DNA from: Saprospiraceae bacterium
GTDB taxonomy: Bacteria > Bacteroidota > Bacteroidia > Chitinophagales > Saprospiraceae
DNA length: 64,000 nt
NCBI GenBank assembly: GCA_020630435.1
Contig: JAHDBJ010000001.1
Span: forward strand, 310,001 to 374,000
Direction of reading: 5' to 3'
Every line of letters starts with the position of its first letter. Within the stretch, counting starts at the first letter, position 1. Under the pieces are notes generated by a model. It searched no databases. It saw nothing but the letters and a program-made list of their open reading frames with translations, and was not told the origin of the DNA. This document shows positions 1-64,000 of the stretch, in pieces. The translations under genes were made by a program, and so were the position numbers.

Positions 1-2
1 AA

Positions 3-137
3 ATTAATAATTCTCGAACAGTTTTTAAAATATTGGTTGGAGAATTCATGACGCAGCAAGAGGCTTTTCAATTCCAAAAAGAAACCGCTAGAAAAGGCTT
101 ATCGGGAATTATTAAAGATCTTTCTTTAATGAAATAA
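3..137 (+). CDS. C-terminal end of an unrecognised gene (5' truncated by window)
   Basis: The frame is open from the left edge to a TAA at 135-137 and gives about 44 residues ending in ...GLSGIIKDLSLMK. The stretch is charged and helical in character and carries no motif I recognise. It lies 149 bp upstream of hutI in the same direction, so it could be the preceding gene of a histidine-degradation cluster, but nothing in the visible residues shows that. The coding call rests on the open frame and plausible composition only. Confidence 0.5.
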   Translation: MNNSRTVFKILVGEFMTQQEAFQFQKETARKGLSGIIKDLSLMK

Positions 138-286
138 AAGGACTAGATTTTTTTATAAACTATACGATATATCAGATAAGTAGGTGAGCATTTTATTTGA
201 AATAATTACCTGGAAAAAACTACTGATTATCAAAGATTTAACAAAAGTTATTATATCATTTTTCAGGTTCATTTACTTAAATAAGA

Positions 287-1531
287 TTGGATACCATATT
301 AATAATTAATATAAAAAAACTTTTACAAGTTTACAATGTTCCGCCTTTAGCTATAAAAGGTAGACATATGAAGCATCTTCCTACAATGAAAGATGCTTTT
401 CTATTAATAGAAAAGAATAGAATAGCGGATTTTGGGAATATGGTAGATTGCCCTCAAAGAGCGGATCTTATTATTGATGCTTCGGATAAGTTTGTATTAC
501 CAGCTTGGTGCGATTCTCATTCGCATCTTGTTTTTGCAGGAACTAGAGAACAAGAGTTTGTTGATAGAATTAATGGATTGTCTTATCAAGAGATAGCTAA
601 AAAAGGTGGAGGCATCTTGAATTCGGCTAGAAAATTGCAAGGTATTGATTTTGAGGAACTGCTAGAAATGGCTTATCAGCGTTTAGAAGAAGTTCAAAAT
701 TTTGGAACAGGAGCAATAGAAATTAAAAGTGGTTATGGCTTAACACTTGAAAGTGAAATAAAAATATTAAAAGTCATACAGCGTTTAAAAGAGATAAGTC
801 CTCTACAAATAAAATCGACCTTTTTAGGAGCACATGCTTTACCTTTAGAATATAAAAATGATAGACAGGGGTATATAAAGTTAATTATTGATCAAATGTT
901 ACCAGAGATTGCAGCAGGGGGATTAGCAGATTATATTGATGTGTTTTGTGAAAAAGTAGCTTTTTCTATTAAAGAGACAGAACAAATTATCGATGCAGGA
1001 TTGAAATATGGATTAAAACCAAAAATTCATACAAACCAATTTAATAGTATGGGAGGAATTGAATTGAGTGTAGAAAAAAAAGCTATTTCTGTAGATCATT
1101 TGGAAGTAATGACAGACGAGGAAATTTTTTGTCTTAAAGGCTCCGATACTATCGCTACATTATTACCTACAGCCCCCTTTTTTTTAAATGATCCTTATCC
1201 GAATGCTAGAAAAATGTTGGAAGAAGATCTTGTCGTGGCGTTAGCTACAGATTATAACCCAGGTTCGACGCCATCTGGTAAAATGCCCTTTGTACTTTCT
1301 TTAGCTTGTATAAAGATGAAAATGACTCCTAATGAAGCAATTAATGCTGCTACATTGAATGGAGCATTCGCAATGGAAGTTCAACAAAAAGTAGGTTCTA
1401 TTGAAAAGGATAAGATTGCAAATCTGATAATTACTAAAAAAATTCCGTCTATTGAGTATATCCCCTACGCATTTGGCAGTGATTTTGTATATAAAGTAAT
1501 CTTGGATGGTAAAGTAGTATTTACAGCCTAA
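287..1531 (+). CDS. hutI: Imidazolonepropionase
   Basis: This cytoplasmic amidohydrolase opens 4-imidazolone-5-propanoate to N-formimidoyl-L-glutamate, the third step of histidine breakdown. The 414-aa protein has the family's usual length. The metal-binding HxH is at H78/H80 (DSHSHLVFAG), the substrate-loop glycines follow (KKGGGI), a further metal region reads LGAHALP, and the catalytic ATDYNPGS motif lies near residue 325. The start is a TTG: only from there does the N-terminus (DTILIINIKKL) match the usual first beta strand, and the next ATG would remove it. The other hut genes are not visible in this window. The identification is secure. Confidence 0.95.
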   Translation: MDTILIINIKKLLQVYNVPPLAIKGRHMKHLPTMKDAFLLIEKNRIADFGNMVDCPQRADLIIDASDKFVLPAWCDSHSHLVFAGTREQEFVDRINGLSYQEIAKKGGGILNSARKLQGIDFEELLEMAYQRLEEVQNFGTGAIEIKSGYGLTLESEIKILKVIQRLKEISPLQIKSTFLGAHALPLEYKNDRQGYIKLIIDQMLPEIAAGGLADYIDVFCEKVAFSIKETEQIIDAGLKYGLKPKIHTNQFNSMGGIELSVEKKAISVDHLEVMTDEEIFCLKGSDTIATLLPTAPFFLNDPYPNARKMLEEDLVVALATDYNPGSTPSGKMPFVLSLACIKMKMTPNEAINAATLNGAFAMEVQQKVGSIEKDKIANLIITKKIPSIEYIPYAFGSDFVYKVILDGKVVFTA

Positions 1532-1662
1532 ATACAAATAGCAGAACGATTCACTATAATATTAAAAAGTCTTATATTCTTGTTAAAACCTAATGGTAGT
1601 TTAGCTTCAAAAAACTATTTTTGCACATTCATTTTCTCTTTTTGATAAAATGAGGGTAATAA

Positions 1663-1690
1663 AATGAAAAAACCTTTCGTTTTTTTCATT
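1663..1690. terminator. A/T-rich inverted repeat between hutI and the adhesin gene
   Basis: A perfect 10-bp inverted repeat (AATGAAAAAA / TTTTTTCATT) with an 8-nt loop lies in the 296-bp gap 1532-1827. The stem is almost all A/T, so it would be weak as a terminator. I see nothing else convincing in this gap. Confidence 0.35.
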
Positions 1691-1827
1691 AGACTTTATT
1701 CCAAAATAGTTTTAAAGATAGAATTTTAGGTTTTACTAAGCATAGTTGAGAATTATACCATTTACTACACAAAATTCTATTTTAAATAAATAATTTTTTG
1801 ATGTCTTTATTAAATTCATAATATATC

Positions 1828-4800
1828 ATGATCAGACATTACCTTTTATTTTTTTCTTTGATTTTATGCTCTGTTATTGCAGAAGCTCAAATTATATCAA
1901 CAACTAAAAAAGTTGAAACAGATAATTCCTTTAGACGAAGGGCTTGTGCAGATACTAATGCAGGTTCAGTAGTTGTTTCATTAGGTAACACTTCTGAAAG
2001 CGGAGATCTTGAATTTCTTTGTTTTGATGATGAATTGGAGATAGAACATCAGGGCGATCAAGATTTAACAGGCGATCCTGAAACAAGTACGTCTCCAGGA
2101 ATTACGTATGCTGTCTACACGAGTATGCCAACAGTTACTGGACCAGATCTTACTTCTATTGAAGCTGATCCTGCTGCTCTAAACCCAGGCAATGTTGTAA
2201 CAGTAGATAATGTATCATCAAATATTAATGGCTCGGGATCTTTTTTTAATACGGGAGTATTACAATCAGCTTTAAATGGTGGTGGGCCAGTAGAGTTATT
2301 TTTTGCACCTATTACGGTCGATAACTTTGATGATGTTTCGCTGCCAGGAGATACCAACCATTCATGGGAAGGTTCACCTGCAGGACCTTGTGTTAATGTT
2401 CGTATAGATCAAGCTTTCAGAGTAGTATATTTAAATGAAATACAAATCGCAACGACAACTAGTGGTTGTAGTGGAACAATTACAGCAACAGGAGGATGGC
2501 CAGAATTTGATCAAAACCAAGTATATGCTAGTTTTGAAATTGTAAACCAAGCGGATAATACTATTAGAGGAACATTTACAGATGTTGTTGATGGAAATAT
2601 ATCAAATGGTGAAACAGTTAACTTTACTGTTCCTCAACCAGGAGTGTATGATATTCTATTTGAGGATAGAAAATCTTGTCCAGGAGTTACTACTGTAAAT
2701 ATGAGTTCTTGTGATCCGGGTGCTTTAAGTGTTGAATTTGATATTACACATATTAGTAATTGTGGAACCTCGACTGAATTAGGAAATATTGTTCTTATGG
2801 TAAATGGCGGAAATGCACCATATAATATAAGTTATGTTCCACCATCTCCTAGTTTGCCAGGTTCTGCTGTAATAACAAATGCAGGAGGTTCTACATTGGT
2901 TACGGCTACCAATACAGGTAATTATGTTTTTACAATTACAGATGCAACCAATACAACTATCACAGAAACAGTTACGGTATTTGATATTGCAGATTTTGGT
3001 ACAGATGTTATTATAGTTGAAGATGTGTCTTGTAATGGAGGTATGGATGGTATAGCAGCAGTAGAAGTTGTTTATAATGGTCAAAACATTACGCAACAAG
3101 ATGAATTTGAATTCTTATGGTCAAATGGAGAAACAACAGATACAATCAGAAATATAGGAACGGGTGCACATACTGTAACCATTACATTTAATGGTCGTGA
3201 ATTATGTTCTCCATCAAGTTCTACTATCCCTAATCCTCAAGCAATTAGTTATACTCCTCTAGTAACACCCCCATCTTGCCCTGGTGCATCAGATGGAATT
3301 TTTCAGTTGAGTATTTCTGGAGGGACAGTAAATACCCCAGATGATTATCAAGTAAATTGGTTCTTGCTTCCAGATAACGATGGTGTAAGTAGTGGTGCAA
3401 CCTATGATGGAGTAGGAGCTGGTGAAAATGGTTCTGAATATGCTTTTGAAATACGAGATTTAAATGGATGTTTGGTTAGAGATACTTTAGAGATGGTAAA
3501 TCCCGATACAATTGACGTAGTATTTTCTAATATCAATCCAGTATCTTGTGTAACAGAATCTGATGGTAGTGCTACCGTTCAGGCTTCAGGAGGATCGCCT
3601 TTTGCTCTTGGTAATATATTCGCCTACCACTTTGAATGGAGTAGTGGAGAGACAACAGGACCACCTACGGGTGTGCCAAGAGATATCTTCTCTGCTAATG
3701 GTTTAACAGCAGGGGTCAATTTTATAACCGTTACAGATTCTAGAGGTTGTTCGGTTATTGATTCAGTATTTATTGATGCTCCTCCCCCCGTTGCAATTGA
3801 TTCAACTTTCTTTACTAGTCCGTCATGTTTTGGAGATAGTGATGGAACAGCTTTCGTAAGGGCAACTGGAGGAAATGGAACATATACTTATAATTGGAGC
3901 AATGGTAGCTCAGGAGATGTTCAAACAGATCTTGCTGCTGGAAATTATATAGTTACAGCAACAGATGGCTTGGGTTGCTCTTCTGGTCCTACTACTGTTA
4001 ATATACCTGAAACCCCAGAATTAATCTTATCAGCGTCTTCTGTTACACCTTCTAGTTGTAATGGTACAGACAATGGTGTAATACAATTAGCACCAATAGG
4101 AGGAGGAGAGGTCTATAATTATGAATGGAGTCATGATGTGAGTAATACAAATAGTATTGCATTAGATCTTTCTCCTGGTACTTATACTGCTACAGTAACG
4201 GATCAAAACGGCTGTCAAGATACGACAATGGCAGTAATTACAGAGCCGAATCCTATAACAGCAGTTGTTGCCCCGATAGAGCCTATTAATTGTTTTGGTG
4301 AAAGTACATTTATAGAAATAGATACGGCTTATGGAGGAAATGGAGGGCAATTCCAATTTAGTATAGATGGGTTTAACTTTTTTGACGTAGGATCGGCTTA
4401 TCCAATACCAGGGAATCTTGATGATTTAGTAGTTTTAGATGGAACTTTATATGTTAGAGATGGGACAGGAGAATGCGTATATGAAGAGCCAATATTCCTA
4501 GATCAACCCGAACCAGTAGTTGTTGATTTTGATATAACAAATGCAGATCCTTTTGTAACAATTGAGAATCAACCTGAAATTAATTTTGATACAGATCCAC
4601 TAGAAGTAGAAATTGAATTAGGAGATAGTATCAATATAGTAGTGCTAGACGATGGAGTATTGCTTGGTATTGATTCTCTAACATGGACAACAAGCCCACA
4701 AGTTGCCACGCCTTTATGTCCAACCAATGATTGTATTGAAGCACAATTGTTTACGACAGATGATGTGATGATTACAGTCGATGTTACAGATACAAATGGA

Positions 4801-5142
4801 TGTAGGGGAACAGGTAAGATTAATTTAGAAATTGATAATAATAGAAATGTTTACATTCCTAATGTATTTAACCCAAATAGTTCTAATCCAGAAAATAATT
4901 TGTTTAAAGTATTTACAGGACAAGGAGTGGTTCGAGTAAAAACAATGCAGGTTTTTGATCGTTGGGGAGCTTTGGTTTATTCTGCGGCTGATTTTGTACC
5001 TGTAGCATTTTCTGATATTGGTTGGGATGGCACATTTAGAGGAAAGCGTTCTAATCCAGGGGTATATGTTTACTTAGTGGAAGTAGAATTTTTAGATGGT
5101 GTAAGTTTACTCTATAGAGGAGATGTGACACTAGCATACTAA
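1828..5142 (+). CDS. T9SS-secreted adhesin with SprB-like repeats and type B sorting domain
   Basis: A large surface or secreted protein of 1104 aa. Residues 1-20 form a signal peptide ending ...IAEAQ. The middle part, roughly residues 390-870, has about six SprB-like repeats recognisable by SCxGxxDGxxxVxxxGG starts, (F/Y)xWSNG cores and TVTDxxGC ends. The last ~100 residues are a gliding-motility-associated C-terminal domain: YIPNVFNPN, a VFDRWG core, WDGTFRGK and a final YRGDVTLAY. Such domains direct export through the type IX secretion system. SprB-repeat proteins of this kind are gliding adhesins in Flavobacterium; that role here is inference. The gene is followed by a strong terminator. 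Confidence 0.92.
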   Translation: MIRHYLLFFSLILCSVIAEAQIISTTKKVETDNSFRRRACADTNAGSVVVSLGNTSESGDLEFLCFDDELEIEHQGDQDLTGDPETSTSPGITYAVYTSMPTVTGPDLTSIEADPAALNPGNVVTVDNVSSNINGSGSFFNTGVLQSALNGGGPVELFFAPITVDNFDDVSLPGDTNHSWEGSPAGPCVNVRIDQAFRVVYLNEIQIATTTSGCSGTITATGGWPEFDQNQVYASFEIVNQADNTIRGTFTDVVDGNISNGETVNFTVPQPGVYDILFEDRKSCPGVTTVNMSSCDPGALSVEFDITHISNCGTSTELGNIVLMVNGGNAPYNISYVPPSPSLPGSAVITNAGGSTLVTATNTGNYVFTITDATNTTITETVTVFDIADFGTDVIIVEDVSCNGGMDGIAAVEVVYNGQNITQQDEFEFLWSNGETTDTIRNIGTGAHTVTITFNGRELCSPSSSTIPNPQAISYTPLVTPPSCPGASDGIFQLSISGGTVNTPDDYQVNWFLLPDNDGVSSGATYDGVGAGENGSEYAFEIRDLNGCLVRDTLEMVNPDTIDVVFSNINPVSCVTESDGSATVQASGGSPFALGNIFAYHFEWSSGETTGPPTGVPRDIFSANGLTAGVNFITVTDSRGCSVIDSVFIDAPPPVAIDSTFFTSPSCFGDSDGTAFVRATGGNGTYTYNWSNGSSGDVQTDLAAGNYIVTATDGLGCSSGPTTVNIPETPELILSASSVTPSSCNGTDNGVIQLAPIGGGEVYNYEWSHDVSNTNSIALDLSPGTYTATVTDQNGCQDTTMAVITEPNPITAVVAPIEPINCFGESTFIEIDTAYGGNGGQFQFSIDGFNFFDVGSAYPIPGNLDDLVVLDGTLYVRDGTGECVYEEPIFLDQPEPVVVDFDITNADPFVTIENQPEINFDTDPLEVEIELGDSINIVVLDDGVLLGIDSLTWTTSPQVATPLCPTNDCIEAQLFTTDDVMITVDVTDTNGCRGTGKINLEIDNNRNVYIPNVFNPNSSNPENNLFKVFTGQGVVRVKTMQVFDRWGALVYSAADFVPVAFSDIGWDGTFRGKRSNPGVYVYLVEVEFLDGVSLLYRGDVTLAY

Positions 5143-5164
5143 GACGTTTTGTTAAAAAATATTA

Positions 5165-5203
5165 GCTCCTGTATTGAAAACTATTCAATACAGGAGTTTT
5201 TTT
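5165..5203 (+). terminator. Strong intrinsic terminator after the adhesin gene
   Basis: A perfect 11-bp stem (CTCCTGTATTG / CAATACAGGAG, 5166-5176 and 5186-5196) with a 9-nt loop is followed by seven T residues. It lies 23 bp after the adhesin stop codon. Confidence 0.92.
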
Positions 5204-5310
5204 ATGATTAACATATTCAGGAAATGTTAAATTTAGAAAAGATAAAGACCAAACTACCTCTCCTAAACGTCTAAATAGGACATTTTCGAATGTAATATTT
5301 AATTAAAACT

Positions 5311-6723
5311 ATGAAACAATATATCACACTACTATTTTTATTTGCGTTCACATCGAGTATAGCTCAAGATATTTTTTATAAGGATAATCAAGATCATATT
5401 TATAAAAAATATATTAAAACAGTAGAGTTTAAGCTTGAAAATAATCCACTGAGTTATCCGATAATTCCCCTTGATTCTGGAGTTAAACTAAACCTATCTT
5501 TTGATGACATGGAAGGAGATTTCAAAGATTATTACTATACAATAGTACATTGTAATGCGGACTGGACCCCTTCTGACTTGACAAAACTTGATTATATTGA
5601 TGGTTTTGAAGAAGGTGATATTACCGAGTATGATTACTCTTTTAATACATTAACAGATTTCACAAATTATACCCTTAGCCTCCCTAATGACGATATGCGT
5701 TTTATACTTTCAGGGAATTATGTTCTACAAGTATTCTTAGAAGAAGATGAACGAGAACCAGTCTTAACTCGAAGATTTGTAGTAACAGAAACGTTATTGA
5801 CAACAAGAGCTGAAATTAGAAGAGCTTCAAAAGTTACAAAACTAGGAGAAGCGCACGAGATTGATTTTGTAGTGGATGATCCTTCCAATCGCTTCCGACG
5901 ATACAGTAACACTATACAAGCTAATATTATTCAAAATGGACGATGGGATAATGCTATAATAGGCTTAAAACCATTGTTTGTTCGAGATAAAATGTATGAT
6001 TTTGATTATACGGATAAAATCGTATTTGAAGCAGGAAAGGAGTTTCGTTTTATAGACATTAGAAAATTAAATAGAGGGATACCAAGAATTATTCAATTGG
6101 AAGATAGTCAAGAAGGGTATGATGTCTATATCGATACGGATGAATGTAGGGAGTATGATTTACATTTTTTTCAGTATGATATTAATGGGGGATTTATTAT
6201 TGCAAATCGTATAGACGTAGATTTATCTACAACTAGTAGCATGATTGATGCTAGAGCTAGACAAGGAAGATCAACTAATTTTAATGAGCTTTTTGCAGAT
6301 TCTATTCGGATTGAAAGTTATCGACAAGCAGTATATGAAGCGGCTAGGAATAAAGAAGGAGATATTCTAGAAAGTGATTATGCAAATGTTCATTTTAGTT
6401 TAAAGAGTGTAATGCCTTTTAGAGAAGAGGAAGTATATCTTTTTGGAAAAATGACCGATTGGAAATTGGATAAACAATTTAAAATGAAATACAATGCTGA
6501 AACGGGCGTTTATCAATTAGTTGTTCCGTTAAAGCAAGGCTATTATAATTACCAATATATAGTCCATAATACAAAAAATAAAAAAATAAGCCTAGATACT
6601 ACCGAAGGGAATAATGAGGATACAGAAAATGATTACACGATTTTAGTTTATTACCGACCTTTCGGACAAAGCTATGATAGCATAATATCTTACGAAACAA
6701 TCAATTCTGTTTTTAACCGATAA
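5311..6723 (+). CDS. Type IX secretion system plug-family protein (DUF5103-type)
   Basis: A 470-aa exported protein with a signal peptide (residues 1-18, ending SSIAQ). The N-terminal half matches the T9SS plug domain, with typical phrases such as YYYTIVHCNADW, GFEEGDITEYDYSFNT and LTRRFVV. In F. johnsoniae the plug protein closes the periplasmic side of the SprA translocon pore when it is empty; that role is taken from the family. The C-terminal ~100 residues (FGKMTDWKLDKQFKMKY...) look like an immunoglobulin-like or CBM48-like sandwich. It follows a T9SS cargo gene, but behind a terminator, so it probably has its own promoter. Confidence 0.9.
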   Translation: MKQYITLLFLFAFTSSIAQDIFYKDNQDHIYKKYIKTVEFKLENNPLSYPIIPLDSGVKLNLSFDDMEGDFKDYYYTIVHCNADWTPSDLTKLDYIDGFEEGDITEYDYSFNTLTDFTNYTLSLPNDDMRFILSGNYVLQVFLEEDEREPVLTRRFVVTETLLTTRAEIRRASKVTKLGEAHEIDFVVDDPSNRFRRYSNTIQANIIQNGRWDNAIIGLKPLFVRDKMYDFDYTDKIVFEAGKEFRFIDIRKLNRGIPRIIQLEDSQEGYDVYIDTDECREYDLHFFQYDINGGFIIANRIDVDLSTTSSMIDARARQGRSTNFNELFADSIRIESYRQAVYEAARNKEGDILESDYANVHFSLKSVMPFREEEVYLFGKMTDWKLDKQFKMKYNAETGVYQLVVPLKQGYYNYQYIVHNTKNKKISLDTTEGNNEDTENDYTILVYYRPFGQSYDSIISYETINSVFNR

Positions 6724-6728
6724 TTGAT

Positions 6729-7277
6729 TTATGTTAGTTGCCCTAAGTATTTTAAGCCATAATACAAGCAAGAAATTGCATGGGGATGATTGATTTTCAT
6801 TTCATCTAGTAGATTTTTTATTTCATCTAAAGTATATAAAACAATTTTGACATCTTCTTCAAGATCAAGATTCAGTTCATGTGTTTTTTGAACATCAAGG
6901 GCTAACCAATGATGGATATAACTGTCTTGAAAAGAAGGATTAGCGGCAATTTTGCCTAAATATATCCATGTTCCTCCACCATATCCAGTTTCTTCTGAAA
7001 GTTCTCGTTCAGCACCTGCTTGACTAGCTTCTTTATCCTCTATAAATCCGCCAGCAAATTCTAAGGTATAATCTTCTATTCCAAAGCGGTATTGGCGAAT
7101 CATTATGACTTGATCGTTATCTGTAATAGCAAAGATATTAGCAGCATCTTTAGTTTCAAGTACAGTAACTTCAACTGTTTGGTTGTTACGAGGATTAACT
7201 AGGAAATCTTTACGAATATCAAAAATCTTAAATTGATGACTTGTCTCAGATTTTAATTTTTTCCACTTGGAATCCAT
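6729..7277 (-). CDS. Nudix hydrolase, ADP-ribose pyrophosphatase type
   Basis: A 182-aa cytoplasmic hydrolase. The Nudix box GX5EX7REUXEEXGU is complete at about residues 77-98 (GFIEDKEASQ...RELSEETG) and is preceded by VIMIRQYRFG and LEFAGG, the layout of ADP-sugar pyrophosphatases. The likely substrate is ADP-ribose or a related nucleotide sugar; this is inferred from the family. The start codon overlaps the stop of the upstream glycosyltransferase by one base (TAATG), so the two are probably translated together. Confidence 0.9.
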   Translation of the reverse strand: MDSKWKKLKSETSHQFKIFDIRKDFLVNPRNNQTVEVTVLETKDAANIFAITDNDQVIMIRQYRFGIEDYTLEFAGGFIEDKEASQAGAERELSEETGYGGGTWIYLGKIAANPSFQDSYIHHWLALDVQKTHELNLDLEEDVKIVLYTLDEIKNLLDEMKINHPHAISCLYYGLKYLGQLT

Positions 7278-8899
7278 TATTTAATTTGCTTTCGTTCAAA
7301 AATATATATCCCATTATCTGCTTGTATTTTATACGTCATTGCTCGTTCTCCCCAAGCGTAAAAAGTCTGATTGTCATTACCAAAAATATCTACCATTCCA
7401 ATAGGAATATAATGATCACTGATATACTTTTTCATCCATTGTTCTAGCTGATTATTACGACTTAACCAAGAGGGCCGACTTTTTATAAAAATGGCAAAAC
7501 GAGGTTTCTTATTAAGAACTGATTGGGTGAACTGTTTGAATAACCGCTCATTATGTTGACCGCCATCGACAATAGGATAGATGAAAACATGACCACTTAC
7601 AGAAGGAATATTCGCATAAAAAGGAAGCTGTGGTTCTGAACCAAAAACGACCATTTCATCATTAGGTTGGGCGATATTTTTCAATTGTTTTGCAATTTCA
7701 ACGGATTCAGGAAAAGGATTATTACCATATAATTTCCGTTGTATTTTATTAAAATCTGGTTGAAAATAATAGGCTGAATCAGCGTAGATTGGTTGAATAC
7801 AAGCCACTATAATAAACAATATGGGAATAGCTAATACTCCTATATTATTTATTTTTTGAAATAAAAATTCATATGAAAATTTTCCAAAAATACCAACTAG
7901 TATTGCTAATGGAGGAAGTAACATAACGAAATAATGTTGGTAGAATTGGAATCCTGTACAGATACCCAAAAACATAAAAAGCAGGAAGAGTACTAGAAAT
8001 ACTTTTTTAGGTCGTTCTATTTTTGAGAAAAATAAAAAAAACAATCCTAAACCACTCAGAAACCACAGAAAAAGTTGATTTTCGACTACTCGATTAAACA
8101 TAAATTGAAAGATTTCTAAAGAAGTTTCTAAGGATTTGTCTAAACCATATAGTTTTGGCCATTCGAATGTCCAAAACCAAAAATCTTCAAAGCGACCATT
8201 CATCCACATAAATAAAACAATAAGAACATAAGGTATAATTGATCCTAGAATTAGACATAATTCTTGTTGTACCAATCGAGACCACTTTTTTTCGTTTTTT
8301 TGAAGATGCCAATAAATGAGGTAGAATCCTGTAAGTAACATAAAATAGATAGCCTGCTGTTTTATAGTGAAAGCGTAACCCATTAATAAGCCTGAAAGAA
8401 AAAAAGTATACCACCGTCCATTTTTTAAACCTTTCCAAAAAAGGTACAAAGCACCTAAACTAGGCAAAAGGAGTAATTGTGTAGCATGAGCGGCAAAACC
8501 CAAAACATTGGGACTTACTGCTATAATACCATAAACAGTTATTGCAATTGTAGCAACAAGCTCGTCAAAAACATCTTTAGTAAAGAAAAATAAAAGTATT
8601 ATCGTTGCAAGATTAAAAAGTAATAAACCCGTATGAATACCTTTAGCACTATATCCAAAAAGACTCATAATAATGCCATAGGTATAATATAAGCCTGGAA
8701 GTTTTATATCATGTAATTCGGTATATAAGTCTTGTCCTTGAAGAAGCATTTTACCAATATAAGCAAAACCTCCTTCATCTCTTTCTAGGGGCATTTCAAG
8801 TAGGTTGATTCTTGTTGCCAAAACGAATAGAATAGTTAAAACTAAAACGATATAAGGAAATAATCCAAAATCATAAGGTGTTTTAGCAGGCTTTGTCAT
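7277..8899 (-). CDS. Membrane glycosyltransferase, ArnT/PMT-like (GT39/GT83 type)
   Basis: A 540-aa integral membrane protein with about 11 hydrophobic segments and a soluble C-terminal part. The first extracytoplasmic loop holds the acidic motif typical of the GT-C fold (MPLERDEGGFAYIGK), followed by HDIKLPGLYY. Family members transfer sugars from polyprenyl-phosphate donors to lipids or proteins on the outer face of the inner membrane. The acceptor cannot be told from sequence. It is coupled to the Nudix gene downstream and divergent from sbcC. Confidence 0.88.
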   Translation of the reverse strand: MTKPAKTPYDFGLFPYIVLVLTILFVLATRINLLEMPLERDEGGFAYIGKMLLQGQDLYTELHDIKLPGLYYTYGIIMSLFGYSAKGIHTGLLLFNLATIILLFFFTKDVFDELVATIAITVYGIIAVSPNVLGFAAHATQLLLLPSLGALYLFWKGLKNGRWYTFFLSGLLMGYAFTIKQQAIYFMLLTGFYLIYWHLQKNEKKWSRLVQQELCLILGSIIPYVLIVLFMWMNGRFEDFWFWTFEWPKLYGLDKSLETSLEIFQFMFNRVVENQLFLWFLSGLGLFFLFFSKIERPKKVFLVLFLLFMFLGICTGFQFYQHYFVMLLPPLAILVGIFGKFSYEFLFQKINNIGVLAIPILFIIVACIQPIYADSAYYFQPDFNKIQRKLYGNNPFPESVEIAKQLKNIAQPNDEMVVFGSEPQLPFYANIPSVSGHVFIYPIVDGGQHNERLFKQFTQSVLNKKPRFAIFIKSRPSWLSRNNQLEQWMKKYISDHYIPIGMVDIFGNDNQTFYAWGERAMTYKIQADNGIYIFERKQIK

Positions 8900-9007
8900 A
8901 TTGGAGAGTTGTTTTTTAACAATATTAAACCATAACGATCAAAATTACTAATAATATTGACAGTTCAAAACGTCTATTTTTATATATTGCATAAAATCTG
9001 TTGATAC

Positions 9008-12000
9008 ATGAAGATTGAGAGAGTTCGTATTAAAAATCTCAATTCCCTAAAACTGGAAAAGGAGATAGACTTTACCGTCCCACCACTAGGGAATACAGGC
9101 TTATTTGCAATTACAGGAGATACAGGAGCAGGAAAAACAACTATTCTCGATGCAATTACACTTGCTTTATACGGACAAACTCCTAGAAAACACCATGATG
9201 AAATTATGTCTTATGGAACAGGGGACTGTTACGCAGAAATAGAATTTTTTGTAAAAGAAAATCATTACAGGGCAAAGTGGCTGAGACATCGTTCTAGAAA
9301 TAAATTAGATGGGAAATTACAAAATCCAAAAAGAGAGTTATCGGTTTTTAATGCGGATACTAGTAATTGGGATATTATCAGTACACGCATAAACCAGATT
9401 ACAGAAGAAATTTCAAAAATAACAGATCTCAACTATGATCAATTTAGGCGATCGGTATTACTTGCACAAGGTGATTTTGCTGCATTTTTAGATGCTGATG
9501 AAAAGAATCGCTCTGCCTTATTAGAACGAATAACTGGAACAGAAATTTATTCTAAGCTCTCCAAAGCGGCTTTTGAACGACATAAAATCGAAAGAGAAAA
9601 ATTTGAAAAACTGAATGAAAGACGTGCTCAATTACAATTAATTTCTAGGGAAGAATTAGAGGAATTAATAATTCAAAAAAAAGTATTAATAAAAGAAATT
9701 AAACAACATAAAGAACAAATACAAACCTTACAAAAGCCTTTAGATTATACTAAAAAGAGAACAGAGTTAGAGGAACTCAATAAAGAGTTAGAGGAAAATA
9801 TTATAAAGTTTAAAAAGGAACAAGTAGAACTAAAAGGAATCGAGGAAAAAGCAAAAGATATTTTAGTAGAACACCAGAAAGGTTTATCAGCGTTACAAGC
9901 AGAAAGAGAGAAGAAAATGCCTTTATTTGATAAAATCATCCAGATTGATATTGAAATAAAAAAAGATGGACAAATATTTTTAGAGACCCAGAAAAATATA
10001 ATGGAATCCAATGAAAAGAGTGAAAAACTGCAAGAACAATTAATCAATGAAACGGCAGCTCAAAAAAGAATAGAGGAAACCATTAGGGATACTGAAGGAT
10101 GGCTAAAAAATAATATGAATCTCGAATCTATTCAAGAAGCCTATCAAGGAATAGCCCTTCAAATTGAACAAGTGGTAGAAAAACGAAAAGTGAAACAAAT
10201 CCTTGAGGAACGTTATATAAAACAAAAAAATATTTTTAATAAGGAAATTAAAAATCAACAAGTTGCAGACCAGCAACAGGTCGCTTTACAAAAGATGTTA
10301 AAAGCCTATGGAGATTCGTTGAAGAAAATTCTGCCTAAGGAAATAGAACAGCAACAAAATGAGTGGTTACAAACGGCAATACAAGAAATAGAAGAATTAG
10401 ATTTACATTTACAGCGTATCAAACAACTTATTCAACTTCAGTCGTCTTATGAAAATATTCAAAAGAAAACAGCAATTCTTCAAGAAACACTAGAAAATCA
10501 AGCTTTAACTATTGAACTACTGAGTAGTGAATTGTTGAATTATGAGTTTAATATACTCGGAGAATTAGAAGCTGAAGCAAAGTATACAGAGCAATTATAT
10601 CAACGAGAGCTGAAAATGGCAAATTATATGAGAGACAGAAAAGCATTGGAAGAAGGAGAGGCTTGCCCACTTTGTCTGTCGAAAGAACATCCATTTAGAC
10701 ATGAGCATTTTGAATTATTTGTAGATCGTAAAGAAAAAGCACATAAAGCGGCTAAAAAGGCTTATGAAAACGCTTTAGAAGTGAAAATGGATAAAGGTGC
10801 AAAACTTCAGAAAGAATACAAAAATAGTGATGTCCTTTATACTAAAATCGAACAAGCTAATGTGCAGATGACAGAGATTGAAGAGCAGATTACTTTGTTG
10901 ACAAGAAAGATGGACGAAAGTCAACTTCAGTATGTTAAAGCAGAGCAATTATATGATTTTAGAATGTATTTAGAAAAGAATATTCAAGACAAGAAAAAAA
11001 TCAGAAATGAAGTTTCTACAATACTAGGAGGGATAGATAAAATTAAACCACAACTTGAACAAAAAAAACTAGCATTTGCCAATGCTAAAAATGCAGCAGA
11101 AAATGCAAGGAAAGAATTGAGTGCCATCGAAAAAGAAGGGCTTAATTCAAAAGCAGAAATAGATGCTTTAGGAGAGGTTTTAAAAAATAAATTAGAAAAA
11201 TATCAGCTCAATTTTAGTATCGAAAAAGTAGGGGGAATTTTGAAAGAACTCAAATCTAAAGGAAAACAATATTCAAAGAAGCGAATTGATTTTGAGGAGG
11301 CTAAACATAATTTGGCATTGAAAAAAAAGAGTTTAGAAAATAGAAGGAATCAACTTGAAGAATTCAATAACACACACACTAAACTAAAAGCCATAATAGA
11401 GGAGCAAGAGCAAAAACTAGAAAATATAAAACAGCAAAGATTGGAGTACTTTGCGGATAAAAATCCATTAGAAGAACGACAACAATTAGAGGAACGATTG
11501 AAGGCGCAAGAAGGTATAATAGAAACAGCAGTAGCTTCACATACACAAAGACAATTAGAGTTGACACGTATTGATACAGAACTTAAAAATATGGAGGCAC
11601 AACTCCAAAAAAATACAACATTAAAACAAAAACAAGATGCAAAACTACAAGAAAGCTTAAAACATTTTGGTATTGAAAACCTTGATAAGGTTCAAATACA
11701 AATCGCAAACCTAGAAGAAATACAAGGACAAAAACAACAAACCTTTGGAGCTATTGGAGAACGAATAAATACGCACGAACAAAATGAAAAATCAAATCAA
11801 CAACTTCAAAAGGATATTCGTCAGCAAAAGAAGGAAGTCCAAAAATGGGCTCGACTTAATGATGTCATTGGTCAAGCCGATGGTAAAAAATTTAGGATAT
11901 TTGCACAAGGATTGACTTTACAACGATTAGTATATATAGCCAATAAACATCTTCAAGAATTAAATGGTCGGTTTCTAATAGAAAAAGATGCGAAACAAGA

Positions 12001-12343
12001 TTTAGGGTTGAAAATTATTGATAAATATCAAGCCAATCACAAACGTTCGATGAATACATTATCTGGAGGCGAACGTTTTTTGGTGAGTTTAGCACTTGCT
12101 TTAGGTTTATCCGATATGACGGGCAAAAACGCTCAAATCAACTCTCTTTTTATTGATGAGGGATTTGGAACATTAGATTCCAATACATTAGATATGGCAA
12201 TTTCTACACTTGAAAATTTACGAAGCCAAGGAAAAACAATTGGGGTTATTTCTCATATCGATCAGTTGAAAGAACGTATCACAACACAGATTTTTCTACG
12301 AAAAAAACAAAATGGATTTAGTGATATACAAATATTGGGATAA
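9008..12343 (+). CDS. sbcC: SbcC/Rad50-type DNA repair ATPase
   Basis: A 1111-aa SMC-like ATPase. The N-terminal Walker A is GDTGAGKTT (residues 37-45). Two long coiled-coil arms flank a zinc hook CPLC (C553, C556). The C-terminal half-domain has the ABC signature LSGGERF near residue 1018, Walker B LFIDEGFGTLD and the switch His in VISHIDQL. With the nuclease SbcD the family forms a complex that opens DNA hairpins and protein-blocked ends. No sbcD gene is adjacent: the upstream gene is on the other strand and the downstream one is a transporter, so the partner must be elsewhere. Confidence 0.94.
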   Translation: MKIERVRIKNLNSLKLEKEIDFTVPPLGNTGLFAITGDTGAGKTTILDAITLALYGQTPRKHHDEIMSYGTGDCYAEIEFFVKENHYRAKWLRHRSRNKLDGKLQNPKRELSVFNADTSNWDIISTRINQITEEISKITDLNYDQFRRSVLLAQGDFAAFLDADEKNRSALLERITGTEIYSKLSKAAFERHKIEREKFEKLNERRAQLQLISREELEELIIQKKVLIKEIKQHKEQIQTLQKPLDYTKKRTELEELNKELEENIIKFKKEQVELKGIEEKAKDILVEHQKGLSALQAEREKKMPLFDKIIQIDIEIKKDGQIFLETQKNIMESNEKSEKLQEQLINETAAQKRIEETIRDTEGWLKNNMNLESIQEAYQGIALQIEQVVEKRKVKQILEERYIKQKNIFNKEIKNQQVADQQQVALQKMLKAYGDSLKKILPKEIEQQQNEWLQTAIQEIEELDLHLQRIKQLIQLQSSYENIQKKTAILQETLENQALTIELLSSELLNYEFNILGELEAEAKYTEQLYQRELKMANYMRDRKALEEGEACPLCLSKEHPFRHEHFELFVDRKEKAHKAAKKAYENALEVKMDKGAKLQKEYKNSDVLYTKIEQANVQMTEIEEQITLLTRKMDESQLQYVKAEQLYDFRMYLEKNIQDKKKIRNEVSTILGGIDKIKPQLEQKKLAFANAKNAAENARKELSAIEKEGLNSKAEIDALGEVLKNKLEKYQLNFSIEKVGGILKELKSKGKQYSKKRIDFEEAKHNLALKKKSLENRRNQLEEFNNTHTKLKAIIEEQEQKLENIKQQRLEYFADKNPLEERQQLEERLKAQEGIIETAVASHTQRQLELTRIDTELKNMEAQLQKNTTLKQKQDAKLQESLKHFGIENLDKVQIQIANLEEIQGQKQQTFGAIGERINTHEQNEKSNQQLQKDIRQQKKEVQKWARLNDVIGQADGKKFRIFAQGLTLQRLVYIANKHLQELNGRFLIEKDAKQDLGLKIIDKYQANHKRSMNTLSGGERFLVSLALALGLSDMTGKNAQINSLFIDEGFGTLDSNTLDMAISTLENLRSQGKTIGVISHIDQLKERITTQIFLRKKQNGFSDIQILG

Positions 12344-12424
12344 GGAATACTATATCTTAACCAATTTCTATAGTCATTGTGAAAATGATTCTTAACTTTG
12401 GTTGATAAAATTACGACCACCTAA

Positions 12425-13297
12425 ATGGATACTACAGTTCTATCTACTTTTATACTTCCCGCTGCATTATTTACCATTATGTTGGGAATGGGAATGAGTT
12501 TAACAATTGATGATTTTCGGCGGCTTTTAGTTTACCCTAAAGCTGTGTTGATTGGTATGCTGAACCAGTTGATATTATTACCGATTATTGGATTTTTATG
12601 GGTGAAATTCTTTGGAGTAGAAGGAGCATTAGCTGTAGGAATGATGATTATTGCTGCTTGCCCAGGAGGTGTTTCCAGTAATTTAGTAACACATTTAACT
12701 AAAGCAGATTTAGCATTATCTATTTCTTTAACGGCTATTTCAAGTGTTATAACTGTTTTTACGATCCCAATTATTGTAGGATTTGCCTTGAATTATTTTA
12801 TGGGAAATGATACAACCATTCAACTTCCTTTTTGGCAAACTATTTTTAAAATAGTTGCTATTACAATTTTCCCAGTATCGTTAGGAATCTTTATTAGAAA
12901 GCGAAAACCCAAATTTGCTGATTGGATGGATCGACCTTTTAGGATAGCAGCAACAACATTGTTCAGCACAATTATATTAGTACTGTTTATTAAAGAACGA
13001 GAAATGGTATTGGCTTCTTTCGGTGATTTGGCATTGGTGTGTATAGCACTTAATCTCAGCACAATGGGATTGGGATATATTTTTGCTAAAATTGCCAAAC
13101 TAAATCTGAATCAGACCTTATCACTAGCTATAGAAAGTGGTACTCAAAACGGAACAATGGCAATTGTCATTGCCTTATCGATATTATATAATGAACCAAT
13201 GGCCTTACCAGCAGCGATATACTCCATTGTAATGTTTGTTTCAGTTGTTCCTCTAATGCTTATCTTTGGTCGTAGGAAAAATCCTGGTGCGGGATAA
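12425..13297 (+). CDS. Bile acid:sodium symporter (BASS) family transporter
   Basis: A 290-aa inner-membrane protein with about nine hydrophobic segments. It carries typical BASS signatures: MGMSLTIDDFRRLL in the first helix, ACPGGVSSNLVTHLTKAD at the sodium-binding crossover, and ESGTQNGTMA near the second crossover. The family imports organic anions with sodium, for example bile acids, pyruvate or pantoate, and the substrate here is unknown. Its stop codon touches the stop codon of ung on the other strand with no spacer. Confidence 0.92.
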   Translation: MDTTVLSTFILPAALFTIMLGMGMSLTIDDFRRLLVYPKAVLIGMLNQLILLPIIGFLWVKFFGVEGALAVGMMIIAACPGGVSSNLVTHLTKADLALSISLTAISSVITVFTIPIIVGFALNYFMGNDTTIQLPFWQTIFKIVAITIFPVSLGIFIRKRKPKFADWMDRPFRIAATTLFSTIILVLFIKEREMVLASFGDLALVCIALNLSTMGLGYIFAKIAKLNLNQTLSLAIESGTQNGTMAIVIALSILYNEPMALPAAIYSIVMFVSVVPLMLIFGRRKNPGAG

Positions 13298-13984
13298 CTA
13301 TACTTGCCAGTTAATGGTCTTTTTCCCTTGTGCAACTAGAAGTTCATTTGTTTTAGCAAAATGGTCACAACTCAAAAAACCATTACCTGCTAAAGGAGAA
13401 GGATGAACGGATTCTAGTACATGATGTTTATCTTGATCAATGAGTACTTTTTTGTTACGAGCAAAATTTCCCCATAACATAAAAATAAGCCCTTCTTTTT
13501 CATCCGATAGTTTCTTGATAACGGCATCTGTAAAAGTTTGCCATCCTATTTTTTTGTGAGAACCTGCCTTTTTATGTTCTACTGTAAGCATTGCATTTAG
13601 TAAAAAGACTCCCTGCTCTGCCCATCCTGTTAAATCACCATGATTTGGGATCTCAAAATTAGAAATACCGTTTGCTAAGATAGCCTTGTAAATATTTTTT
13701 AAAGATGGTGGTGTACGTACTTCTTTAGGCACAGAAAAAGATAAGCCCATTGCTTGACCAGGATTGTGATAAGGGTCTTGACCAATAATAACAGCCTTGA
13801 CCGCATCAAAAGGGGTTAAGTTAAAAGCATTAAAAATGAGAGAGCCAGGAGGATATATTGTTTTTCCACTTTGTTTCTCTTTTACTAAAAAAGCTTTAAT
13901 AGTTGTAAAGTAGGCTTGTTTAAATTCTTCTTGAAGAGCTTGTTTCCAGCTCTCTTCAATTTTTACATCTTTTATAGAGGACAT
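13298..13984 (-). CDS. ung: Uracil-DNA glycosylase, family 1
   Basis: A 228-aa base-excision repair enzyme that removes uracil from DNA. The water-activating motif GQDPYH is intact (catalytic Asp70, His73), followed by NPGQAMGLSFSVP. LLNAMLTVE and the LMLWGNFARNKK stretch match the uracil pocket, and the DNA-intercalation loop is HPSPLAGNGFLSCDHF. Length is normal for the family. It lies just upstream, in the leftward direction, of the BASS gene end. Confidence 0.96.
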   Translation of the reverse strand: MSSIKDVKIEESWKQALQEEFKQAYFTTIKAFLVKEKQSGKTIYPPGSLIFNAFNLTPFDAVKAVIIGQDPYHNPGQAMGLSFSVPKEVRTPPSLKNIYKAILANGISNFEIPNHGDLTGWAEQGVFLLNAMLTVEHKKAGSHKKIGWQTFTDAVIKKLSDEKEGLIFMLWGNFARNKKVLIDQDKHHVLESVHPSPLAGNGFLSCDHFAKTNELLVAQGKKTINWQV

Positions 13985-13986
13985 AT

Positions 13987-14247
13987 TTATTGGTTCATTT
14001 TTGTTTCTAACTCCTTCAGTCGAACTTGGAGCAAGGAATCTACTCTGGTTTGAAATTCTTTTTCTCGTCTTATATCACATAGTGAATCCATAATTGGGCG
14101 AAGACTATCAATTTCTTGTCTTGCTAGTTTATCAATTAAACGCAATTGTTTATTGGTTAGTTTTTCATCTTCACTATTACAGGAGTATAATACGAATAAG
14201 AAAACTCCAACTCCTAGTATTTTTATATTTTTTTTAAATAAGTTCAT
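13987..14247 (-). CDS. Small lipoprotein of unknown function
   Basis: Starting at the ATG at 14247 the protein has 86 aa. It has a hydrophobic leader followed by a lipobox-like VLYSC and then a charged, helical remainder with several Leu/Arg/Glu heptads. A longer frame begins with TTG at 14274 but adds an untypical leader, so I prefer the ATG. The stop is 2 bp from the ung start, so the two probably share a transcript. Confidence 0.65.
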   Translation of the reverse strand: MNLFKKNIKILGVGVFLFVLYSCNSEDEKLTNKQLRLIDKLARQEIDSLRPIMDSLCDIRREKEFQTRVDSLLQVRLKELETKMNQ

Positions 14248-14270
14248 TTTTTTTAAATAAGGAAACACTA

Positions 14271-14858
14271 TCAAAAGTCAATAATGGTAATACCTTCGAT
14301 AGTACGTTCAAACCAACGCAATGGTGCTTGATTTTTATCACCCGTTCTAGTATCACATTTGAAAAATAGATAATAGAACTGTATACCATCTCCTACTTTA
14401 TCCAATAATCTCTTTAAACGCTTTTGTCCTATTGCTTCTTTGTTTTCCATATGTATTGCTCTCCAACTATAATAAGCCTCATCATGTAATTCTACAATAT
14501 CTAAAAGCATGGAGTCATCAATATAATTTTCTAAAAAAACTCTTGCTAAATAAGCATGATGTTGATGGGGTTCTCTAGGATAGCTATATTGGACTTCTTT
14601 GAATTTGAAGGTATCGTGTACTAATGCCACTAGTCGCAATTTTTGGCGAGTATGCTCATCGACACCTAATTTGTCTATATTATCAAAAACATCTCTTACA
14701 TGAACAACAACTTGTCCTTCAGGATGCCCAAATCTAGGTTTTCCCCAAAGTAATCCTTCCTTAAATTCTGCCACCGCTATTAGGCTCGCCTCTAGTTCAT
14801 TTTCAGGTAAGATAATTTCTTTTATACTATGTTCATTGGGTATAAATACCTTCTTCAT
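14271..14858 (-). CDS. HD-domain phosphohydrolase-like protein
   Basis: About 195 aa from the ATG at 14858; a TTG nine codons upstream is an alternative. The ordered residues fit an HD domain: an early His in VVHVRDVF, the HD pair in LVALVHDTFKF, a downstream HHAYLARVFLE, and a final LHDEAY. HD proteins are metal-dependent phosphohydrolases of nucleotides or related compounds; the substrate is not evident. This is the last host gene before the integrated element. Confidence 0.7.
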   Translation of the reverse strand: MKKVFIPNEHSIKEIILPENELEASLIAVAEFKEGLLWGKPRFGHPEGQVVVHVRDVFDNIDKLGVDEHTRQKLRLVALVHDTFKFKEVQYSYPREPHQHHAYLARVFLENYIDDSMLLDIVELHDEAYYSWRAIHMENKEAIGQKRLKRLLDKVGDGIQFYYLFFKCDTRTGDKNQAPLRWFERTIEGITIIDF

Positions 14859-15044
14859 TTCATTCTTGCTTAAAAACGAATCCAAAGATGACTAGCGACT
14901 TTCTATCACATTCAACTTTAATCAAAAAATAACACAAAAATCAAGCAATTACATACTAATATCGATGTTTTGTTTTGGATTATGTTGTATTATTGTAGAT
15001 TATAAAACGCACCTCTAGACGCACTCGAAAAAATATGGCATCAT

Positions 15045-16397
15045 ATGATTAAACCTAAGTTTAAACTAAAACCCCGTACTAAAAAGTCACTGAGCGAAAC
15101 TACTTCAATCTTAATGAAAGTATACAATAAGCAATTTGAAAAAGGTCGCTTCACATATGGAACAGGGAAAAGTATCAACCCCGAGCTATGGGACAAAGAT
15201 AATGATACTGTAATAACTGACAGAAAAATAATCAGAAAATTTAAAAAAGAGAATCCATACGTTGACCTTATGCTTGAGTCTGTCACTAAACATCTTCAAA
15301 GAATGACCAATGAAGTGAAACGAATATTCTATGAGTATGACATCCATCAGAAGAAAATTACGAACGAAGCCGTTAAATATGAATTGGATAAAGTATTTAA
15401 TAAAGATAGACTAGCAGAAAATCAAAAAGAAAGCTTTGTTCAATACTTACAAAGGTTTATCACAGAGACAGAATCAAGGAAAAGACTATATAAAGGCAAG
15501 CCATATTCAGAACGAACCATCACAAAATATAAAGCAATGCTTAACACATGGCTAGGTACTGGATTTAAAAAAATAACAGATAGAGAGAGAGTAGGCAATG
15601 GAATACAAGCAGATTTCGGCAAAACAGTTATGTTTGAACACATCAACAAAAAATTTTACGACTTTTTCGTTGAGTGGTTTTATAAAAGAGGATACTTGAT
15701 TAATACAGTCGGTCGGGCAGTTAAAGAGTTAAAGAAGATTATGAGAGAAGCATTTAAAGAAGGTGTACACAATAATAATGCGTTCGAAGATTTTAAAATT
15801 CTAAAAGAAAAAGTATTTAAAACTTATCTCAATAATGATGAAATAGATTTGATTTATAATTTAAACCTGACGGGTAAAATGGAAATACATAGAGATGTTT
15901 TCATTCTCGGATGTTGTATCGCTCAACGAATATCCGACTTCAAAAGAATAAACAAAACACACATTTCATTCACTCGAAAAAAAAATAAAGTCATCAAGTT
16001 ACAAACACTTAAGACAGGAGCATGGGTGTTTATACCCTTTTCTTCAAAGCTGGAGACTATATTAGAAAAATATGATTACAAGCTACCAAAAATACAAGAA
16101 TATCAACTAAACTACGACATTAAAGAAATTTGTAAACTAGCGGGAATTAATGAAGATATAAATTACTCTGAAAATAGAGGAGGTAAAAAAGTAGACTTAT
16201 GTGTGAAAAAATATCAGCTTATCACCTCCCATACTGCAAGACGATCAGCAGCTACCAATATGTACTTGGCTGGAATTCCACCAATTGATATCATGAAATT
16301 AACAGGACACACAACGGAAGAAAGTTTTCTGAACTATATCTGTGTTACGAAAGAACAAGTAGCCGATAGACTCGCAGAACATAAGTATTTTAAGTGA
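15045..16397 (+). CDS. Tyrosine site-specific integrase
   Basis: A 450-aa recombinase that should catalyse integration and excision of the element. The N-terminal part is a SAM-like core-binding region. In the catalytic domain the first Arg is R295 (AQRISDFKRI), HxxR is H396/R399 (HTARRSA), the second His is H422 (TGHTTEESF) and the nucleophile is Y431. All expected residues are therefore present. It stands alone at the element's left edge, pointing inward, and ends in a 16-bp inverted repeat shared with the convergent gene. Confidence 0.93.
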   Translation: MIKPKFKLKPRTKKSLSETTSILMKVYNKQFEKGRFTYGTGKSINPELWDKDNDTVITDRKIIRKFKKENPYVDLMLESVTKHLQRMTNEVKRIFYEYDIHQKKITNEAVKYELDKVFNKDRLAENQKESFVQYLQRFITETESRKRLYKGKPYSERTITKYKAMLNTWLGTGFKKITDRERVGNGIQADFGKTVMFEHINKKFYDFFVEWFYKRGYLINTVGRAVKELKKIMREAFKEGVHNNNAFEDFKILKEKVFKTYLNNDEIDLIYNLNLTGKMEIHRDVFILGCCIAQRISDFKRINKTHISFTRKKNKVIKLQTLKTGAWVFIPFSSKLETILEKYDYKLPKIQEYQLNYDIKEICKLAGINEDINYSENRGGKKVDLCVKKYQLITSHTARRSAATNMYLAGIPPIDIMKLTGHTTEESFLNYICVTKEQVADRLAEHKYFK

Positions 16398-16404
16398 TGG
16401 ATAC

Positions 16405-16446
16405 TAATATGTAAAAGTCAGATTAAATCTTGACTTTTACATATTA
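16405..16446. terminator. Bidirectional hairpin between convergent genes
   Basis: A perfect 16-bp inverted repeat (TAATATGTAAAAGTCA and its complement, 16405-16420 and 16431-16446) encloses a 10-nt loop. It lies 7 bp after the integrase stop and 10 bp before the stop of the leftward gene, where a two-way terminator is expected. The A/T runs at both ends supply U-tracts for either strand. Confidence 0.75.
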
Positions 16447-16456
16447 CACCTAAAAA

Positions 16457-16696
16457 TCACGATACAATATTTCGCCCCTTTTTATCGCCTCTTTGATTTG
16501 TTGGTTCGTGAAATGTATTCTTTTTCTCTTGGTCATCCAGCGCAGCAATTACTTGATCCACCATTAATTCACACTCTTCGATTCTTTTGAGTGCCTCATC
16601 ATTAGTTATACTATAGTCTATTTCATGCCTGAGTATATCAATGTCTGAAATCTCCTTATTTAAATCTTTTTGTATGTTAGTTTTTTTATTTGGCAT
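16457..16696 (-). CDS. Small acidic/helical protein of unknown function
   Basis: A 79-aa charged protein with no motif I recognise. Its middle (DILRHEIDYSITNDEALKRI) is helical and there is no signal peptide. It is transcribed leftward toward the integrase, in the lysogeny-side block. Confidence 0.5.
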   Translation of the reverse strand: MPNKKTNIQKDLNKEISDIDILRHEIDYSITNDEALKRIEECELMVDQVIAALDDQEKKNTFHEPTNQRGDKKGRNIVS

Positions 16697-16773
16697 TATA
16701 TGTAAAACTATTTGTTTGATAAAAGTACATAAAAAATGCCTTTAAAAGGCTACTATTTTATATTTTTTGCTTT

Positions 16774-16948
16774 TTAAATGTTAGATGAAGATATTTTACG
16801 AGCTTTTTCCTTCATCTTCTCAATCTTCGCATCAAGCTCCTTTAATCTTCTTTTTACCTCATCACTCTGTTCTAATTTCTTTTTTTCCAAAACGTATAGT
16901 CTTTTGTTGAAGTTTGTTAACCTATGTCAATTTTTTAAAAATATCCAT
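16774..16948 (-). pseudogene. Remnant of a small coiled-coil protein, cut from its promoter by the insertion sequence
   Basis: Reading leftward, an ATG at 16948 gives MDIFKKLT and then a stop. In the next frame a clean coding stretch continues (LTNFNKRLYVLEKKK, then EKMKEKARKISSSNI) to a TAA at 16774. Together they read as a ~55-aa coiled-coil protein with one frameshift. The insertion sequence sits 16 bp upstream of the ATG and would remove the native promoter. The charged coiled coil resembles the tail of the repressor-like protein at 19701-20102, but homology is not shown. Confidence 0.5.
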
Positions 16949-16963
16949 ATCTTTAAGATACAG

Positions 16964-18140
16964 TAGGGCTATCGCATCAAAAATTAACATTTAAAATTTC
17001 TTCTAGATATTCGATGTTTAAAGCGGCTTTAAATCTTTTTTTAGGTTTTGTAAGTTTATCTTTTTTTTGAGTTAAAAACCTTAAGGACAACTTGTTTAAA
17101 GTATTCAAATTCTCTGGACCATTTCCTTTTGAAACTCTGCTAATATCCTCTCCTAGAACAACATCTAAGTTCCAATGTAATTTGTTTTCTATACTCCAAT
17201 GTGTGCGAACCAGTCCATTAAAATCTTCTGCTGTTCTTTGTTCGTCACTTATATAAAACCTTGATTGAATTGTTTTTACATCATCAATTACTCGAATACC
17301 AGTAATTTTTATCAAGGTTTGAATATTTTTCCAATTGTCTAATTGTTTTGGACTTAGATAATCTCTGGCTTCTAATACTTCACAAACTCTTTCCTCATAT
17401 CTACCATGACCATAATCCCAGTCTTTGTACCTATCTTTTATCGAAGCATAGGCAAACACATTCTCCATTTCTTCTAGTAAACTAGACTGATTCTTTTTTA
17501 CTGCTAAAAGATAATGCCCTTGCTTTTCAATAATTGTTTCTACAATATCTGTCTGGCAGCCCATCGCATCTATACTAACCGTTTGCCCTGACACATCCAC
17601 TTTTTCCAATAATTTGGGGATAGCTGTAATTTCATTACTTTTATCATCTACTCGTACTTGACCTAAACAAACCTCTTCATTACACGCCCAAGCCGTTAAA
17701 ATATACAGACCATTATTGCCTCTACTTTGTGGCGATGCCCCTCTAATTTTCTTCCCATCTATCGCTATTAGTTCCTCTCCTAAATCTAGCTTCTCCGTTT
17801 TTGTTATAGATAGCAATGCTCTTCTAAACTCCTCAATATCAAGGTTCTCAAAAACACGTTCAAACGTATCATGGGAAGGTGTTTTATCATCAGGTAAATT
17901 AATATATTGTTTCAACCATTCCTTTCTTTGTATGCCAAATTCCTCCATATCACAATAATCTTCGCCTCTACTTAATACCGTACATAAGGCAATGAATAGT
18001 ATCGACTCTAAATTGTAGGTACAGCGATTTATTACTCGATAATCTTGGACTTGACGCAAATTCTCTAGCAGATTTTTGTTTTTTTCATAACACTAATATA
18101 AGCTTTTTTATAAATTGACTATTTTGATGCGATAGCCCTA
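16964..18140 (-). mobile_element. ISAs1-family insertion sequence, complete
   Basis: The ends are perfect 19-bp inverted repeats (TAGGGCTATCGCATCAAAA at 16964-16982 and its complement at 18122-18140). They are flanked by a 9-bp direct repeat AAGATACAG at 16955-16963 and 18141-18149, the target-site duplication. One transposase gene fills the interior. Intact ends, duplication and open frame indicate a recent, possibly active copy. It inserted into the lysogeny region of the prophage. Confidence 0.95.
16977..18059 (-). CDS. ISAs1-family DDE transposase
   Basis: A 360-aa transposase of normal length. The catalytic domain has IAIDGKKIRGA (first Asp), VSIDAMGCQTDIVETI (second Asp) and the C-terminal WSIENKLHWNLDVVLGED with the Glu of the DDE triad. 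The N-terminus has the family's H-repeat-associated region (CDMEEFGIQRKEWLKQY, PSHDTFERVF). It is the only gene of the insertion sequence, and its start lies 62 bp inside the right inverted repeat. Confidence 0.96.
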   Translation of the reverse strand: MRQVQDYRVINRCTYNLESILFIALCTVLSRGEDYCDMEEFGIQRKEWLKQYINLPDDKTPSHDTFERVFENLDIEEFRRALLSITKTEKLDLGEELIAIDGKKIRGASPQSRGNNGLYILTAWACNEEVCLGQVRVDDKSNEITAIPKLLEKVDVSGQTVSIDAMGCQTDIVETIIEKQGHYLLAVKKNQSSLLEEMENVFAYASIKDRYKDWDYGHGRYEERVCEVLEARDYLSPKQLDNWKNIQTLIKITGIRVIDDVKTIQSRFYISDEQRTAEDFNGLVRTHWSIENKLHWNLDVVLGEDISRVSKGNGPENLNTLNKLSLRFLTQKKDKLTKPKKRFKAALNIEYLEEILNVNF

Positions 18141-18165
18141 AAGATACAGTTAACTATCAAATACT

Positions 18166-18276
18166 ATGAACAAATATTATATCTTATCTTCATTTCTCAC
18201 TTTGCTTACTATTGCTACTATCTCGTTTTATCCCGATAATATTATCATTTATAAAGGAACGATTATATTACTTTAG
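18166..18276 (+). CDS. Possible 36-aa hydrophobic peptide
   Basis: An ATG frame of 36 codons begins 17 bp after the target duplication of the insertion sequence. It encodes a hydrophobic stretch (SFLTLLTIATISF) and a short polar tail. It overlaps the 3' end of the convergent barrel gene by 4 bp. It could be a real membrane peptide or chance. Confidence 0.25.
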   Translation: MNKYYILSSFLTLLTIATISFYPDNIIIYKGTIILL

Positions 18277-18950
18277 TATTTAAAAATGTCTTTTAGTGGT
18301 TTACGGGATTTTTTTTCTTTTTTTTCTTTCTCTTTTGTTATACTTTCTCTCCTCTTATCTTTAGACTGGAAGATGTCTATTAATTGATCTAAACCTTGAT
18401 TTGATTTTGATATGTTTGTAGCAAAAGAAATAGATATTCCTGTGTTTATAAAATTATTTGGAGAATATTTACTTCCTTTATCATAAAATGCTCCTAGTGA
18501 TATTAAATACTTTTCTTTATATTTAAAATCGGCAGCTACAGATAACTCGAATCCATAATCAGCAGATGAGTAAGTATCATTTGTACCAGTAAAAACCTTT
18601 CCATAACCACTAATTTTTGGAGTTATAAATACTTCCTCAGTAACAGAAATTTTATACGATACTCCAATAGGAATTTTCACGAAATTAATAGTTGCATCAA
18701 TCGTTTCTCCTAAAAAATCAAGTGAGTATTTACCATTTGCATATTCTATTCTTGAATCAATATAAGCATTCCTGTATATACGTTGAGATATACTAAATCC
18801 GAAAAAAGGACTAAATGTCGTTATATTATTTTCAAAACCAGATATATCTATATTTTGAATACCTAATCCTACGCCAATATAAGTTTGTGCTTGAACTCTA
18901 GATGCTAATGTAAAAACTGATATTAATATTAGAGGAATTGTTTTTTTCAT
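18273..18950 (-). CDS. Outer-membrane beta-barrel protein
   Basis: A 225-aa exported protein with a signal peptide (MKKTIPLILISVFTLASRVQAQ cleavage region). It is followed by alternating amphipathic strands (YIGVGLGIQNIDI, FFGFSISQRIYRNAYIDSRIEYANGKYSLDF, YLISLGAFYDKGSKY) as in PorT-like small barrels. The C-terminal ~45 residues are a very basic tail rich in KEKKEKKSRK, unusual after a barrel. Its start codon directly abuts the stop of the upstream membrane-protein gene. Placed in the lysogeny operon, it may be expressed from the prophage and change the host surface; that is inference. Confidence 0.7.
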   Translation of the reverse strand: MKKTIPLILISVFTLASRVQAQTYIGVGLGIQNIDISGFENNITTFSPFFGFSISQRIYRNAYIDSRIEYANGKYSLDFLGETIDATINFVKIPIGVSYKISVTEEVFITPKISGYGKVFTGTNDTYSSADYGFELSVAADFKYKEKYLISLGAFYDKGSKYSPNNFINTGISISFATNISKSNQGLDQLIDIFQSKDKRRESITKEKEKKEKKSRKPLKDIFKY

Positions 18951-19685
18951 TTACAAAGGATTGTAATAACTTATCTTTTCTTTTGGAAGAAGCACTCTTA
19001 CCAATTCTTCATCTTGCAATTCGAATGCTTCTGTGATGTCATTTCCTAATTTTTCAGAAATTACAGCAATTTGTTTACGATTTATAAAATACCTGCCCCC
19101 AAGAAACATGAACAGTAATACAAGAGCAATGCAAAGATATTTATTTATAAAAAATGCTACTATTGTAACTATTAAGAAAATTGGAAGTATAACCTTCTTC
19201 CCAGAATCATTTTTTTTAACAGCTTCATCTACAACTTTATCATATTCACTCGCTAAAAAATATTGAGTATCTTCTGATAGTTCCGACCATGGAAGAAAAA
19301 TATGATGCTTATAAAATTTATCAAATCTTTTATGAGACTCCGTGCGATACCCCTTTTTATATCTCCTGTCTCCAACTCTAACTGACTCTGTTCCTACAAC
19401 CTCTATGCTTTTACAGAAATTTCTACAATATTTGATATTTCTAAGATTGTATAAATTAAGCCACTTTTGTTTTGACGAAGGAAAGAAAAAGGACTTTATG
19501 AATTGTTCCCTAGAGTTCTTTAAATCATTTTCAAAAATATAACTAGGGAGCAGATCCTTAATCTTTAAACTTAGGGGAACATCTTCTTGTTTCTCAACAC
19601 CATAAACTTGATGCACAAATACTAAGTCGAAACTCTTCGGTAATTGTTCTGGATATATTCTATATTCAACATACTCTGCAGACAT
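18951..19685 (-). CDS. Membrane protein of unknown function, lysogeny operon
   Basis: A 244-aa protein with a soluble N-terminal region of about 160 residues and a pair of hydrophobic segments (VILPIFLIVTIVAFFI and LCIALVLLFMFLGG). These are followed by a short cytoplasmic-like tail. I do not recognise a family. It sits between the repressor-like gene (15-bp gap) and the barrel gene (no gap), so the three should be co-transcribed. Such genes next to a phage repressor are often lysogenic-conversion or exclusion factors, which is inference here. Confidence 0.6.
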   Translation of the reverse strand: MSAEYVEYRIYPEQLPKSFDLVFVHQVYGVEKQEDVPLSLKIKDLLPSYIFENDLKNSREQFIKSFFFPSSKQKWLNLYNLRNIKYCRNFCKSIEVVGTESVRVGDRRYKKGYRTESHKRFDKFYKHHIFLPWSELSEDTQYFLASEYDKVVDEAVKKNDSGKKVILPIFLIVTIVAFFINKYLCIALVLLFMFLGGRYFINRKQIAVISEKLGNDITEAFELQDEELVRVLLPKEKISYYNPL

Positions 19686-19700
19686 ATCTTATATTCAGGA

Positions 19701-20102
19701 TTATTTATCTTGTTTTTTTTCTAATCGTTTATTTATATCATTCAATTCCTCATAAAACCGCGCCTTCATCATTTCTATTTTAATATCTAACTGTTCTTTC
19801 AACCGCTTTATCTCCTCCTCCTGCTCCTCAATCTTTTTCTCCCATTCGGTCTTTTGGGGAACAGCTCCAAATACATCAATATCATCCCCTTCTTCTATAA
19901 TTTCTGGATAATGTTCAAATATTGAACGTACCATGTCGATATCAGCAGAGGAACGACCATGCCTTATATTTATTAATTTTTGTTTATTAACTCCTATCTT
20001 TTCTGCCACTCCTTTAAAGGATATACCTTTCTTTTTCACTCTTTCAAGAAGTTCTAAGAATTTACTATTTGCTGTTGATTTCAATTTTTTCTGAAATTTC
20101 AA
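19701..20102 (-). CDS. HTH repressor-like protein with coiled-coil tail
   Basis: A 133-aa protein. Residues about 15-62 form a helix-turn-helix of the Cro/C1 type (ISFKGVAEKIGVNKQKLINIRHGRSSADIDMVRSIF). After a short linker comes a long charged coiled coil (EEEIKRLKEQLDIKIEMMKARF) that would dimerise it. It lacks a peptidase domain, so induction would not be by self-cleavage. It is the first gene of the leftward operon and faces the rightward early genes across a 129-bp gap, the place of a phage repressor. Confidence 0.75.
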   Translation of the reverse strand: MKFQKKLKSTANSKFLELLERVKKKGISFKGVAEKIGVNKQKLINIRHGRSSADIDMVRSIFEHYPEIIEEGDDIDVFGAVPQKTEWEKKIEEQEEEIKRLKEQLDIKIEMMKARFYEELNDINKRLEKKQDK

Positions 20103-20231
20103 TACGATAACAAGTGTTAAATTTTAATTTTTTTGAATTAAAAAATTCACTTATTGTATTTTTTGATGTAATATTGTATTGTAATTGCAAACGCAATAGC
20201 ATTTAACACAAAAGTAATAAAAAAAACAGAT
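20103..20231. promoter_or_regulatory. Divergent regulatory region between repressor-like and early genes
   Basis: This 129-bp A/T-rich gap separates the leftward repressor operon from the rightward early operon. It contains the short inverted repeat ATTGC-aaac-GCAAT near 20185-20200 and A/T-rich dyads. By position it should hold the operators and both promoters. On the leftward strand TACTTTTG (complement near 20210-20217) fits the TAnnTTTG element. Exact sites are not proven. Confidence 0.45.
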
Positions 20232-20603
20232 ATGAAAAATAGCCTTCAAAGTCGCAAAAAGTATAACCGAACAAAGAATGTAGGAGTAAAATTTACGGTA
20301 GCCTATGATGATGTAACGCATACCACGACAATGATAAGGAACAAGGATGGGGTTTGCATCAAATGTCAAGAAGGTTATAAAGTAATCGAATTTTTGAAGC
20401 AGATCCATCAATGGGAAATACATGGCAAGAAGATGAGATTAGCATGGGAAGAAGCGAGGAGACTAGCAGGGGGCAAAAAAGGATCAAGACAATTTTTCAA
20501 GCAAGCATGGGAGAATGTAACAAAGCCTAGACCAGCAAAACAATGGTCATGTGAAGCAGAACGCTTTTACAATGAGGTTTTGGGACGATATACAGGGGAC
20601 TAA
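20232..20603 (+). CDS. First early gene, unknown function
   Basis: A 123-aa basic protein with many Lys, Arg and Trp residues (MRLAWEEARRLAGGKKGSRQFFKQAWENVTK). Its N-terminal third resembles a small beta hairpin (VGVKFTVAYDDVTHTTTMIR). No family is recognised. It is the first gene to the right of the repressor-like gene and would be under its control; the basic charge would allow nucleic-acid binding. It ends upstream of a palindrome and a terminator-like hairpin. Confidence 0.6.
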   Translation: MKNSLQSRKKYNRTKNVGVKFTVAYDDVTHTTTMIRNKDGVCIKCQEGYKVIEFLKQIHQWEIHGKKMRLAWEEARRLAGGKKGSRQFFKQAWENVTKPRPAKQWSCEAERFYNEVLGRYTGD

Positions 20604-20613
20604 ACATTTACTC

Positions 20614-20627
20614 GTCTCATATGAGAC
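20614..20627. promoter_or_regulatory. Perfect 14-bp palindrome, operator-like
   Basis: GTCTCATATGAGAC is a perfect palindrome 11 bp after the first early gene. With no loop it is better suited to binding a dimeric protein than to forming an RNA hairpin. It stands just before the G/C-rich hairpin at 20631-20664. Confidence 0.45.
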
Positions 20628-20630
20628 AAA

Positions 20631-20670
20631 GGGGGAGGTTCATGGGGGTTAGCATTCCTCCCCTATTTTT
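20631..20670 (+). terminator. Terminator-like hairpin after the first early gene
   Basis: GGGGAGG (20632-20638) pairs with CCTCCCC (20657-20663), plus one G-U pair, around an 18-nt loop. A T-rich run follows (TATTTTT). The stem contrasts sharply with the surrounding A/T-rich DNA. It lies before the gene at 20692 and could attenuate early transcription. Confidence 0.6.
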
Positions 20671-20691
20671 AAATCAAAATTTATATTAGAG

Positions 20692-20997
20692 ATGGAACAA
20701 ATTAAAAATCAAATGGGTAGTAAGCGAGAAATTAATGCTATCGAATTAAGTGAGCTGGTGAAAAAGGAGATAGAAGCGGATGCCCAAAACATAGATAAAA
20801 TACTTGAGTTAGCAGATGGATTATTTAGTAAAGATACCATCAAGCGATTTGCCTATATCAAGGATTATAAGCCAAGACCTGCGGTTTTATTAGCCATTGC
20901 TGTAACGATGCAAGAATATGCAGAACAGGAGGAGGAGCAAGGAGAAAGCATTGAAGGAGAGTTAATTATCATTGAGCCAAAGAATAAAGTAGCGTAA
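20692..20997 (+). CDS. Unknown early protein
   Basis: A 101-aa acidic, helical protein ending in a Glu-rich tail (EYAEQEEEQGESIEGEL). No motif is recognised. It is followed 13 bp later by an HTH gene in the same direction. Confidence 0.55.
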   Translation: MEQIKNQMGSKREINAIELSELVKKEIEADAQNIDKILELADGLFSKDTIKRFAYIKDYKPRPAVLLAIAVTMQEYAEQEEEQGESIEGELIIIEPKNKVA

Positions 20998-21010
20998 AAT
21001 TTTCATCAAA

Positions 21011-21316
21011 ATGGGAATGTTTCAAGTCAACATACAAGGCGAAAACTTCATTTCAGAGCTTGCCAAGCATTTGAAGGAACAGATGCTTCCAGAGCTTAGG
21101 AAACAAGTTGCTGAAGATTTTATTGCACAGCAGAATGAGAAGGTTTTTCTAACGGTCAAGGAAGCTGCTAAAGAAGTTAGCGTTAATGTTGGAACAGTCT
21201 ACAACTGGATAGAAAACGACCAAATTGAACTTAATGCATACAGGGTCAATAAAGTGACAAGAGTTAAGCGGTCAGAGTTACTTGCAATATTTAAGTCTAT
21301 AAACGACAGATACTAG
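21011..21316 (+). CDS. Excisionase/MerR-like helix-turn-helix protein
   Basis: A 101-aa protein whose second half is a winged-helix DNA-binding domain of the excisionase type. FLTVKEAAKEVSVNVGTVYNWIEND forms the turn and recognition helix, and the wing and final helix follow in TRVKRSELLAIF. The N-terminal 45 residues are helical. In Bacteroidota elements such proteins act as excision or transfer regulators. Its place in the early operon fits a recombination directionality factor for the integrase at 15045, but a transcriptional role is equally possible. Confidence 0.7.
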   Translation: MGMFQVNIQGENFISELAKHLKEQMLPELRKQVAEDFIAQQNEKVFLTVKEAAKEVSVNVGTVYNWIENDQIELNAYRVNKVTRVKRSELLAIFKSINDRY

Positions 21317-21372
21317 GCATACAAGAGAGGGAATAATCTAAAGGATTATTCATTTAATAAACATACAGAGAT

Positions 21373-21669
21373 ATGAAAACAGCATTAAATGAGGTAGGTA
21401 ATGCACCTACTTCAAACGGGAAAGTATTATGCGGTTTTTTCAAAAACGCCATTTTAGACGAACCTGAAAACGGTACAAAAGAGTGCCAATGCAATGACCA
21501 AAATGAATACGATAGCCTCTTTGCAAAAGCTATCAAATTGAAGTCATCTTTACCTACACACATTCGAAGGATGATCAACATCATTGTACAATCCAAAGAA
21601 GATGGGGACTCGGAAGATTCAGTCGAATTTCAGTTTAACCGTAACCATCTGATTTTAAAACTCAATTAA
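21373..21669 (+). CDS. Unknown early protein
   Basis: A 98-aa protein with two cysteines near the N-terminus and a C-terminal beta-like segment (SVEFQFNRNHLILKL). No family recognised. It is the third small gene of the early operon. Confidence 0.5.
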   Translation: MKTALNEVGNAPTSNGKVLCGFFKNAILDEPENGTKECQCNDQNEYDSLFAKAIKLKSSLPTHIRRMINIIVQSKEDGDSEDSVEFQFNRNHLILKLN

Positions 21670-21699
21670 ATAATTAAAAATCTTAAAAACAGCAAGAAA

Positions 21700-21870
21700 A
21701 TGACAGCAACAGCAAAAGAACAGCAGCAAGAAACTCAACAAAAACCAAGTGATTATGAACTAAAAATCAAGGCTATCGAGATAGCAGAATCAAGTAATGA
21801 AGGGAATGTAGTCAACATTGAAAAAGTGCTTCAAGATGCTCAAAAAGTTTACGAGTATCTGAAAAGCTAA
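21700..21870 (+). CDS. Small Gln-rich helical protein
   Basis: A 56-aa frame with a clear ATG and stop. It starts with a Gln-rich segment (KEQQQETQQKPSDYE) followed by a helix pair (IKAIEIAESS and NIEKVLQDAQKVYEYLK). Same direction and spacing as the neighbouring early genes. Function unknown. Confidence 0.55.
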   Translation: MTATAKEQQQETQQKPSDYELKIKAIEIAESSNEGNVVNIEKVLQDAQKVYEYLKS

Positions 21871-21882
21871 AACTACTCTGTC

Positions 21883-22014
21883 ATGATGATATTCAATATC
21901 CTACTTTTCGCCTTGCTCATTGGATGGGCAATGATTACAGATTGGAACGAGGTCTATCAAGATTATTTGAAGATGCAATCCGATGTCAATCGAAAAAGGA
22001 AATATCATTCATAG
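21883..22014 (+). CDS. Small membrane peptide
   Basis: A 43-aa frame 12 bp after the preceding gene. It has one transmembrane segment (MIFNILLFALLIGWAMI) and a polar, basic C-terminus. Single-span peptides of this kind are common in early phage operons. Function unknown. Confidence 0.5.
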   Translation: MMIFNILLFALLIGWAMITDWNEVYQDYLKMQSDVNRKRKYHS

Positions 22015-22030
22015 GTGACAGCTTCAAAAA

Positions 22031-22059
22031 TGACCTGTCATGGACTAGATGACAGGTCA
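22031..22059. promoter_or_regulatory. Perfect 11-bp inverted repeat
   Basis: TGACCTGTCAT (22031-22041) and its exact complement (22049-22059) enclose a 7-nt loop. No T-run follows, so it is not a classic terminator. It could be an operator, a transcript-stabilising hairpin or a processing site upstream of the ssDNA-binding gene. Confidence 0.55.
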
Positions 22060-22154
22060 ACACATTAATTCAAAACGCATTTAAGAACAATAACAATATC
22101 CAATTATCAACATTCAAAAACACATTTTAAGAACTAAAAAAAGCAATCAAAATT

Positions 22155-22973
22155 ATGAAAAAAGAATTAATTCCAACAGACATGACCGTTATCACAGGCA
22201 ATTTATTAGAGCAGTTTACACAATTTCAAGAAACAGGCGTTGCCATCCCTCAAGATGTTAAAGACTTGAGTATCTCGAATTATACTCGATTAAAGGAAGG
22301 TGACAACAAATTTCGATTGATAGCACCTCCTGTCTATGGCTCGGAATTGTGGTTCAGAAAAGACCGAATTAATGAAGAAACAGGAGAAGTAGAAGTCAAC
22401 CAAGAAACCCAAGAGCCATATCAAGATAGAAAGGTACTTCGCTTTATGCCAGGAGCTCCCATCATCACCCCATCAGAATTGAAGGAGTGGAAAAGAGACA
22501 GACCTCGAAGATTTATTTCCCTACTTGTTTACAATTATGCCACAGGAGGTATTGAAATATTGAGTGTGACTCAAAACAAGCTATTCGAGGATTTATTCAA
22601 TATGTTGAAATTCGACATTGAAGCCAATAACCCGTATAAGAGTGATTTTATCATCAAAAAAACCTTTGAAGCCAATAAACCTATCAGGGGTAAAATAACA
22701 CCCATTCACAACTACTCCATCAAGCAGCTAGGCGCAAAAGAGGAAACGCCCAAAGAAATTATTGATGCCCTTCAATTACTGCCTTTTGTTCCTGATTTGA
22801 CGGCATTATTTAGAGGGGATGATCCATTTGAATTTGAGCAAGCGGAAGATGCTGAATTTGAGCCAATGGATGAAAATAAAGCCAAAGCGGAAGCGGCTAC
22901 CCAAAAAACAAAAGAAGCCTTGAATAAACAGGAAGACGCATCAAATACTAAAACTAAAAATGCCACAGCCTAA
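22155..22973 (+). CDS. Putative phage single-stranded DNA-binding protein
   Basis: A 272-aa protein. Its core contains LKEGDNKFRLIAPP and WFRKDR, which recall the phage ssDNA-binding proteins of the T4 gp32/T7 gp2.5 style. The C-terminal part is strongly acidic (DDPFEFEQAEDAEFEPMDEN) before a polar tail, as in ssDNA-binding proteins that recruit partners by an acidic end. The next gene, overlapping by one base (TAATG), is a YqaJ recombination exonuclease, a natural partner. The assignment is inferred from these features and not from a full domain match; a recombination mediator is the alternative. Confidence 0.55.
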   Translation: MKKELIPTDMTVITGNLLEQFTQFQETGVAIPQDVKDLSISNYTRLKEGDNKFRLIAPPVYGSELWFRKDRINEETGEVEVNQETQEPYQDRKVLRFMPGAPIITPSELKEWKRDRPRRFISLLVYNYATGGIEILSVTQNKLFEDLFNMLKFDIEANNPYKSDFIIKKTFEANKPIRGKITPIHNYSIKQLGAKEETPKEIIDALQLLPFVPDLTALFRGDDPFEFEQAEDAEFEPMDENKAKAEAATQKTKEALNKQEDASNTKTKNATA

Positions 22974-24043
22974 TGGGAGCAATAAGATTAATTCAACGTA
23001 AGTCCATTAATACTAATTATATGAAACGCCAAGCTAAAAAAGTCGGGAATCTGATGTATCAATATATCAATGGGTGGACGGAGGAGGAATGGTTGGCGTA
23101 TCGTTCCAATGGGATTGGAGGCTCTGACATTGCCTCCATTCTCGGACTGAATCCTTATAAGTGTGCCACAGAGGTATTTTATGAAAAAATAGGCTTACAC
23201 GAATCCAGAGAAACCAACATGGCAATGTTCATGGGCAATTACTTTGAGGATTCTGTTGCTAATCTCTGGAAGTATTGGGAGGAAGTACCACAAAGCATCT
23301 TGTTCAACCATTCGAAAAAACGTAAAGTGCGAGACTGCCAGAGAGTCAATGCCTATATCCACAATCCCAAATATCCACAATTGATGGCAAGCATTGACCG
23401 TAGAATTGTAGGCAAGCAAAAGGGCATTTTAGAATGCAAGACCATTTCAGGCTATGCGAGTAAAAAGTGGGAAACGGGGATTCCTCCCATGTACGTTTGT
23501 CAACTGCAACAGTACCTATTGGTTACAGAGCTTGATTATGGCGAAATGGCAATCCTCAAAGATGGTCGAGACTTCCAAGTTTATCCATTTGTAGCGGATA
23601 AGGAAATACAAGAAAGAATCATCCAAGCATCTAAGCAGTTTTGGACAAAAGTCACCGCAGCCAAGCCAATTGCTCGACAGCTACTTCGAGAATATGAGCG
23701 AGAGATTCGCAATGAACAAAAGATTACAGGACTCGAAAATATGCTAAGGAAACTAGAACCTAAAGCGGATGGTAATCCAGCTTATGAGCAATTTATGAAA
23801 GCACGATACAAAGAGCCAACGGGAGTACGAGAAGGTACAGAAGATGAATTAGAAGCCGCCTTACAATACAAGAAGATTATTGAACGAGAAAAACAACTTG
23901 AAGCACAAAAACAACTCAAGAAAAACGAGTTGATTTCGATACTAGAAAATACAGAACAATTAGACTTTGGTGATAAAGGAAAAGTCACGTTCAAAGTGAA
24001 TAAGAAAGGAAGCAAGGTCTTGAGAGTGAGTGTACAAGCATAG
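22973..24043 (+). CDS. YqaJ-family viral recombination exonuclease
   Basis: A 356-aa nuclease of the lambda-exonuclease fold. Visible motifs are WLAYRSNGIGGSDIASILGLNPY, the helix MGNYFEDSVANLW with its Glu, and the catalytic Asp and ExK in MASIDRRIVGKQKGILECKT. A Lys/Glu-rich coiled coil (~250-320) follows. The enzyme would resect dsDNA ends to give 3' tails for annealing or strand exchange during phage replication. It is translationally coupled to the ssDNA-binding-like gene. A longer N-terminus than usual could mean a start at Met17. Confidence 0.85.
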   Translation: MGAIRLIQRKSINTNYMKRQAKKVGNLMYQYINGWTEEEWLAYRSNGIGGSDIASILGLNPYKCATEVFYEKIGLHESRETNMAMFMGNYFEDSVANLWKYWEEVPQSILFNHSKKRKVRDCQRVNAYIHNPKYPQLMASIDRRIVGKQKGILECKTISGYASKKWETGIPPMYVCQLQQYLLVTELDYGEMAILKDGRDFQVYPFVADKEIQERIIQASKQFWTKVTAAKPIARQLLREYEREIRNEQKITGLENMLRKLEPKADGNPAYEQFMKARYKEPTGVREGTEDELEAALQYKKIIEREKQLEAQKQLKKNELISILENTEQLDFGDKGKVTFKVNKKGSKVLRVSVQA

Positions 24044-24074
24044 GACTTATAGTATAGTTTAAGTGTGACGAAGG

Positions 24075-24135
24075 CAGCGAGGTAATTCAAACAAAAGTCA
24101 TAGGGGATTTACGGAATTCCTCGCTGTCAATTTTA
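24075..24135 (+). terminator. Hairpin after the exonuclease gene
   Basis: CAGCGAGG-t-AATT (24075-24087) pairs with AATT-CCTCGCTG (24115-24126) with one bulge and a long loop. A weak T-rich run follows (TCAATTTTAAT). It may end the recombination operon. Confidence 0.5.
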
Positions 24136-24158
24136 ATCATTTTAAAACGCATTGAATC

Positions 24159-24470
24159 ATGAAAATATTAATTGTCATCGCTGTTTGCTTCATCCTTTCG
24201 GATTACGATTTGGATGCCCAGCTGATGCCGAAGAAACCATCTTTTCATTTTTATAAAATCAAAGAAAAGAAGGACGCAACGATGTGTGCAATTATAGGAG
24301 GGAAAGAAGTGGATGCCGATGCAAGAAGCAAGACGTTGATACCAACTACAGGAGCGTTCGGGAAGCGATTCACGTATCTCGGAGTGGGATATGCCTGTAG
24401 CAGATTGACACCGAAATACCCACAAAAACCAAAGCAGGACACTATCAAAGTAAGTAGAGCAAGGAGGTAA
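24159..24470 (+). CDS. Small exported protein of unknown function
   Basis: A 103-aa protein with an N-terminal hydrophobic leader (MKILIVIAVCFILSDYDLDAQ) that would be cleaved after Ala-Gln. The mature part is basic and ends in RARR. Function unknown. It is the last protein gene before the first tRNA-like RNA. Confidence 0.5.
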   Translation: MKILIVIAVCFILSDYDLDAQLMPKKPSFHFYKIKEKKDATMCAIIGGKEVDADARSKTLIPTTGAFGKRFTYLGVGYACSRLTPKYPQKPKQDTIKVSRARR

Positions 24471-24514
24471 AACTCCTGATATATTTTTTATAACTGTTTT
24501 TTGTTGAAGTAAAT

Positions 24515-24534
24515 CCCACTCAAAAGAGAGTGGG
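24515..24534 (+). other. Upstream hairpin of RNA element 1
   Basis: CCCACTC (24515-24521) and GAGTGGG (24528-24534) form a perfect 7-bp stem with a 6-nt loop. The stem ends 5-7 nt before the acceptor stem of the tRNA-like element. The second RNA element has a hairpin in the same place. Confidence 0.7.
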
Positions 24535-24539
24535 TAAAT

Positions 24540-24690
24540 GAGAGAGAGGCAAGGCGCAAAGTGTTACGATGGTTAAGGTCAAGTGTAAGGTAAATTACCA
24601 AGCAGCTTTAAGTCCATCGGGTTGAAATACCTAACGTATTGATTATACATAAAATAGAAAAACCTAGGTTCGATTCCTAACTCTCTCACT
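24540..24690 (+). ncRNA. tRNA-like RNA element 1
   Basis: The two ends fold like a tRNA. GAGAGAG (24542-24548; the run starts at 24540) pairs with CTCTCTC (24681-24687), followed by a discriminator-like A. The T-loop TTCGATT (24669-24675) sits between ctagg and cctaa, four of five pairs good. The space between acceptor and T-arm is about 115 nt where a tRNA has ~41. It holds a long imperfect hairpin (CGATGG 24567-24572 with CCATCG 24614-24619, extended by TTAAG/CTTTAA) and no normal D or anticodon arm. CCA is not encoded. It cannot be a normal tRNA and is too short for tmRNA. Confidence 0.6.
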
Positions 24691-24705
24691 ATTAAAGATG
24701 CTTAG

Positions 24706-24766
24706 CCCGAGAAAAGAACGCCTTTTAAGCTTTCCTGTGCCTTAAGTAAGCACTATCGGGTTTTTT
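24706..24766 (+). terminator. Branched terminator after RNA element 1
   Basis: CCCGA (24706-24710) pairs with TCGGG (24756-24760) and is followed by six T. Inside are two smaller hairpins: AAAAG/CTTTT at 24712-24726, and GTG-CTTA/TAAG-CAC near 24737-24753. It would end a short RNA that includes the tRNA-like element, just before the HU gene. Confidence 0.65.
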
Positions 24767-24788
24767 CAATCACCAAACCACTAAAATT

Positions 24789-25082
24789 ATGACAAAGAAG
24801 CAACTAGAAAATATCATTTCCGACAGAGTTGAATTACCCATTTCAAAGACAAAGGAGGTTCTTGACGAATTGGTCAACATCATCAATGAGGAAGTTGGTC
24901 AAGGCAATGACTTTAAACTTAATGAAGTCGGCACTTTCAAACCAACAATACGAACATCTAGAATGGGCAGAAATCCTAAAACAGGAGAAGCTATTCGAAT
25001 TCCTGAAAAAAAGATAGTCAAGTTCAAGCCTAGTAAGCGATTGCAGATTAGTGCTTCTACTTGGCTAGGTAGCAACGGCTAA
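24789..25082 (+). CDS. HU/IHF-family DNA-binding protein
   Basis: A 97-aa histone-like protein. It starts with a dimerising helix pair (MTKKQLENIISDRVELP, VLDELVNIINEEV) and continues with FKLNEVGTFKPTIRTSRMGRNPKTGEAI, which covers the beta arm with its GRNPKTGE tip, and ends KIVKFKPSKRL. All parts match HU. It bends or wraps DNA and probably serves phage recombination, replication or packaging. It stands between the two tRNA-like RNA elements, with its own start after the terminator of the first. Confidence 0.93.
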   Translation: MTKKQLENIISDRVELPISKTKEVLDELVNIINEEVGQGNDFKLNEVGTFKPTIRTSRMGRNPKTGEAIRIPEKKIVKFKPSKRLQISASTWLGSNG

Positions 25083-25110
25083 GAGGTTTTTGCATAATCA
25101 ATAAATTCCT

Positions 25111-25136
25111 ACTGGAGCTAAAAAGTTAGTTCCAGT
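25111..25136 (+). other. Upstream hairpin of RNA element 2
   Basis: ACTGGAGCT (25111-25119) pairs with AGTTCCAGT (25128-25136): 9 bp with one G-U pair and an 8-nt loop. It ends 4 nt before the acceptor stem of the second tRNA-like element. ACTGGA could also pair with a second TCCAGTA copy at 25151-25157 inside that element. Confidence 0.65.
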
Positions 25137-25140
25137 ATAT

Positions 25141-25248
25141 GCAGATGAAGTCCAGTAACAACTTTTTTTAAAATGATTATATGAGTTTGGATTTTGAAAC
25201 TATTTGGTTTAAACGGGGGCTATTGAGGTTCGACTCCTTACATCTGCA
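25141..25248 (+). ncRNA. tRNA-like RNA element 2
   Basis: GCAGATG (25141-25147) and CATCTGC (25241-25247) form a perfect 7-bp acceptor stem, followed by A. The T-arm is complete: TGAGG (25224-25228), loop TTCGACT (25229-25235) and CCTTA (25236-25240), with one G-U pair. The region between is 76 nt instead of ~41. A 4-bp AAGT/ACTT stem follows the acceptor directly, and AGTTT/AAACT with an 8-nt loop stands where an anticodon arm might be, but neither is canonical. No CCA is encoded. Its ends differ fully from element 1, so the two are independent copies of one design. Confidence 0.6.
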
Positions 25249-25298
25249 CATTCCACATTAAATAGGTTGAGAAAACCCTTGAACGGAATCAACAAAAG

Positions 25299-25342
25299 CA
25301 TACGTAAATCCCGTGAGGCAAGGCAAAATATCGGGACGTATG
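25299..25342 (+). other. Structured RNA hairpin downstream of element 2
   Basis: CATACGT (25299-25305) pairs with ACGTATG (25336-25342), and inside it CCCG (25310-25313) pairs with CGGG (25332-25335). The A-rich loop carries GAGGCAAGGCAAAA. This stable fold lies in the non-coding stretch 25083-25448, together with element 2 and the hairpin at 25401-25425. Confidence 0.6.
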
Positions 25343-25400
25343 GAAGTGCTTTGAGATTATGACATTCAAGCAAGTATCAACCATCAATACAATCAATTTT

Positions 25401-25430
25401 GAGCCGTCTCCTTGCGGACGAGCTCTTTAA
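25401..25430 (+). terminator. Hairpin before the ArsR-like gene
   Basis: GAGC-CGTC (25401-25408) pairs with GACG-a-GCTC (25417-25425) with one bulged A and an 8-nt loop. CTTTAATAAAAAA follows. The T-run is short, so it may be a partial terminator or a leader hairpin for the regulator gene 19 bp downstream. Confidence 0.5.
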
Positions 25431-25448
25431 TAAAAAAAGAAACAGCTT

Positions 25449-25760
25449 ATGAACAGTTATCATGAAAAAGTAAAAGAGAGTATCAAAAAAGCCAGTCAAA
25501 TTTACAAGGCTTATCAGCACGATGCTAGACAAGAGATACTCAAATTAATTGAAGAAAAAGGGGCAATAACAGTCACTAAAATCTACAAAACATTAGAAAC
25601 TAACCAATCCGAAGTATCTAGGCAATTGAAGTTTCTAAGACGAGCAAATTTAGTCAATACCGAGCGCAAAGGAAAGTTTGTGTTTTACAGCATTAACCAT
25701 CCGATGTTTGATAAACTGATTGAAGCATCACAGATTTTAGAAGAGGTATTAACCGATTAA
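25449..25760 (+). CDS. ArsR-like winged-helix transcriptional regulator
   Basis: A 103-aa winged-helix protein: RQEILKLIEEKGAITVTKIYKTLETNQSEVSRQLKFLRRANLVNTERKGKFVFYSI is the whole HTH plus wing of the ArsR/SmtB type. No metal-binding cysteines are present, so it is not a typical metal sensor. It likely controls phage genes. It stands after the structured RNA region and starts the next replication block. Confidence 0.82.
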   Translation: MNSYHEKVKESIKKASQIYKAYQHDARQEILKLIEEKGAITVTKIYKTLETNQSEVSRQLKFLRRANLVNTERKGKFVFYSINHPMFDKLIEASQILEEVLTD

Positions 25761-25761
25761 T

Positions 25762-25869
25762 ATGAACTGTCTCCATCTACCCAATAGACCCAACTGGCGA
25801 TGGCTGCTCCTAGTAGCCTTTGCGATTTGGATCAACTGGCTCATTATTAAAAATCACTATGCACTCTAA
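25762..25869 (+). CDS. Small membrane peptide
   Basis: A 35-aa frame directly after the ArsR-like gene. It has one transmembrane helix rich in Trp (WRWLLLVAFAIWINWLIIK). Function unknown; position and spacing match the neighbouring genes. Confidence 0.5.
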   Translation: MNCLHLPNRPNWRWLLLVAFAIWINWLIIKNHYAL

Positions 25870-25881
25870 AACAGTAAGGAA

Positions 25882-26058
25882 ATGAATGATGAATCAATAA
25901 TGCCATCTGGAAAACATAAAGGGAAAGCACTAAAAGACGTGCCAGCACATTACTTGCTATGGCTTTATGACAATAATCGATGTCGATACGAATTAAAAGA
26001 CTACATCCTTGACAATATGGATGTGCTTAAAGAAGAAGTCAAGGAAAAAGAAAAATAA
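25882..26058 (+). CDS. DUF3820-like small protein
   Basis: A 58-aa protein with the signature MPSGKHKGKALKDVPAHYLLWLYD, which matches the DUF3820 family. In other phages and bacteria DUF3820 domains are found alone or fused to exonucleases, and here it directly precedes a DnaQ-like exonuclease by 3 bp. Its molecular role is unknown. Confidence 0.7.
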   Translation: MNDESIMPSGKHKGKALKDVPAHYLLWLYDNNRCRYELKDYILDNMDVLKEEVKEKEK

Positions 26059-26061
26059 CAT

Positions 26062-26871
26062 ATGTTAAGCAATAAACTTAAACAACTCCTCCAAGATAAG
26101 CCACTAGTCATCTTTGACATAGAGCCAACAGGAGTGAAAATCACTAAAGCGAGAATAATACATATTGCTGCCATCAAGGTCAGCTTAGAGAATGATATGA
26201 TAGTAAGTGAGGTTATGGACATCATGATTAATCCTATGCAAAAGATACCAAGCCGCAAAGGGAATAGGCCCATCAAAAAGGAAGCATTCGAAAAACAAAT
26301 GGACTTTAGAAAAGTAGCCCCTAACATTCGGAGCTTCTTTCAAGGTTGCAACCTAGCAGGGTATAACCTTTTGAAGTTTGACCTTCCACTACTAGCGGAG
26401 GAATTCGCTCGTATAGGTCAAGTATTTCCAGATGAAAAAGAAGTAGAAATCATTGATGTACAAACCATCTTTCACACCCAAGAGCCGAGAGATTTAACCG
26501 CAGCTCTACGATTCTATTGTGATAAAAAACATGACCATGCGCACGATGCCCTATCGGATGCAAGAGCCACTTGGGAAGTCCTACAGGAGCAGCTGAAGAA
26601 ATATGAGGATTTACCCAGTACAACAAGTGCATTTCACGATTACTCCCTGCGAAAAAAAAACTTGGCAGATTGGGCAAGGGTGCTGTATTACGACAAGGAA
26701 AACCGACTTCGATTCAACAACGGGAAACGTAAAGGAGAGCTGGTCACAGACCATCCAAGATATGCCGAATGGATTTTAAGGGATGAGTTCCCCCTAAGCA
26801 CCAAAAGAATACTCAAAAATGAGATTTTTCGGACACTACAGGAGCCGAAAGGGCCTAATAAAAAAGGATAA
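26062..26871 (+). CDS. DnaQ-like 3'-5' exonuclease (DEDD family)
   Basis: A 269-aa nuclease. Exo I is VIFDIEPTGV (Asp and Glu of DxE), Exo II lies in LAGYNLLKFDLPLLAEEF (Asp), and Exo III is HAHDALSDARATWEVL (His and Asp), making it DEDDh. The C-terminal ~90 residues contain NGKRKGELVTDHPRYAEWIL, another DUF3820-like segment. It would degrade single strands or proofread during phage DNA synthesis. It ends 2 bp before the next gene. Confidence 0.88.
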   Translation: MLSNKLKQLLQDKPLVIFDIEPTGVKITKARIIHIAAIKVSLENDMIVSEVMDIMINPMQKIPSRKGNRPIKKEAFEKQMDFRKVAPNIRSFFQGCNLAGYNLLKFDLPLLAEEFARIGQVFPDEKEVEIIDVQTIFHTQEPRDLTAALRFYCDKKHDHAHDALSDARATWEVLQEQLKKYEDLPSTTSAFHDYSLRKKNLADWARVLYYDKENRLRFNNGKRKGELVTDHPRYAEWILRDEFPLSTKRILKNEIFRTLQEPKGPNKKG

Positions 26872-26873
26872 AA

Positions 26874-27761
26874 ATGAAGCAAAAATTTAGAGAAGTAAAA
26901 CTATCCAAAAAGAATCAAGAAAAGCTAGAGTTGATAAACTCTATTATCGAAGATTATCAAGAAGATGGCTATACCCTAACCCTCAGACAATTATATTATC
27001 AACTAGTATCAAAAGACTTAATTCCTAATGAGCAAAAGGAGTATGCAAAGCTATCCAGACTATTGAAGGAAGGACGTATGGGAGGAATAGTTGACTGGGA
27101 TGCTATTGAAGATAGACTTCGGAAAATAAAAACTGTGGGAACTTGGGACTCTCCTAAGCAGATTCTTTCGACAGCAGCTAATACTTTTAAACTCGACCAT
27201 TTGAGCAATCAAAATATACACCTTGAAGTATGGGTTGAAAAGGATGCCTTAAGTCAAGTCGTTGAACGTGCTGCACAAGAATACCAAGTTCCAGTCCTTG
27301 TGAATAGAGGTTATGGCTCTGTTTCCGCTATCTATAATACTTACGAGCGAATTAATAGTGCATTGGAAGATAAGGAACAAGCTATTGTTCTATACTTAGG
27401 CGATCATGATCCTTCTGGTTTGGATATGGTCAGAGATATTAAAGATAGAGTTTGTGAAATGTTGGAATATGATTATAGAGAAGATGAATTTCAAATAAAA
27501 CACATTGCGCTCACTCAAGCACAAATAAGAAAGTATAATCCACCACCTAACCCTGCAAAAGTTTCTGACCCACGAGCGACGGACTATATTAATGCATTTG
27601 GCAAAACTTCATGGGAAGTAGATGCTCTTCCTCCTGATATACTACATAGCCTAATTATAGATAATATAGAACAGTATCTGGACTTGGAACTCATAGAAGA
27701 GATTAGGACAAAAGAATCAGGACAATCTAAAAAAATCAAAGAATTTATAAAGCAGTTTTAA
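26874..27761 (+). CDS. Spo11/TopoVI-A-like Toprim protein (Mini-A-like)
   Basis: A 295-aa protein. The N-terminal part is a winged-helix-like domain with TLRQLYYQLVSKDLIPNEQ; the tandem Y41-Y42 occupies the place of the catalytic tyrosine in TopoVI-A and Spo11. A Toprim domain follows with Glu122 (WVEKDALSQVV) and the DxD Asp177/Asp179 (YLGDHDPSGLDMV), separated by VNRGYGSV as in TopoVI-A. No TopoVI-B-like ATPase is adjacent. The most similar known class is the Mini-A group of mobile elements. The activity, a DNA break or nick through a tyrosine, is inferred. It lies between the exonuclease and the helicase. Confidence 0.72.
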   Translation: MKQKFREVKLSKKNQEKLELINSIIEDYQEDGYTLTLRQLYYQLVSKDLIPNEQKEYAKLSRLLKEGRMGGIVDWDAIEDRLRKIKTVGTWDSPKQILSTAANTFKLDHLSNQNIHLEVWVEKDALSQVVERAAQEYQVPVLVNRGYGSVSAIYNTYERINSALEDKEQAIVLYLGDHDPSGLDMVRDIKDRVCEMLEYDYREDEFQIKHIALTQAQIRKYNPPPNPAKVSDPRATDYINAFGKTSWEVDALPPDILHSLIIDNIEQYLDLELIEEIRTKESGQSKKIKEFIKQF

Positions 27762-27774
27762 GAGTAAATTTAAC

Positions 27775-28011
27775 ATGAACGCAATCGCAGGATTTATAGA
27801 GGTAACAGATAGTGACGATAAGTCTATTTATTGGATAAATGTTGATCACATAGTAAGTTTCTGGGAAAATGGATCGCATACGTCTATACAACTTAATACC
27901 TTCAATGAAATGGTAGATCCAATAGCTTCAGTAAATGAAGATATGCATGATGTTTCAGAAGCAATACATAGGGCGAATGAACTTAAAAATATAATAAACT
28001 CAAACAACTAA
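27775..28011 (+). CDS. Small protein of unknown function
   Basis: A 78-aa acidic protein of mixed alpha/beta character (AGFIEVTDSDDKSIYWINVDHIVSFWE). It resembles small ligand-binding or PH-like beta sheets, but no family is certain. It fits in the operon 13 bp after the Toprim gene and 2 bp before the helicase. Confidence 0.55.
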   Translation: MNAIAGFIEVTDSDDKSIYWINVDHIVSFWENGSHTSIQLNTFNEMVDPIASVNEDMHDVSEAIHRANELKNIINSNN

Positions 28012-28013
28012 AA

Positions 28014-30566
28014 GTGGTAGTACAACACACAAACATACAACTTAGGGAATACCAATTGCGAGGTGTCAAAATGCTGAACGATGCTTTTCGTCAAGGTTTT
28101 AAACGTCCAATATGGTGCTACCCTACAGGAGCTGGAAAGTGTCTAGGAAAAAACACTCCTATCTTAATGTTTGACGGCTCAATAAAAATGGTTCAAGACA
28201 TAAAGGTTGGAGATGAAATTATGGGTGTAGATTCTCAAAAAAGAGTTATTATGAACCTAGTTAGAGGAGTAGATGATATGTATAAAATTACTCCCATAAA
28301 AGGGGGAGATCCTTTTATTTGTAATTCTACCCACATTATTAGTTTAGTTTGTAATGGTTCTAAGACAAGGTATAAAAAGAATGAAATTGTAAATATCAGT
28401 GTTTGTGATTATTTAAAACTACCAAAGTCTGTAAGGCACTGTTTGAAATTATATCGAACAGGGGTAGATTTTCCTGAAAAGGATATTATACTCGATCCCT
28501 ATTTTTTAGGGCTATGGCTAGGAGATGGGGATAAAAAGTCTTCCAGAATCACTACCGCCGATTTTGAAGTGGTAGATTTTTTAAAAGATTATGCATCAAA
28601 ACTGAATCTAAGATTTAATAGGGAGAAGAACGAGTATAATGGATCAGCAGCAACTTACTCAATCACAAGAGGCAGGGATTCACATGGGTACAACTTAACT
28701 AGTGTTTTAAAGTATTATCGAATCTACAACAATAAACATATCCCAAAGGACTTTTTATACAATTCTGAAGATATTAGATTGAATGTATTAGCTGGTCTAA
28801 TAGATAGCGATGGGTATTTGCACCATAATTTTTTTGAATATACTACGAAGTTAAATTCATTGAAAGATAATGTTGCTTTCTTAGCCAGATCACTTGGATT
28901 TCAAGTAAACATTCAGATAAAATATAACAAGAAGTATAATCGAAACTATTTCCGTTTAAATATATGTGGAGATATAGATAGAATTCCTACTAAGATTAAA
29001 AGAAAAGTAGGAGCTCGTAGAAGGCAGATAAAAAATGTCCTAAGAACAGGGTTTTATGTAGAATCAATAGGTAAGGGTAATTACTATGGATTTTCAATTG
29101 AAGGTAAAGACAAATTATTTTTACTTGGAGATTTCACAGTCACCCACAATAGTACTATCTGCTCTGCGTATATTCGAAAGTGTTTAGCTGCCAATAAAAG
29201 AGTTCTATTTTTTGTCCACTCCAAAGAGCTCGTCCAGCAATTTGCATTAAGGCTCAAAAATCAATTTGGTATCCCTTCGGGTATCATCATGGCAGGAGTA
29301 ACGCCATTTAGAAACCGTCCAGTTCAAGTGGCTAGTGTTCAAACACTCGTTAGAAGAAAGCTACCTCCTGCCGACATCATCTTCATTGATGAATGCCATC
29401 GCAGTAAAGCCAAGACCTATCTAAAAATTATAGAGCAATATCCCAAAGCCATAATAGTAGGACTAACAGCGACACCCTTTCGAGGGGATGGCAAAGGCTT
29501 AGGAGACATCTTTGATACCATTGTTCAGCCTGTTCGAATTCGGGAATTGATAAAGCTGGGCTATCTAGTACCAACAAAAGTATTTTCTCCTAAAGAATCT
29601 GCGGATATGACGAATGTTCGTACGGTGCGAGGGGATTTTGATTTAAATGAAATGTACAGCAAGTTTTCCGAAGTCTCTGTCATCAGAGGCGTGGTTGAAA
29701 ACTACTTGAAACATGCCAATGGTAAAAAAGCGATTGTCTTTAATGTCAATATTGAACACTCCCAAGAAATCTGTGAGGAGTTCAAAAGACATGGCATCGC
29801 AGCGGCTCACTTGGATGGAACGACCAACAAGAAGTTGAGAACTCGAATTGTTCATCTTTTCAAAATAGGCAAAGTCCAGGTCTTGTGTAATGTAGCATTA
29901 TTTTGTGAAGGCTTCGACATTCCTGATACCGAGTGTGTTATCATCAATCGAGCCACTAAATCCAAAGGATTATATGTTCAAATTGTGGGTAGAGGATTAA
30001 GACCCGCTAATGGAAAAGAATATTGTATTGTATTGGATCATGGTGGGAATACCCTCCGACATGGATTTGTAGAGGATTATGACGGTGTGCCTTTTTCATT
30101 AGAAGGAGAGCAGCGATTAAATGAGGAAGAGGACGAAAAGAAAGTCAAGGAATGTCCCTCTTGCGCTGCCATTATGAAACGATATCAAAGAAAGTGTGAT
30201 AACTGCGATTTTGAGTTTCCTGTCAAGCAAAGAACCATCAAATTCGGAGATGGTCAGGAATTCACTTTCCTAGATAGAGAGGCAACTATCTTGGAACGAT
30301 TGCATGGCATTCCACATCATAAAGTCGCTAGGAATGTACCACTTTCTCAGCTTAGAATTTATGGATTATTGAAAGGCTATAAAAACGGCTGGTGGTTTCA
30401 TACTGCCATTGATGATGGGTATTTGGAAGATATAGACAAAGCTCACAATGATGCCTTTGGATCCGTTCGCTTCAGGTGTCGATTGGCTGAGATTGAAGGT
30501 GGTACTCATGAACTTTATTTATCACTCAAAGCAAAAAATAAGAAGCATGGAGCTACTAAAGAGTGA
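28014..30566 (+). CDS. SF2 DEAD/DEAH-box helicase carrying an intein
   Basis: 850 codons. After removal of the intein the host protein has 513 aa. Residues 1-42 give LREYQLRGVKMLNDAF and the P-loop start PTGAGK, completed after splicing by ST. Then come DECHRSK (Walker B, a DECH box), GLTATPFRGDG (motif III), and the second RecA domain ending in VQIVGRGLRPANGK (motif VI). A zinc-ribbon-like CPSCAAIMKRYQRKCDNCDF follows. It should unwind DNA in phage replication or recombination. The start is a GTG that overlaps no other gene. The next gene overlaps its end by 20 bp. Confidence 0.9.
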   Translation: MVVQHTNIQLREYQLRGVKMLNDAFRQGFKRPIWCYPTGAGKCLGKNTPILMFDGSIKMVQDIKVGDEIMGVDSQKRVIMNLVRGVDDMYKITPIKGGDPFICNSTHIISLVCNGSKTRYKKNEIVNISVCDYLKLPKSVRHCLKLYRTGVDFPEKDIILDPYFLGLWLGDGDKKSSRITTADFEVVDFLKDYASKLNLRFNREKNEYNGSAATYSITRGRDSHGYNLTSVLKYYRIYNNKHIPKDFLYNSEDIRLNVLAGLIDSDGYLHHNFFEYTTKLNSLKDNVAFLARSLGFQVNIQIKYNKKYNRNYFRLNICGDIDRIPTKIKRKVGARRRQIKNVLRTGFYVESIGKGNYYGFSIEGKDKLFLLGDFTVTHNSTICSAYIRKCLAANKRVLFFVHSKELVQQFALRLKNQFGIPSGIIMAGVTPFRNRPVQVASVQTLVRRKLPPADIIFIDECHRSKAKTYLKIIEQYPKAIIVGLTATPFRGDGKGLGDIFDTIVQPVRIRELIKLGYLVPTKVFSPKESADMTNVRTVRGDFDLNEMYSKFSEVSVIRGVVENYLKHANGKKAIVFNVNIEHSQEICEEFKRHGIAAAHLDGTTNKKLRTRIVHLFKIGKVQVLCNVALFCEGFDIPDTECVIINRATKSKGLYVQIVGRGLRPANGKEYCIVLDHGGNTLRHGFVEDYDGVPFSLEGEQRLNEEEDEKKVKECPSCAAIMKRYQRKCDNCDFEFPVKQRTIKFGDGQEFTFLDREATILERLHGIPHHKVARNVPLSQLRIYGLLKGYKNGWWFHTAIDDGYLEDIDKAHNDAFGSVRFRCRLAEIEGGTHELYLSLKAKNKKHGATKE
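28140..29150 (+). other. Intein with LAGLIDADG homing endonuclease
   Basis: A 337-residue intein interrupts the helicase P-loop between GAGK and ST. It starts with Cys43 (CLGKNTPILMFDGS, block A), has the block-B Thr/His in CNSTHIIS, and ends FTVTHN with Asn379, followed by Ser380 as the extein nucleophile. The two LAGLIDADG helices are FLGLWLGDGDKK and VLAGLIDSDGYL, so the homing endonuclease looks intact. Removing the intein restores a perfect Walker A (GAGKST). Confidence 0.96.
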
Positions 30567-31008
30567 ATCATTAACCATCAATAAGTACAAGATATTTTAT
30601 TCCCTTCAAGGGATGAAGTATCCTTTTTTAATGTACGTCACGATAAAGGAAAGCACTAAGGCAAAGGCTTTAGAACTAGCTCAACAGCTTCATCCTAGTT
30701 ACATTTTTAAAAGCAAGGACGAAGATATTATTGAAATGGGTAAACCATTACCACCATCAAAATTAGAGCGATTGACAGCGTGGAGAAAGGGCAAAATCCA
30801 AGAAGCTAAAAGTGATAGACAACGACAACCTAGTGCCAATTATCAATTTGAAGTGACTTATGATGGACAAACAATGATAGTGGAAACAACAAGGACTGGA
30901 AGATTACAAAAAAGCATTAGAGGATTCAATCAATTTGACCAGCTGATGCAAGACATTTATAAAAATTACGGACGAGAGGATGTCCGCATGGAATTGAAAA
31001 ATAATTAA
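30547..31008 (+). CDS. Unknown replication-operon protein
   Basis: 153 aa from the ATG at 30547, which overlaps the helicase end by 20 bp; the frame is open further upstream but the extension lies wholly inside the helicase gene. The N-terminal part reads as a beta-rich fold (YKIFYSLQGMKYPFLMYVTIKES) and the C-terminal half is basic. No family recognised. Confidence 0.6.
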   Translation: MELLKSESLTINKYKIFYSLQGMKYPFLMYVTIKESTKAKALELAQQLHPSYIFKSKDEDIIEMGKPLPPSKLERLTAWRKGKIQEAKSDRQRQPSANYQFEVTYDGQTMIVETTRTGRLQKSIRGFNQFDQLMQDIYKNYGREDVRMELKNN

Positions 31009-31013
31009 GAGTT

Positions 31014-32225
31014 ATGGCTAGAAAAAAAGAAGATGGGATCACCTACTTTTCTCACGAATGTAAGCATGATGCAAACCTTGAGTATATCGAAGCAATACAT
31101 GGTCTAAATGGCTATGCTTTATACTTCAAATTACTTGAGAGAATTTACTTTGAGAAAGGATATTATCTAGAGTGGAATAAAAAGATAATTGCACTATTTG
31201 CGAAGTCAGTAGTACTCCCAATAGAGAAGACAAAAGAGATAGTTTCAGACATGATTGAAGAGGGATTATTTGATAAAGGCATCTATGAGAAGCATGGTTA
31301 TTTGACCTCAAGGGGTATTCAAAAGAGATATTTAGAGGCAACAAAGCGAAGGGTTCGAGTAGAAATTGAAAAAGAGATTTGTCTGGTTTTAGAGCCTAAA
31401 AATGAAGATGTAAACGAAATCGGGGAGAATGAAATCATAATGAATACATCATGTGAACATAATGTAAACAGTATGCAAACTGAAACCGCAGAAGATGAAA
31501 CATTAAGCCCTGAAATGTCAACAGAAATGCCACAAAGTAAAGTAAAGCAAAGTAAAGTAAAAGAAAGCAAAAGAAACAACAGTAAAGGAAATGCCGAAAA
31601 TGTAAACAGTTCGGATACTGCTGCTGATATTGATTTATTTTTTGAAAATTTTAAAAAGACTGTTTTCTCCTCCTACGTCGGCGAAAACATTGGGAAGATT
31701 TTGATTGATGCTCCTAAACTCGAAATTGTTGTTGCCCACTTCAAGCGGCAGGCGCAGCGGAAAGGCACGCAGTACGAAGACACTCAGGCAATGCTCAAGC
31801 ATTTCAACAACTGGTGGAACAAATCCACTAGCAACGGATTGATTGCAAGGCTAGTGACCGATGCCCAAAAGCTTGAAAGTCAACAGCGGAGCAAGCTCAT
31901 CGGCAAGCTCAATGCCGTAACGAGTGCCATTGATAAAATTCGAAAAAAGGAATTTGACGCTCTTCGAAAAATCAAAAGTACCATCGAGAAGATTGGAAGT
32001 ACGCTTCAAGAGATTGCCCAAGCCGATGTTTCGTTGATTCCTTCCAAGCAAACGAAAGCATTTACCGAAGCATTGGAGGACGCCTCTCAGTTTTACCAAA
32101 ATGCAGTTGGAGCTGATGACAGCACCTTGAGCGATTTCGTCAAGGTGGTGGTTTTAGAACCTCAAAAAGGAACGGTCAAAACGATGATGGAGCAACTCCG
32201 AGATAAAATTGGAACAGAAAAATAA
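31014..32225 (+). CDS. DUF4373 (Lin1244/Lin1753-like) phage replication protein
   Basis: A 403-aa protein. The first ~110 residues match the DUF4373 domain (YFSHECKHDANLEYIEAIHGLNGYALYFKLLERIYFEKGYYLEW), a winged-helix fold found in phage replication-initiation proteins. A low-complexity linker with VKQSKVKQSKVKESK follows, then a helical C-terminal part with DTQAMLKHFNNWWNK. It probably binds the phage origin or loads the helicase. Base composition shifts in its 3' half to a more G/C-rich style, suggesting a mosaic gene. Confidence 0.75.
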   Translation: MARKKEDGITYFSHECKHDANLEYIEAIHGLNGYALYFKLLERIYFEKGYYLEWNKKIIALFAKSVVLPIEKTKEIVSDMIEEGLFDKGIYEKHGYLTSRGIQKRYLEATKRRVRVEIEKEICLVLEPKNEDVNEIGENEIIMNTSCEHNVNSMQTETAEDETLSPEMSTEMPQSKVKQSKVKESKRNNSKGNAENVNSSDTAADIDLFFENFKKTVFSSYVGENIGKILIDAPKLEIVVAHFKRQAQRKGTQYEDTQAMLKHFNNWWNKSTSNGLIARLVTDAQKLESQQRSKLIGKLNAVTSAIDKIRKKEFDALRKIKSTIEKIGSTLQEIAQADVSLIPSKQTKAFTEALEDASQFYQNAVGADDSTLSDFVKVVVLEPQKGTVKTMMEQLRDKIGTEK

Positions 32226-32231
32226 AAAACG

Positions 32232-32585
32232 ATGGCAGACAAAATGAGTGCTAAAGAATTTCGCCTTTTGATAGGCGAGAAGGGCAAAAAGAACAAGTAC
32301 AACGCCCAAAAAACTAAAGTGGAGGGTATCACCTTCGATTCCAAAAAAGAAGCAAGGAGATACGCTGATTTGAAGCTACTCGCCAAGCAAAATGAAATCA
32401 CCGCTTTGATGCGACAAGTGCCTTTTGATTTGGCTGGGGTGACTTACAAAGCAGACTTTGTCTACTTCGATGTCAAGGAGAAAAAATGGATCGTCGAAGA
32501 TGTGAAAGGAATGCGAACCAGGGAATACAAGATGAAAGCTAAACAGATGAAAACGATTTATGACATTGAAATTTTAGAAACCTAA
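32232..32585 (+). CDS. DUF1064 phage nuclease-like protein
   Basis: A 117-aa protein matching DUF1064: KYNAQKT, ITFDSKKEARRYADLK, a central YKADFVYFD and VEDVKGMRTREYKMK. The D...ExK-like arrangement belongs to the PD-(D/E)xK nucleases, and such genes often replace Holliday-junction resolvases in phage replication modules. That role is inferred. Confidence 0.8.
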   Translation: MADKMSAKEFRLLIGEKGKKNKYNAQKTKVEGITFDSKKEARRYADLKLLAKQNEITALMRQVPFDLAGVTYKADFVYFDVKEKKWIVEDVKGMRTREYKMKAKQMKTIYDIEILET

Positions 32586-32593
32586 AGAACTCT

Positions 32594-33064
32594 ATGAACG
32601 AATGCTGCTGGGATACCCTATTTCGATTTATTGCCCTACTGATTGTGTTTTGCATGATGGGAGCAGCTTGCATTTATATTTTCAGAAAAGAGGAAAGTGA
32701 AGAAGATGATGAGGAAGGTATAGAGCCTGAAGACTGGAGAGATGAAGTGATAGAGAAGCAAAGGCGGATGATTGGGCAACTAGTAGAGAAAGTTAATGCT
32801 AAAAAATCAACTGTCGTCAAGCCACTAGAGCTCAATAACAACACAATCATTTTTGATGACGAAGAAATTAAAAAAGCAAATAAAAAATACAAAATCAAAA
32901 ATGACCTCTATGCCGTTAAGTTTACTGTCCGAGATTTACAAGGATATCCTTTAGACAGTATCGAGCGATTATTTAGGGCAAATATGGCTCGTAAAAACTG
33001 GCGTTATTCTGAGACTTACGATTGGACTAGAGCATATTTAAAAAGACATAAACGATTGATTTAA
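32594..33064 (+). CDS. Single-span membrane protein, unknown
   Basis: A 156-aa protein with an N-terminal transmembrane segment (LFRFIALLIVFCMMGAACIYIF), a very acidic stretch (EESEEDDEEGIEPED) and a soluble basic C-terminus. Function unknown. Same operon direction, 8 bp after the DUF1064 gene. Confidence 0.55.
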   Translation: MNECCWDTLFRFIALLIVFCMMGAACIYIFRKEESEEDDEEGIEPEDWRDEVIEKQRRMIGQLVEKVNAKKSTVVKPLELNNNTIIFDDEEIKKANKKYKIKNDLYAVKFTVRDLQGYPLDSIERLFRANMARKNWRYSETYDWTRAYLKRHKRLI

Positions 33065-33099
33065 AAGATTAAAAACACAAACAGCAATTAATACACTCG

Positions 33100-34191
33100 A
33101 TGAAAATAGCATATAAGAAACTAGTTGACTTCAGGAACAAACCTCTGGTACGGATTACTACATTTCTGTTAATCGGATTATGTATGTTCTTTTCAATTGA
33201 AACGGAATATCACTCGATTTACTCAAGCTATTATTTTTCGACTCAAGACGAAGCGACGAGCCAATACAAAACGATACTTTATGTTGCTTTGATTGAAGGA
33301 GGTTCAATTCTAATTCTGATGTTTGCGACTCAACTGATTTCAATGCACAGCTTTGGATGGACTTACAAAATAGGAGCCATCTTGACGATTGCAATTTATG
33401 CCACTTGGACGTACAATTTATCCTACCGATTCAGTATGGATGGTATTGAAGCAAGAGTCAACCAAGAATACGATACCTCAGCTAAAGTGGCAGAACTAGA
33501 TCAACTCAAAGAGGAACACTTTGATTTGATTCGCTCCAAGATGAAAATCATTAAGGATGAAAAGGAAGTGGATCTACAGGAGCAGCTTTCATTCATTGAA
33601 AAGAAGTACAATGATTTGGAGCGAGCGAATGACCAGCCTTTAGCCGATGAGATTCACGAGCTGAAGCTCAAAAAAGAAATGGCAAGACAACATGAAGATT
33701 GGAGAATTTATAATGAATGTTTACGAGAGATAAAGCTCAAAAAAATGGTATTACAAAGATGTAATAATTGCATCGAAAAAGAAGCCAAGAAAAATGCTTT
33801 GATAGAGGAAGTGAAGCGACAGCAGGAAACCGTTTTAAAATCGTTTCAAAACCGTTTTAATTTAATCGAGAACCGTTTAAAATCAGAAATAGAGGAAATC
33901 GAAGCAAGAAAAAAGAGTGACCGAAAAACAACTAAAAGACTACTTATATCAAGCTATGTATTATTGAGCTTTTGCCTTTTCATTACTAGCTTTCAGGAGG
34001 TAGAATATACAGAAAATCCGCTATCCCCTATCCTACAGTTTAGAGGCAAATATAGCCTTATATCAGAGAAACGGTTAAACGTTTCCAACTGTTTAGACTG
34101 TGGTAAGTCACTGTTTGGAAAAAGTCCTAAAGCAAAGTTTTGTAACTCAAAATGCAAGAATAATTTTTGGAATAGTCAAAAGAAAAAATAA
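33100..34191 (+). CDS. Multi-span membrane protein with coiled coil and Cys4 motif
   Basis: A 363-aa protein. Three hydrophobic segments lie in the first ~110 residues, a long charged coiled coil covers about 115-285, and a fourth hydrophobic segment follows near 290 (LISSYVLLSFCLFITSF). At the C-terminus CLDCGKSLFGKSPKAKFCNSKC forms a CxxC...CxxxC zinc-binding motif. It resembles membrane proteins of Bacteroidota mobile elements but I cannot name a family. The next gene starts immediately after its stop. Confidence 0.55.
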   Translation: MKIAYKKLVDFRNKPLVRITTFLLIGLCMFFSIETEYHSIYSSYYFSTQDEATSQYKTILYVALIEGGSILILMFATQLISMHSFGWTYKIGAILTIAIYATWTYNLSYRFSMDGIEARVNQEYDTSAKVAELDQLKEEHFDLIRSKMKIIKDEKEVDLQEQLSFIEKKYNDLERANDQPLADEIHELKLKKEMARQHEDWRIYNECLREIKLKKMVLQRCNNCIEKEAKKNALIEEVKRQQETVLKSFQNRFNLIENRLKSEIEEIEARKKSDRKTTKRLLISSYVLLSFCLFITSFQEVEYTENPLSPILQFRGKYSLISEKRLNVSNCLDCGKSLFGKSPKAKFCNSKCKNNFWNSQKKK

Positions 34192-34587
34192 ATGAGAAAT
34201 ACCTATTACAAAAACTACCAAATCCGCATCAAGCAGAAAGGCTCAATTTACTGGATAGAATTCCGAAACGTGTCTCGGATTTTTGGAATTAGAATAAACG
34301 GAATGCTCCAGTATCTCGCAGAAATCAAAAACAATGTCTTCGACTGGACAGCATATCAATCAGGAGCAAAGCGATATACCAATTTTGACGATGCCAAGAT
34401 GGATGCTTATCGAATTGAATGGCTTATCCTTCAGCAAGAAAGTGTTGATGAAATCGTATGGGAGAGCAGCGATGAAGAAGACACACAGGAAAAATTTAAA
34501 GCCTTTCAAAAGTTCGCTATTGAAGCTGGAGACGAAGTGGCTGAGTTGTATTTTTTCAAAAGAGTATTAGAATTTGATAAGGTATAA
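34192..34587 (+). CDS. Unknown protein
   Basis: A 131-aa protein with a beta-rich basic N-terminus (YYKNYQIRIKQKGSIYWIEF) and an acidic C-terminal half. No family recognised. It follows the membrane protein gene with no gap. Confidence 0.5.
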   Translation: MRNTYYKNYQIRIKQKGSIYWIEFRNVSRIFGIRINGMLQYLAEIKNNVFDWTAYQSGAKRYTNFDDAKMDAYRIEWLILQQESVDEIVWESSDEEDTQEKFKAFQKFAIEAGDEVAELYFFKRVLEFDKV

Positions 34588-34622
34588 GCCTTGTTTCAAA
34601 TCATTTCACTAATCACAAATAT

Positions 34623-34940
34623 ATGATACGCCTAAAAAGGAAAACCCTAGTAGAAAAATTAAGAACGGTAGAAATCAAAAACTACGGCAATCAAAAAAGG
34701 CTGGTCAATGATGCCATGCATGGAAAAGGCGAAGATGCAATGGCATTTTTGGTAGGCAAAGGAGTCATCAAATTCCCTGCTCAAGTGGTCAAAGAGGAAA
34801 TAAATCAGATGGCCGAAAAAAGTCTTATCAATATCGAACAATGGGAACAGTTTATCGCATTGTTAGATAATGCGAGTAATGGACTTGAAAGAGTTACTGT
34901 ATTTATTAGAAAAAAAAGAAGAATTGTGGTGGTGGATTGA
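34623..34940 (+). CDS. Unknown small protein
   Basis: A 105-aa helical protein (RLVNDAMHGKGEDAMAFLVGKGVIKF). The last ~24 residues overlap the following frame. No family recognised. Confidence 0.5.
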   Translation: MIRLKRKTLVEKLRTVEIKNYGNQKRLVNDAMHGKGEDAMAFLVGKGVIKFPAQVVKEEINQMAEKSLINIEQWEQFIALLDNASNGLERVTVFIRKKRRIVVVD

Positions 34941-35070
34941 GGTGATGTTTAGCTATAAAAATGAACTACCCAATAATTCACATATCTACCGTATAGACAT
35001 CACCGATATGGATAGGGGCGCATTACAGTTAATCAACTATCTTTTGTCAATCAATTTTCTTAAGTATTAA
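34870..35070 (+). CDS. Possible small protein overlapping the previous gene
   Basis: A 66-aa frame starting inside the previous gene, with plausible composition (LKELLYLLEKKEELWWWIEV, then YRIDITDMDRGALQLINYLL). A stop lies just upstream in this frame, so it must start at ATG 34870 or 34879. It ends 24 bp inside the convergent lipoprotein gene. Confidence 0.4.
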   Translation: MRVMDLKELLYLLEKKEELWWWIEVMFSYKNELPNNSHIYRIDITDMDRGALQLINYLLSINFLKY

Positions 35071-35391
35071 AACTCTTTTCACCTTTACTGTATCATAGCC
35101 TAATGAATATATTTCTGTTGGATCTAACTCATTTTTTATTGCCTTATACTTATTACCATTTTTTATTAATTCTAAAAGTTCTTCCAATGAATATTCTATA
35201 TCTTTCTTGTCTTTTATTAACACTTTAGTTTTTGCAATTAATTCTTTTCTATAATTATCACTTTCCCAACTACGTTTGTCCATTTCAAATGTTGTATAGG
35301 AAGCATCATTTGTAAGTTGATTAGTATTTTTGTTACAAGTATAAAGAGTAAATAATAATAAAAGAATAAACCAATTTTTTATATTACTCAT
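35047..35391 (-). CDS. Lipoprotein of unknown function (cargo)
   Basis: A 114-aa protein with a hydrophobic leader (WFILLLLFTLYTC) whose Cys20 lies in a lipobox-like site, so it is probably anchored in a membrane. The mature part is Lys- and Glu-rich and helical. It is transcribed against the replication genes together with a second lipoprotein, a typical sign of accessory cargo. Confidence 0.6.
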   Translation of the reverse strand: MSNIKNWFILLLLFTLYTCNKNTNQLTNDASYTTFEMDKRSWESDNYRKELIAKTKVLIKDKKDIEYSLEELLELIKNGNKYKAIKNELDPTEIYSLGYDTVKVKRVLILKKID

Positions 35392-35428
35392 AGAAGGTGT
35401 TTTTTAGTTCAAAATATAACGAAATTCA

Positions 35429-35893
35429 TCATGCGTAAAAACAATAATCAGGCAACCCTGTAGTTTCTCCTAGCTTTCGAGGAAGAAAAAATACTATATC
35501 AAGGTCTTCATCTTCACACAAACTACCATATTCAAAGCATGCCGTCATGCTATTATAATAATAACCATCAGTACACTCTAGTTCTAACTCTTCGTCTATC
35601 ATTTCATCACCTCTACGCAAAAAATTAGATTTTCGATAAACAAAAAAATCTGTACCTCCCTCTTTTTTATGTATTTTTTTAAGAATTACATCACCCTCAA
35701 CTAATTTTAATTCTGCATCTTCTTTTAAAAGAATTACATTTACTTCGATTAATTGACTTGTATTAAGTAGATTTTCGAACATGAATTTAAATTCCTCTTG
35801 AATTGGTTCTACAATATTTTCTTTCGTACAAGAAAACAGCAAAAGAACTGACAAAAATGCAGCGACAAAATTATTATTTTTCATTTTCAACAT
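35429..35893 (-). CDS. Lipoprotein of unknown function (cargo)
   Basis: A 154-aa protein with a leader ending LSVLLLFSC, a standard lipobox. The rest is acidic, beta-rich and contains several Cys residues (LECTDGYYYNSMTACFEYGSLC). No family recognised. It lies 37 bp upstream of the other lipoprotein on the same strand. Confidence 0.6.
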   Translation of the reverse strand: MLKMKNNNFVAAFLSVLLLFSCTKENIVEPIQEEFKFMFENLLNTSQLIEVNVILLKEDAELKLVEGDVILKKIHKKEGGTDFFVYRKSNFLRRGDEMIDEELELECTDGYYYNSMTACFEYGSLCEDEDLDIVFFLPRKLGETTGLPDYCFYA

Positions 35894-35896
35894 ATA

Positions 35897-36007
35897 TTAA
35901 AAAGCAATCGCACCCACATTCATTTCGGGAGGTAGTCCATGCCTAGCAGTATCGCCTTGAACCTTATAATCGAATGCAGCTCTCCCTATAATAAAAGTAC
36001 AGTTCAC
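35897..36007 (-). pseudogene. Fragment of a larger gene (about 36-41 codons)
   Basis: In the 413-bp gap 35894-36306 the leftward strand holds an open stretch ending at a TAA at 35897. It reads FIIGRAAFDYKVQGDT and GLPPEMNVGAIAF, strongly protein-like. There is no ATG; a GTG at 36007 is possible and a stop lies at 36024. It is probably the 3' remnant of a gene lost during cargo exchange. The rest of the gap holds no feature I can support apart from the amidoligase leader. Confidence 0.45.
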
Positions 36008-36306
36008 AAATAGTTTATGCTCTCTAAAAAACAATTACGCTTATTACTTATACATATCCTACTTGAGAATGCTCCAGACACAAAAAAGTCCGCCTTACTT
36101 CAAATATAACAAAAAAAATTCAAAAGCCAAAAATAACACATATGTAAAATGTGAATTCTATCGCTTTAAACAGTTTGCCGTTTTTTGAAAACCCAAAAAC
36201 TTTTCACAAAAAATCACAAATAATAACACTTAAAAACTTGATAGTGAGTGATATAAGTTGCTACTTGTCATCGTAAACAAACAATAAAAACAACAAATTT
36301 TTAACG

Positions 36307-37269
36307 ATGACAATTCAACAAATTTTAAGCAGCAGCCAAACCAAAACCAGCAAAATGCGACAGCTTTTTGAGCTGGGCAAATCACGAAGAGAAGTAGCGG
36401 ATTTATTAGGCGTAGGATACGGTTTTGTCCAAAACGTATATGCCAAAACCTACCCCGACAGAATCGGCACTAGAAGAAGAATCCTAGCGACAGCCTACCG
36501 AGCTAAAAGCTTCAACAGAAAATTCGGCGTAGAAATTGAATGCTTCGGAGTGAGCAGAGCAGCATTGAAAGCAGAAATTAACCGACTCGGAGTCAACTGC
36601 GTTATTGAAGGCTACAACCACAGCACTAGAAGGCATTGGAAAATTGTAAGCGACAGCAGCATCGACAATACCAGAGGACAGGCTTGCGAAGTTGTAAGTC
36701 CCATACTAAGAGGACAAAGCGGATTACAACAATTACAAATCGTCTGCCAAGCCTTGAAAAACTGCCGAGCCTTAATCAACAAAAGCTGCGGATTACACAT
36801 CCACTTCGATGCCGAAAATTTAAGCCTTCAAACTTGGAAAAACCTCTATAAAAATTACATCAACTACGAAAGCACAATTGATAGCATGATGCCACGAAGC
36901 AGACGAGGCAACACCAATTATTACACCAAATCACTACTAGATAAGGTAAACACCAAAGAAAAAGCCTTTAGCAAAATCAATGCCGCAAACAGCATCAAAA
37001 AGATTTCAAAAGTAATTGCCGATAGAAAACGCTACTACAAAATCAATGCGGAAAGCTACTTCAGACACAAAAGCATCGAATTTAGACAGCACTCGGGAAC
37101 AATCGAATATACAAAAATTGAAAATTGGATATTATTTTTACATCGAATGGTAGATTTTTCGGAGCAAGGATTTGTAAGCCAGCAATCAAGTTTTGACAGC
37201 ATGAGCAAATTCCTAGCAGACGAACAGCATAATTTTTACCACAATAGAATCCAAGACTTGGCTGCATAA
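36307..37269 (+). CDS. Amidoligase-family protein with N-terminal HTH
   Basis: A 320-aa protein. Residues 17-48 look like a helix-turn-helix (MRQLFELGKSRREVADLLGVGYGFVQNVY). The rest matches the amidoligase (COOH-NH2 ligase) family: FGVEIECFG (73-81), EVVSPIL, CGLHIHFDA near 164-173, and SIEFRQHSGTIEYTKIENWI. The family is related to glutamine synthetase and gamma-glutamylcysteine synthetase and is thought to form amide bonds on peptides or small molecules. The substrate is unknown. AGC serine codons and AAA/GAA-rich codons give it a composition unlike its neighbours, suggesting separate origin. Confidence 0.82.
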   Translation: MTIQQILSSSQTKTSKMRQLFELGKSRREVADLLGVGYGFVQNVYAKTYPDRIGTRRRILATAYRAKSFNRKFGVEIECFGVSRAALKAEINRLGVNCVIEGYNHSTRRHWKIVSDSSIDNTRGQACEVVSPILRGQSGLQQLQIVCQALKNCRALINKSCGLHIHFDAENLSLQTWKNLYKNYINYESTIDSMMPRSRRGNTNYYTKSLLDKVNTKEKAFSKINAANSIKKISKVIADRKRYYKINAESYFRHKSIEFRQHSGTIEYTKIENWILFLHRMVDFSEQGFVSQQSSFDSMSKFLADEQHNFYHNRIQDLAA

Positions 37270-37307
37270 GCCAAGTTCTTTTTTAAATCATCATAACACA
37301 TCCAATT

Positions 37308-37535
37308 ATGAAATATAAAGCAATTGACGGCAAAATATTCGAAGCAGAAACGCCACAACAACTCATTGAAGCTATGCGAAATGATAGCTTTAGTCCAGGA
37401 AAAAATACCAGAGATTTTATGCTCAATGTATCCGAAAGCTCCTACCACTTCGATAATAGCAACATTCGCATCAATACCCCCGAAAACTTTGTCCAAGACC
37501 TCCTTAAAAATGGATTCCTAGAAGAAATAAAATAA
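37308..37535 (+). CDS. Small partner protein of the amidoligase
   Basis: A 75-aa protein 38 bp downstream of the amidoligase and before a terminator, so the two form an operon. It reads MKYKAIDGKIFEAETPQQLIEAMRN and ends KNGFLEEIK. It could be a substrate or regulator of the amidoligase; that is inference from position only. Confidence 0.65.
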   Translation: MKYKAIDGKIFEAETPQQLIEAMRNDSFSPGKNTRDFMLNVSESSYHFDNSNIRINTPENFVQDLLKNGFLEEIK

Positions 37536-37570
37536 AATATTCTCGTTAATTATTGTTGTTTATTGTTTGG

Positions 37571-37601
37571 AACACCTGAGTGAAGGCTTGGGTGTTTTTT
37601 T
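37571..37601 (+). terminator. Terminator after the amidoligase operon
   Basis: AACACCTGAG (37571-37580) pairs with CTTGGGTGTT (37587-37596), 10 bp with two wobble pairs, and a T-run follows. It separates the amidoligase operon from hsdR. Confidence 0.85.
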
Positions 37602-37703
37602 ATTCCCAAATATCAAAAAACTTAAATATAATTTTCATGTTATAAATGGGTTTTGTAGTTTTAGGGATTGGTAAACATTGAAGATATAAATCCAAAACAA
37701 ATA

Positions 37704-40700
37704 ATGAAGTTCAACGAAGACACAAGGGTTAAAATTCCCGCTATTCTCCATTTGATGAGACTGGGGTATGAGTATATGTCTTTGAAGGGAGCAGTACGAA
37801 ATGAGGATACGAATATTTTTCCAATTCCTTTTAAGGAAAGTATTTTACGAATCAATGAGGGAATGGAAGAAGCGGATGCTGATCGTCTTCTGGTAGATAT
37901 TTCATTATTGCTAGATAATGAAGATTTAGGTAAGGCGTTTTATGAAAAATTGATTGCTAGGGATGGTGTTAAATTGATAGATTTTGAAAATTTTGAAAAC
38001 AACTCTTTCCATGTCGTAACGGAATTAACCTATAAGAATGGAGAAGAAGAGTTTAGACCAGATATCATTCTATTGATAAATGGAATGCCACTCGTTTTTA
38101 TTGAAGTCAAAAAGCCAAACAATCGAGAAGGAATTATAGCAGAGCGAAAGAGAATTAATACTAGGTTTCAAAATAAGAAATTTAGAAAATTTGTCAACAT
38201 CACACAGTTGATGGTCTTTTCTAATAATATGGAATATTCGAGTAATGACCCTTCTCCAATTCAAGGCGTTTTTTATGCTTCCCCTTCTTATGAAGAGCCA
38301 AAGTTCAACTATTTTAGAGAGGAAGAATCCTTTGATTTAGAACAATTATTATTAGAGGAAAACGACGACCTAGAGAACGAAGTTTTAAAAGACAACAACC
38401 TTCTAGTCATCAAACATTCTCCCGAATTTCTAACCAATAAGAATCCGAACACACCAACAAATCGAGTATCTACTTCTTTGTTTAGCAAACCTAGATTAGC
38501 CTTTCTACTCAAATATGCGATTACCTATGTCAGAGAAGTCAAAGGACTAGAAAAGCATATCATGCGTTATCCTCAAATTTTTGCGACAAAAGCGATTGAG
38601 AAATCACTCGATAATGGAGTACGTAAGGGGATTATATGGCATACACAAGGAAGTGGAAAAACTGCCCTAGCTTTCTACAATGTTAAGTTTCTGACGGACT
38701 ACTTCCAAAAGCAACAGATTATTCCTAAGTTCTACTTTATTGTAGATAGGTTAGATTTATTGACACAAGCCAAAAAAGAATTTTCTGCTAGAGGCTTGAC
38801 CGTCCATACAGTCAATTCAAGACAGGAGTTTGTAAAGGATATGCAACTGACAAGTGCAATCCATAACATGACAGGCAAAGCCGAAATTACAGTTGTGAAT
38901 ATCCAAAAATTTAGTAATGACTCTAATGTAATTCAGCAACAAAATTATGATGTAAACATTCAGCGAGTTTATTTTTTGGACGAAGTCCATCGAAGTTATA
39001 ACCCTGAAGGTAGTTTCCTTGCCAACTTAACCGAGTCAGACAAAGAGTCTATCAAAATAGGTTTGACAGGAACACCGCTTATTGGTAAAGATTACCACTC
39101 GAAGCATTTGTTTGGAGATTATATCCACAAATATTATTACAATGCTTCTATTGCGGATGGTTACACCCTTCGATTGATTCGAGAGGAAATAGAAACCAAC
39201 TATAAAATGAGCCTTGCCGAAACGCTGAAAGAAATTGAAATTCTAACAGGCGATTTAGACAAAAGAAAAGTATATGCTCATCCTCATTTTGTAGAGCCGA
39301 TGCTTGATTATATTGTCAATGATTTTCAAACCTTTCGAGACGGCTATGGAAAGGAGGATCATATTGCTGATAGTTCGATTGGTGGAATGGTCGTTTGTGA
39401 TAGTTCTGACCAAGCGAAGGAAATGTATAGAATATTTGAAAACAAATACGCTTCAAATGAGGTAGAGCCTAGTTATAGTATCGATGCGGATAAAGAGGAA
39501 AGTTATCGGTCAAAAAAGAAAAAAGCGAACAAGGTCAAAGTTGCTGCACTAATTTTGCATGATATAGGAACAAAGGAAGACCGCAAAAAATTAGTAGAAG
39601 ATTTTAAAGATGGAAAAATTGATTTCCTCTTTGTTTACAATATGCTCTTGACAGGCTTTGATGCTAAACGATTGAAAAAATTATACTTAGGCAGAGTTAT
39701 CAAAAAGCATAACCTACTCCAAGCCTTGACCAGAGTAAACAGAACCTATAAGAATTTCAAGTACGGTTATGTAGTTGACTTTGCGGACATCAGCAAAGAA
39801 TTTGATGCCACCAACAAAGCCTATTTTGACGAATTGCAGTCCGAATTGGGCGATGAAATGGAACACTATTCTAATCTTTTCAAATCAAAGGAAGAAATAG
39901 AAGAAGAAATAGCAGACATCAAAGAATTGCTTTTCCATTTCGACACCAGCAATGCAGAAGTCTTTTCTCAACAAATTAGCCAAATAGAGGATAGAAAACG
40001 AATGCTTGAAATCACTAAGATTTTGAGCAATGCCAAGAGCCTTTATAACCTCATTCGATTGTTTGGACATTACGAATTATTGGAAAAAGTAGACTTTGAC
40101 AAGTTGTCTATGCTCTATCGAGAGGCAAGCAATCACTTGACCTTGCTCAATACTAGGGAAGGACTCCAAAACGATATTGACAATACCAATTTATTGAATG
40201 TTGCCCTCGAAAATGTCCTCTTTCTTTTTACGAAAGTATCGGAAGAAGAATTGATACTAGCAGATAAACTCAAAAATACGCTGCGACAGACACGAGAAGC
40301 AATGGCAGATAATTTTGATAAAAAAGACCCCAAGTTCACCTCACTTTATGAAGAACTAAAACGCCTTTTTAATAAAAAAAATCTGGATGAAGTCTCTCAA
40401 GAGGACATGAGACGAAACATCGGAGCATTGCGAAAAATATATGATGAAGTAGGAGAACTCAATCGCAAAAACAACCTCTTGAAAGCCAAATACGAGAATG
40501 ACAAAAAATATGCTCGTATCCACAAACGCCTAGTAGAACGTGGAAACATCTCTAAGCGTGAAAGCCAAATTTTTGAAGCCTTACAAGGAGTCAAAACCAA
40601 TGCCGACTTGCAAGTATTACAAAATACAAACCTACTCAACAATGAGAGCTACTTCGGCACAATGATGATGCGTTTGATGATTGACGAATTTGGCAACAAA

Positions 40701-40793
40701 CAAAAAATCAAACTCAACCCCGAAAGCTCCAAATACATTAACCACCTCATCACAGAAGAATACATCAACGAGTTTTACGGGAGAACACTATGA
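37704..40793 (+). CDS. hsdR: Type I restriction enzyme, R subunit
   Basis: 1029 aa from the ATG at 37704 (MKFNEDTRVKIPAILHL, the usual start in this group; a TTG 12 codons upstream is less likely). The N-terminal nuclease has Asp in FRPDIILLI and ExK in FIEVKKP. The motor has Walker A TQGSGKT near residue 315, DEVH in YFLDEVHRSYNPEG, TGTPLIG, and motif VI in LLQALTRVNRTY. It translocates DNA and cuts unmodified DNA at a distance with HsdM and HsdS. Its last 4 bp overlap the hsdM start. Confidence 0.96.
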   Translation: MKFNEDTRVKIPAILHLMRLGYEYMSLKGAVRNEDTNIFPIPFKESILRINEGMEEADADRLLVDISLLLDNEDLGKAFYEKLIARDGVKLIDFENFENNSFHVVTELTYKNGEEEFRPDIILLINGMPLVFIEVKKPNNREGIIAERKRINTRFQNKKFRKFVNITQLMVFSNNMEYSSNDPSPIQGVFYASPSYEEPKFNYFREEESFDLEQLLLEENDDLENEVLKDNNLLVIKHSPEFLTNKNPNTPTNRVSTSLFSKPRLAFLLKYAITYVREVKGLEKHIMRYPQIFATKAIEKSLDNGVRKGIIWHTQGSGKTALAFYNVKFLTDYFQKQQIIPKFYFIVDRLDLLTQAKKEFSARGLTVHTVNSRQEFVKDMQLTSAIHNMTGKAEITVVNIQKFSNDSNVIQQQNYDVNIQRVYFLDEVHRSYNPEGSFLANLTESDKESIKIGLTGTPLIGKDYHSKHLFGDYIHKYYYNASIADGYTLRLIREEIETNYKMSLAETLKEIEILTGDLDKRKVYAHPHFVEPMLDYIVNDFQTFRDGYGKEDHIADSSIGGMVVCDSSDQAKEMYRIFENKYASNEVEPSYSIDADKEESYRSKKKKANKVKVAALILHDIGTKEDRKKLVEDFKDGKIDFLFVYNMLLTGFDAKRLKKLYLGRVIKKHNLLQALTRVNRTYKNFKYGYVVDFADISKEFDATNKAYFDELQSELGDEMEHYSNLFKSKEEIEEEIADIKELLFHFDTSNAEVFSQQISQIEDRKRMLEITKILSNAKSLYNLIRLFGHYELLEKVDFDKLSMLYREASNHLTLLNTREGLQNDIDNTNLLNVALENVLFLFTKVSEEELILADKLKNTLRQTREAMADNFDKKDPKFTSLYEELKRLFNKKNLDEVSQEDMRRNIGALRKIYDEVGELNRKNNLLKAKYENDKKYARIHKRLVERGNISKRESQIFEALQGVKTNADLQVLQNTNLLNNESYFGTMMMRLMIDEFGNKQKIKLNPESSKYINHLITEEYINEFYGRTL

Positions 40794-42421
40794 CGACAAC
40801 ACTAAACTTTGAAACCAAGACAAAGGAACTGATAGACAACCTCAAAGGAATTTGTACCTCTTATGGGCTAGGAAACGATGGGAATGAATTTAAAATCATT
40901 ACCCAAGTCTTTCTATACAAGTTCTTGAATGATAAATTTGCCTACGAGGTCAAAAAAATAAAACCTGAACTTAAAACGGCTAAAAGTTGGGAAAAAGAAC
41001 TTGAAGCCTATACCGATGAAGCCTATGAAATGTTGCTGCTCCAGCTAGGAGCGGACACCGCTAGATTGCAAACTCGACATTTTATTAGCCACCTCTTTGG
41101 CATACAGGACACCAAAGATTTTGACAAAACATTTGACGATACCTTGAGAGATATAGCCGTTACCAACAATGATATATTTTCGGTCAAGACGGAAGGCGGC
41201 GCTAGGATTATTCTTTTTGATGAAATCAGTAACTTTATATCCGACAGTTCCAAACGTGGAGCGTTTTGTAAGGCTCTTATCAATAAGCTAGTGGATTTTA
41301 GTTTTGAACATATTTTTTCTCAAAAATACGATTTCTTTGCTACTATATTTGAGTACCTCATCAAGGACTACAACAAAGACGGTGGAGGCAAATATGCGGA
41401 ATATTATACCCCTCATGCGGTTGCCAAAATCATGGCAGCTATCCTTGTCAATACTTCCGTACAGAATGTTACTTGCTACGACCCATCTGCAGGTTCGGGG
41501 ACGCTACTCATGAATCTGGCTCATGCCATTGGGGAAGACCGTTGTACGATATACTCGCAGGACATTTCTCAAAAATCCTCTGGCTTGCTTCGGCTCAATT
41601 TGGTGTTGAACAACTTGGTACATTCCATCTCTAATATCATACAAGGTGATACTATGTTATATCCTTATCATAAGGATAAAAACGGCAAATTGATGACCTT
41701 TGATTACATTGTTTCTAACCCACCCTTCAAGTTGGATTTTAGCGACACTAGGAAAAATTTGGACAGCAAAGAAAACCACGAACGCTTTTTTGCAGGGATT
41801 CCAAAAACTCCCAAAAAAGCTGTAGATAAAATGGCGATTTATACGCTATTTTTGCAGCACATTATCCACTCGTTGAGCAAAAATGGCAAAGCAGCAATCG
41901 TCGTACCAACAGGATTTATTACGGCTCAAACAGGCATAGATAAGAAGATAAGAAAATACTTGGTCGAAAAGAAAATGCTCGCAGGTGTGGTTTCTATGCC
42001 AAGCAATATTTTTGCGAGAACAGGTACAAATGTATCTATTCTTTTTTTGGATAAAAGCAATACAGAGGGGAAGGTCGTCCTCTTGGATGCTTCTAACTTA
42101 GGCGAAAAAGTAAAGGAGGACAAAAACCAAAAAACGGTCTTACAGCCCCAAGAAGAACAAAAAATCATTGACACCTTCAACAATAAAGTAGCGGAAGACG
42201 ACTTCTCCGTACTGGTTAGCTATGAGGATATTGCAGCCAAAAACTACTCCCTAAGTGCAGGGCAGTATTTTGAGGTAAAGATTGAGTATATAGATATTAC
42301 ACAAGAAGAGTTTAAAACCAAAATGACCACCTTTACCAATGACTTAGACAGCCTTTTTGCGGAATCTAAAAAATTGGAAAAAGAGATTAAAGAGAATTTA
42401 AAAGGGTTGAAGTATGAGTAA
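40790..42421 (+). CDS. hsdM: Type I restriction-modification, M subunit
   Basis: A 543-aa N6-adenine methyltransferase. An N-terminal helical domain (ITQVFLYKFLNDKFAYEV) precedes the SAM-binding motif I DPSAGSGTLL (~232-241) and the catalytic NPPF (~310). It methylates the site chosen by HsdS to protect self DNA. Its start overlaps hsdR (ATGA) and its end overlaps hsdS by 8 bp, so the three subunits are translated as a unit. Confidence 0.96.
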   Translation: MTTTLNFETKTKELIDNLKGICTSYGLGNDGNEFKIITQVFLYKFLNDKFAYEVKKIKPELKTAKSWEKELEAYTDEAYEMLLLQLGADTARLQTRHFISHLFGIQDTKDFDKTFDDTLRDIAVTNNDIFSVKTEGGARIILFDEISNFISDSSKRGAFCKALINKLVDFSFEHIFSQKYDFFATIFEYLIKDYNKDGGGKYAEYYTPHAVAKIMAAILVNTSVQNVTCYDPSAGSGTLLMNLAHAIGEDRCTIYSQDISQKSSGLLRLNLVLNNLVHSISNIIQGDTMLYPYHKDKNGKLMTFDYIVSNPPFKLDFSDTRKNLDSKENHERFFAGIPKTPKKAVDKMAIYTLFLQHIIHSLSKNGKAAIVVPTGFITAQTGIDKKIRKYLVEKKMLAGVVSMPSNIFARTGTNVSILFLDKSNTEGKVVLLDASNLGEKVKEDKNQKTVLQPQEEQKIIDTFNNKVAEDDFSVLVSYEDIAAKNYSLSAGQYFEVKIEYIDITQEEFKTKMTTFTNDLDSLFAESKKLEKEIKENLKGLKYE

Positions 42422-43625
42422 AAATATTAGACTGGGTAAAGTGGTTGAATATTCTGGAAAAAGAATTAGTATTAATGAAATTACTCTTGATGAGTTTATC
42501 ACAACAGATAATATTCTACAAAATAAAACTGGAATAAAAAAGGCTACAAATTTACCACCTCAAAATGGTAATGTAACCTTCTATGATATTGGAGATATAC
42601 TTGTAGCAAACATTAGACCTTATTTAAAAAAAATTTGGTTTGCTGATAGAAGTGGAGGAGCTTCTGCTGACGTATTAGTATTTAAAGTAAATAAAGAATT
42701 TACGCCCAAATATGTATATTATAATTTATTTAAAGATGATTTTTTTTATCACATGGTACGGGGTTCTAAAGGTACTAAGATGCCACGTGGAGACAAAAAA
42801 CAAATTTTAGATTTTATTGTTCCTGACAAACCTCTACCCATCCAAAAAAAAATAGCCGCTGTTCTTTCCTCTTTAGATGCCAAGATAGAGTTGAACAACC
42901 GCATCAACAAGGAATTGGAAAGCATGGCGAAGCTGTTGTATGATTATTGGTTTGTGCATTTTGATTTTCCTGATAAAGATGGCAAACCTTACAAAACTTC
43001 AGGCGGAAAGATGGTCTATAATGAAGCCTTGAAGAGAGAGATACCTGAGGGGTGGGAAGATGGTACATTATTAGATATTGCCATCTTTACAAACGGTTTG
43101 GCTTGCCAAAAACATCGTCCAACTAATAAGGAATACCTAAAGGTCATTAAAATTAAAGAGATGCGAAGCGGTTTTTCTTCTAGGACTGAAAGAGTCAAAA
43201 AAAATATTCCTGCAAAACTTATAGTTCAAAATGGTGATGTATTATTTTCATGGTCAGCATCTTTAGAAGTAATGATTTGGGCTAATGGTATTGGTGCGTT
43301 AAATCAGCATATCTTCAAGGTTACATCTGAAAAATATCCGAGAACATATTATTATTATGAGCTTCTAAACTATTTGCAACATTTCAAAATGATAGCAAAT
43401 CTAAGAAAAACAACAATGGGACATATAACACAAGACCATTTGAAACAAAGCAGAATAGTTATTCCGCCAACTGACTTAATAAAAAAGCTAGATAAGCTGA
43501 TAGAACCAGTACTAGAAAAAATAATAAAAAACCAACAAGAAAACCAAGAACTCACATCTTTACGAGATTGGCTATTGCCGATGCTGATGAATGGTCAGGT
43601 GGTGGTGGGTAGTGAGGAGGGTTAA
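42414..43625 (+). CDS. hsdS: Type I restriction-modification, specificity subunit
   Basis: A 403-aa protein with two target-recognition domains and the conserved spacer regions. The central conserved region reads PLPIQKKIAAVLSSLDAKIELNNRINKELESMA, and the C-terminal one RDWLLPMLMNGQ. The two recognition domains decide the bipartite target, which cannot be read from sequence. The last residues after NGQVVV are encoded by a G-rich tract just before the next cargo operon. Confidence 0.95.
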   Translation: MSKNIRLGKVVEYSGKRISINEITLDEFITTDNILQNKTGIKKATNLPPQNGNVTFYDIGDILVANIRPYLKKIWFADRSGGASADVLVFKVNKEFTPKYVYYNLFKDDFFYHMVRGSKGTKMPRGDKKQILDFIVPDKPLPIQKKIAAVLSSLDAKIELNNRINKELESMAKLLYDYWFVHFDFPDKDGKPYKTSGGKMVYNEALKREIPEGWEDGTLLDIAIFTNGLACQKHRPTNKEYLKVIKIKEMRSGFSSRTERVKKNIPAKLIVQNGDVLFSWSASLEVMIWANGIGALNQHIFKVTSEKYPRTYYYYELLNYLQHFKMIANLRKTTMGHITQDHLKQSRIVIPPTDLIKKLDKLIEPVLEKIIKNQQENQELTSLRDWLLPMLMNGQVVVGSEEG

Positions 43626-43641
43626 TGTTGTAATCTTTGTA

Positions 43642-43671
43642 TTGGATTTTTCTAAAAAATAGTTACTTTTG
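43642..43671 (+). promoter_or_regulatory. Promoter of the toxin/antitoxin/chaperone operon
   Basis: TTG (43642-43644), a 19-bp spacer and TACTTTTG (43664-43671) match the Bacteroidota -33/-7 promoter exactly. It lies 52 bp upstream of the first gene of the three-gene operon. Confidence 0.75.
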
Positions 43672-43723
43672 AAAATAAAACTATCACAATCTTTTCCCAA
43701 CTCAGAATATAGCGAGGCATAAC

Positions 43724-44278
43724 ATGAATACTATAGGATATAACACTGTTAGAGATGATGAAAACCCTGACTATATTGAAGATTATGGCCCCTTTAAATG
43801 TACAAGAGGAGATGCTTGGTTAGGACATGGATATTATTTTTGGGAAGAAGATGAAGAGATGTTCTATGCCCACAAGTGGGGAGTAGAATCTTGCGATAAT
43901 TCTTATGTCATTTGTTCTGCTGATTTGAACTTACCCAAAATGCTAGATTTATCAGGTAGTGTAACAGACAGAAGCACTCTAAAGGAACTAATAACAGTTA
44001 TCAAAGAGTTGGATAAAAAATATGATAAAAACTTATTGACAGTAGGGAAAGCAATTGAGTTATTAAAAGAAATCAATAAACGCCCAAATTATAAAGGGGT
44101 TTTTGACTTTGACTCTATACGAGCACAAGATGATCCCTATGCCACTAGAATACCTATCCCCTATACAAGCGAAACAAGTTCGGCACTAAATTTGAACCCA
44201 AGAGTACAAATATGTGTTTTTAATAAAGGAGATACGATAAAGAACTATAAAATCGTTTATCCAGAAGATTACTTATAA
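43724..44278 (+). CDS. Putative ADP-ribosyltransferase-like toxin (CmdT-like)
   Basis: A 184-aa protein. The N-terminal third has the pattern IGYNTVRDD...WLGHGYYFWEEDEEMFYAHKWG (GHGYYFW at 34-40). It resembles the (Y)HGT...G.G.YF....A..W core of small ADP-ribosyltransferases of the DUF3990 type. The position of the usual His is Asn in this reading, so the active site is not proven. It is the first gene of a three-gene operon whose third gene is a SecB-like chaperone, the order of the CmdTAC phage-defence system, in which CmdT ADP-ribosylates mRNA. The toxin role is inferred from motif and context. Confidence 0.55.
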   Translation: MNTIGYNTVRDDENPDYIEDYGPFKCTRGDAWLGHGYYFWEEDEEMFYAHKWGVESCDNSYVICSADLNLPKMLDLSGSVTDRSTLKELITVIKELDKKYDKNLLTVGKAIELLKEINKRPNYKGVFDFDSIRAQDDPYATRIPIPYTSETSSALNLNPRVQICVFNKGDTIKNYKIVYPEDYL

Positions 44279-44333
44279 TTACTTGTTAATCCAAGTTAAT
44301 TCTTATAGTTTTGTAAGATAGAAAACAGTAACC

Positions 44334-44666
44334 ATGAAAGAAAAGAAGAATACACCAACACCAGCAGAACTGCTGAGAAATTATTTCTTAACAGAGTCTC
44401 AAGAGGTTATTGATGCCGACTGGAACGCCGTAAAAGACTTAGAGTGTGGAGGTGTTTTAGTTGAAGATTTTCTTAATAGTATGGATGATAGTCTTGTTAT
44501 TTCAAACGAGCCTATTGAGATAAATCAACCTGACTTTTTCGATTTCAATCGTGTTTATAATACGATGGTAAGTGCATTTTTTAGTGCTAGTGAACTAGAA
44601 AATAACTTAGATTATAATAGTCAACCACCAAGTAAAGAGGAATTAAGATTAGCTAATGCAGCTTAA
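44334..44666 (+). CDS. Putative antitoxin (CmdA position)
   Basis: A 110-aa acidic helical protein (AELLRNYFLTESQEVIDADWNAVKDL, then FNRVYNTMVSAFF). It lies between the toxin-like gene (55-bp gap) and the chaperone-like gene (12-bp gap). In chaperone-controlled toxin-antitoxin systems the antitoxin is a short, unstable protein whose C-terminal end binds the SecB-like chaperone. The polar C-terminus (SQPPSKEELRLANAA) could serve that purpose. No sequence match is claimed. Confidence 0.5.
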   Translation: MKEKKNTPTPAELLRNYFLTESQEVIDADWNAVKDLECGGVLVEDFLNSMDDSLVISNEPIEINQPDFFDFNRVYNTMVSAFFSASELENNLDYNSQPPSKEELRLANAA

Positions 44667-44678
44667 AATCATGTCCTT

Positions 44679-45095
44679 ATGAAAATACAATTTAAGTCTG
44701 CACAAGTAAGTCAAACTCAACTAAGAAAATTTACTGCCCAAGAAATAGCGAGACAAAAAAACAGAAAAAATTCTTTTAATTTTGAATATCGCTCGTTCTG
44801 TAATAACAAAAAAGATAAAATTTTCTTTGTAGAGTTTCGGGTGGTTATCAATCATCCTGCTGATTTCATTTTGCAAGTAACCTATATTGCTCAATTTGAG
44901 ACAAGCGATCCTATACCTGATAATTTTGAAAATTCCTTTTTTATAAATATCAATGCTCCTGCTATTGCATTTCCTTATTTGAGAAGCTTTGTGTCAACAT
45001 TTACATTGAATGCAGGGTATCAACCTATCATATTACCTACTATAAATTTTATGGAAACGCCAAAAGGAAAAAAGATTTTAGCATTGAATAAATAG
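44679..45095 (+). CDS. SecB-like chaperone (CmdC position)
   Basis: A 138-aa protein whose second half is SecB-like: VEFRVVINHPADFILQVTYIAQFE is the client-groove strand pair, and INAPAIAFPYLRSFVSTFTLNAGYQPIILPTINF matches the SecB ending P..FPYLR..I..LT..AGF.P..LP.INF. Length is close to SecB. Solitary SecB-like proteins next to toxin-antitoxin genes are dedicated chaperones of the antitoxin. It is third in the operon, as in TAC and CmdTAC loci. Confidence 0.8.
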   Translation: MKIQFKSAQVSQTQLRKFTAQEIARQKNRKNSFNFEYRSFCNNKKDKIFFVEFRVVINHPADFILQVTYIAQFETSDPIPDNFENSFFININAPAIAFPYLRSFVSTFTLNAGYQPIILPTINFMETPKGKKILALNK

Positions 45096-45152
45096 TTCAT
45101 TAAGTATTATAATACTTTAATATATTCTAGTAAGTATTGATTATTAAACAGT

Positions 45153-45250
45153 ACTTGCTCCCCTAAAAAATAATTCTTATATTTGGGGTATTCACTAAGC
45201 TCAATCATGCTTTGTTTTTTTGAAGAAACAGGCGTGATTGGGCTTTTTTT
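45153..45250 (+). promoter_or_regulatory. Late promoter-terminator cassette, copy 1
   Basis: TTG (45155-45157), a 20-bp spacer and TATATTTG (45178-45185) form a promoter. Twelve bases later a 13-bp stem begins (AGCTCAATCATGC 45198-45210 with GCGTGATTGGGCT 45232-45244, two G-U pairs) and a run of T follows. Transcripts would end after about 55 nt unless the terminator is overridden. A near-identical cassette lies at 52739. It drives the ParB-methyltransferase and terminase genes. Confidence 0.82.
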
Positions 45251-45339
45251 GTGTTAACTCAACGGTGAAGGTAAATTTTTAATAAAGATTTAATAAAAAC
45301 AGACTATTTAAATATTAGAGAAAACTAAAAAACTTGAAC

Positions 45340-46782
45340 ATGGAATTTAAAGACACAAACCCTGTAGAGGGCGTGGTTCAGCGTGTTCGGTCGAGGGTAT
45401 TGAAGACCGAGCCAATTAATTGGCGAACGGCACGCTGGCTACAAAATGAAAGTTTGAAAGACATTGACCAAGCGTCAATGGACAAACTCAAAGTCTCAAT
45501 GGTCAAAAACAATTTTGTCATGCCTTTCAATGTGTGGCAAGAAGACGAATCCACGATTTGGATTTTGGATGGACATCATCGACAAAAAGCACTTGATGAT
45601 ATTATAAAAAACGGAGTTTTAATTGATGGACAAGTTAAATTCATCGAAGTACCAGAGCTGCTCCCTGCCACCTTCATTGATTGTGCCGACAAAAAAGAAG
45701 CTGCCAAACTCGTACTGATTTACTCCTCCATCTATGCCAAAATCCAAAACGCTGGACTGGATGAGTTTTTGAAGATGCACCAGATTGAATTTGAGGAGGT
45801 CAAACTAGAAATTGACTTGCCCGATTTTTCAATGCCTCGCTTTGAGCAAAAGTTTAACCCACTAGAACTAGATGAAGACGAGGACTTTTACGAAGCGGAA
45901 GATATTGAACTAAGTGATATTGTGGTTAAGCGTGGGGATATCTTCCTACTCAATCAACACAAACTCTACTGTGGTGATTATTTCAACAAAGAAGTCTGGG
46001 TATTTCTACTTGAAGAATTAGGTGGTAAAAAAGCAGATGTCGTATTCACTGACCCTCCCTATAACCTCCCTGCGGATTATATCGGCAACAAGGGCGAAAC
46101 CAAGCACGATGATTTTGCGATGGCTAAAGGTGAGATGACTGACCATGAGTTTAAGGACTTTTTGAAAGATGTCATGCAGACGGCTGCGGATTTGACTAAG
46201 GACGGTGCCATTCATTATATCTGTATGGACTTTCGCCATGCTTGGCATATGTGTCAAGCGGGATTTGAAGTCTATGGAAGTTATGACCCTAAACAGCTTT
46301 GTGTGTGGAACAAATCCAATGGAGCAAACGGTTCATTTTATAGAGCTAAGCACGAGTTGATTTTTTGCTACAAATCAGGTACTGCCAAACACTTTTCCAA
46401 GCTAGAGCTGAAAGACAGGGTTCGGTACAATGTGTGGGACTATCCATCCGCTGGTTCGTTTAGTAATCCTGATAGAGATATGATTAAGGAGCATCCCACC
46501 CCAAAACCCGTATCGATGGTCATCGATGCCCTTGAAGATGTGAGCGAACCTCAACACTTGGTCTTAGATTTCTTTTTGGGTTCTGGAACAACTTTAATTG
46601 CTGCGGACTTTGCCAATCGGATTTGCTATGGTACAGAAATCGAACCGAAGCATTGTCAAACCATTATCCGACGATATGTCAAGCATTGTCAGAAACAGGG
46701 CAAGGAATTGAAGTTTAGCCACCTAAATGGGGATTTAAGCCTTGAAGATATTATTAAACCAAAAACACTAGAAAATGTCTAA
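45340..46782 (+). CDS. ParB-like domain fused to a DNA methyltransferase
   Basis: 480 aa from the ATG at 45340; a TTG two codons upstream is less likely. The N-terminal ParB/sulfiredoxin-like domain contains TIWILDGHHRQKALDDI. The C-terminal methyltransferase has catalytic DPPY near 237 before the SAM motif FFLGSGTTLIAADF near 412, the order of beta-class N6A/N4C enzymes. It may mark phage DNA to resist host restriction or to prime packaging. Its end overlaps the terminase small subunit by 8 bp. Confidence 0.9.
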   Translation: MEFKDTNPVEGVVQRVRSRVLKTEPINWRTARWLQNESLKDIDQASMDKLKVSMVKNNFVMPFNVWQEDESTIWILDGHHRQKALDDIIKNGVLIDGQVKFIEVPELLPATFIDCADKKEAAKLVLIYSSIYAKIQNAGLDEFLKMHQIEFEEVKLEIDLPDFSMPRFEQKFNPLELDEDEDFYEAEDIELSDIVVKRGDIFLLNQHKLYCGDYFNKEVWVFLLEELGGKKADVVFTDPPYNLPADYIGNKGETKHDDFAMAKGEMTDHEFKDFLKDVMQTAADLTKDGAIHYICMDFRHAWHMCQAGFEVYGSYDPKQLCVWNKSNGANGSFYRAKHELIFCYKSGTAKHFSKLELKDRVRYNVWDYPSAGSFSNPDRDMIKEHPTPKPVSMVIDALEDVSEPQHLVLDFFLGSGTTLIAADFANRICYGTEIEPKHCQTIIRRYVKHCQKQGKELKFSHLNGDLSLEDIIKPKTLENV

Positions 46783-47275
46783 GAAACAATGTAAAAAAGA
46801 TGAAAAGCTAAGACGGGTGCAGCATGTCGCTCATTGGATGATTAAGGGGCATTCCTCTACCGAGATTGTCAAGAATATTTCTCAACAATGGGAGATTACA
46901 GAGCGACAGGCTAAAAACTATATTCGCTTTGCCTATGACTTTATGTATGAAGATGTGGTCAAGAAAACGAAGGATAGCATGGCATTCCATCAAAAGGCTC
47001 GGCTTACTCGTTATCAGGAGCTTCAACTCTCGATGGCTAAAATTCACAAATCGTCCATGTCGGAGAAGGATAAATATAGTGCGATACTTCAGATTGAGAA
47101 GCAGCTACTTGAACTCCTCAAAGACATGGGCAAACTCGATGGACTCTATGTGGAGAAAAAGGAGTTGAGCGGTCCAGGAGGAGAAGCTCTACAAATTACG
47201 GGTTTTGTCATCAATGAAATTGCAGCGAGGAATGGCAGCGAGTTTCAAAAGACTAGGACTAAGAAAAAAGCCTAA
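46775..47275 (+). CDS. Terminase small subunit
   Basis: A 166-aa protein with an N-terminal DNA-binding helical region (AHWMIKGHSSTEIVKNISQQWEITERQAKNYIRFAYDFM) and a coiled-coil oligomerisation part, ending in a basic tail KTRTKKKA. It should recognise the packaging site. It overlaps the methyltransferase gene and ends 3 bp before the large subunit. Confidence 0.82.
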   Translation: MSKKQCKKDEKLRRVQHVAHWMIKGHSSTEIVKNISQQWEITERQAKNYIRFAYDFMYEDVVKKTKDSMAFHQKARLTRYQELQLSMAKIHKSSMSEKDKYSAILQIEKQLLELLKDMGKLDGLYVEKKELSGPGGEALQITGFVINEIAARNGSEFQKTRTKKKA

Positions 47276-47278
47276 TCA

Positions 47279-48637
47279 ATGAAACCTCAAATCGAATTGC
47301 TGCCCAAACAATTGAGGGCATTCAAATACTGGCATGATACGTTGACCAAAGTCATCGTCTATGGTGGTGCAAAAGGCTCTGCAAAGTCCTTCTTGGGCTG
47401 TAATTTGATTTTTATGGATGCCCTTACTCGTCCAGGTACGCATTACTTCATCGCTCGGAAGCAACTCAATGATTTGAGAAACCACACTCGCCCGTCGATT
47501 CGGGAATGGTTCAATGTGGCAGGAATTCCCATTGATACCTATTCCCGATTTGATGGTAGGGATAACTTCTATGAATTACATAATGGTTCACGGATTTACC
47601 TCATTGATGCCAAAGACTTACCCAGTGACCCCCTGTTTGAACGCTTCGGGAGTATGCAAATTACAAGGGGATGGATTGAAGAAGGTGGACAGTTCAATTA
47701 TCATGCTTATGCCAATCTGCTCTTGAGCATAGGACGGTGGCAGAACACCCCCGATTTTATTGGTAAGCTGCTCATCACTTGTAATCCGAAAAAGAATTTT
47801 TTATACCATGATTTTTATAAACCTTTTAAGGAGGGAAAATTAGAAGCGGACAAACAGTTTATCCAATCCTTTGCTTGGGAAAATCCCTTTTTGACGGAGG
47901 ATTATATCAACACCCTCAAAAACACCAAAGACGAGACCACTCGACAGCGCCTTTTTCATGGCAATTGGGATTATGATAATGACCCCACCAAACTCTGTGA
48001 TTATGATGCCATCCTCAATAGTTTTGACAATATCCATGTCCGAAGAGGTGAGACTCGCATCACCGCCGATATTGCCACGCATGGCAATGATGATTTGGTG
48101 ATTTGTGTTTGGATGGGAAGGCTACTGATAGATATTGAACGGCTGCCCATCAGCGGAGGGAAGCAAATCATCGGAGCATTAAACCGAATGCGAAAGAAGT
48201 ATAATATTCCTCCCTCCCATATCATTTATGATGCTGATGGAGTGGGAAATTTTATTGGTAAAAAAGGTGGCTTTATTGAGCAAGCCAAACCCTTTAATAA
48301 TAATGGTCGCCCTAGCATTGTCAAAAAAGAAGGCTATCGCAATTTAAAAGCCTATTGTGCGTATTTATTCGCTGAACAAATCAATGAGAACAATTATTAC
48401 TTTTTTGCCCTAGCCGATGATGAACATTGGAAAGAAAAAGCCATCCAAGAGATTGACCAACTCAAAAGCATCCATACCGATGATGATTTGAAAAATCTTG
48501 ACATCGTTCCAAAGAAGCAGATTAAAAACATACTCAATCGTAGTCCTGATTTTCTGGACTGCTGCATCATGAATGAATACTTTGACATCGTTCCTAAAAA
48601 TACCTACAAAGGAATTTATGGCTATGACCACGTTTAA
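47279..48637 (+). CDS. Terminase large subunit
   Basis: A 452-aa packaging motor. Walker A is GGAKGSAKS (29-37), the ATPase Glu lies in RGWIEEGGQFN, and the nuclease domain begins RITADIATHGNDDLVICVW, with a later Asp in IIYDADGVGNFIGKKGG and RSPDFLDCC. It cuts concatemers and pumps DNA into the head. The next genes are not a portal or a head protease, which is unusual. Confidence 0.93.
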   Translation: MKPQIELLPKQLRAFKYWHDTLTKVIVYGGAKGSAKSFLGCNLIFMDALTRPGTHYFIARKQLNDLRNHTRPSIREWFNVAGIPIDTYSRFDGRDNFYELHNGSRIYLIDAKDLPSDPLFERFGSMQITRGWIEEGGQFNYHAYANLLLSIGRWQNTPDFIGKLLITCNPKKNFLYHDFYKPFKEGKLEADKQFIQSFAWENPFLTEDYINTLKNTKDETTRQRLFHGNWDYDNDPTKLCDYDAILNSFDNIHVRRGETRITADIATHGNDDLVICVWMGRLLIDIERLPISGGKQIIGALNRMRKKYNIPPSHIIYDADGVGNFIGKKGGFIEQAKPFNNNGRPSIVKKEGYRNLKAYCAYLFAEQINENNYYFFALADDEHWKEKAIQEIDQLKSIHTDDDLKNLDIVPKKQIKNILNRSPDFLDCCIMNEYFDIVPKNTYKGIYGYDHV

Positions 48638-48668
48638 TTTTTTTTAAAAATAAAAGACTAATAAAGAC

Positions 48669-49726
48669 ATGAAATCAATCAAACTACCTCAAAAACTCAG
48701 TCAAATGACCCTAGGGCAGTTACTCGCTCTAAGGGAGTATTATTTGTATTTGAAAGATTATGAGGGTAATGAAAATGGTGGAGGAACACCCTTACCTCAA
48801 GCTCGTTTGACGAGCTTCATTCAAGCGATTATGAGTTTGACGGGTATTTCCTCGTTTAAGATGAGAAGTTTACAATACGAGCAAATCAAAGCCATCAAAG
48901 GACAGATTAATCAACTCTTTGCTCGGGTGCTTCAAGAGTATATTGCGATTTGTGGGAGTAATAATTCTTCTTTTGAATCTTTTAAAAATAATGTCCTTCA
49001 AAAGTTCACTTGTTCGCCCTATGAGCCGCACGAATTAGAAGGCTTTGCCCTCGATATAGAACAAAAAATCCAAGTCCGAAAGAATAAGAAACGACTCAAA
49101 GAAAAGAAGGTTTATCACATTCCTGATAAGCCAGAGCAACTTCCTTGTCAATTTTGGTTTTGGTTCTTGGATAGCGTGCCTGATAAAGTGGTGCAGTATC
49201 GAAAAGACAACAGCCCTTGGGAAGAATGGGCATTGATACTCCCTAGCCTTGCTCGTATCGCTTGGGCAAAAGATGAGCCTTTATTCATTCCCAATATCTC
49301 CAATGAAACGGTGGTCAACCTAGAAGCCGTCCACCGCCATGAGCGCATCTTTGTTCATCTCAATGCTTTAGATGCCGTTCAAGCCTTCGGTTTTTTTTTG
49401 ACTACGCTAGAGGGTTTGTCAATGAAAAGCGATTCCCTTACCTCTTTGCTAAGGTTCAACACGAAAGCAACCAAGCCGAAGAACGAGAAAAACACGCCAA
49501 AAGATGGGGATACAAAGGCTACATGAGGGATATGCTTTGCGAAGGAACAAACGAGGTTTTATTTGCTCGATATATGACCTATCCAAGCCTTCAAGTTCTC
49601 TATCTCATCGAGCGAAAGGCACAAGCCAATTATATTGATTTTAAAGAATTTGAAAAACAACAGGAAAAATGGAAACAACAACAAGCAAAACTAAAGAATC
49701 AGCAACACTCACAACAGAGCAGTTAA
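48669..49726 (+). CDS. Structural or assembly protein with a -1 frameshift at a T9 run
   Basis: Two frames overlap. Frame 1 runs 48669-49526 (285 aa) and frame 2 continues to 49726, starting as a 67-aa ATG frame at 49523. At 49391-49399 there is a run of nine T. Upstream, frame 1 is protein-like (IFVHLNALDAVQAFGFF). Downstream, the -1 frame is much more protein-like (DYARGFVNEKRFPYLFAKV, EEREKHAKRWGYKGYMRDM) than frame 1, which becomes low-complexity. A -1 shift gives one 352-aa product. It may be programmed slippage (T TTT TTG), a mutation or a sequence error. Function unknown. Confidence 0.6.
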
Positions 49727-50058
49727 GCCACAAAATCGAAGCGGTCAAGTCCTTGTTTAAGCAGCTGCACACCGCTTCAAAAGAGTTGAAAGAAATGACC
49801 CATCAAGTACCGATGGATAGTCAACTGCTGACGGCTTATTATGACTTTCTACCTCGCATCGTAGCGCAACATAAAGCCATTGTCACCAATGTCCAAGAAG
49901 CGGAGCAGCAACTAGATGACATTTTCAAAAAGCTACCTCAAACATGGAAGGAATCCAAAAAGCAGTATGAAGCGGTCAAAGGAGCTATCAAAGAAACTGA
50001 CTTTGCCCAGCACCTAGAAAAGACCTTACAACAACTCATTCAAGAACTGAACAACTAA
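49669..50058 (+). CDS. Coiled-coil protein, unknown
   Basis: A 129-aa protein, nearly all alpha-helical with coiled-coil heptads (SHKIEAVKSLFKQLHTASKELKEM). Its start overlaps the end of the previous frame by 58 bp, which is large for this element. It lies in the packaging/structural operon, perhaps as an assembly factor. Confidence 0.55.
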   Translation: METTTSKTKESATLTTEQLSHKIEAVKSLFKQLHTASKELKEMTHQVPMDSQLLTAYYDFLPRIVAQHKAIVTNVQEAEQQLDDIFKKLPQTWKESKKQYEAVKGAIKETDFAQHLEKTLQQLIQELNN

Positions 50059-50073
50059 ATCTAAGTTTAAATC

Positions 50074-50613
50074 ATGATTAGCATCCACCAAGCGATTAAA
50101 CAAATCATCAAAGCCAGTCAGACCAAACTCTATTATAATGACTTTGGTTTTACTTCGATGCCCCCTAAGTTGAAATTACCCCTTTTTGGTTATCGACTGC
50201 TCAAACTCAAGGAAGTCCTCACACCCAATGGACTACTGGTCGATTACACCCTAAGAATGGGAATATGGGAAAAATATCCCAAGCATTGCAAAAGTATGGA
50301 TGAAGTGCTAAAGGCAACGGAGCAAGAAACGCAGCAACTCAAATCCAAGCTCAAAGCCATCGTTTTGATACTAGAGAAGTATTACGATTTTGAACGCATC
50401 ACAGGTACTCAAGGCACAATTGAATACAAAATCAAACGAAACTTCATAGGCGATACGGCACATCGTTTATACAGCGTCTTTGTCGATGTCACCCTAAGAA
50501 GATGCGAAGCAGAAAACTGCTGCCTAGAAATAGAGTTTGACCTCGATAAATTGGAAATAGAAAAACCCATCAAGACCAATTCTAATACAAATTGGCTAGG
50601 GCAGAAAATTTGA
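50074..50613 (+). CDS. Phage structural-region protein, unknown
   Basis: A 179-aa protein of mixed alpha/beta character (FGYRLLKLKEVLTPNGLLVDYTLRMGIWE; VFVDVTLRRCEAENCCLEIEFD). The size and place between packaging and tail-completion genes suit a connector or neck protein, but no family is recognised. Confidence 0.55.
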   Translation: MISIHQAIKQIIKASQTKLYYNDFGFTSMPPKLKLPLFGYRLLKLKEVLTPNGLLVDYTLRMGIWEKYPKHCKSMDEVLKATEQETQQLKSKLKAIVLILEKYYDFERITGTQGTIEYKIKRNFIGDTAHRLYSVFVDVTLRRCEAENCCLEIEFDLDKLEIEKPIKTNSNTNWLGQKI

Positions 50614-50634
50614 CAGAAAATATAATAAGCAACT

Positions 50635-50910
50635 ATGATAGCACTATTAGATAAACACTTACGCAGCCGATTATTTTTCAACTATCACTTGCCTTCATCA
50701 GGATGTGATTGCAATTGGTGGTATAGCCGAGATTTTGGAGAGAAAGGCACCATCACCATTGGACATACCAAATGCCTAAACGATAAACGAGCGCACAGTT
50801 GTCCTCAAAAAGTAGAGCATTGGAAATCAGGAACACTTCTCCGAAGTATTGATGTTCCTAGAAAAGCAAGGCTACTCAATGAGTTTTTGGAAGAACATGA
50901 GTTAATATAA
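50635..50910 (+). CDS. Small Cys/Trp-rich protein
   Basis: A 91-aa protein with four cysteines (SSGCDCNWWYSRDFGEKGTITIGHTKCLNDKRAHSCP) that could bind a metal or form disulfides. The C-terminal helix is RKARLLNEFLEEHELI. Function unknown; same operon. Confidence 0.5.
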   Translation: MIALLDKHLRSRLFFNYHLPSSGCDCNWWYSRDFGEKGTITIGHTKCLNDKRAHSCPQKVEHWKSGTLLRSIDVPRKARLLNEFLEEHELI

Positions 50911-50915
50911 ACATT

Positions 50916-51398
50916 ATGGAAATCATCGATGACAATACCAGCCAAATCTTAGGAGAGAAAGTCGGCACCCTCTATGTCGAAGCCTACCAAGATGTCCTAA
51001 GCGAATACCGAAAAGTCGCCACAGGAAAGACAATCAAAAGTATCTCCTATCGCATCACCCTGCTCCCCAATGGTGTTAACATCAAAATACAAGCCGATAA
51101 AGGACTCTTCTTCATCCAAACAGGCAGACGAAAAGGCGCAAAACTCCCCGTCCGAAAAACTGCCACAGGCTTTGAACTCTTCCCTCAACTCCAAGAATGG
51201 GTAGAAGCCGTCGGCTACACAGGCAGTCACTATCTCCTAGCTCGAAGCATCAGCGAAAAAGGCATCAAAGGCATTCCCATCACCGAAATCGTTATCCAAC
51301 AACTCGCTCAACAAGTCAATGCCCTTATCCTCCAAACCATCGGTCAACACGCCATGCAGAATCTGGTGAGGGAGGTGAGGGGTATTTTGTTGGAATAG
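50916..51398 (+). CDS. HK97 gp10-like tail-completion or neck protein
   Basis: A 160-aa protein. The pattern VATGKTIKSISYRITLLPNGVNIKIQADKGLFFIQTGRRKGAKLP, followed by LQEWVEAVG and YLLARSISEKGIKGIPI, resembles the HK97 gp10 family of head-tail joining and tail-completion proteins. It is the last gene before a cargo insertion; its 3' end is G-rich (51370-51388). Confidence 0.65.
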   Translation: MEIIDDNTSQILGEKVGTLYVEAYQDVLSEYRKVATGKTIKSISYRITLLPNGVNIKIQADKGLFFIQTGRRKGAKLPVRKTATGFELFPQLQEWVEAVGYTGSHYLLARSISEKGIKGIPITEIVIQQLAQQVNALILQTIGQHAMQNLVREVRGILLE

Positions 51399-51470
51399 TA
51401 TTTTGTGAGTGTTTATTGTTGAAAATTTAAAATAAAATATATGTAGTTACCGTTATACAGTTATATTTTA

Positions 51471-51581
51471 ATGAAAAATATTTATACTATGAACAAATAC
51501 ATTTTAACTGTAAAACATTTAAATATTCGAGAAGCACCATCCACTAATTCCTCATCAAATTTAGGATGGAAGTCATATTGA
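51471..51581 (+). pseudogene. Truncated SH3-like peptide
   Basis: In the gap 51399-51593 an ATG frame of 36 codons contains LTVKHLNIREAPSTNSSSNLG. This is the start of a bacterial SH3 domain (LNVREGPSTNS..IG), but a stop follows where the domain should continue. It is probably a remnant of a lysis or cargo gene. Confidence 0.45.
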
Positions 51582-51593
51582 AAAAATATATTA

Positions 51594-52733
51594 ATGAAAA
51601 AAATATTTTCCTTTTTAAGTAAATATGTTATACCAATACTTATCGGTATATTAATTGGTTTTTACTTAAACTATTTTGGTTTTAGAGCAATTGTAAATTT
51701 TATTGTTTCGAATGGTATTGTAATCATTGGAAGTTTATGCTTATTGGTAATAATTCTTTGGATAATTTATAATAATATTGATAAAGTTATAGGTAAAGAA
51801 ATAGCAAGCTATAGAGATATGTTTGAAAATGCTGGGCATTTGTATAGTGGACACCTAAATAAGGAAGATCCTCAAAAAATGATTCCTAAAGTTAAGGAAC
51901 TGGCAACTCAAGTTGGAGTAAAAGTTGGAGAAGTTAGAACAAGAAGGTTTTTAATGACAACTATAATGGCATCTTTTACAGTAATGGCTGGTTTTGTAAC
52001 CTTTTCAATATTAGAGAATCAAAATAAATTGATTGAGAATCAAAATAAACTAATAGAAAATGAACAAATAGAACAAAAACTAAATCAATATACCATAAAA
52101 CTTGAACGAATTGAAAGAGACATGAAAAGTGAGTATGGAAAAACTAAAAACCTTAATGATTATTTAGGTTTGCATAGCAATCTTAGGGACTCTTTAACTA
52201 AGTATAATAGTGATTATATTATCAATTTAGAAAATATCACTATTGACAATGATTACTTATATGACTATGATTTCAATGGAGCTAGTCTCTATGGTTTTTC
52301 TGCAATATATTCTTCATTTAAAAATGTGATCTTTAGCGATTCAAACCTGAATAATTCAAATTTTTGGAATGTAAGTTTTTTAGAAAAGTGTTCTTTTGAT
52401 AGTGTATATATAAATAATAGTGTTTTTGAGTATTGTGATTTTGGAGACGCAAGTATGAAGGGTATAAGATATGAGAATATTAACAGTATGAGTTTTAAAG
52501 GTTCAGTTTTAATTAATGTAAGATATTTATCTTCAGAAGATAAAAAGAATCTTGAACAAAAAGGAGCAATTACTCGAGTAGAATTATTTAAAAAGGAAAA
52601 AAATAGAATTAAAGAAAGAATAGAATTCTTGAAGACTCCATATAATTTTGAAACAGACTCGATAAGATTACTTGAGGAAAATCTTGAGATTTTAGAAAAC
52701 CTAGAAAAAAAGTATACAAAAAATCCTAAATAA
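51594..52733 (+). CDS. Membrane protein with pentapeptide-like repeats (cargo)
   Basis: A 379-aa protein. Hydrophobic segments lie at about 12-29, 38-60 and 122-140. A coiled coil follows with the duplicated ENQNKLIENQNKLIEN, then pentapeptide-like repeats (ASLYG FSAIY SSFKN, SNLNN SNFWN, VFEYC DFGDA). A helical tail ends it. The A/T-rich codon use differs from the flanking structural genes. It is inserted between structural genes and ends 7 bp before the second promoter cassette. A defence or exclusion role is possible but not shown. Confidence 0.7.
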   Translation: MKKIFSFLSKYVIPILIGILIGFYLNYFGFRAIVNFIVSNGIVIIGSLCLLVIILWIIYNNIDKVIGKEIASYRDMFENAGHLYSGHLNKEDPQKMIPKVKELATQVGVKVGEVRTRRFLMTTIMASFTVMAGFVTFSILENQNKLIENQNKLIENEQIEQKLNQYTIKLERIERDMKSEYGKTKNLNDYLGLHSNLRDSLTKYNSDYIINLENITIDNDYLYDYDFNGASLYGFSAIYSSFKNVIFSDSNLNNSNFWNVSFLEKCSFDSVYINNSVFEYCDFGDASMKGIRYENINSMSFKGSVLINVRYLSSEDKKNLEQKGAITRVELFKKEKNRIKERIEFLKTPYNFETDSIRLLEENLEILENLEKKYTKNPK

Positions 52734-52738
52734 TCTAA

Positions 52739-52825
52739 ACTTGCTCCCCTAAAAAATAATCCTTATATTTGAGGTATTCACTACAGCTCAATTCCGTTTT
52801 AAAAAGGCGGAATTGGGCTGTTTTT
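52739..52825 (+). promoter_or_regulatory. Late promoter-terminator cassette, copy 2
   Basis: TTG (52741-52743), a 20-bp spacer and TATATTTG (52764-52771), then a perfect-length 13-bp stem (CAGCTCAATTCCG 52784-52796 with CGGAATTGGGCTG 52808-52820, one G-U pair) and five T. The first 54 bp match copy 1 at 45153 apart from two substitutions and one inserted base. The distal stem halves differ but still pair, so the hairpin is kept by compensatory change. It precedes the tail genes. Confidence 0.85.
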
Positions 52826-52862
52826 GTTTAAAGGTGTTTTAAAGCAAAAATTAAAAACAAAA

Positions 52863-54455
52863 ATGGCACTAAGTATTGAAGTTCAGGAGGACAAGGATTG
52901 TTTGTTATCTGCGGAGGATTGTCTGAAGGTTTGCATGACTTCAGATGCATTGGTTTACCAGACAGGCGATTTGTTTGAGTATTATTTGTACTTGTTGGAT
53001 TTTATTGTCGACCATGTAAGCGATATGGGAAACAGTATCCTTGAGGTGGATGGTGTTACCTTCACATTTATAAGTGGAGCGAATAATCCAAGTCAAAATC
53101 AAATCTCCATTGCAGGGGATATTTTTATGAACATCTATGAGGTCTTACAAGCCAATTGGTACGTGAGCAAAAACTATGAGGTGAGTATTGTCTTTGCTAG
53201 TGGGATTTTGTTTAAGCATAAGGTTTGCGGTCGCTTGAGTGCTATTCGAATATACAATATCGATGCTGGCTCTGGAGATATTGACCTAGTAGAAACCAGC
53301 TTGAATGGCACACCTCAAAACTTTGGATTCTATGAAAACTATCGGGTCTTGGCTTGCCTGTTTTGTGATGGGGTCTTGATTACTGAACTCATTGCTTATC
53401 CTCAAATCCAACTTACAGCTGATGAATGCGATGTTTTGACAGACCCTAAAATCTGTCTTGAAGTCAGCAACTTTGTCAAGGACTGTTTATCAACACCGCT
53501 TCCTAGTCTAGCTATGCCCATCGGCTCCCCGATTGCTACGGCTGTCCCAACGATGGTGAGCGAAGTGAGTTTGGTCATTACCGAAGCCTATGGTGCGGAT
53601 AGTTTAAACATTCATGGTAAAGAAGAAACCTATTTTATAGGAGATGTCATCGGAGCAAATTATTGTCGCAACCTGAGAGCAGATAACGATAGACTAGAAC
53701 CCTATTGCCCAGAGAGTACCCCTCAACAGTTTTTGTACCTCCATGATGCGGATACCCTTTTTTGTCGTAATCAAGCGGTGTGGCTTTACCTCTATACAGG
53801 CATACGAGAGAATTATTTATTGAATATCACGCTTGGTATTTATGATAATAATGGGGTGTTAATCGCTAACTTCCCTTATGCTTTGCCCGTTGATGCTCCG
53901 ATGCTAGAGCTTCAAGCATCCCTTTATTTTTATAGCGACCAGATGCTAGACTTTTTGGGTGTCAATCGAAGCGATATTGGTAAGACAACGCTTCAAGTGG
54001 AGTATATCCATCCTGATACTTTAGCACTCATCCAAACTGAGGAGGTTTGTTTTAATTATTATAAAAAAGACTGCTGCGATTGTGATTTACAATTGGTTTT
54101 TCTTTCGTCGCTAGATACCTTCACCACCATCATGGCAAAATGTCCAGTCGAAGAACGGCTCAACATTTTTCAAAAGACCATCGAACTTTGTGAGCCTTGT
54201 ATGCCTTCCACTCAATCTAGGGGCAGTACGACTATCGATAGTCGATCCTATATCGAATTAGACACCTATATTCTCAACCCCCAAAACTACAGCAAAAAAG
54301 TCCTACGTGATTTCTATGCCAGTAAGGAAGTGTATTTGCTCTATCAGGGCAATTACTACACCATCATCCCTCAAAATCAATCCCAAACCTTATACCAAAA
54401 AGGACAACGTACTAATTTAAAATATACCTTTCGACTGCCGAATGAACGACTTTAA
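52863..54455 (+). CDS. Phage tail/virion structural protein, Cys-rich
   Basis: 530 aa from the ATG at 52863; the frame is open 13 codons further upstream into the promoter cassette. The protein is beta-rich and Cys-rich (KDCLLSAEDCLKVC, YKKDCCDCDLQ, CEPCMPS). It resembles large virion proteins of Bacteroidota phages but I cannot name a family. It is the first tail-side gene after the second promoter cassette. Confidence 0.65.
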   Translation: MALSIEVQEDKDCLLSAEDCLKVCMTSDALVYQTGDLFEYYLYLLDFIVDHVSDMGNSILEVDGVTFTFISGANNPSQNQISIAGDIFMNIYEVLQANWYVSKNYEVSIVFASGILFKHKVCGRLSAIRIYNIDAGSGDIDLVETSLNGTPQNFGFYENYRVLACLFCDGVLITELIAYPQIQLTADECDVLTDPKICLEVSNFVKDCLSTPLPSLAMPIGSPIATAVPTMVSEVSLVITEAYGADSLNIHGKEETYFIGDVIGANYCRNLRADNDRLEPYCPESTPQQFLYLHDADTLFCRNQAVWLYLYTGIRENYLLNITLGIYDNNGVLIANFPYALPVDAPMLELQASLYFYSDQMLDFLGVNRSDIGKTTLQVEYIHPDTLALIQTEEVCFNYYKKDCCDCDLQLVFLSSLDTFTTIMAKCPVEERLNIFQKTIELCEPCMPSTQSRGSTTIDSRSYIELDTYILNPQNYSKKVLRDFYASKEVYLLYQGNYYTIIPQNQSQTLYQKGQRTNLKYTFRLPNERL

Positions 54456-54509
54456 TTTTTAAAAATAGGAACTAAAAAATAAGCTAAAACATCAATTAAA
54501 CATCAAAAT

Positions 54510-54965
54510 ATGAAGACTTTAATCCTGATTACCTCGTTTCTTTGCTTCGGTGTCTATGGGGCAACTCGAAGTGGTAAGATTCTATATCCTTTCGTTTTAC
54601 TCTATCAACATATCCATTTTGTGGCATTGAAGGTGCTCGTATTCTTTTCTGAATTGCGATGGCATAAATACTTACTCTACACTCTTTTGATGGATGCGCT
54701 CATCAATATAGTTGACCTCTTTTTTACCTATTTAAAAAAGCCGTTTTATTCCTGTATCGTTTGCATGGCATCGGTTTGGACGATGGTGACCCTCTACTTA
54801 TTTGGAGAGGTATTTCAATATCCTTATCCATTGATTTCACTCCAATCACTAGGACTTATCGGAATGGTAGGTGGTGTCAACTATATGGCCGTCTTTGTCA
54901 TGGATGGACTTCACACCTTAGTTAATTCGATTGATTCTTTTAATAAACCCTCAAAATCTGCCTAG
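54510..54965 (+). CDS. Membrane protein, DUF1360-like
   Basis: A 151-aa protein with about four hydrophobic segments and a CxxC-containing stretch KKPFYSCIVCMASVWTM. The latter resembles the PWCxxFW region of DUF1360-type phage membrane proteins. A holin-like or envelope role is possible. It sits between two tail genes in the same direction. Confidence 0.55.
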   Translation: MKTLILITSFLCFGVYGATRSGKILYPFVLLYQHIHFVALKVLVFFSELRWHKYLLYTLLMDALINIVDLFFTYLKKPFYSCIVCMASVWTMVTLYLFGEVFQYPYPLISLQSLGLIGMVGGVNYMAVFVMDGLHTLVNSIDSFNKPSKSA

Positions 54966-54970
54966 AAAAC

Positions 54971-57079
54971 ATGAGCCTATCCTTAACCCTTTTTGAGCAG
55001 TATTACGGTATTAATCCCATTGAAACGGATCTGAATGTGGCAAACCCCATTGCCCTGAATTTGTCCATCAAGGATTTTACCATCATCGCTGGGGAAGCCA
55101 ATAATATTGATTACTTCTCCTTTGATATTGAGTTTGTCGAAACCCCTCAAAACAATAAGGCTCATTTTTATCAAAATCACTTGAATAACTATCAAGCAAG
55201 ATTCAAACGAGGGCAGCAAGTCAAAGCCTTTCTTATCAAAAAAGGACTAGTATTCAAAGGCAAGGTGCTTATCCTCAATACCAAAGTAGAAAACAAATGC
55301 CTGGTCTATGTCGGTCAGTTTCTAGGCGGTTTGAAAAACTGGCTTTCGGCTGCTCCCCAGCTGCTCTGTGAATTAGATTTGGGAACAAGTACCTTTGACC
55401 GACCAACCATTGAAGGCACTTGGAATGACAATCCTTATGATGGTAGTTTTCCACTTCATTATTCTTTGAAGTATTATGGAAATTATAGCGGTTACAATAG
55501 TACCGATGGTGTGGTGGATTTTGTCGATGTTGATGATATGCGACCCGATGTTTTTGAAAAAGCCATCCTAGAAGCCATCGAAAAAGCAAGCAAGGTTAAA
55601 ATTCAATCGCAGTTTTTTAATATGGAGTACTTCAGACGCTGGATGCTCCCTTTTGTCAATGATGAAAATGAAGTTGGAGCAGAAGGTATCACTCTGCCCA
55701 ATTACTTTTTTGAAAGTGAGAATAGCAATTGTGACCCTTACGCCATTAGTGCTGCTCAATCCAATGGAGGACTGTGGGCATTTACAAGTGATGCGGTTTG
55801 TTTTACCCATAATGACCCCTTCGCCATGATAAGTGGGGATTACTTCGCCCTACCCCTCAAAGGACGTTATTGCCTTAACTTCAAAGGGGATGTGCTACTT
55901 GGTGGTCTTAGTCCTCAATTTAAGATTCAAATCATTGATGCTACTGGAACCATAATTGCAGAAACTGGACTGCTTTTATTTGGTTCAGGACTCAACATCA
56001 CCCTTTTCTTTGATGCTCTCAAAGGTGTGCCTTATGCTGTCCGATTTATGGAAGCCACCAATCCCAATATAGATGTCAATATCTCACTAGGAGCCATTCT
56101 CAATATCTCGCTCAAGAAAGTGGACAATGGTTTTTATGAAGGTTCGACCATTGACCATGCCAAACTACTTCCATGTAAGAAAATTAGTGAGTACATCGGT
56201 TCTCTTTCTGACCGTTTTAATATTATCTTTTTTTATGATGAAAAATACGATAGAGTCATCGCAGAGCCGAAATATCCCGTCACCTTACCCACAGGAGAAC
56301 AAGTATCAGGATTTTACAAAAGCATCGCCCATGCTGAAAACTGGACGGATAAAATCACTTGCTCCAATGAGCAGACCAATTTTAGTGTGCAGACCGATAT
56401 GAAAAGGCAATTGGTTTTTAAGTTTCAAGAAGATGGTAACGACAAATACATCCCTGCTACCGAAACCAATCCCAAGCTCTACCTTGCACATATTGAACCA
56501 ATGAGCGAGAAGTTTATGGAAGGGCAAAAAGAGCAAGCCTGTCGCTTATTTGCTCCAACAAAGAATGGGTATTTGCCTGACCCTGATATTTCACCGCAAA
56601 ACCAAAATCCGAATATTGCCCCCTTCATTCCCTTTTTTATCAACTTCGACCCGAAGGATAAGAATGCCAACATTGGTCAAAAATACAATTATGAACCTAG
56701 CTTTATTTACAAGCTCGGCATAAGGCAAGGCACTTGGAACTGGTACAATAGTAACAATGTTTTAAACACATATCCCTTTGCGGCTCAGGTATCCGAAATC
56801 CCCAACTATGAGGTTAATGGAGGATATGTCGATGTAGGTAATCAGAAGGGTTTTGTGAGTTTGTTCTTCAGAAAAGATATTGAGCTATTCAACTTTGGAG
56901 TAGTAAGAACACTCAAAGCTTTACTTAATGATTTGGAAATCAATAATCTTGATTTTAGAAAACTCAAATACATCAGTACCCCTCATGGTGGAGCAACTTA
57001 TTTTATACTAGAAGCCATCGAAGAATATATCATCAACGAAGCCGAAACAACCAATATCAAACTCATTAGTTTTTTATGA
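54971..57079 (+). CDS. Large tail or baseplate protein
   Basis: A 702-aa beta-rich protein (SLSLTLFEQYYGINPIE; FDIEFVETPQNNKAH; VFKGKVLILNTKVENKCLVYVGQF). The N-terminal part resembles tail-hub or baseplate proteins, the middle holds lectin-like strands (YFALPLKGRYCLNF), and the C-terminus returns to hub-like sequence. Size and position just before the tape measure gene support a tail role. Host-attachment function is inferred. Confidence 0.6.
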   Translation: MSLSLTLFEQYYGINPIETDLNVANPIALNLSIKDFTIIAGEANNIDYFSFDIEFVETPQNNKAHFYQNHLNNYQARFKRGQQVKAFLIKKGLVFKGKVLILNTKVENKCLVYVGQFLGGLKNWLSAAPQLLCELDLGTSTFDRPTIEGTWNDNPYDGSFPLHYSLKYYGNYSGYNSTDGVVDFVDVDDMRPDVFEKAILEAIEKASKVKIQSQFFNMEYFRRWMLPFVNDENEVGAEGITLPNYFFESENSNCDPYAISAAQSNGGLWAFTSDAVCFTHNDPFAMISGDYFALPLKGRYCLNFKGDVLLGGLSPQFKIQIIDATGTIIAETGLLLFGSGLNITLFFDALKGVPYAVRFMEATNPNIDVNISLGAILNISLKKVDNGFYEGSTIDHAKLLPCKKISEYIGSLSDRFNIIFFYDEKYDRVIAEPKYPVTLPTGEQVSGFYKSIAHAENWTDKITCSNEQTNFSVQTDMKRQLVFKFQEDGNDKYIPATETNPKLYLAHIEPMSEKFMEGQKEQACRLFAPTKNGYLPDPDISPQNQNPNIAPFIPFFINFDPKDKNANIGQKYNYEPSFIYKLGIRQGTWNWYNSNNVLNTYPFAAQVSEIPNYEVNGGYVDVGNQKGFVSLFFRKDIELFNFGVVRTLKALLNDLEINNLDFRKLKYISTPHGGATYFILEAIEEYIINEAETTNIKLISFL

Positions 57080-57095
57080 TTTTGCACTCATTTGT

Positions 57096-57332
57096 ATGGT
57101 AAAAAAAGGAACACAAGAGAATCAAGATATTAAGCATTTTAGTAAAACTGTCAAGTCTATAATTGTCCAAAAAGGCTTAGACTGGGTTCTTGATATGCTT
57201 TCAACAGCCACCATCAAACGCATCCTCATCTGCGAAGACCTCAAAAAAGGCAAGACCTACCGACAAATTACCCAACATAGAGGCTTCCCCAGCTCCACCG
57301 TCGAATACCATGCTCGGTTTTGTGAGTGTTAG
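57096..57332 (+). CDS. Small HTH-like protein
   Basis: A 78-aa protein whose C-terminal half looks like a helix-turn-helix (ICEDLKKGKTYRQITQHRGFPSSTVEYHARF). Its stop codon is part of the G-rich motif TAGGGGGAGGT at the cargo junction. It could regulate late genes; no family is certain. Confidence 0.5.
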   Translation: MVKKGTQENQDIKHFSKTVKSIIVQKGLDWVLDMLSTATIKRILICEDLKKGKTYRQITQHRGFPSSTVEYHARFCEC

Positions 57333-57375
57333 GGGGAGGTCATAATTATTACTTTAAGCTATTGATAGAATCAAT

Positions 57376-58497
57376 CTAATCTAAATAAATTGCTTTTATA
57401 ATTTCTTGTTTATTATTTATAGTTATTTTGAAGCGTTTATTATCTTTATCAAAAATAGTAGCACTATTCCCTGTAAAATATCTACCATTTCGACAATTTC
57501 CACCACACATTTTACTTAGCTCTATTTTTAAATCTCCTTTATTATCAATATATCCCAAGAAATTACGTTCAAAATCCCAAACTCCTGCTAATCCATTACT
57601 ATATTTTCCAATCATAAGATATTCAGAAGTCATAGGAACAACAATTTCACCTTTTTCGTTTATAACTCCCCAGTTACCTTCATATTTAACAGCAGCAAGA
57701 CCTTCATTAAAATCACTAACTCTTTCAAATTTACAGCCGATTTTAACTTTATCACATTTACGATATCCTCTTAAACCATTTTCACATTTACAAGTTTTTA
57801 ATTTCTCATTGCAGACTTGTGACTGAGGTATCTGATTCATACTTTGAGAGTAACTTTGATTTTTTTCTTGAAAAAAAGAACTCATAATTGATAAGAGTAT
57901 TAGTATTACTGAAACTATTATTATAAGAGCTTTCGTCAAAAAAATATGATTTTCAACTACCTCTGCATTATGTCTATCAATCTCACTATCTTCTAACCAA
58001 TGATTAAATTGAAGTTCCCCAATCTTTTTATTCAAGTGTTTTTTAATATCTGTAAATGCATCGTCTTTTAATTCTCCATAATGTGCTATTGGTTTATTAG
58101 ATGATGGTAGTATAAAGTCTTGATTTGTTTTTAAAAACTTTGAATTGTTATAATCACAGCTTCTTAAATATAGATGTAAAAAATATTTTTGATTATCATT
58201 TTTTTTTATAAGGCTTTTTACTAGCTTAAATTTCTTAGAATTAAGGAAATCGATACTTAAAGGAAAAATAAATATATCTGTTTTACTTACTATCCTAGAA
58301 ATGTAATGCTGTCTATTCATACCAGCATCAGGATTAAGGTAACTTACTAAAACTTCAGAGTATTCTGACTTAAGTCTATTGAAGTTTTTTTCTAATTCGT
58401 CTATATATGGTTTATCAAGGTTAGAATCAGATGATACTACGGTTATCTGTATTTTTAATTTTGGTTTTGGTTTTGGTATTATTTTTATATTTAACAC
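57376..58497 (-). CDS. TIR-like / transmembrane / WG-repeat protein
   Basis: A 373-aa protein, start GTG overlapping the TIR gene stop by one base. Residues 1-155 are TIR-like: LHLYLRSCDY...FILPSSNKPIAHYGELKDDAFTDI parallels IPIILRPCKW...ALPKFGKPISKWEDLDDAFLNV in the neighbour. The FxSYSxxD start and the Glu of the fourth helix are missing, so it is probably not catalytic. A transmembrane helix follows near 187-208 (ALIIIVSVILILLSIM), then WG-type repeats (FNEGLAAVKYEGNWGVINEKGEIVVP). It looks like a membrane-anchored sensor or partner of the TIR protein. Confidence 0.75.
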   Translation of the reverse strand: MLNIKIIPKPKPKLKIQITVVSSDSNLDKPYIDELEKNFNRLKSEYSEVLVSYLNPDAGMNRQHYISRIVSKTDIFIFPLSIDFLNSKKFKLVKSLIKKNDNQKYFLHLYLRSCDYNNSKFLKTNQDFILPSSNKPIAHYGELKDDAFTDIKKHLNKKIGELQFNHWLEDSEIDRHNAEVVENHIFLTKALIIIVSVILILLSIMSSFFQEKNQSYSQSMNQIPQSQVCNEKLKTCKCENGLRGYRKCDKVKIGCKFERVSDFNEGLAAVKYEGNWGVINEKGEIVVPMTSEYLMIGKYSNGLAGVWDFERNFLGYIDNKGDLKIELSKMCGGNCRNGRYFTGNSATIFDKDNKRFKITINNKQEIIKAIYLD

Positions 58498-58925
58498 TAC
58501 AATATTTTTAGAATACCATTAATAACATTCAGAAATGCATCATCTAAATCCTCCCATTTTGAAATTGGTTTTCCAAACTTCGGTAAAGCTTGATTCTCAG
58601 CGATTGGCAAAATTGTCCATTTACATGGTCGCAAAATTATAGGAATAACTATTGCCTCATTTTTGTCATTTCTTTCTAATGCTTTTTTAATTTCAACATT
58701 ATTTATATAATCTGAAGCTATAGCATCAGAACTAACTAACAATAGTATAATATTTGAAGTTTCTAACTTTATTTTTATAGCATCATCCCATTTTTCACCT
58801 GGAACAATTTTTCCATCTTCCCATATATTTACTTTATGAGTTCTTATTAATGGTGATAGGTGATTGACGAGTTGCTGTTTATATTTTTCATCAATATGTG
58901 AATATGAAATAAAGATATTTTTCAT
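58497..58925 (-). CDS. TIR-domain protein
   Basis: A 142-aa protein that is a whole TIR domain: FISYSHIDEKYKQQL at the start, VNIWEDGKIVPGEKWDDAI, LLLVSSDAIASDYINNVEI with the likely catalytic Glu78, and the final VIPIILRPCKW. Bacterial TIR enzymes cleave NAD or make cyclic ADP-ribose signals, often in anti-phage immunity. It is transcribed against the tail genes with a TIR-like partner, a layout of defence cargo. NADase activity is inferred. Confidence 0.88.
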   Translation of the reverse strand: MKNIFISYSHIDEKYKQQLVNHLSPLIRTHKVNIWEDGKIVPGEKWDDAIKIKLETSNIILLLVSSDAIASDYINNVEIKKALERNDKNEAIVIPIILRPCKWTILPIAENQALPKFGKPISKWEDLDDAFLNVINGILKIL

Positions 58926-59130
58926 CTTAATATAAATTGATTTATTATGGTCATTTAGAAAAGAATATAAATATATCTAAAAACTCAAATATTATAAACA
59001 TAATATTTGTAATTTATTCCAATCATCAACAAAAACCGTCCAAAAATCTCGGACAGAAATCCATTCTCCCTCTAGCAAGCCACTAATCTAAGTCATATCT
59101 TTCCATTTTCTCATTTCAATTAATGGCAGA

Positions 59131-62100
59131 GTGACTGAAAAGATTAACGCACTTGAAATTAATATCGACTATGGCACTTCTAATTTAGCGGCTCAGGAGA
59201 TTATCCAAAAGCAGCAACAATTAAAAGCCGTAATTACGGAACTTCGCTTTGAGAATAGGGAATTGGCTAAGGAGCAGCGTCAATATCTCAAAGAAATACG
59301 TAAGGGAAGTGATACAGCCCAAGTAAGTTATGAAAATACCACTAAGAAAATTGTCAATAATGAAAATGCTATTCGTCAGCTCTCGGTTGTTCAACGTGGC
59401 TTCAACAAGGATATAAAGGACTTAAACAAGGCAAAGACCAGCATCGAAGCTCTTGATGTGGAGTATGGTCAAATCCTCAAACGACTCCGACAAATGAGTG
59501 CAGCGGAGCGTAAGGTGATGGGAAAGAACCTCATCAAAAGAGCTACCGATATTCGAAAAGAGGTCGACAAATTCAATACCTCACTCAAAAACTACCGAGC
59601 AAATATCGGAAACTATGCAAGTGGATTGGAGGGGATTGCTGGGGCATTTGGGAAGCTGGGGACGGCTTTTGGAGTAAGCGCAGGGTTTTATGAACTCAAT
59701 CAAGTTATTCAGGGAACAATTGGTACATTCAAAGATTTTGAATTCGCTTTTGATGATGCCGTTTCTAAGCTGGATAGCCTTGATAGGACGGAGGAAAATA
59801 TTGGGAAATTAAGAACCAGAGTTTTAGAATTGGGAGAATCTACCGAATTTACAGCAAGTCAAGTTGCTGGCTCTGTCAAATTTCTTGCTCAAGCTGGACT
59901 CAATACTAATGAAATCTTACAGTCTTTAGAATCCACGCTTAATCTAGCAAGTTCAGGAGGAATTGAACTAGGAGAAGCTGCCGATATAGCAACTAATATA
60001 TTGTCGGGATTTGGAGAATCAGCTTCAGAAGCAAATAAAATTATAGATGTATTGGCTAAAACTTCTGTTTCTGCAAATACAGACATTATTGAATTGGGCG
60101 AAGCTTCTAAATATGCTGCTCCTATCTTTTCGCAGTTAGGTGCTGGAGTAGAAGAAGTTTCGGCAGCAATGGGAGCCTTAGCGAATAATGGTTTAAAAGG
60201 AAGTGTTGGTACAAGAGCATTGGCAAATTCTATACCTCGTATCACGAAAGGAATTCCTTCGATTGTCAAAAAGATGAAGGAGCTAAACCTAAGTTTTTTT
60301 GACAATGGTCAGTTTGTAGGACTCAACGAAACTATATCTAGGTTGGAAACTGCTTATCAAGGATTAACTCAAGAACAACAAGCTGCTGCAACTGCCACCA
60401 TATTTGGAGCAGAAGCAGCTAAATCAATCAATGCGCTTTTAGGCTTTCAAAAAACAGTAACCCTTGAACAAGGCGAAGCCTTAGGGATTGCGAATGAACG
60501 ATTTGGAGAAAATAATGAAATCGTACTGAAGGGAAGCGAAGCCTTGAAAATATTCACGAAGGATTTACAGGATTCTGAAGGAGCAGCCAAAGACATTGCG
60601 GAAGCTAAATTGGATAACCTTCAAGGAGATATTTTGAAACTTCAATCCGCAGTTGAAGGGGCAAAGATTGCTTTAGTAGAAGCAAGAGATGAAGGCTTAC
60701 GAAAGTTTATTCAAACACTTACTCAAGTCCTGCCACCGCTAATCAAAAATATTGACCTTATTGTTAAAATCGGAGTGGGAATACTCATTATTGCTAAAAA
60801 TCAATTAATTGCCAATAAAGCGATTGCTGCATGGAATCTACTTCAACGAGCAGGAGCAACTATCACCGCAGCATATTCCACAGCGATTGGAGTATTAAGT
60901 GGGAAAATCAAACTTTCTATTATTCAAACCAAAGCGGCAACTGTAGTAACTAGAGTGTTTAATACTGTTGTTCGTGCTAATCCAGTTGGTGCATTAGTAA
61001 CTGTGTTGACTTCCGCCTATCTAGCATATCAAACTTATGCGAGATTTGCAGGAGAAAGCAGCGAAGCTCAGCGAAAGCTGAATGAATCTACTCAGGCAAT
61101 TAATCGAGAATTTGCAAGGGAAAAGGTTGAATTAGGTAAGTTATTTAAATTACTAAAGGATGTAACGATTTCTCAAGACAATAAACGTAAAGCCATTGAT
61201 AAACTTCAGGAGCAGTATCCTTCCTATCTAAGGAATATAAATTTAGAAACGGCATCATCAGCGGAATTGAGTAAGATTCAAAAAGAAATAGAGAAAAACC
61301 TCCTTAGAAATATTGCTCTGAAGCAAAAAGATGCAGCCATCACAGAATTATATGTCAAACAGGCAGATCTAATAACAGAAAGAACAAGATTACAAAGAGA
61401 AGGGGCTAGTGGTTTATCTACCTTAGATAGAGTTGGGAATTCATTAGCAAGTTTGCTAGGGTCAAATAGAAAAGAAGGTGAAAGTCTGGGAGAGTTTTCC
61501 GTAAGACTAAAAACATCAAGTCTTGACAAACAAATATCCGATATTGAAAAGCAAATTAAAGAAACAGAGGAATTATTCAACGATGCTTTTGATTTAGAGG
61601 AAGTTGTTATTGCCGAAAATAATCCACTAGATGATATCATAAATGGATTGAATAGTGGAAAAAATAATAACAAAGGAGGAGGTAGTAGTGATAATAATGA
61701 GGATTCCACCGCAGAATCCATCCAAAAAGAATCCCAAGCGGCTCAAAACAGTATCGAAGCTCTTGAGCAAAAAATCAATGAATTACAAGCCAAGATAAAG
61801 CAAGCTGATCCATCTAATCCACTTTTTGACAAATGGAACAAAGACTTAGTCACGGCTCAAAATAACCTTGATGAAGCCAAAGAGAAACTAGAAGCCTTCC
61901 AAAACCGATTGAAGTTTGAAGCGGATGGTATTGATACTCGTGGTGAGGTCGTTGCTCTGGACACGCTCCCTGCTGAAAACTTCTTATTAGAACAAGACCT
62001 CGAAGCGACACAAAAACTCAAAGATGCTCGTATCGCTGCTGCTTTTGAGGAGGTAAAAGCAATTAGTGAACTCCGACAAAAACAAAGAGAAGAAGAACTG

Positions 62101-63120
62101 CAAAGAGAGCGAGAGCTTCGGACCAAGATTAAAGGTTTAATCATCGATGCTTATCAAATCATTGCGACTGCACAAATCCAAATCGAACGAAATACCATTG
62201 AGCGAAATCTATCTAATAGACTGTCCGCCATCGAAGAAGAAAAAGAGGAAAAGCTAAAACAAGTACAAGGCAATGCTCAACTAGAAGCTCAGATTGAAAA
62301 GGAGTACAGCGATAAGAAAGACAAACTGGAAGCAGAAGCCGCTAAAAAACGAAAAGCCATTGCCAAAAAGGAGGCGATTATTCAAGGAGCATTAGCAGTT
62401 GTGAAGGCACTACCCAATCCATTTACGGTGGCTCTTGCTGTAGCGACTACTCTTGCCAACCTAGCAGTTATCGACAGCCAGCAATTCGCTAAAGGAGGAA
62501 GTATCGACAAGGATGGTTTTGTGCATGGCAACAGCCACAAAGACGGAGGAGTAAAGCTCTATATCAAAGGCAGTAAAAAAGGTCAAGGCAAGCACATCGA
62601 AGTGGAGGGTGGTGAATGGATGGATAATGATGAAGCTGGCAACCTCATTATCATCAATAAGCAATCTGCCCGAGCACATCATCACGAACTCAAATCCATG
62701 AAAGGAAAATCCTTTTTAGGTAAGGCTCAAGTATTGAATCAAATCAACCAATCCAAAGGTGGCGTAGACTTCTCTGACCAAATTCCTTTTCAAGTCTATC
62801 CCAAAAATGCTCCTTTAAAAAGTTTAAAAATACCATCGCTCACCGCCAAACTGATGCGGGCTCTTCCGATTCCAACTTTCCCCAAACCGAATTGGACACT
62901 CGCTCGTTATAGTAATGGAGGATTTGAGCAGCTTAACAATGCCCTCAAAGCTGCCGAAATCACAGGCGGTGATGTCATTATCAATCTCGATACCAATAAA
63001 CTAACCGATGGCTTCAAAGATGCTTTGAAGGAAATGCCAACCCCTCAAGTGGATGTCAAAAAGATTACGACTGCTCAAAATGAGATTAAAGTGCTGAAGA
63101 ATAATGCTAGGGGGAGGTAG
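59131..63120 (+). CDS. Phage tail tape measure protein, TP901 type
   Basis: A 1329-aa protein that sets tail length. The first ~160 residues are coiled coil. The TP901 core spans about 190-420 (LGESTEFTASQVAGSVKFLAQAGL; ASSGGIELGEAADIATNILSGFGE; ALANNGLKGSVGTRALANSIPRI). Hydrophobic segments lie near 545-640 and long coiled coils near 830-1050. The C-terminus has the GGSIDKDGFVHGNSHKDGG module common in this phylum. The start is GTG. At the usual ~0.15 nm per residue the tail would be up to ~200 nm. The last codons are AGG GGG AGG TAG. Confidence 0.93.
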   Translation: MTEKINALEINIDYGTSNLAAQEIIQKQQQLKAVITELRFENRELAKEQRQYLKEIRKGSDTAQVSYENTTKKIVNNENAIRQLSVVQRGFNKDIKDLNKAKTSIEALDVEYGQILKRLRQMSAAERKVMGKNLIKRATDIRKEVDKFNTSLKNYRANIGNYASGLEGIAGAFGKLGTAFGVSAGFYELNQVIQGTIGTFKDFEFAFDDAVSKLDSLDRTEENIGKLRTRVLELGESTEFTASQVAGSVKFLAQAGLNTNEILQSLESTLNLASSGGIELGEAADIATNILSGFGESASEANKIIDVLAKTSVSANTDIIELGEASKYAAPIFSQLGAGVEEVSAAMGALANNGLKGSVGTRALANSIPRITKGIPSIVKKMKELNLSFFDNGQFVGLNETISRLETAYQGLTQEQQAAATATIFGAEAAKSINALLGFQKTVTLEQGEALGIANERFGENNEIVLKGSEALKIFTKDLQDSEGAAKDIAEAKLDNLQGDILKLQSAVEGAKIALVEARDEGLRKFIQTLTQVLPPLIKNIDLIVKIGVGILIIAKNQLIANKAIAAWNLLQRAGATITAAYSTAIGVLSGKIKLSIIQTKAATVVTRVFNTVVRANPVGALVTVLTSAYLAYQTYARFAGESSEAQRKLNESTQAINREFAREKVELGKLFKLLKDVTISQDNKRKAIDKLQEQYPSYLRNINLETASSAELSKIQKEIEKNLLRNIALKQKDAAITELYVKQADLITERTRLQREGASGLSTLDRVGNSLASLLGSNRKEGESLGEFSVRLKTSSLDKQISDIEKQIKETEELFNDAFDLEEVVIAENNPLDDIINGLNSGKNNNKGGGSSDNNEDSTAESIQKESQAAQNSIEALEQKINELQAKIKQADPSNPLFDKWNKDLVTAQNNLDEAKEKLEAFQNRLKFEADGIDTRGEVVALDTLPAENFLLEQDLEATQKLKDARIAAAFEEVKAISELRQKQREEELQRERELRTKIKGLIIDAYQIIATAQIQIERNTIERNLSNRLSAIEEEKEEKLKQVQGNAQLEAQIEKEYSDKKDKLEAEAAKKRKAIAKKEAIIQGALAVVKALPNPFTVALAVATTLANLAVIDSQQFAKGGSIDKDGFVHGNSHKDGGVKLYIKGSKKGQGKHIEVEGGEWMDNDEAGNLIIINKQSARAHHHELKSMKGKSFLGKAQVLNQINQSKGGVDFSDQIPFQVYPKNAPLKSLKIPSLTAKLMRALPIPTFPKPNWTLARYSNGGFEQLNNALKAAEITGGDVIINLDTNKLTDGFKDALKEMPTPQVDVKKITTAQNEIKVLKNNARGR

Positions 63121-63288
63121 GGAGATTATGGTATTAATTTATATCTGTTGTAGTACTAACTATAAAGCTAGTTTACTAAAACTATTTTTTACTCATTTAT
63201 ATTACTACTAATATGCTACCTAATGGGGAGTATATATGATGGTGGGGCATTTAGCGACACTAGCTGTATATGTTTTGATAAATTGTTG

Positions 63289-64000
63289 TTATGCACTCCT
63301 AAATGTTGATATTCTTATTCCTTTTCCTTTTATTATTCCTTTTTCAAAATCATATTTAGAAATATATTTTTTAAGTTTTAAATTTTCCGCAAATTCTCTA
63401 TTTAATTCATTGTCCTTTAATAATGGTCTTTTCCCATTTTCTGCGATTAAAGAATATGGTTTATCCAAAGAGATAAGGAAATTTGAAATATCTTCTTTTT
63501 GATATATTCTATTCCACTTATTAAATAGTTTGATTTTATCTAATTCTGTTAAATTACTATCAACTCCAATAGTTAAAACCATTTCATTCGAAATTCTCAT
63601 ATTATTGTTATCCAAAAGTAATTTTCCAATTTGGGTTAATAGTACTGGGTCAGTATGAATTAGTACTGCATCATGATTATCAATTATTTGTTCTTTATAC
63701 TTTATAGATATTGAGTTAGATTTCATAAAGATTAATAAGTCATCATTTTCAATATCAAATGTATCAATCTCCTTAACAAATTTATCAGGATTATTTTCAA
63801 TTAATAGAATAGATAAATCCTTAAAATGCTGTTTTAAAAATTCAAAATTGATTGGGTTTGTGTTTAGTTTATTTTTATCTATTAGTAATTTGACCTTTTC
63901 ATAAGAAAGATTTTCAAAATTTAAAGAGTTATATATGTAAGGAATTGATCGTAATATATCAGAGTAATTTTTATTTTCAATATTATTGTTTAAGAGTAAT
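63289..64000 (-). CDS. 3' part of a large leftward gene (possible P-loop NTPase-type cargo)
   Basis: The frame is open from the right edge to the stop at 63289, 237 codons, so the inner ATG at 63726 is not the start. The protein is A/T-rich and helical with repeated short units (FLKQHFKDLSILLIENNPDKF; LLTQIGKLLLDNNNMRISNEMVL). The ending YISKYDFEKGIIKGKGIRIS vaguely recalls C-terminal regions of YobI-type P-loop NTPases, but this is weak. It is opposite to the tail genes and begins after a G-rich junction, like the TIR module. Confidence 0.6.
   Translation of the reverse strand, partial: LLLNNNIENKNYSDILRSIPYIYNSLNFENLSYEKVKLLIDKNKLNTNPINFEFLKQHFKDLSILLIENNPDKFVKEIDTFDIENDDLLIFMKSNSISIKYKEQIIDNHDAVLIHTDPVLLTQIGKLLLDNNNMRISNEMVLTIGVDSNLTELDKIKLFNKWNRIYQKEDISNFLISLDKPYSLIAENGKRPLLKDNELNREFAENLKLKKYISKYDFEKGIIKGKGIRISTFRSA

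What the first reader, a model, noticed from the sequence alone, without database searches (positions are those of the whole stretch)
24515..25430. Two hairpin-plus-tRNA-like RNAs flanking a phage HU gene
Two non-coding stretches share one design: a perfect hairpin (24515-24534; 25111-25136), a gap of 4-7 nt, a 7-bp acceptor-like stem (GAGAGAG/CTCTCTC; GCAGATG/CATCTGC), a T-arm with the canonical TTCGA loop, a discriminator-like A, and then further hairpins or a terminator. The acceptor sequences differ between the copies while both pair fully, which argues for selection on structure. The distance between acceptor and T-arm (about 115 and 76 nt) and the lack of normal D and anticodon arms exclude ordinary tRNAs. 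They may be tRNA mimics acting on EF-Tu, RNase P, CCA-adding enzyme or host tRNA-cutting defences.
Basis: seen in the sequence. Interest (0 to 1): 0.78.

Follow-up and report, generated by a model that had tools for sequence, protein, structure and literature searches.

The report
Hairpin-led tRNA-like RNAs in prophage
A virus dormant in a bacterial genome carries two stretches that look like RNA genes copying the upper half of a transfer RNA without the part that reads the genetic code, and similar stretches occur in other viruses of related bacteria, so they may be molecular lures for enzymes that handle transfer RNA.

Summary
Both elements have a stable hairpin, a short gap, a full 7-bp acceptor-like stem, a T-arm with a canonical TTCGANT loop joined directly to the acceptor 3' strand, and an A after it. 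None of 200 shuffles of the window gave two such hits. ARAGORN and Rfam at curated thresholds find nothing. No D arm or anticodon arm stands out from shuffles, and removing one insert does not give a tRNA better than shuffles do. So they are not ordinary tRNAs, nor, by these tests, single-insert tRNAs.

No sequence homologue of the window copies was found. The acceptor/T-arm descriptor found the same layout in other Bacteroidota phages: a Saprospiraceae prophage (L108), Bacteroides phage BS-TP3 and the LoVEphage group. L108 and LoVEphages also have a strong hairpin just before the acceptor, BS-TP3 a weak one; the hairpin was not used to find them. In LoVEphages one acceptor pair differs on both sides and a predicted pseudoknot sits in the internal domain.

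Best reading: non-decoding tRNA mimics, perhaps decoys for tRNA-acting defence or repair enzymes; the function is inferred. Closest in print: Lak-phage intron-bearing tRNAs and bacterial Y RNAs.

The parts
24515..24534 (+). 5' hairpin of element 1 (7 bp, 6-nt loop)
   Evidence: 0.33% of 600 local control positions as good
24540..24546 (+). acceptor-like stem, 5' strand, element 1 (GAGAGAG); the register 24542-24548 pairs as well
24547..24663 (+). internal domain of element 1 (117 nt; 115 in the other register); predicted long hairpin; no D arm or anticodon arm better than chance
24664..24680 (+). T-arm of element 1, loop TTCGATT, 4 of 5 stem pairs
24681..24688 (+). acceptor-like stem, 3' strand (CTCTCTC) and discriminator-like A, element 1
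24699..24766 (+). downstream inverted repeats of element 1 (TGCTTA/TAAGCA and CCCGA/TCGGG, crossing) followed by TTTTTT; terminator-like by eye, not listed by the simple scan
   Evidence: one search does not list it
   Evidence: phrog_379 'DNA binding protein' E 4.9e-24
25110..25137 (+). 5' hairpin of element 2 (12 bp, 4-nt loop)
   Evidence: 0 of 600 control positions as good
25141..25147 (+). acceptor-like stem, 5' strand, element 2 (GCAGATG)
25148..25223 (+). internal domain of element 2 (76 nt, AT-rich); no D arm or anticodon arm better than chance
25224..25240 (+). T-arm of element 2, loop TTCGACT
25241..25248 (+). acceptor-like stem, 3' strand (CATCTGC) and discriminator-like A, element 2
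25249..25360 (+). downstream stretch of element 2 with hairpins in the predicted fold of 25100-25360
25449..25760 (+). ArsR-type HTH gene next to element 2; a related gene (44% over 72 aa) lies next to the tRNA-like element of prophage L108

Best explanation
The two elements are phage-encoded tRNA-like RNAs that cannot decode: they keep the acceptor stem and T-arm half of a tRNA, are led by a stable 5' hairpin, and have other sequence in place of the D and anticodon half. Proposed mechanism: they are made from the early transcript, fold into a tRNA-like upper half that tRNA-handling proteins bind, and act as non-decoding competitors (decoys) for a host enzyme that acts on tRNAs, most likely a tRNA-directed defence or RNA-repair factor. 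Shown: the architecture, its rarity by chance, a similar layout in other Bacteroidota phages, one two-sided acceptor change in one of those groups, and no detectable decoding arm in the window copies. Inferred: that they are transcribed and processed at all, the binding partner, the decoy role.
For: Descriptor hits exceed shuffles. No ARAGORN gene and no Rfam match at curated thresholds; a permissive scan lists only matches far below them. Same layout with a long internal domain in L108 (G711:C30:1916-2058, gap 111), Bacteroides phage BS-TP3 (L012:27702-27811, gap 78) and LoVEphage and relatives (gap 131-132). Hairpin ending 2-6 nt before the acceptor, not part of the descriptor: as good at 0 of 600 local positions for L108, 0.8% for LoVEphage, 0.5% for PV4-TP1, 7% for BS-TP3. 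LoVEphage against five relatives: acceptor pair 2-71 G-C against A-T, internal domain after the D arm identical but for one inserted base in four of the six records; that domain can form an H-type pseudoknot (8+7 bp) reached by 2 of 2000 shuffles. The base after the acceptor varies there (A, T, C). Print: a possible competitive-inhibitor role of the tRNA-like YrlA RNA against an anticodon nuclease (PMC7790460, passages seen); phage tRNAs that evade tRNA-targeting defences (PMC10264068, PMC11555353; listing and start of abstract seen).
Against: No homologue of either window copy (DNA searches: with both elements; with element 1 and with element 2 in 60 relatives each; neighbour-protein searches), so no covariation test for them. 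BS-TP3 has a canonical D arm, LoVEphage and L108 a Leu-like one, and the window copies have none that I can see, so common descent with them is not shown. My arm test has limited power: it does not call the Leu-like D arms of LoVEphage and L108 significant either (p 0.29 and 0.81). The element 2 core folds no better than shuffles (z -1.27). BS-TP3's hairpin is weak and L085 has none. BS-TP3 is a good tRNA by Rfam (53.9 bits with a 45-nt insert) and may be an insert-bearing tRNA instead. Promoter-like sites are no more frequent than in shuffles. No expression data and no target.
Confidence: 0.45

Rival explanations
1. They are tRNA genes interrupted by inserts (introns at unusual places, perhaps two each) that are removed.
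For: Viral tRNA genes with extra domains are common: of 81 distinct pattern hits with a full acceptor, 19 became complete tRNA cores on removing one segment of 34-54 nt, 17 of them at positions 27-29. Lak megaphage tRNAs with introns are reported (PMC6784885, section 12 and passages read). The host has a tRNA-Glu-like gene with an 88-nt insert (L412: score 27.5, 0 of 100 shuffles as good) and an RtcB-type gene beside it.
Against: For the window copies the best single deletion scores 15.5 (11 of 100 shuffles as good in one register, 22 of 100 in the other) and 12.6 (79 of 100), while L313, L412 and BS-TP3 beat 100 of 100. The best D arm plus anticodon arm anywhere is at chance (p 0.50 and 0.71; element 1 in the 24542 register).
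Confidence: 0.17
2. They are tRNA-like processing signals: RNase P and 3'-end nucleases cut at the folds and free the message between them from a long early transcript, as tRNAs punctuate mitochondrial transcripts.
For: The two elements flank one gene; acceptor plus T-arm is enough for RNase P on model substrates (recalled); a decoding arm is not needed.
Against: In the stretches that I scanned of BS-TP3 (43 kb), LoVEphage and PV4-TP1 (3 kb each) and L108 (20 kb) only one such element was found each, so no flanking pairs there. A hairpin just before the cut site would be expected to hinder RNase P (inference). Element 1 is followed by a terminator-like repeat.
Confidence: 0.15
3. They are phage Y-RNA-like partners of the host Ro60/Rsr protein.
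For: Bacterial YrlA has a tRNA-like domain (PMC7790460 passages); the host genome encodes a TROVE protein beside a tRNA array.
Against: In YrlA (recalled) the RNA ends form the Ro-binding stem and the acceptor-like stem is closed; here the ends would be at the acceptor. No Rfam family matched (I did not check which Y-RNA families Rfam holds). TROVE was found on contig C42 only, not in the prophage.
Confidence: 0.08
4. Decayed tRNA remnants or chance.
For: The internal parts carry no tRNA signal.
Against: Decay would hardly spare two full acceptor stems, two T-arms and two hairpins; 0 of 200 shuffles give two hits.
Confidence: 0.07

Closest known systems
Intron-bearing tRNAs of Lak megaphages (PMC6784885)
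   Same: Bacteroidota (Prevotella) phages; tRNA genes larger than expected that the standard prediction could not classify
   Different: Lak genes are read as tRNAs with an anticodon plus an intron; the window copies have no recoverable D arm or anticodon arm
Bacterial Y RNA YrlA (PMC7790460 passages)
   Same: non-decoding RNA with a tRNA-like domain, suggested as nuclease competitor
   Different: different topology (recalled), no TROVE gene in the prophage, no Rfam match
LoVEphage gene annotated as tRNA-His / tRNA-Undet in two pieces (MW660583)
   Same: 5' hairpin, acceptor, T-arm, long internal domain, intergenic place in a Bacteroides phage
   Different: keeps a Leu-like D arm; predicted pseudoknot; weak tRNA match by Rfam (29.5 bits)
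Phage tRNAs that evade tRNA-targeting defences (PMC10264068, PMC11555353; listing only)
   Same: phage-made tRNA-type RNA against tRNA-directed immunity
   Different: those act as tRNAs; these would be non-decoding decoys
tmRNA
   Same: acceptor and T-arm enclosing a long domain without a D stem
   Different: no ARAGORN or Rfam tmRNA call in the window; no frame gives a tag-like peptide ending in Ala-Ala (element 1 in the 24542 register); far shorter than the host's 382-nt tmRNA

Membership tests
tRNA (Rfam RF00005) | 7-bp acceptor and T-arm with TTCRANN loop | tested here: met
   (element 1 T-stem 4 of 5 pairs)
tRNA (Rfam RF00005) | D arm two bases after the acceptor | tested here: not met
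   scores 3.0 or 1.7 (element 1, two registers) and -4.3 (element 2) against 13.0 in BS-TP3, L313 and L412 and 8.0 in LoVEphage and L108
tRNA (Rfam RF00005) | anticodon arm of 5 bp and 7-nt loop | tested here: not met
   best arm at chance level (p 0.34 and 0.83)
tRNA (Rfam RF00005) | covariance-model or ARAGORN match | tested here: not met
   ARAGORN intron mode gave none at the default threshold; at the 50% threshold it lists 13 calls in the 2.2-kb test stretch, some covering the elements, read as chance
Intron-bearing phage tRNA | removal of one insert restores a complete tRNA | tested here: not met
   two inserts tested only as free arms, at chance
tmRNA (Rfam RF00023) | covariance-model match | tested here: not met
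   genome-wide RF00023 hits lie outside the window
tmRNA (Rfam RF00023) | tag frame ending in Ala-Ala-like residues | tested here: not met
Bacterial Y RNA | gene for a TROVE protein beside it | tested here: not met
   TROVE hits only on contig C42
Bacterial Y RNA | binding to Ro60 | not testable with these tools
   needs protein and RNA
Hairpin-led tRNA-like RNAs of Bacteroidota phages (grouping proposed here) | hairpin ending 0-7 nt before the acceptor, better than at 99% of local positions | tested here: met
   both window copies, L108, LoVEphage and PV4-TP1 pass; BS-TP3 does not (7%)

The most novel reading that the evidence does not exclude
Temperate Bacteroidota phages carry a class of dedicated non-decoding tRNA mimics, led by a 5' hairpin and with the decoding half replaced by variable structured domains, that disarm host enzymes acting on tRNAs (nucleases of tRNA-directed immunity or the RNA-repair system).
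Probability: 0.28. Interest if true: 0.82.

Novelty: new variant of a known kind. Interest (0 to 1): 0.6.

Why it matters
If true, these RNAs would be a viral counter-measure that works through the tRNA's upper half and not its anticodon, and would give a reason why phages keep tRNA-like genes that cannot decode. The work also shows that default ARAGORN passes over tRNA-like genes with extra domains in the phages tested here, and that many viral contigs match a pattern for such genes. Both can be tested by small-RNA sequencing of induced lysogens.

Tried and rejected
Ordinary tRNA, tmRNA and Rfam families: no match. Single-insert tRNA: not supported for the window copies (with 12 shuffles each, repeated with 100 shuffles and both registers of element 1). 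Pseudoknot in the window copies: only 5+5 bp, reached by 177 and 178 of 300 shuffles. Homologue searches that led nowhere: (best outside hit for element 1 E 5.6e-4 over 38-39 bases, for element 2 E 0.0036 over 25 bases; read as chance). A Flavobacterium phage with a 52%-identical topoisomerase has no element in the 8.9 kb fetched around it. L017, a relative of the BS-TP3 neighbour gene, lacks the element upstream of that gene. Besides BS-TP3, the descriptor at gaps up to 400 nt gave in the five named phages one hit with a gap of 239 (read as chance) and three tRNA-length hits in L014, and three tRNA-length hits in L009. The ArsR gene as a guide failed: 55 loci, 237,140 bases, gave the window and L108 copies, L125 and L131 at tRNA length, and L118 with a poor T-arm at gaps 82 and 168; that gene family has matches in 391 of 398 genomes of the host family, and alignment A1 was made from the two genes, so their top rank there is by construction. 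A second BS-TP3 candidate near its integrase (6 of 7 acceptor pairs) looks like an attachment-site tRNA end; dropped. L085 has the layout (gap 60) but no hairpin; kept apart. Pattern scans stopped at 120 rows each and 80 loci of each were kept and analysed; 36 hits (Leu pattern) and 68 hits (generic pattern) had at least 6 of 7 acceptor pairs; some Leu hits are plainly two ordinary tRNAs in tandem (for example L207, L215, L223, L240). Hits with fewer than 7 pairs and repeats were dropped before the counts (81 left: 52 generic, 29 Leu). Alignment A2 was cut unevenly by me and not used; the comparison rests. Literature searches; in those listings I saw no description of hairpin-led tRNA-like RNAs without an anticodon arm, which is not proof that none is in print.

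Full report
Observation. The two stretches are as described, with small corrections given in the observation check. Element 1 spans 24515-24688 and element 2 spans 25110-25248, on either side of a small DNA-binding protein gene (24789-25082). The strict T-arm motif GGTTCGANYCC occurs only twice in the 64 kb, at these two places. A descriptor of acceptor, adjacent T-arm and a gap of 20-150 nt finds both elements (three registers); 18 of 200 shuffled windows give one hit and none gives two. ARAGORN finds no tRNA or tmRNA in the window and Rfam no family at its curated scores; a permissive Rfam scan of the stretch lists six matches far below those scores.

Not ordinary tRNAs, and no sign of one removable insert. 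I scored a tRNA core (D arm, anticodon arm, their usual bases) after deletion of any one internal segment, against 100 shuffles each. L313 (a viral insert-bearing tRNA) and L412 (a host gene) reach 27.5 and BS-TP3 23.6, none matched by a shuffle. Element 1 reaches 15.5 (11 or 22 of 100 shuffles as good, by register) and element 2 12.6 (79 of 100). LoVEphage reaches 18.0 (3 of 100) and L108 15.7 (15 of 100). With the two arms free to lie anywhere, the window elements are at chance (p 0.50 and 0.71 of 300 shuffles). At the normal D-arm place they score 3.0 or 1.7 and -4.3, against 13.0 for BS-TP3, L313 and L412. The test has limits: the D regions of LoVEphage and L108 score 8.0 and are not significant against shuffles; that they are Leu-like rests on their sequence, which fits the pattern TGGCGNAANYGGNAGACGC used, on the Rfam alignment of L026 (29.5 bits) and on recalled tRNA-Leu consensus.

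Relatives by layout. The prophage's large terminase led to Bacteroidota phages and to genomes of the host family. Among five named phages the descriptor found Bacteroides phage BS-TP3 at L012:27702-27811, an intergenic place where default ARAGORN gives nothing; Rfam reads it as a tRNA with a 45-nt insert at the anticodon (53.9 bits). A short shared stretch led from BS-TP3 to LoVEphage and PV4-TP1, where the deposited annotation of LoVEphage reads tRNA-His / tRNA-Undet in two pieces. In 201,681 bases of loci from family genomes (L088-L111, partly overlapping) the descriptor gave one long-gap hit, L108, and one hit of normal tRNA length, L105. L108 is G711:C30, the same contig as CAKZUK010000030 of a Saprospiraceae MAG by length and positions. 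It has an 11-bp hairpin ending six bases before the acceptor, a Leu-like D region and, next to it, an ArsR-type gene 44% identical over 72 aa to the one beside element 2. That family of regulators is common in these genomes, so the shared neighbour may be chance.

The 5' hairpin. It was not part of the descriptor. The fraction of 600 local control positions with an equally good hairpin is 0.33% (element 1), 0 (element 2), 0 (L108), 0.8% (LoVEphage), 0.5% (PV4-TP1), 7% (BS-TP3) and 53% (L085). In 81 pattern hits from viral contigs (one of them, L214, a LoVEphage-type contig) the hairpin scores resemble those of 1650 random positions (medians 7.6 and 7.8). So a strong hairpin goes with this small Bacteroidota group and is not a general trait of viral tRNAs with extra domains.

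Constraint. In six LoVEphage-type records (95.8-100% identical to L026 over 261 bases) acceptor pair 2-71 is G-C in L026 and A-T in the other five, one hairpin pair is U-A against U-G, the D loop differs at two places, L025 differs at one T-loop base, and the domain after the D arm is identical but for one base inserted in four of the six; the base after the acceptor is A, T or C. The acceptor change is one event, shared by five records. The domain can form an H-type pseudoknot, AATAGCAT/ATGCTATT with GTCAGGT/ACTTGAC, reached by 2 of 2000 shuffles. A variable discriminator fits poorly with a need for aminoacylation (that Leu identity needs A73 is recalled).

Mechanism. Shown: the sequence architecture and its recurrence. 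Inferred: that the RNAs are made and processed, that tRNA-handling proteins bind the acceptor/T-arm half, and that this competes with a host enzyme. There is a printed suggestion of this kind for YrlA and an anticodon nuclease (PMC7790460, passages only). A nuclease of bacterial immunity that cuts tRNA tails is reported (PMC12851939, abstract and outline seen), so a decoy built on the acceptor half is plausible. I put about 0.75 on non-decoding tRNA-like RNA being the right description and about 0.35 on a decoy role given that; both are judgements.

Wider context. Of 81 distinct hits with full acceptors in the loci kept, 19 (all from the generic pattern) become complete tRNA cores (score at least 26; the largest of 800 shuffles is 25.5) when one segment of 34-54 nt is removed; 17 of these segments sit at positions 27-29, in tRNAs with different anticodons; two of the 19 (L334, L341) are near copies. 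ACAGC[AG] occurs in the removed segment of 15 of the 81 rows. This looks like a recurrent insert class in the anticodon stem and is distinct from the window elements.

Verdict. A real feature, a new variant of the known kind of phage tRNA-like genes, with an open function. The weakest points are the lack of homologues of the window copies and the lack of any expression data.

Noticed in passing
Viral loci L292, L295, L303, L308, L313, L322, L334, L344, L357, L362, L363 and others: Viral tRNA genes with a 34-54-nt insert, mostly at positions 27-29 of the anticodon stem; removing it in silico gives complete tRNA cores with various anticodons, and a number of inserts share ACAGC[AG]. Possibly an undescribed class of tRNA inserts.
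   Followed up: partly
G000:C44 near 39.9-40.4 kb (L411), G711:C94 (L422), viral loci L191, L194, L224, L244: tRNA-like genes in tandem in the host genome, not called by ARAGORN, with by eye an Asp-like anticodon arm (loop CTGTCTC; arm test p 0.07), a Leu-like D region and a giant variable region.
   Followed up: partly
L065 = G000:C42:10830-15592: 23 tRNA genes on the minus strand followed directly by a TROVE/Ro60-type gene (ORF 10830-12287).
   Followed up: partly
L428:6021-10203 (G000:C46): An RtcB-type gene and a gene with a match, below the curated cut-off, to the MXAN_6230/SCO0854 RING family; between them a tRNA-Glu(TTC)-like gene with an AT-rich 88-nt insert.
   Followed up: partly
L429:6152-6291 (G711:C42): A 140-nt gene that matches the tmRNA model end to end with the middle missing (51 bits), near an RtcB-type gene.
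   Followed up: no
L103:9047-9122 (G200:C10): tRNA gene for which ARAGORN gives the four-base anticodon aact.
   Followed up: no
window 28014-30566: Helicase-like ORF that appears to hold an intein (reading of the translation; not tested).
   Followed up: no
L012:27976-28013 and L026:1501-1538: A 38-base stretch shared between BS-TP3 and LoVEphages, downstream of the element in one and upstream in the other.
   Followed up: no
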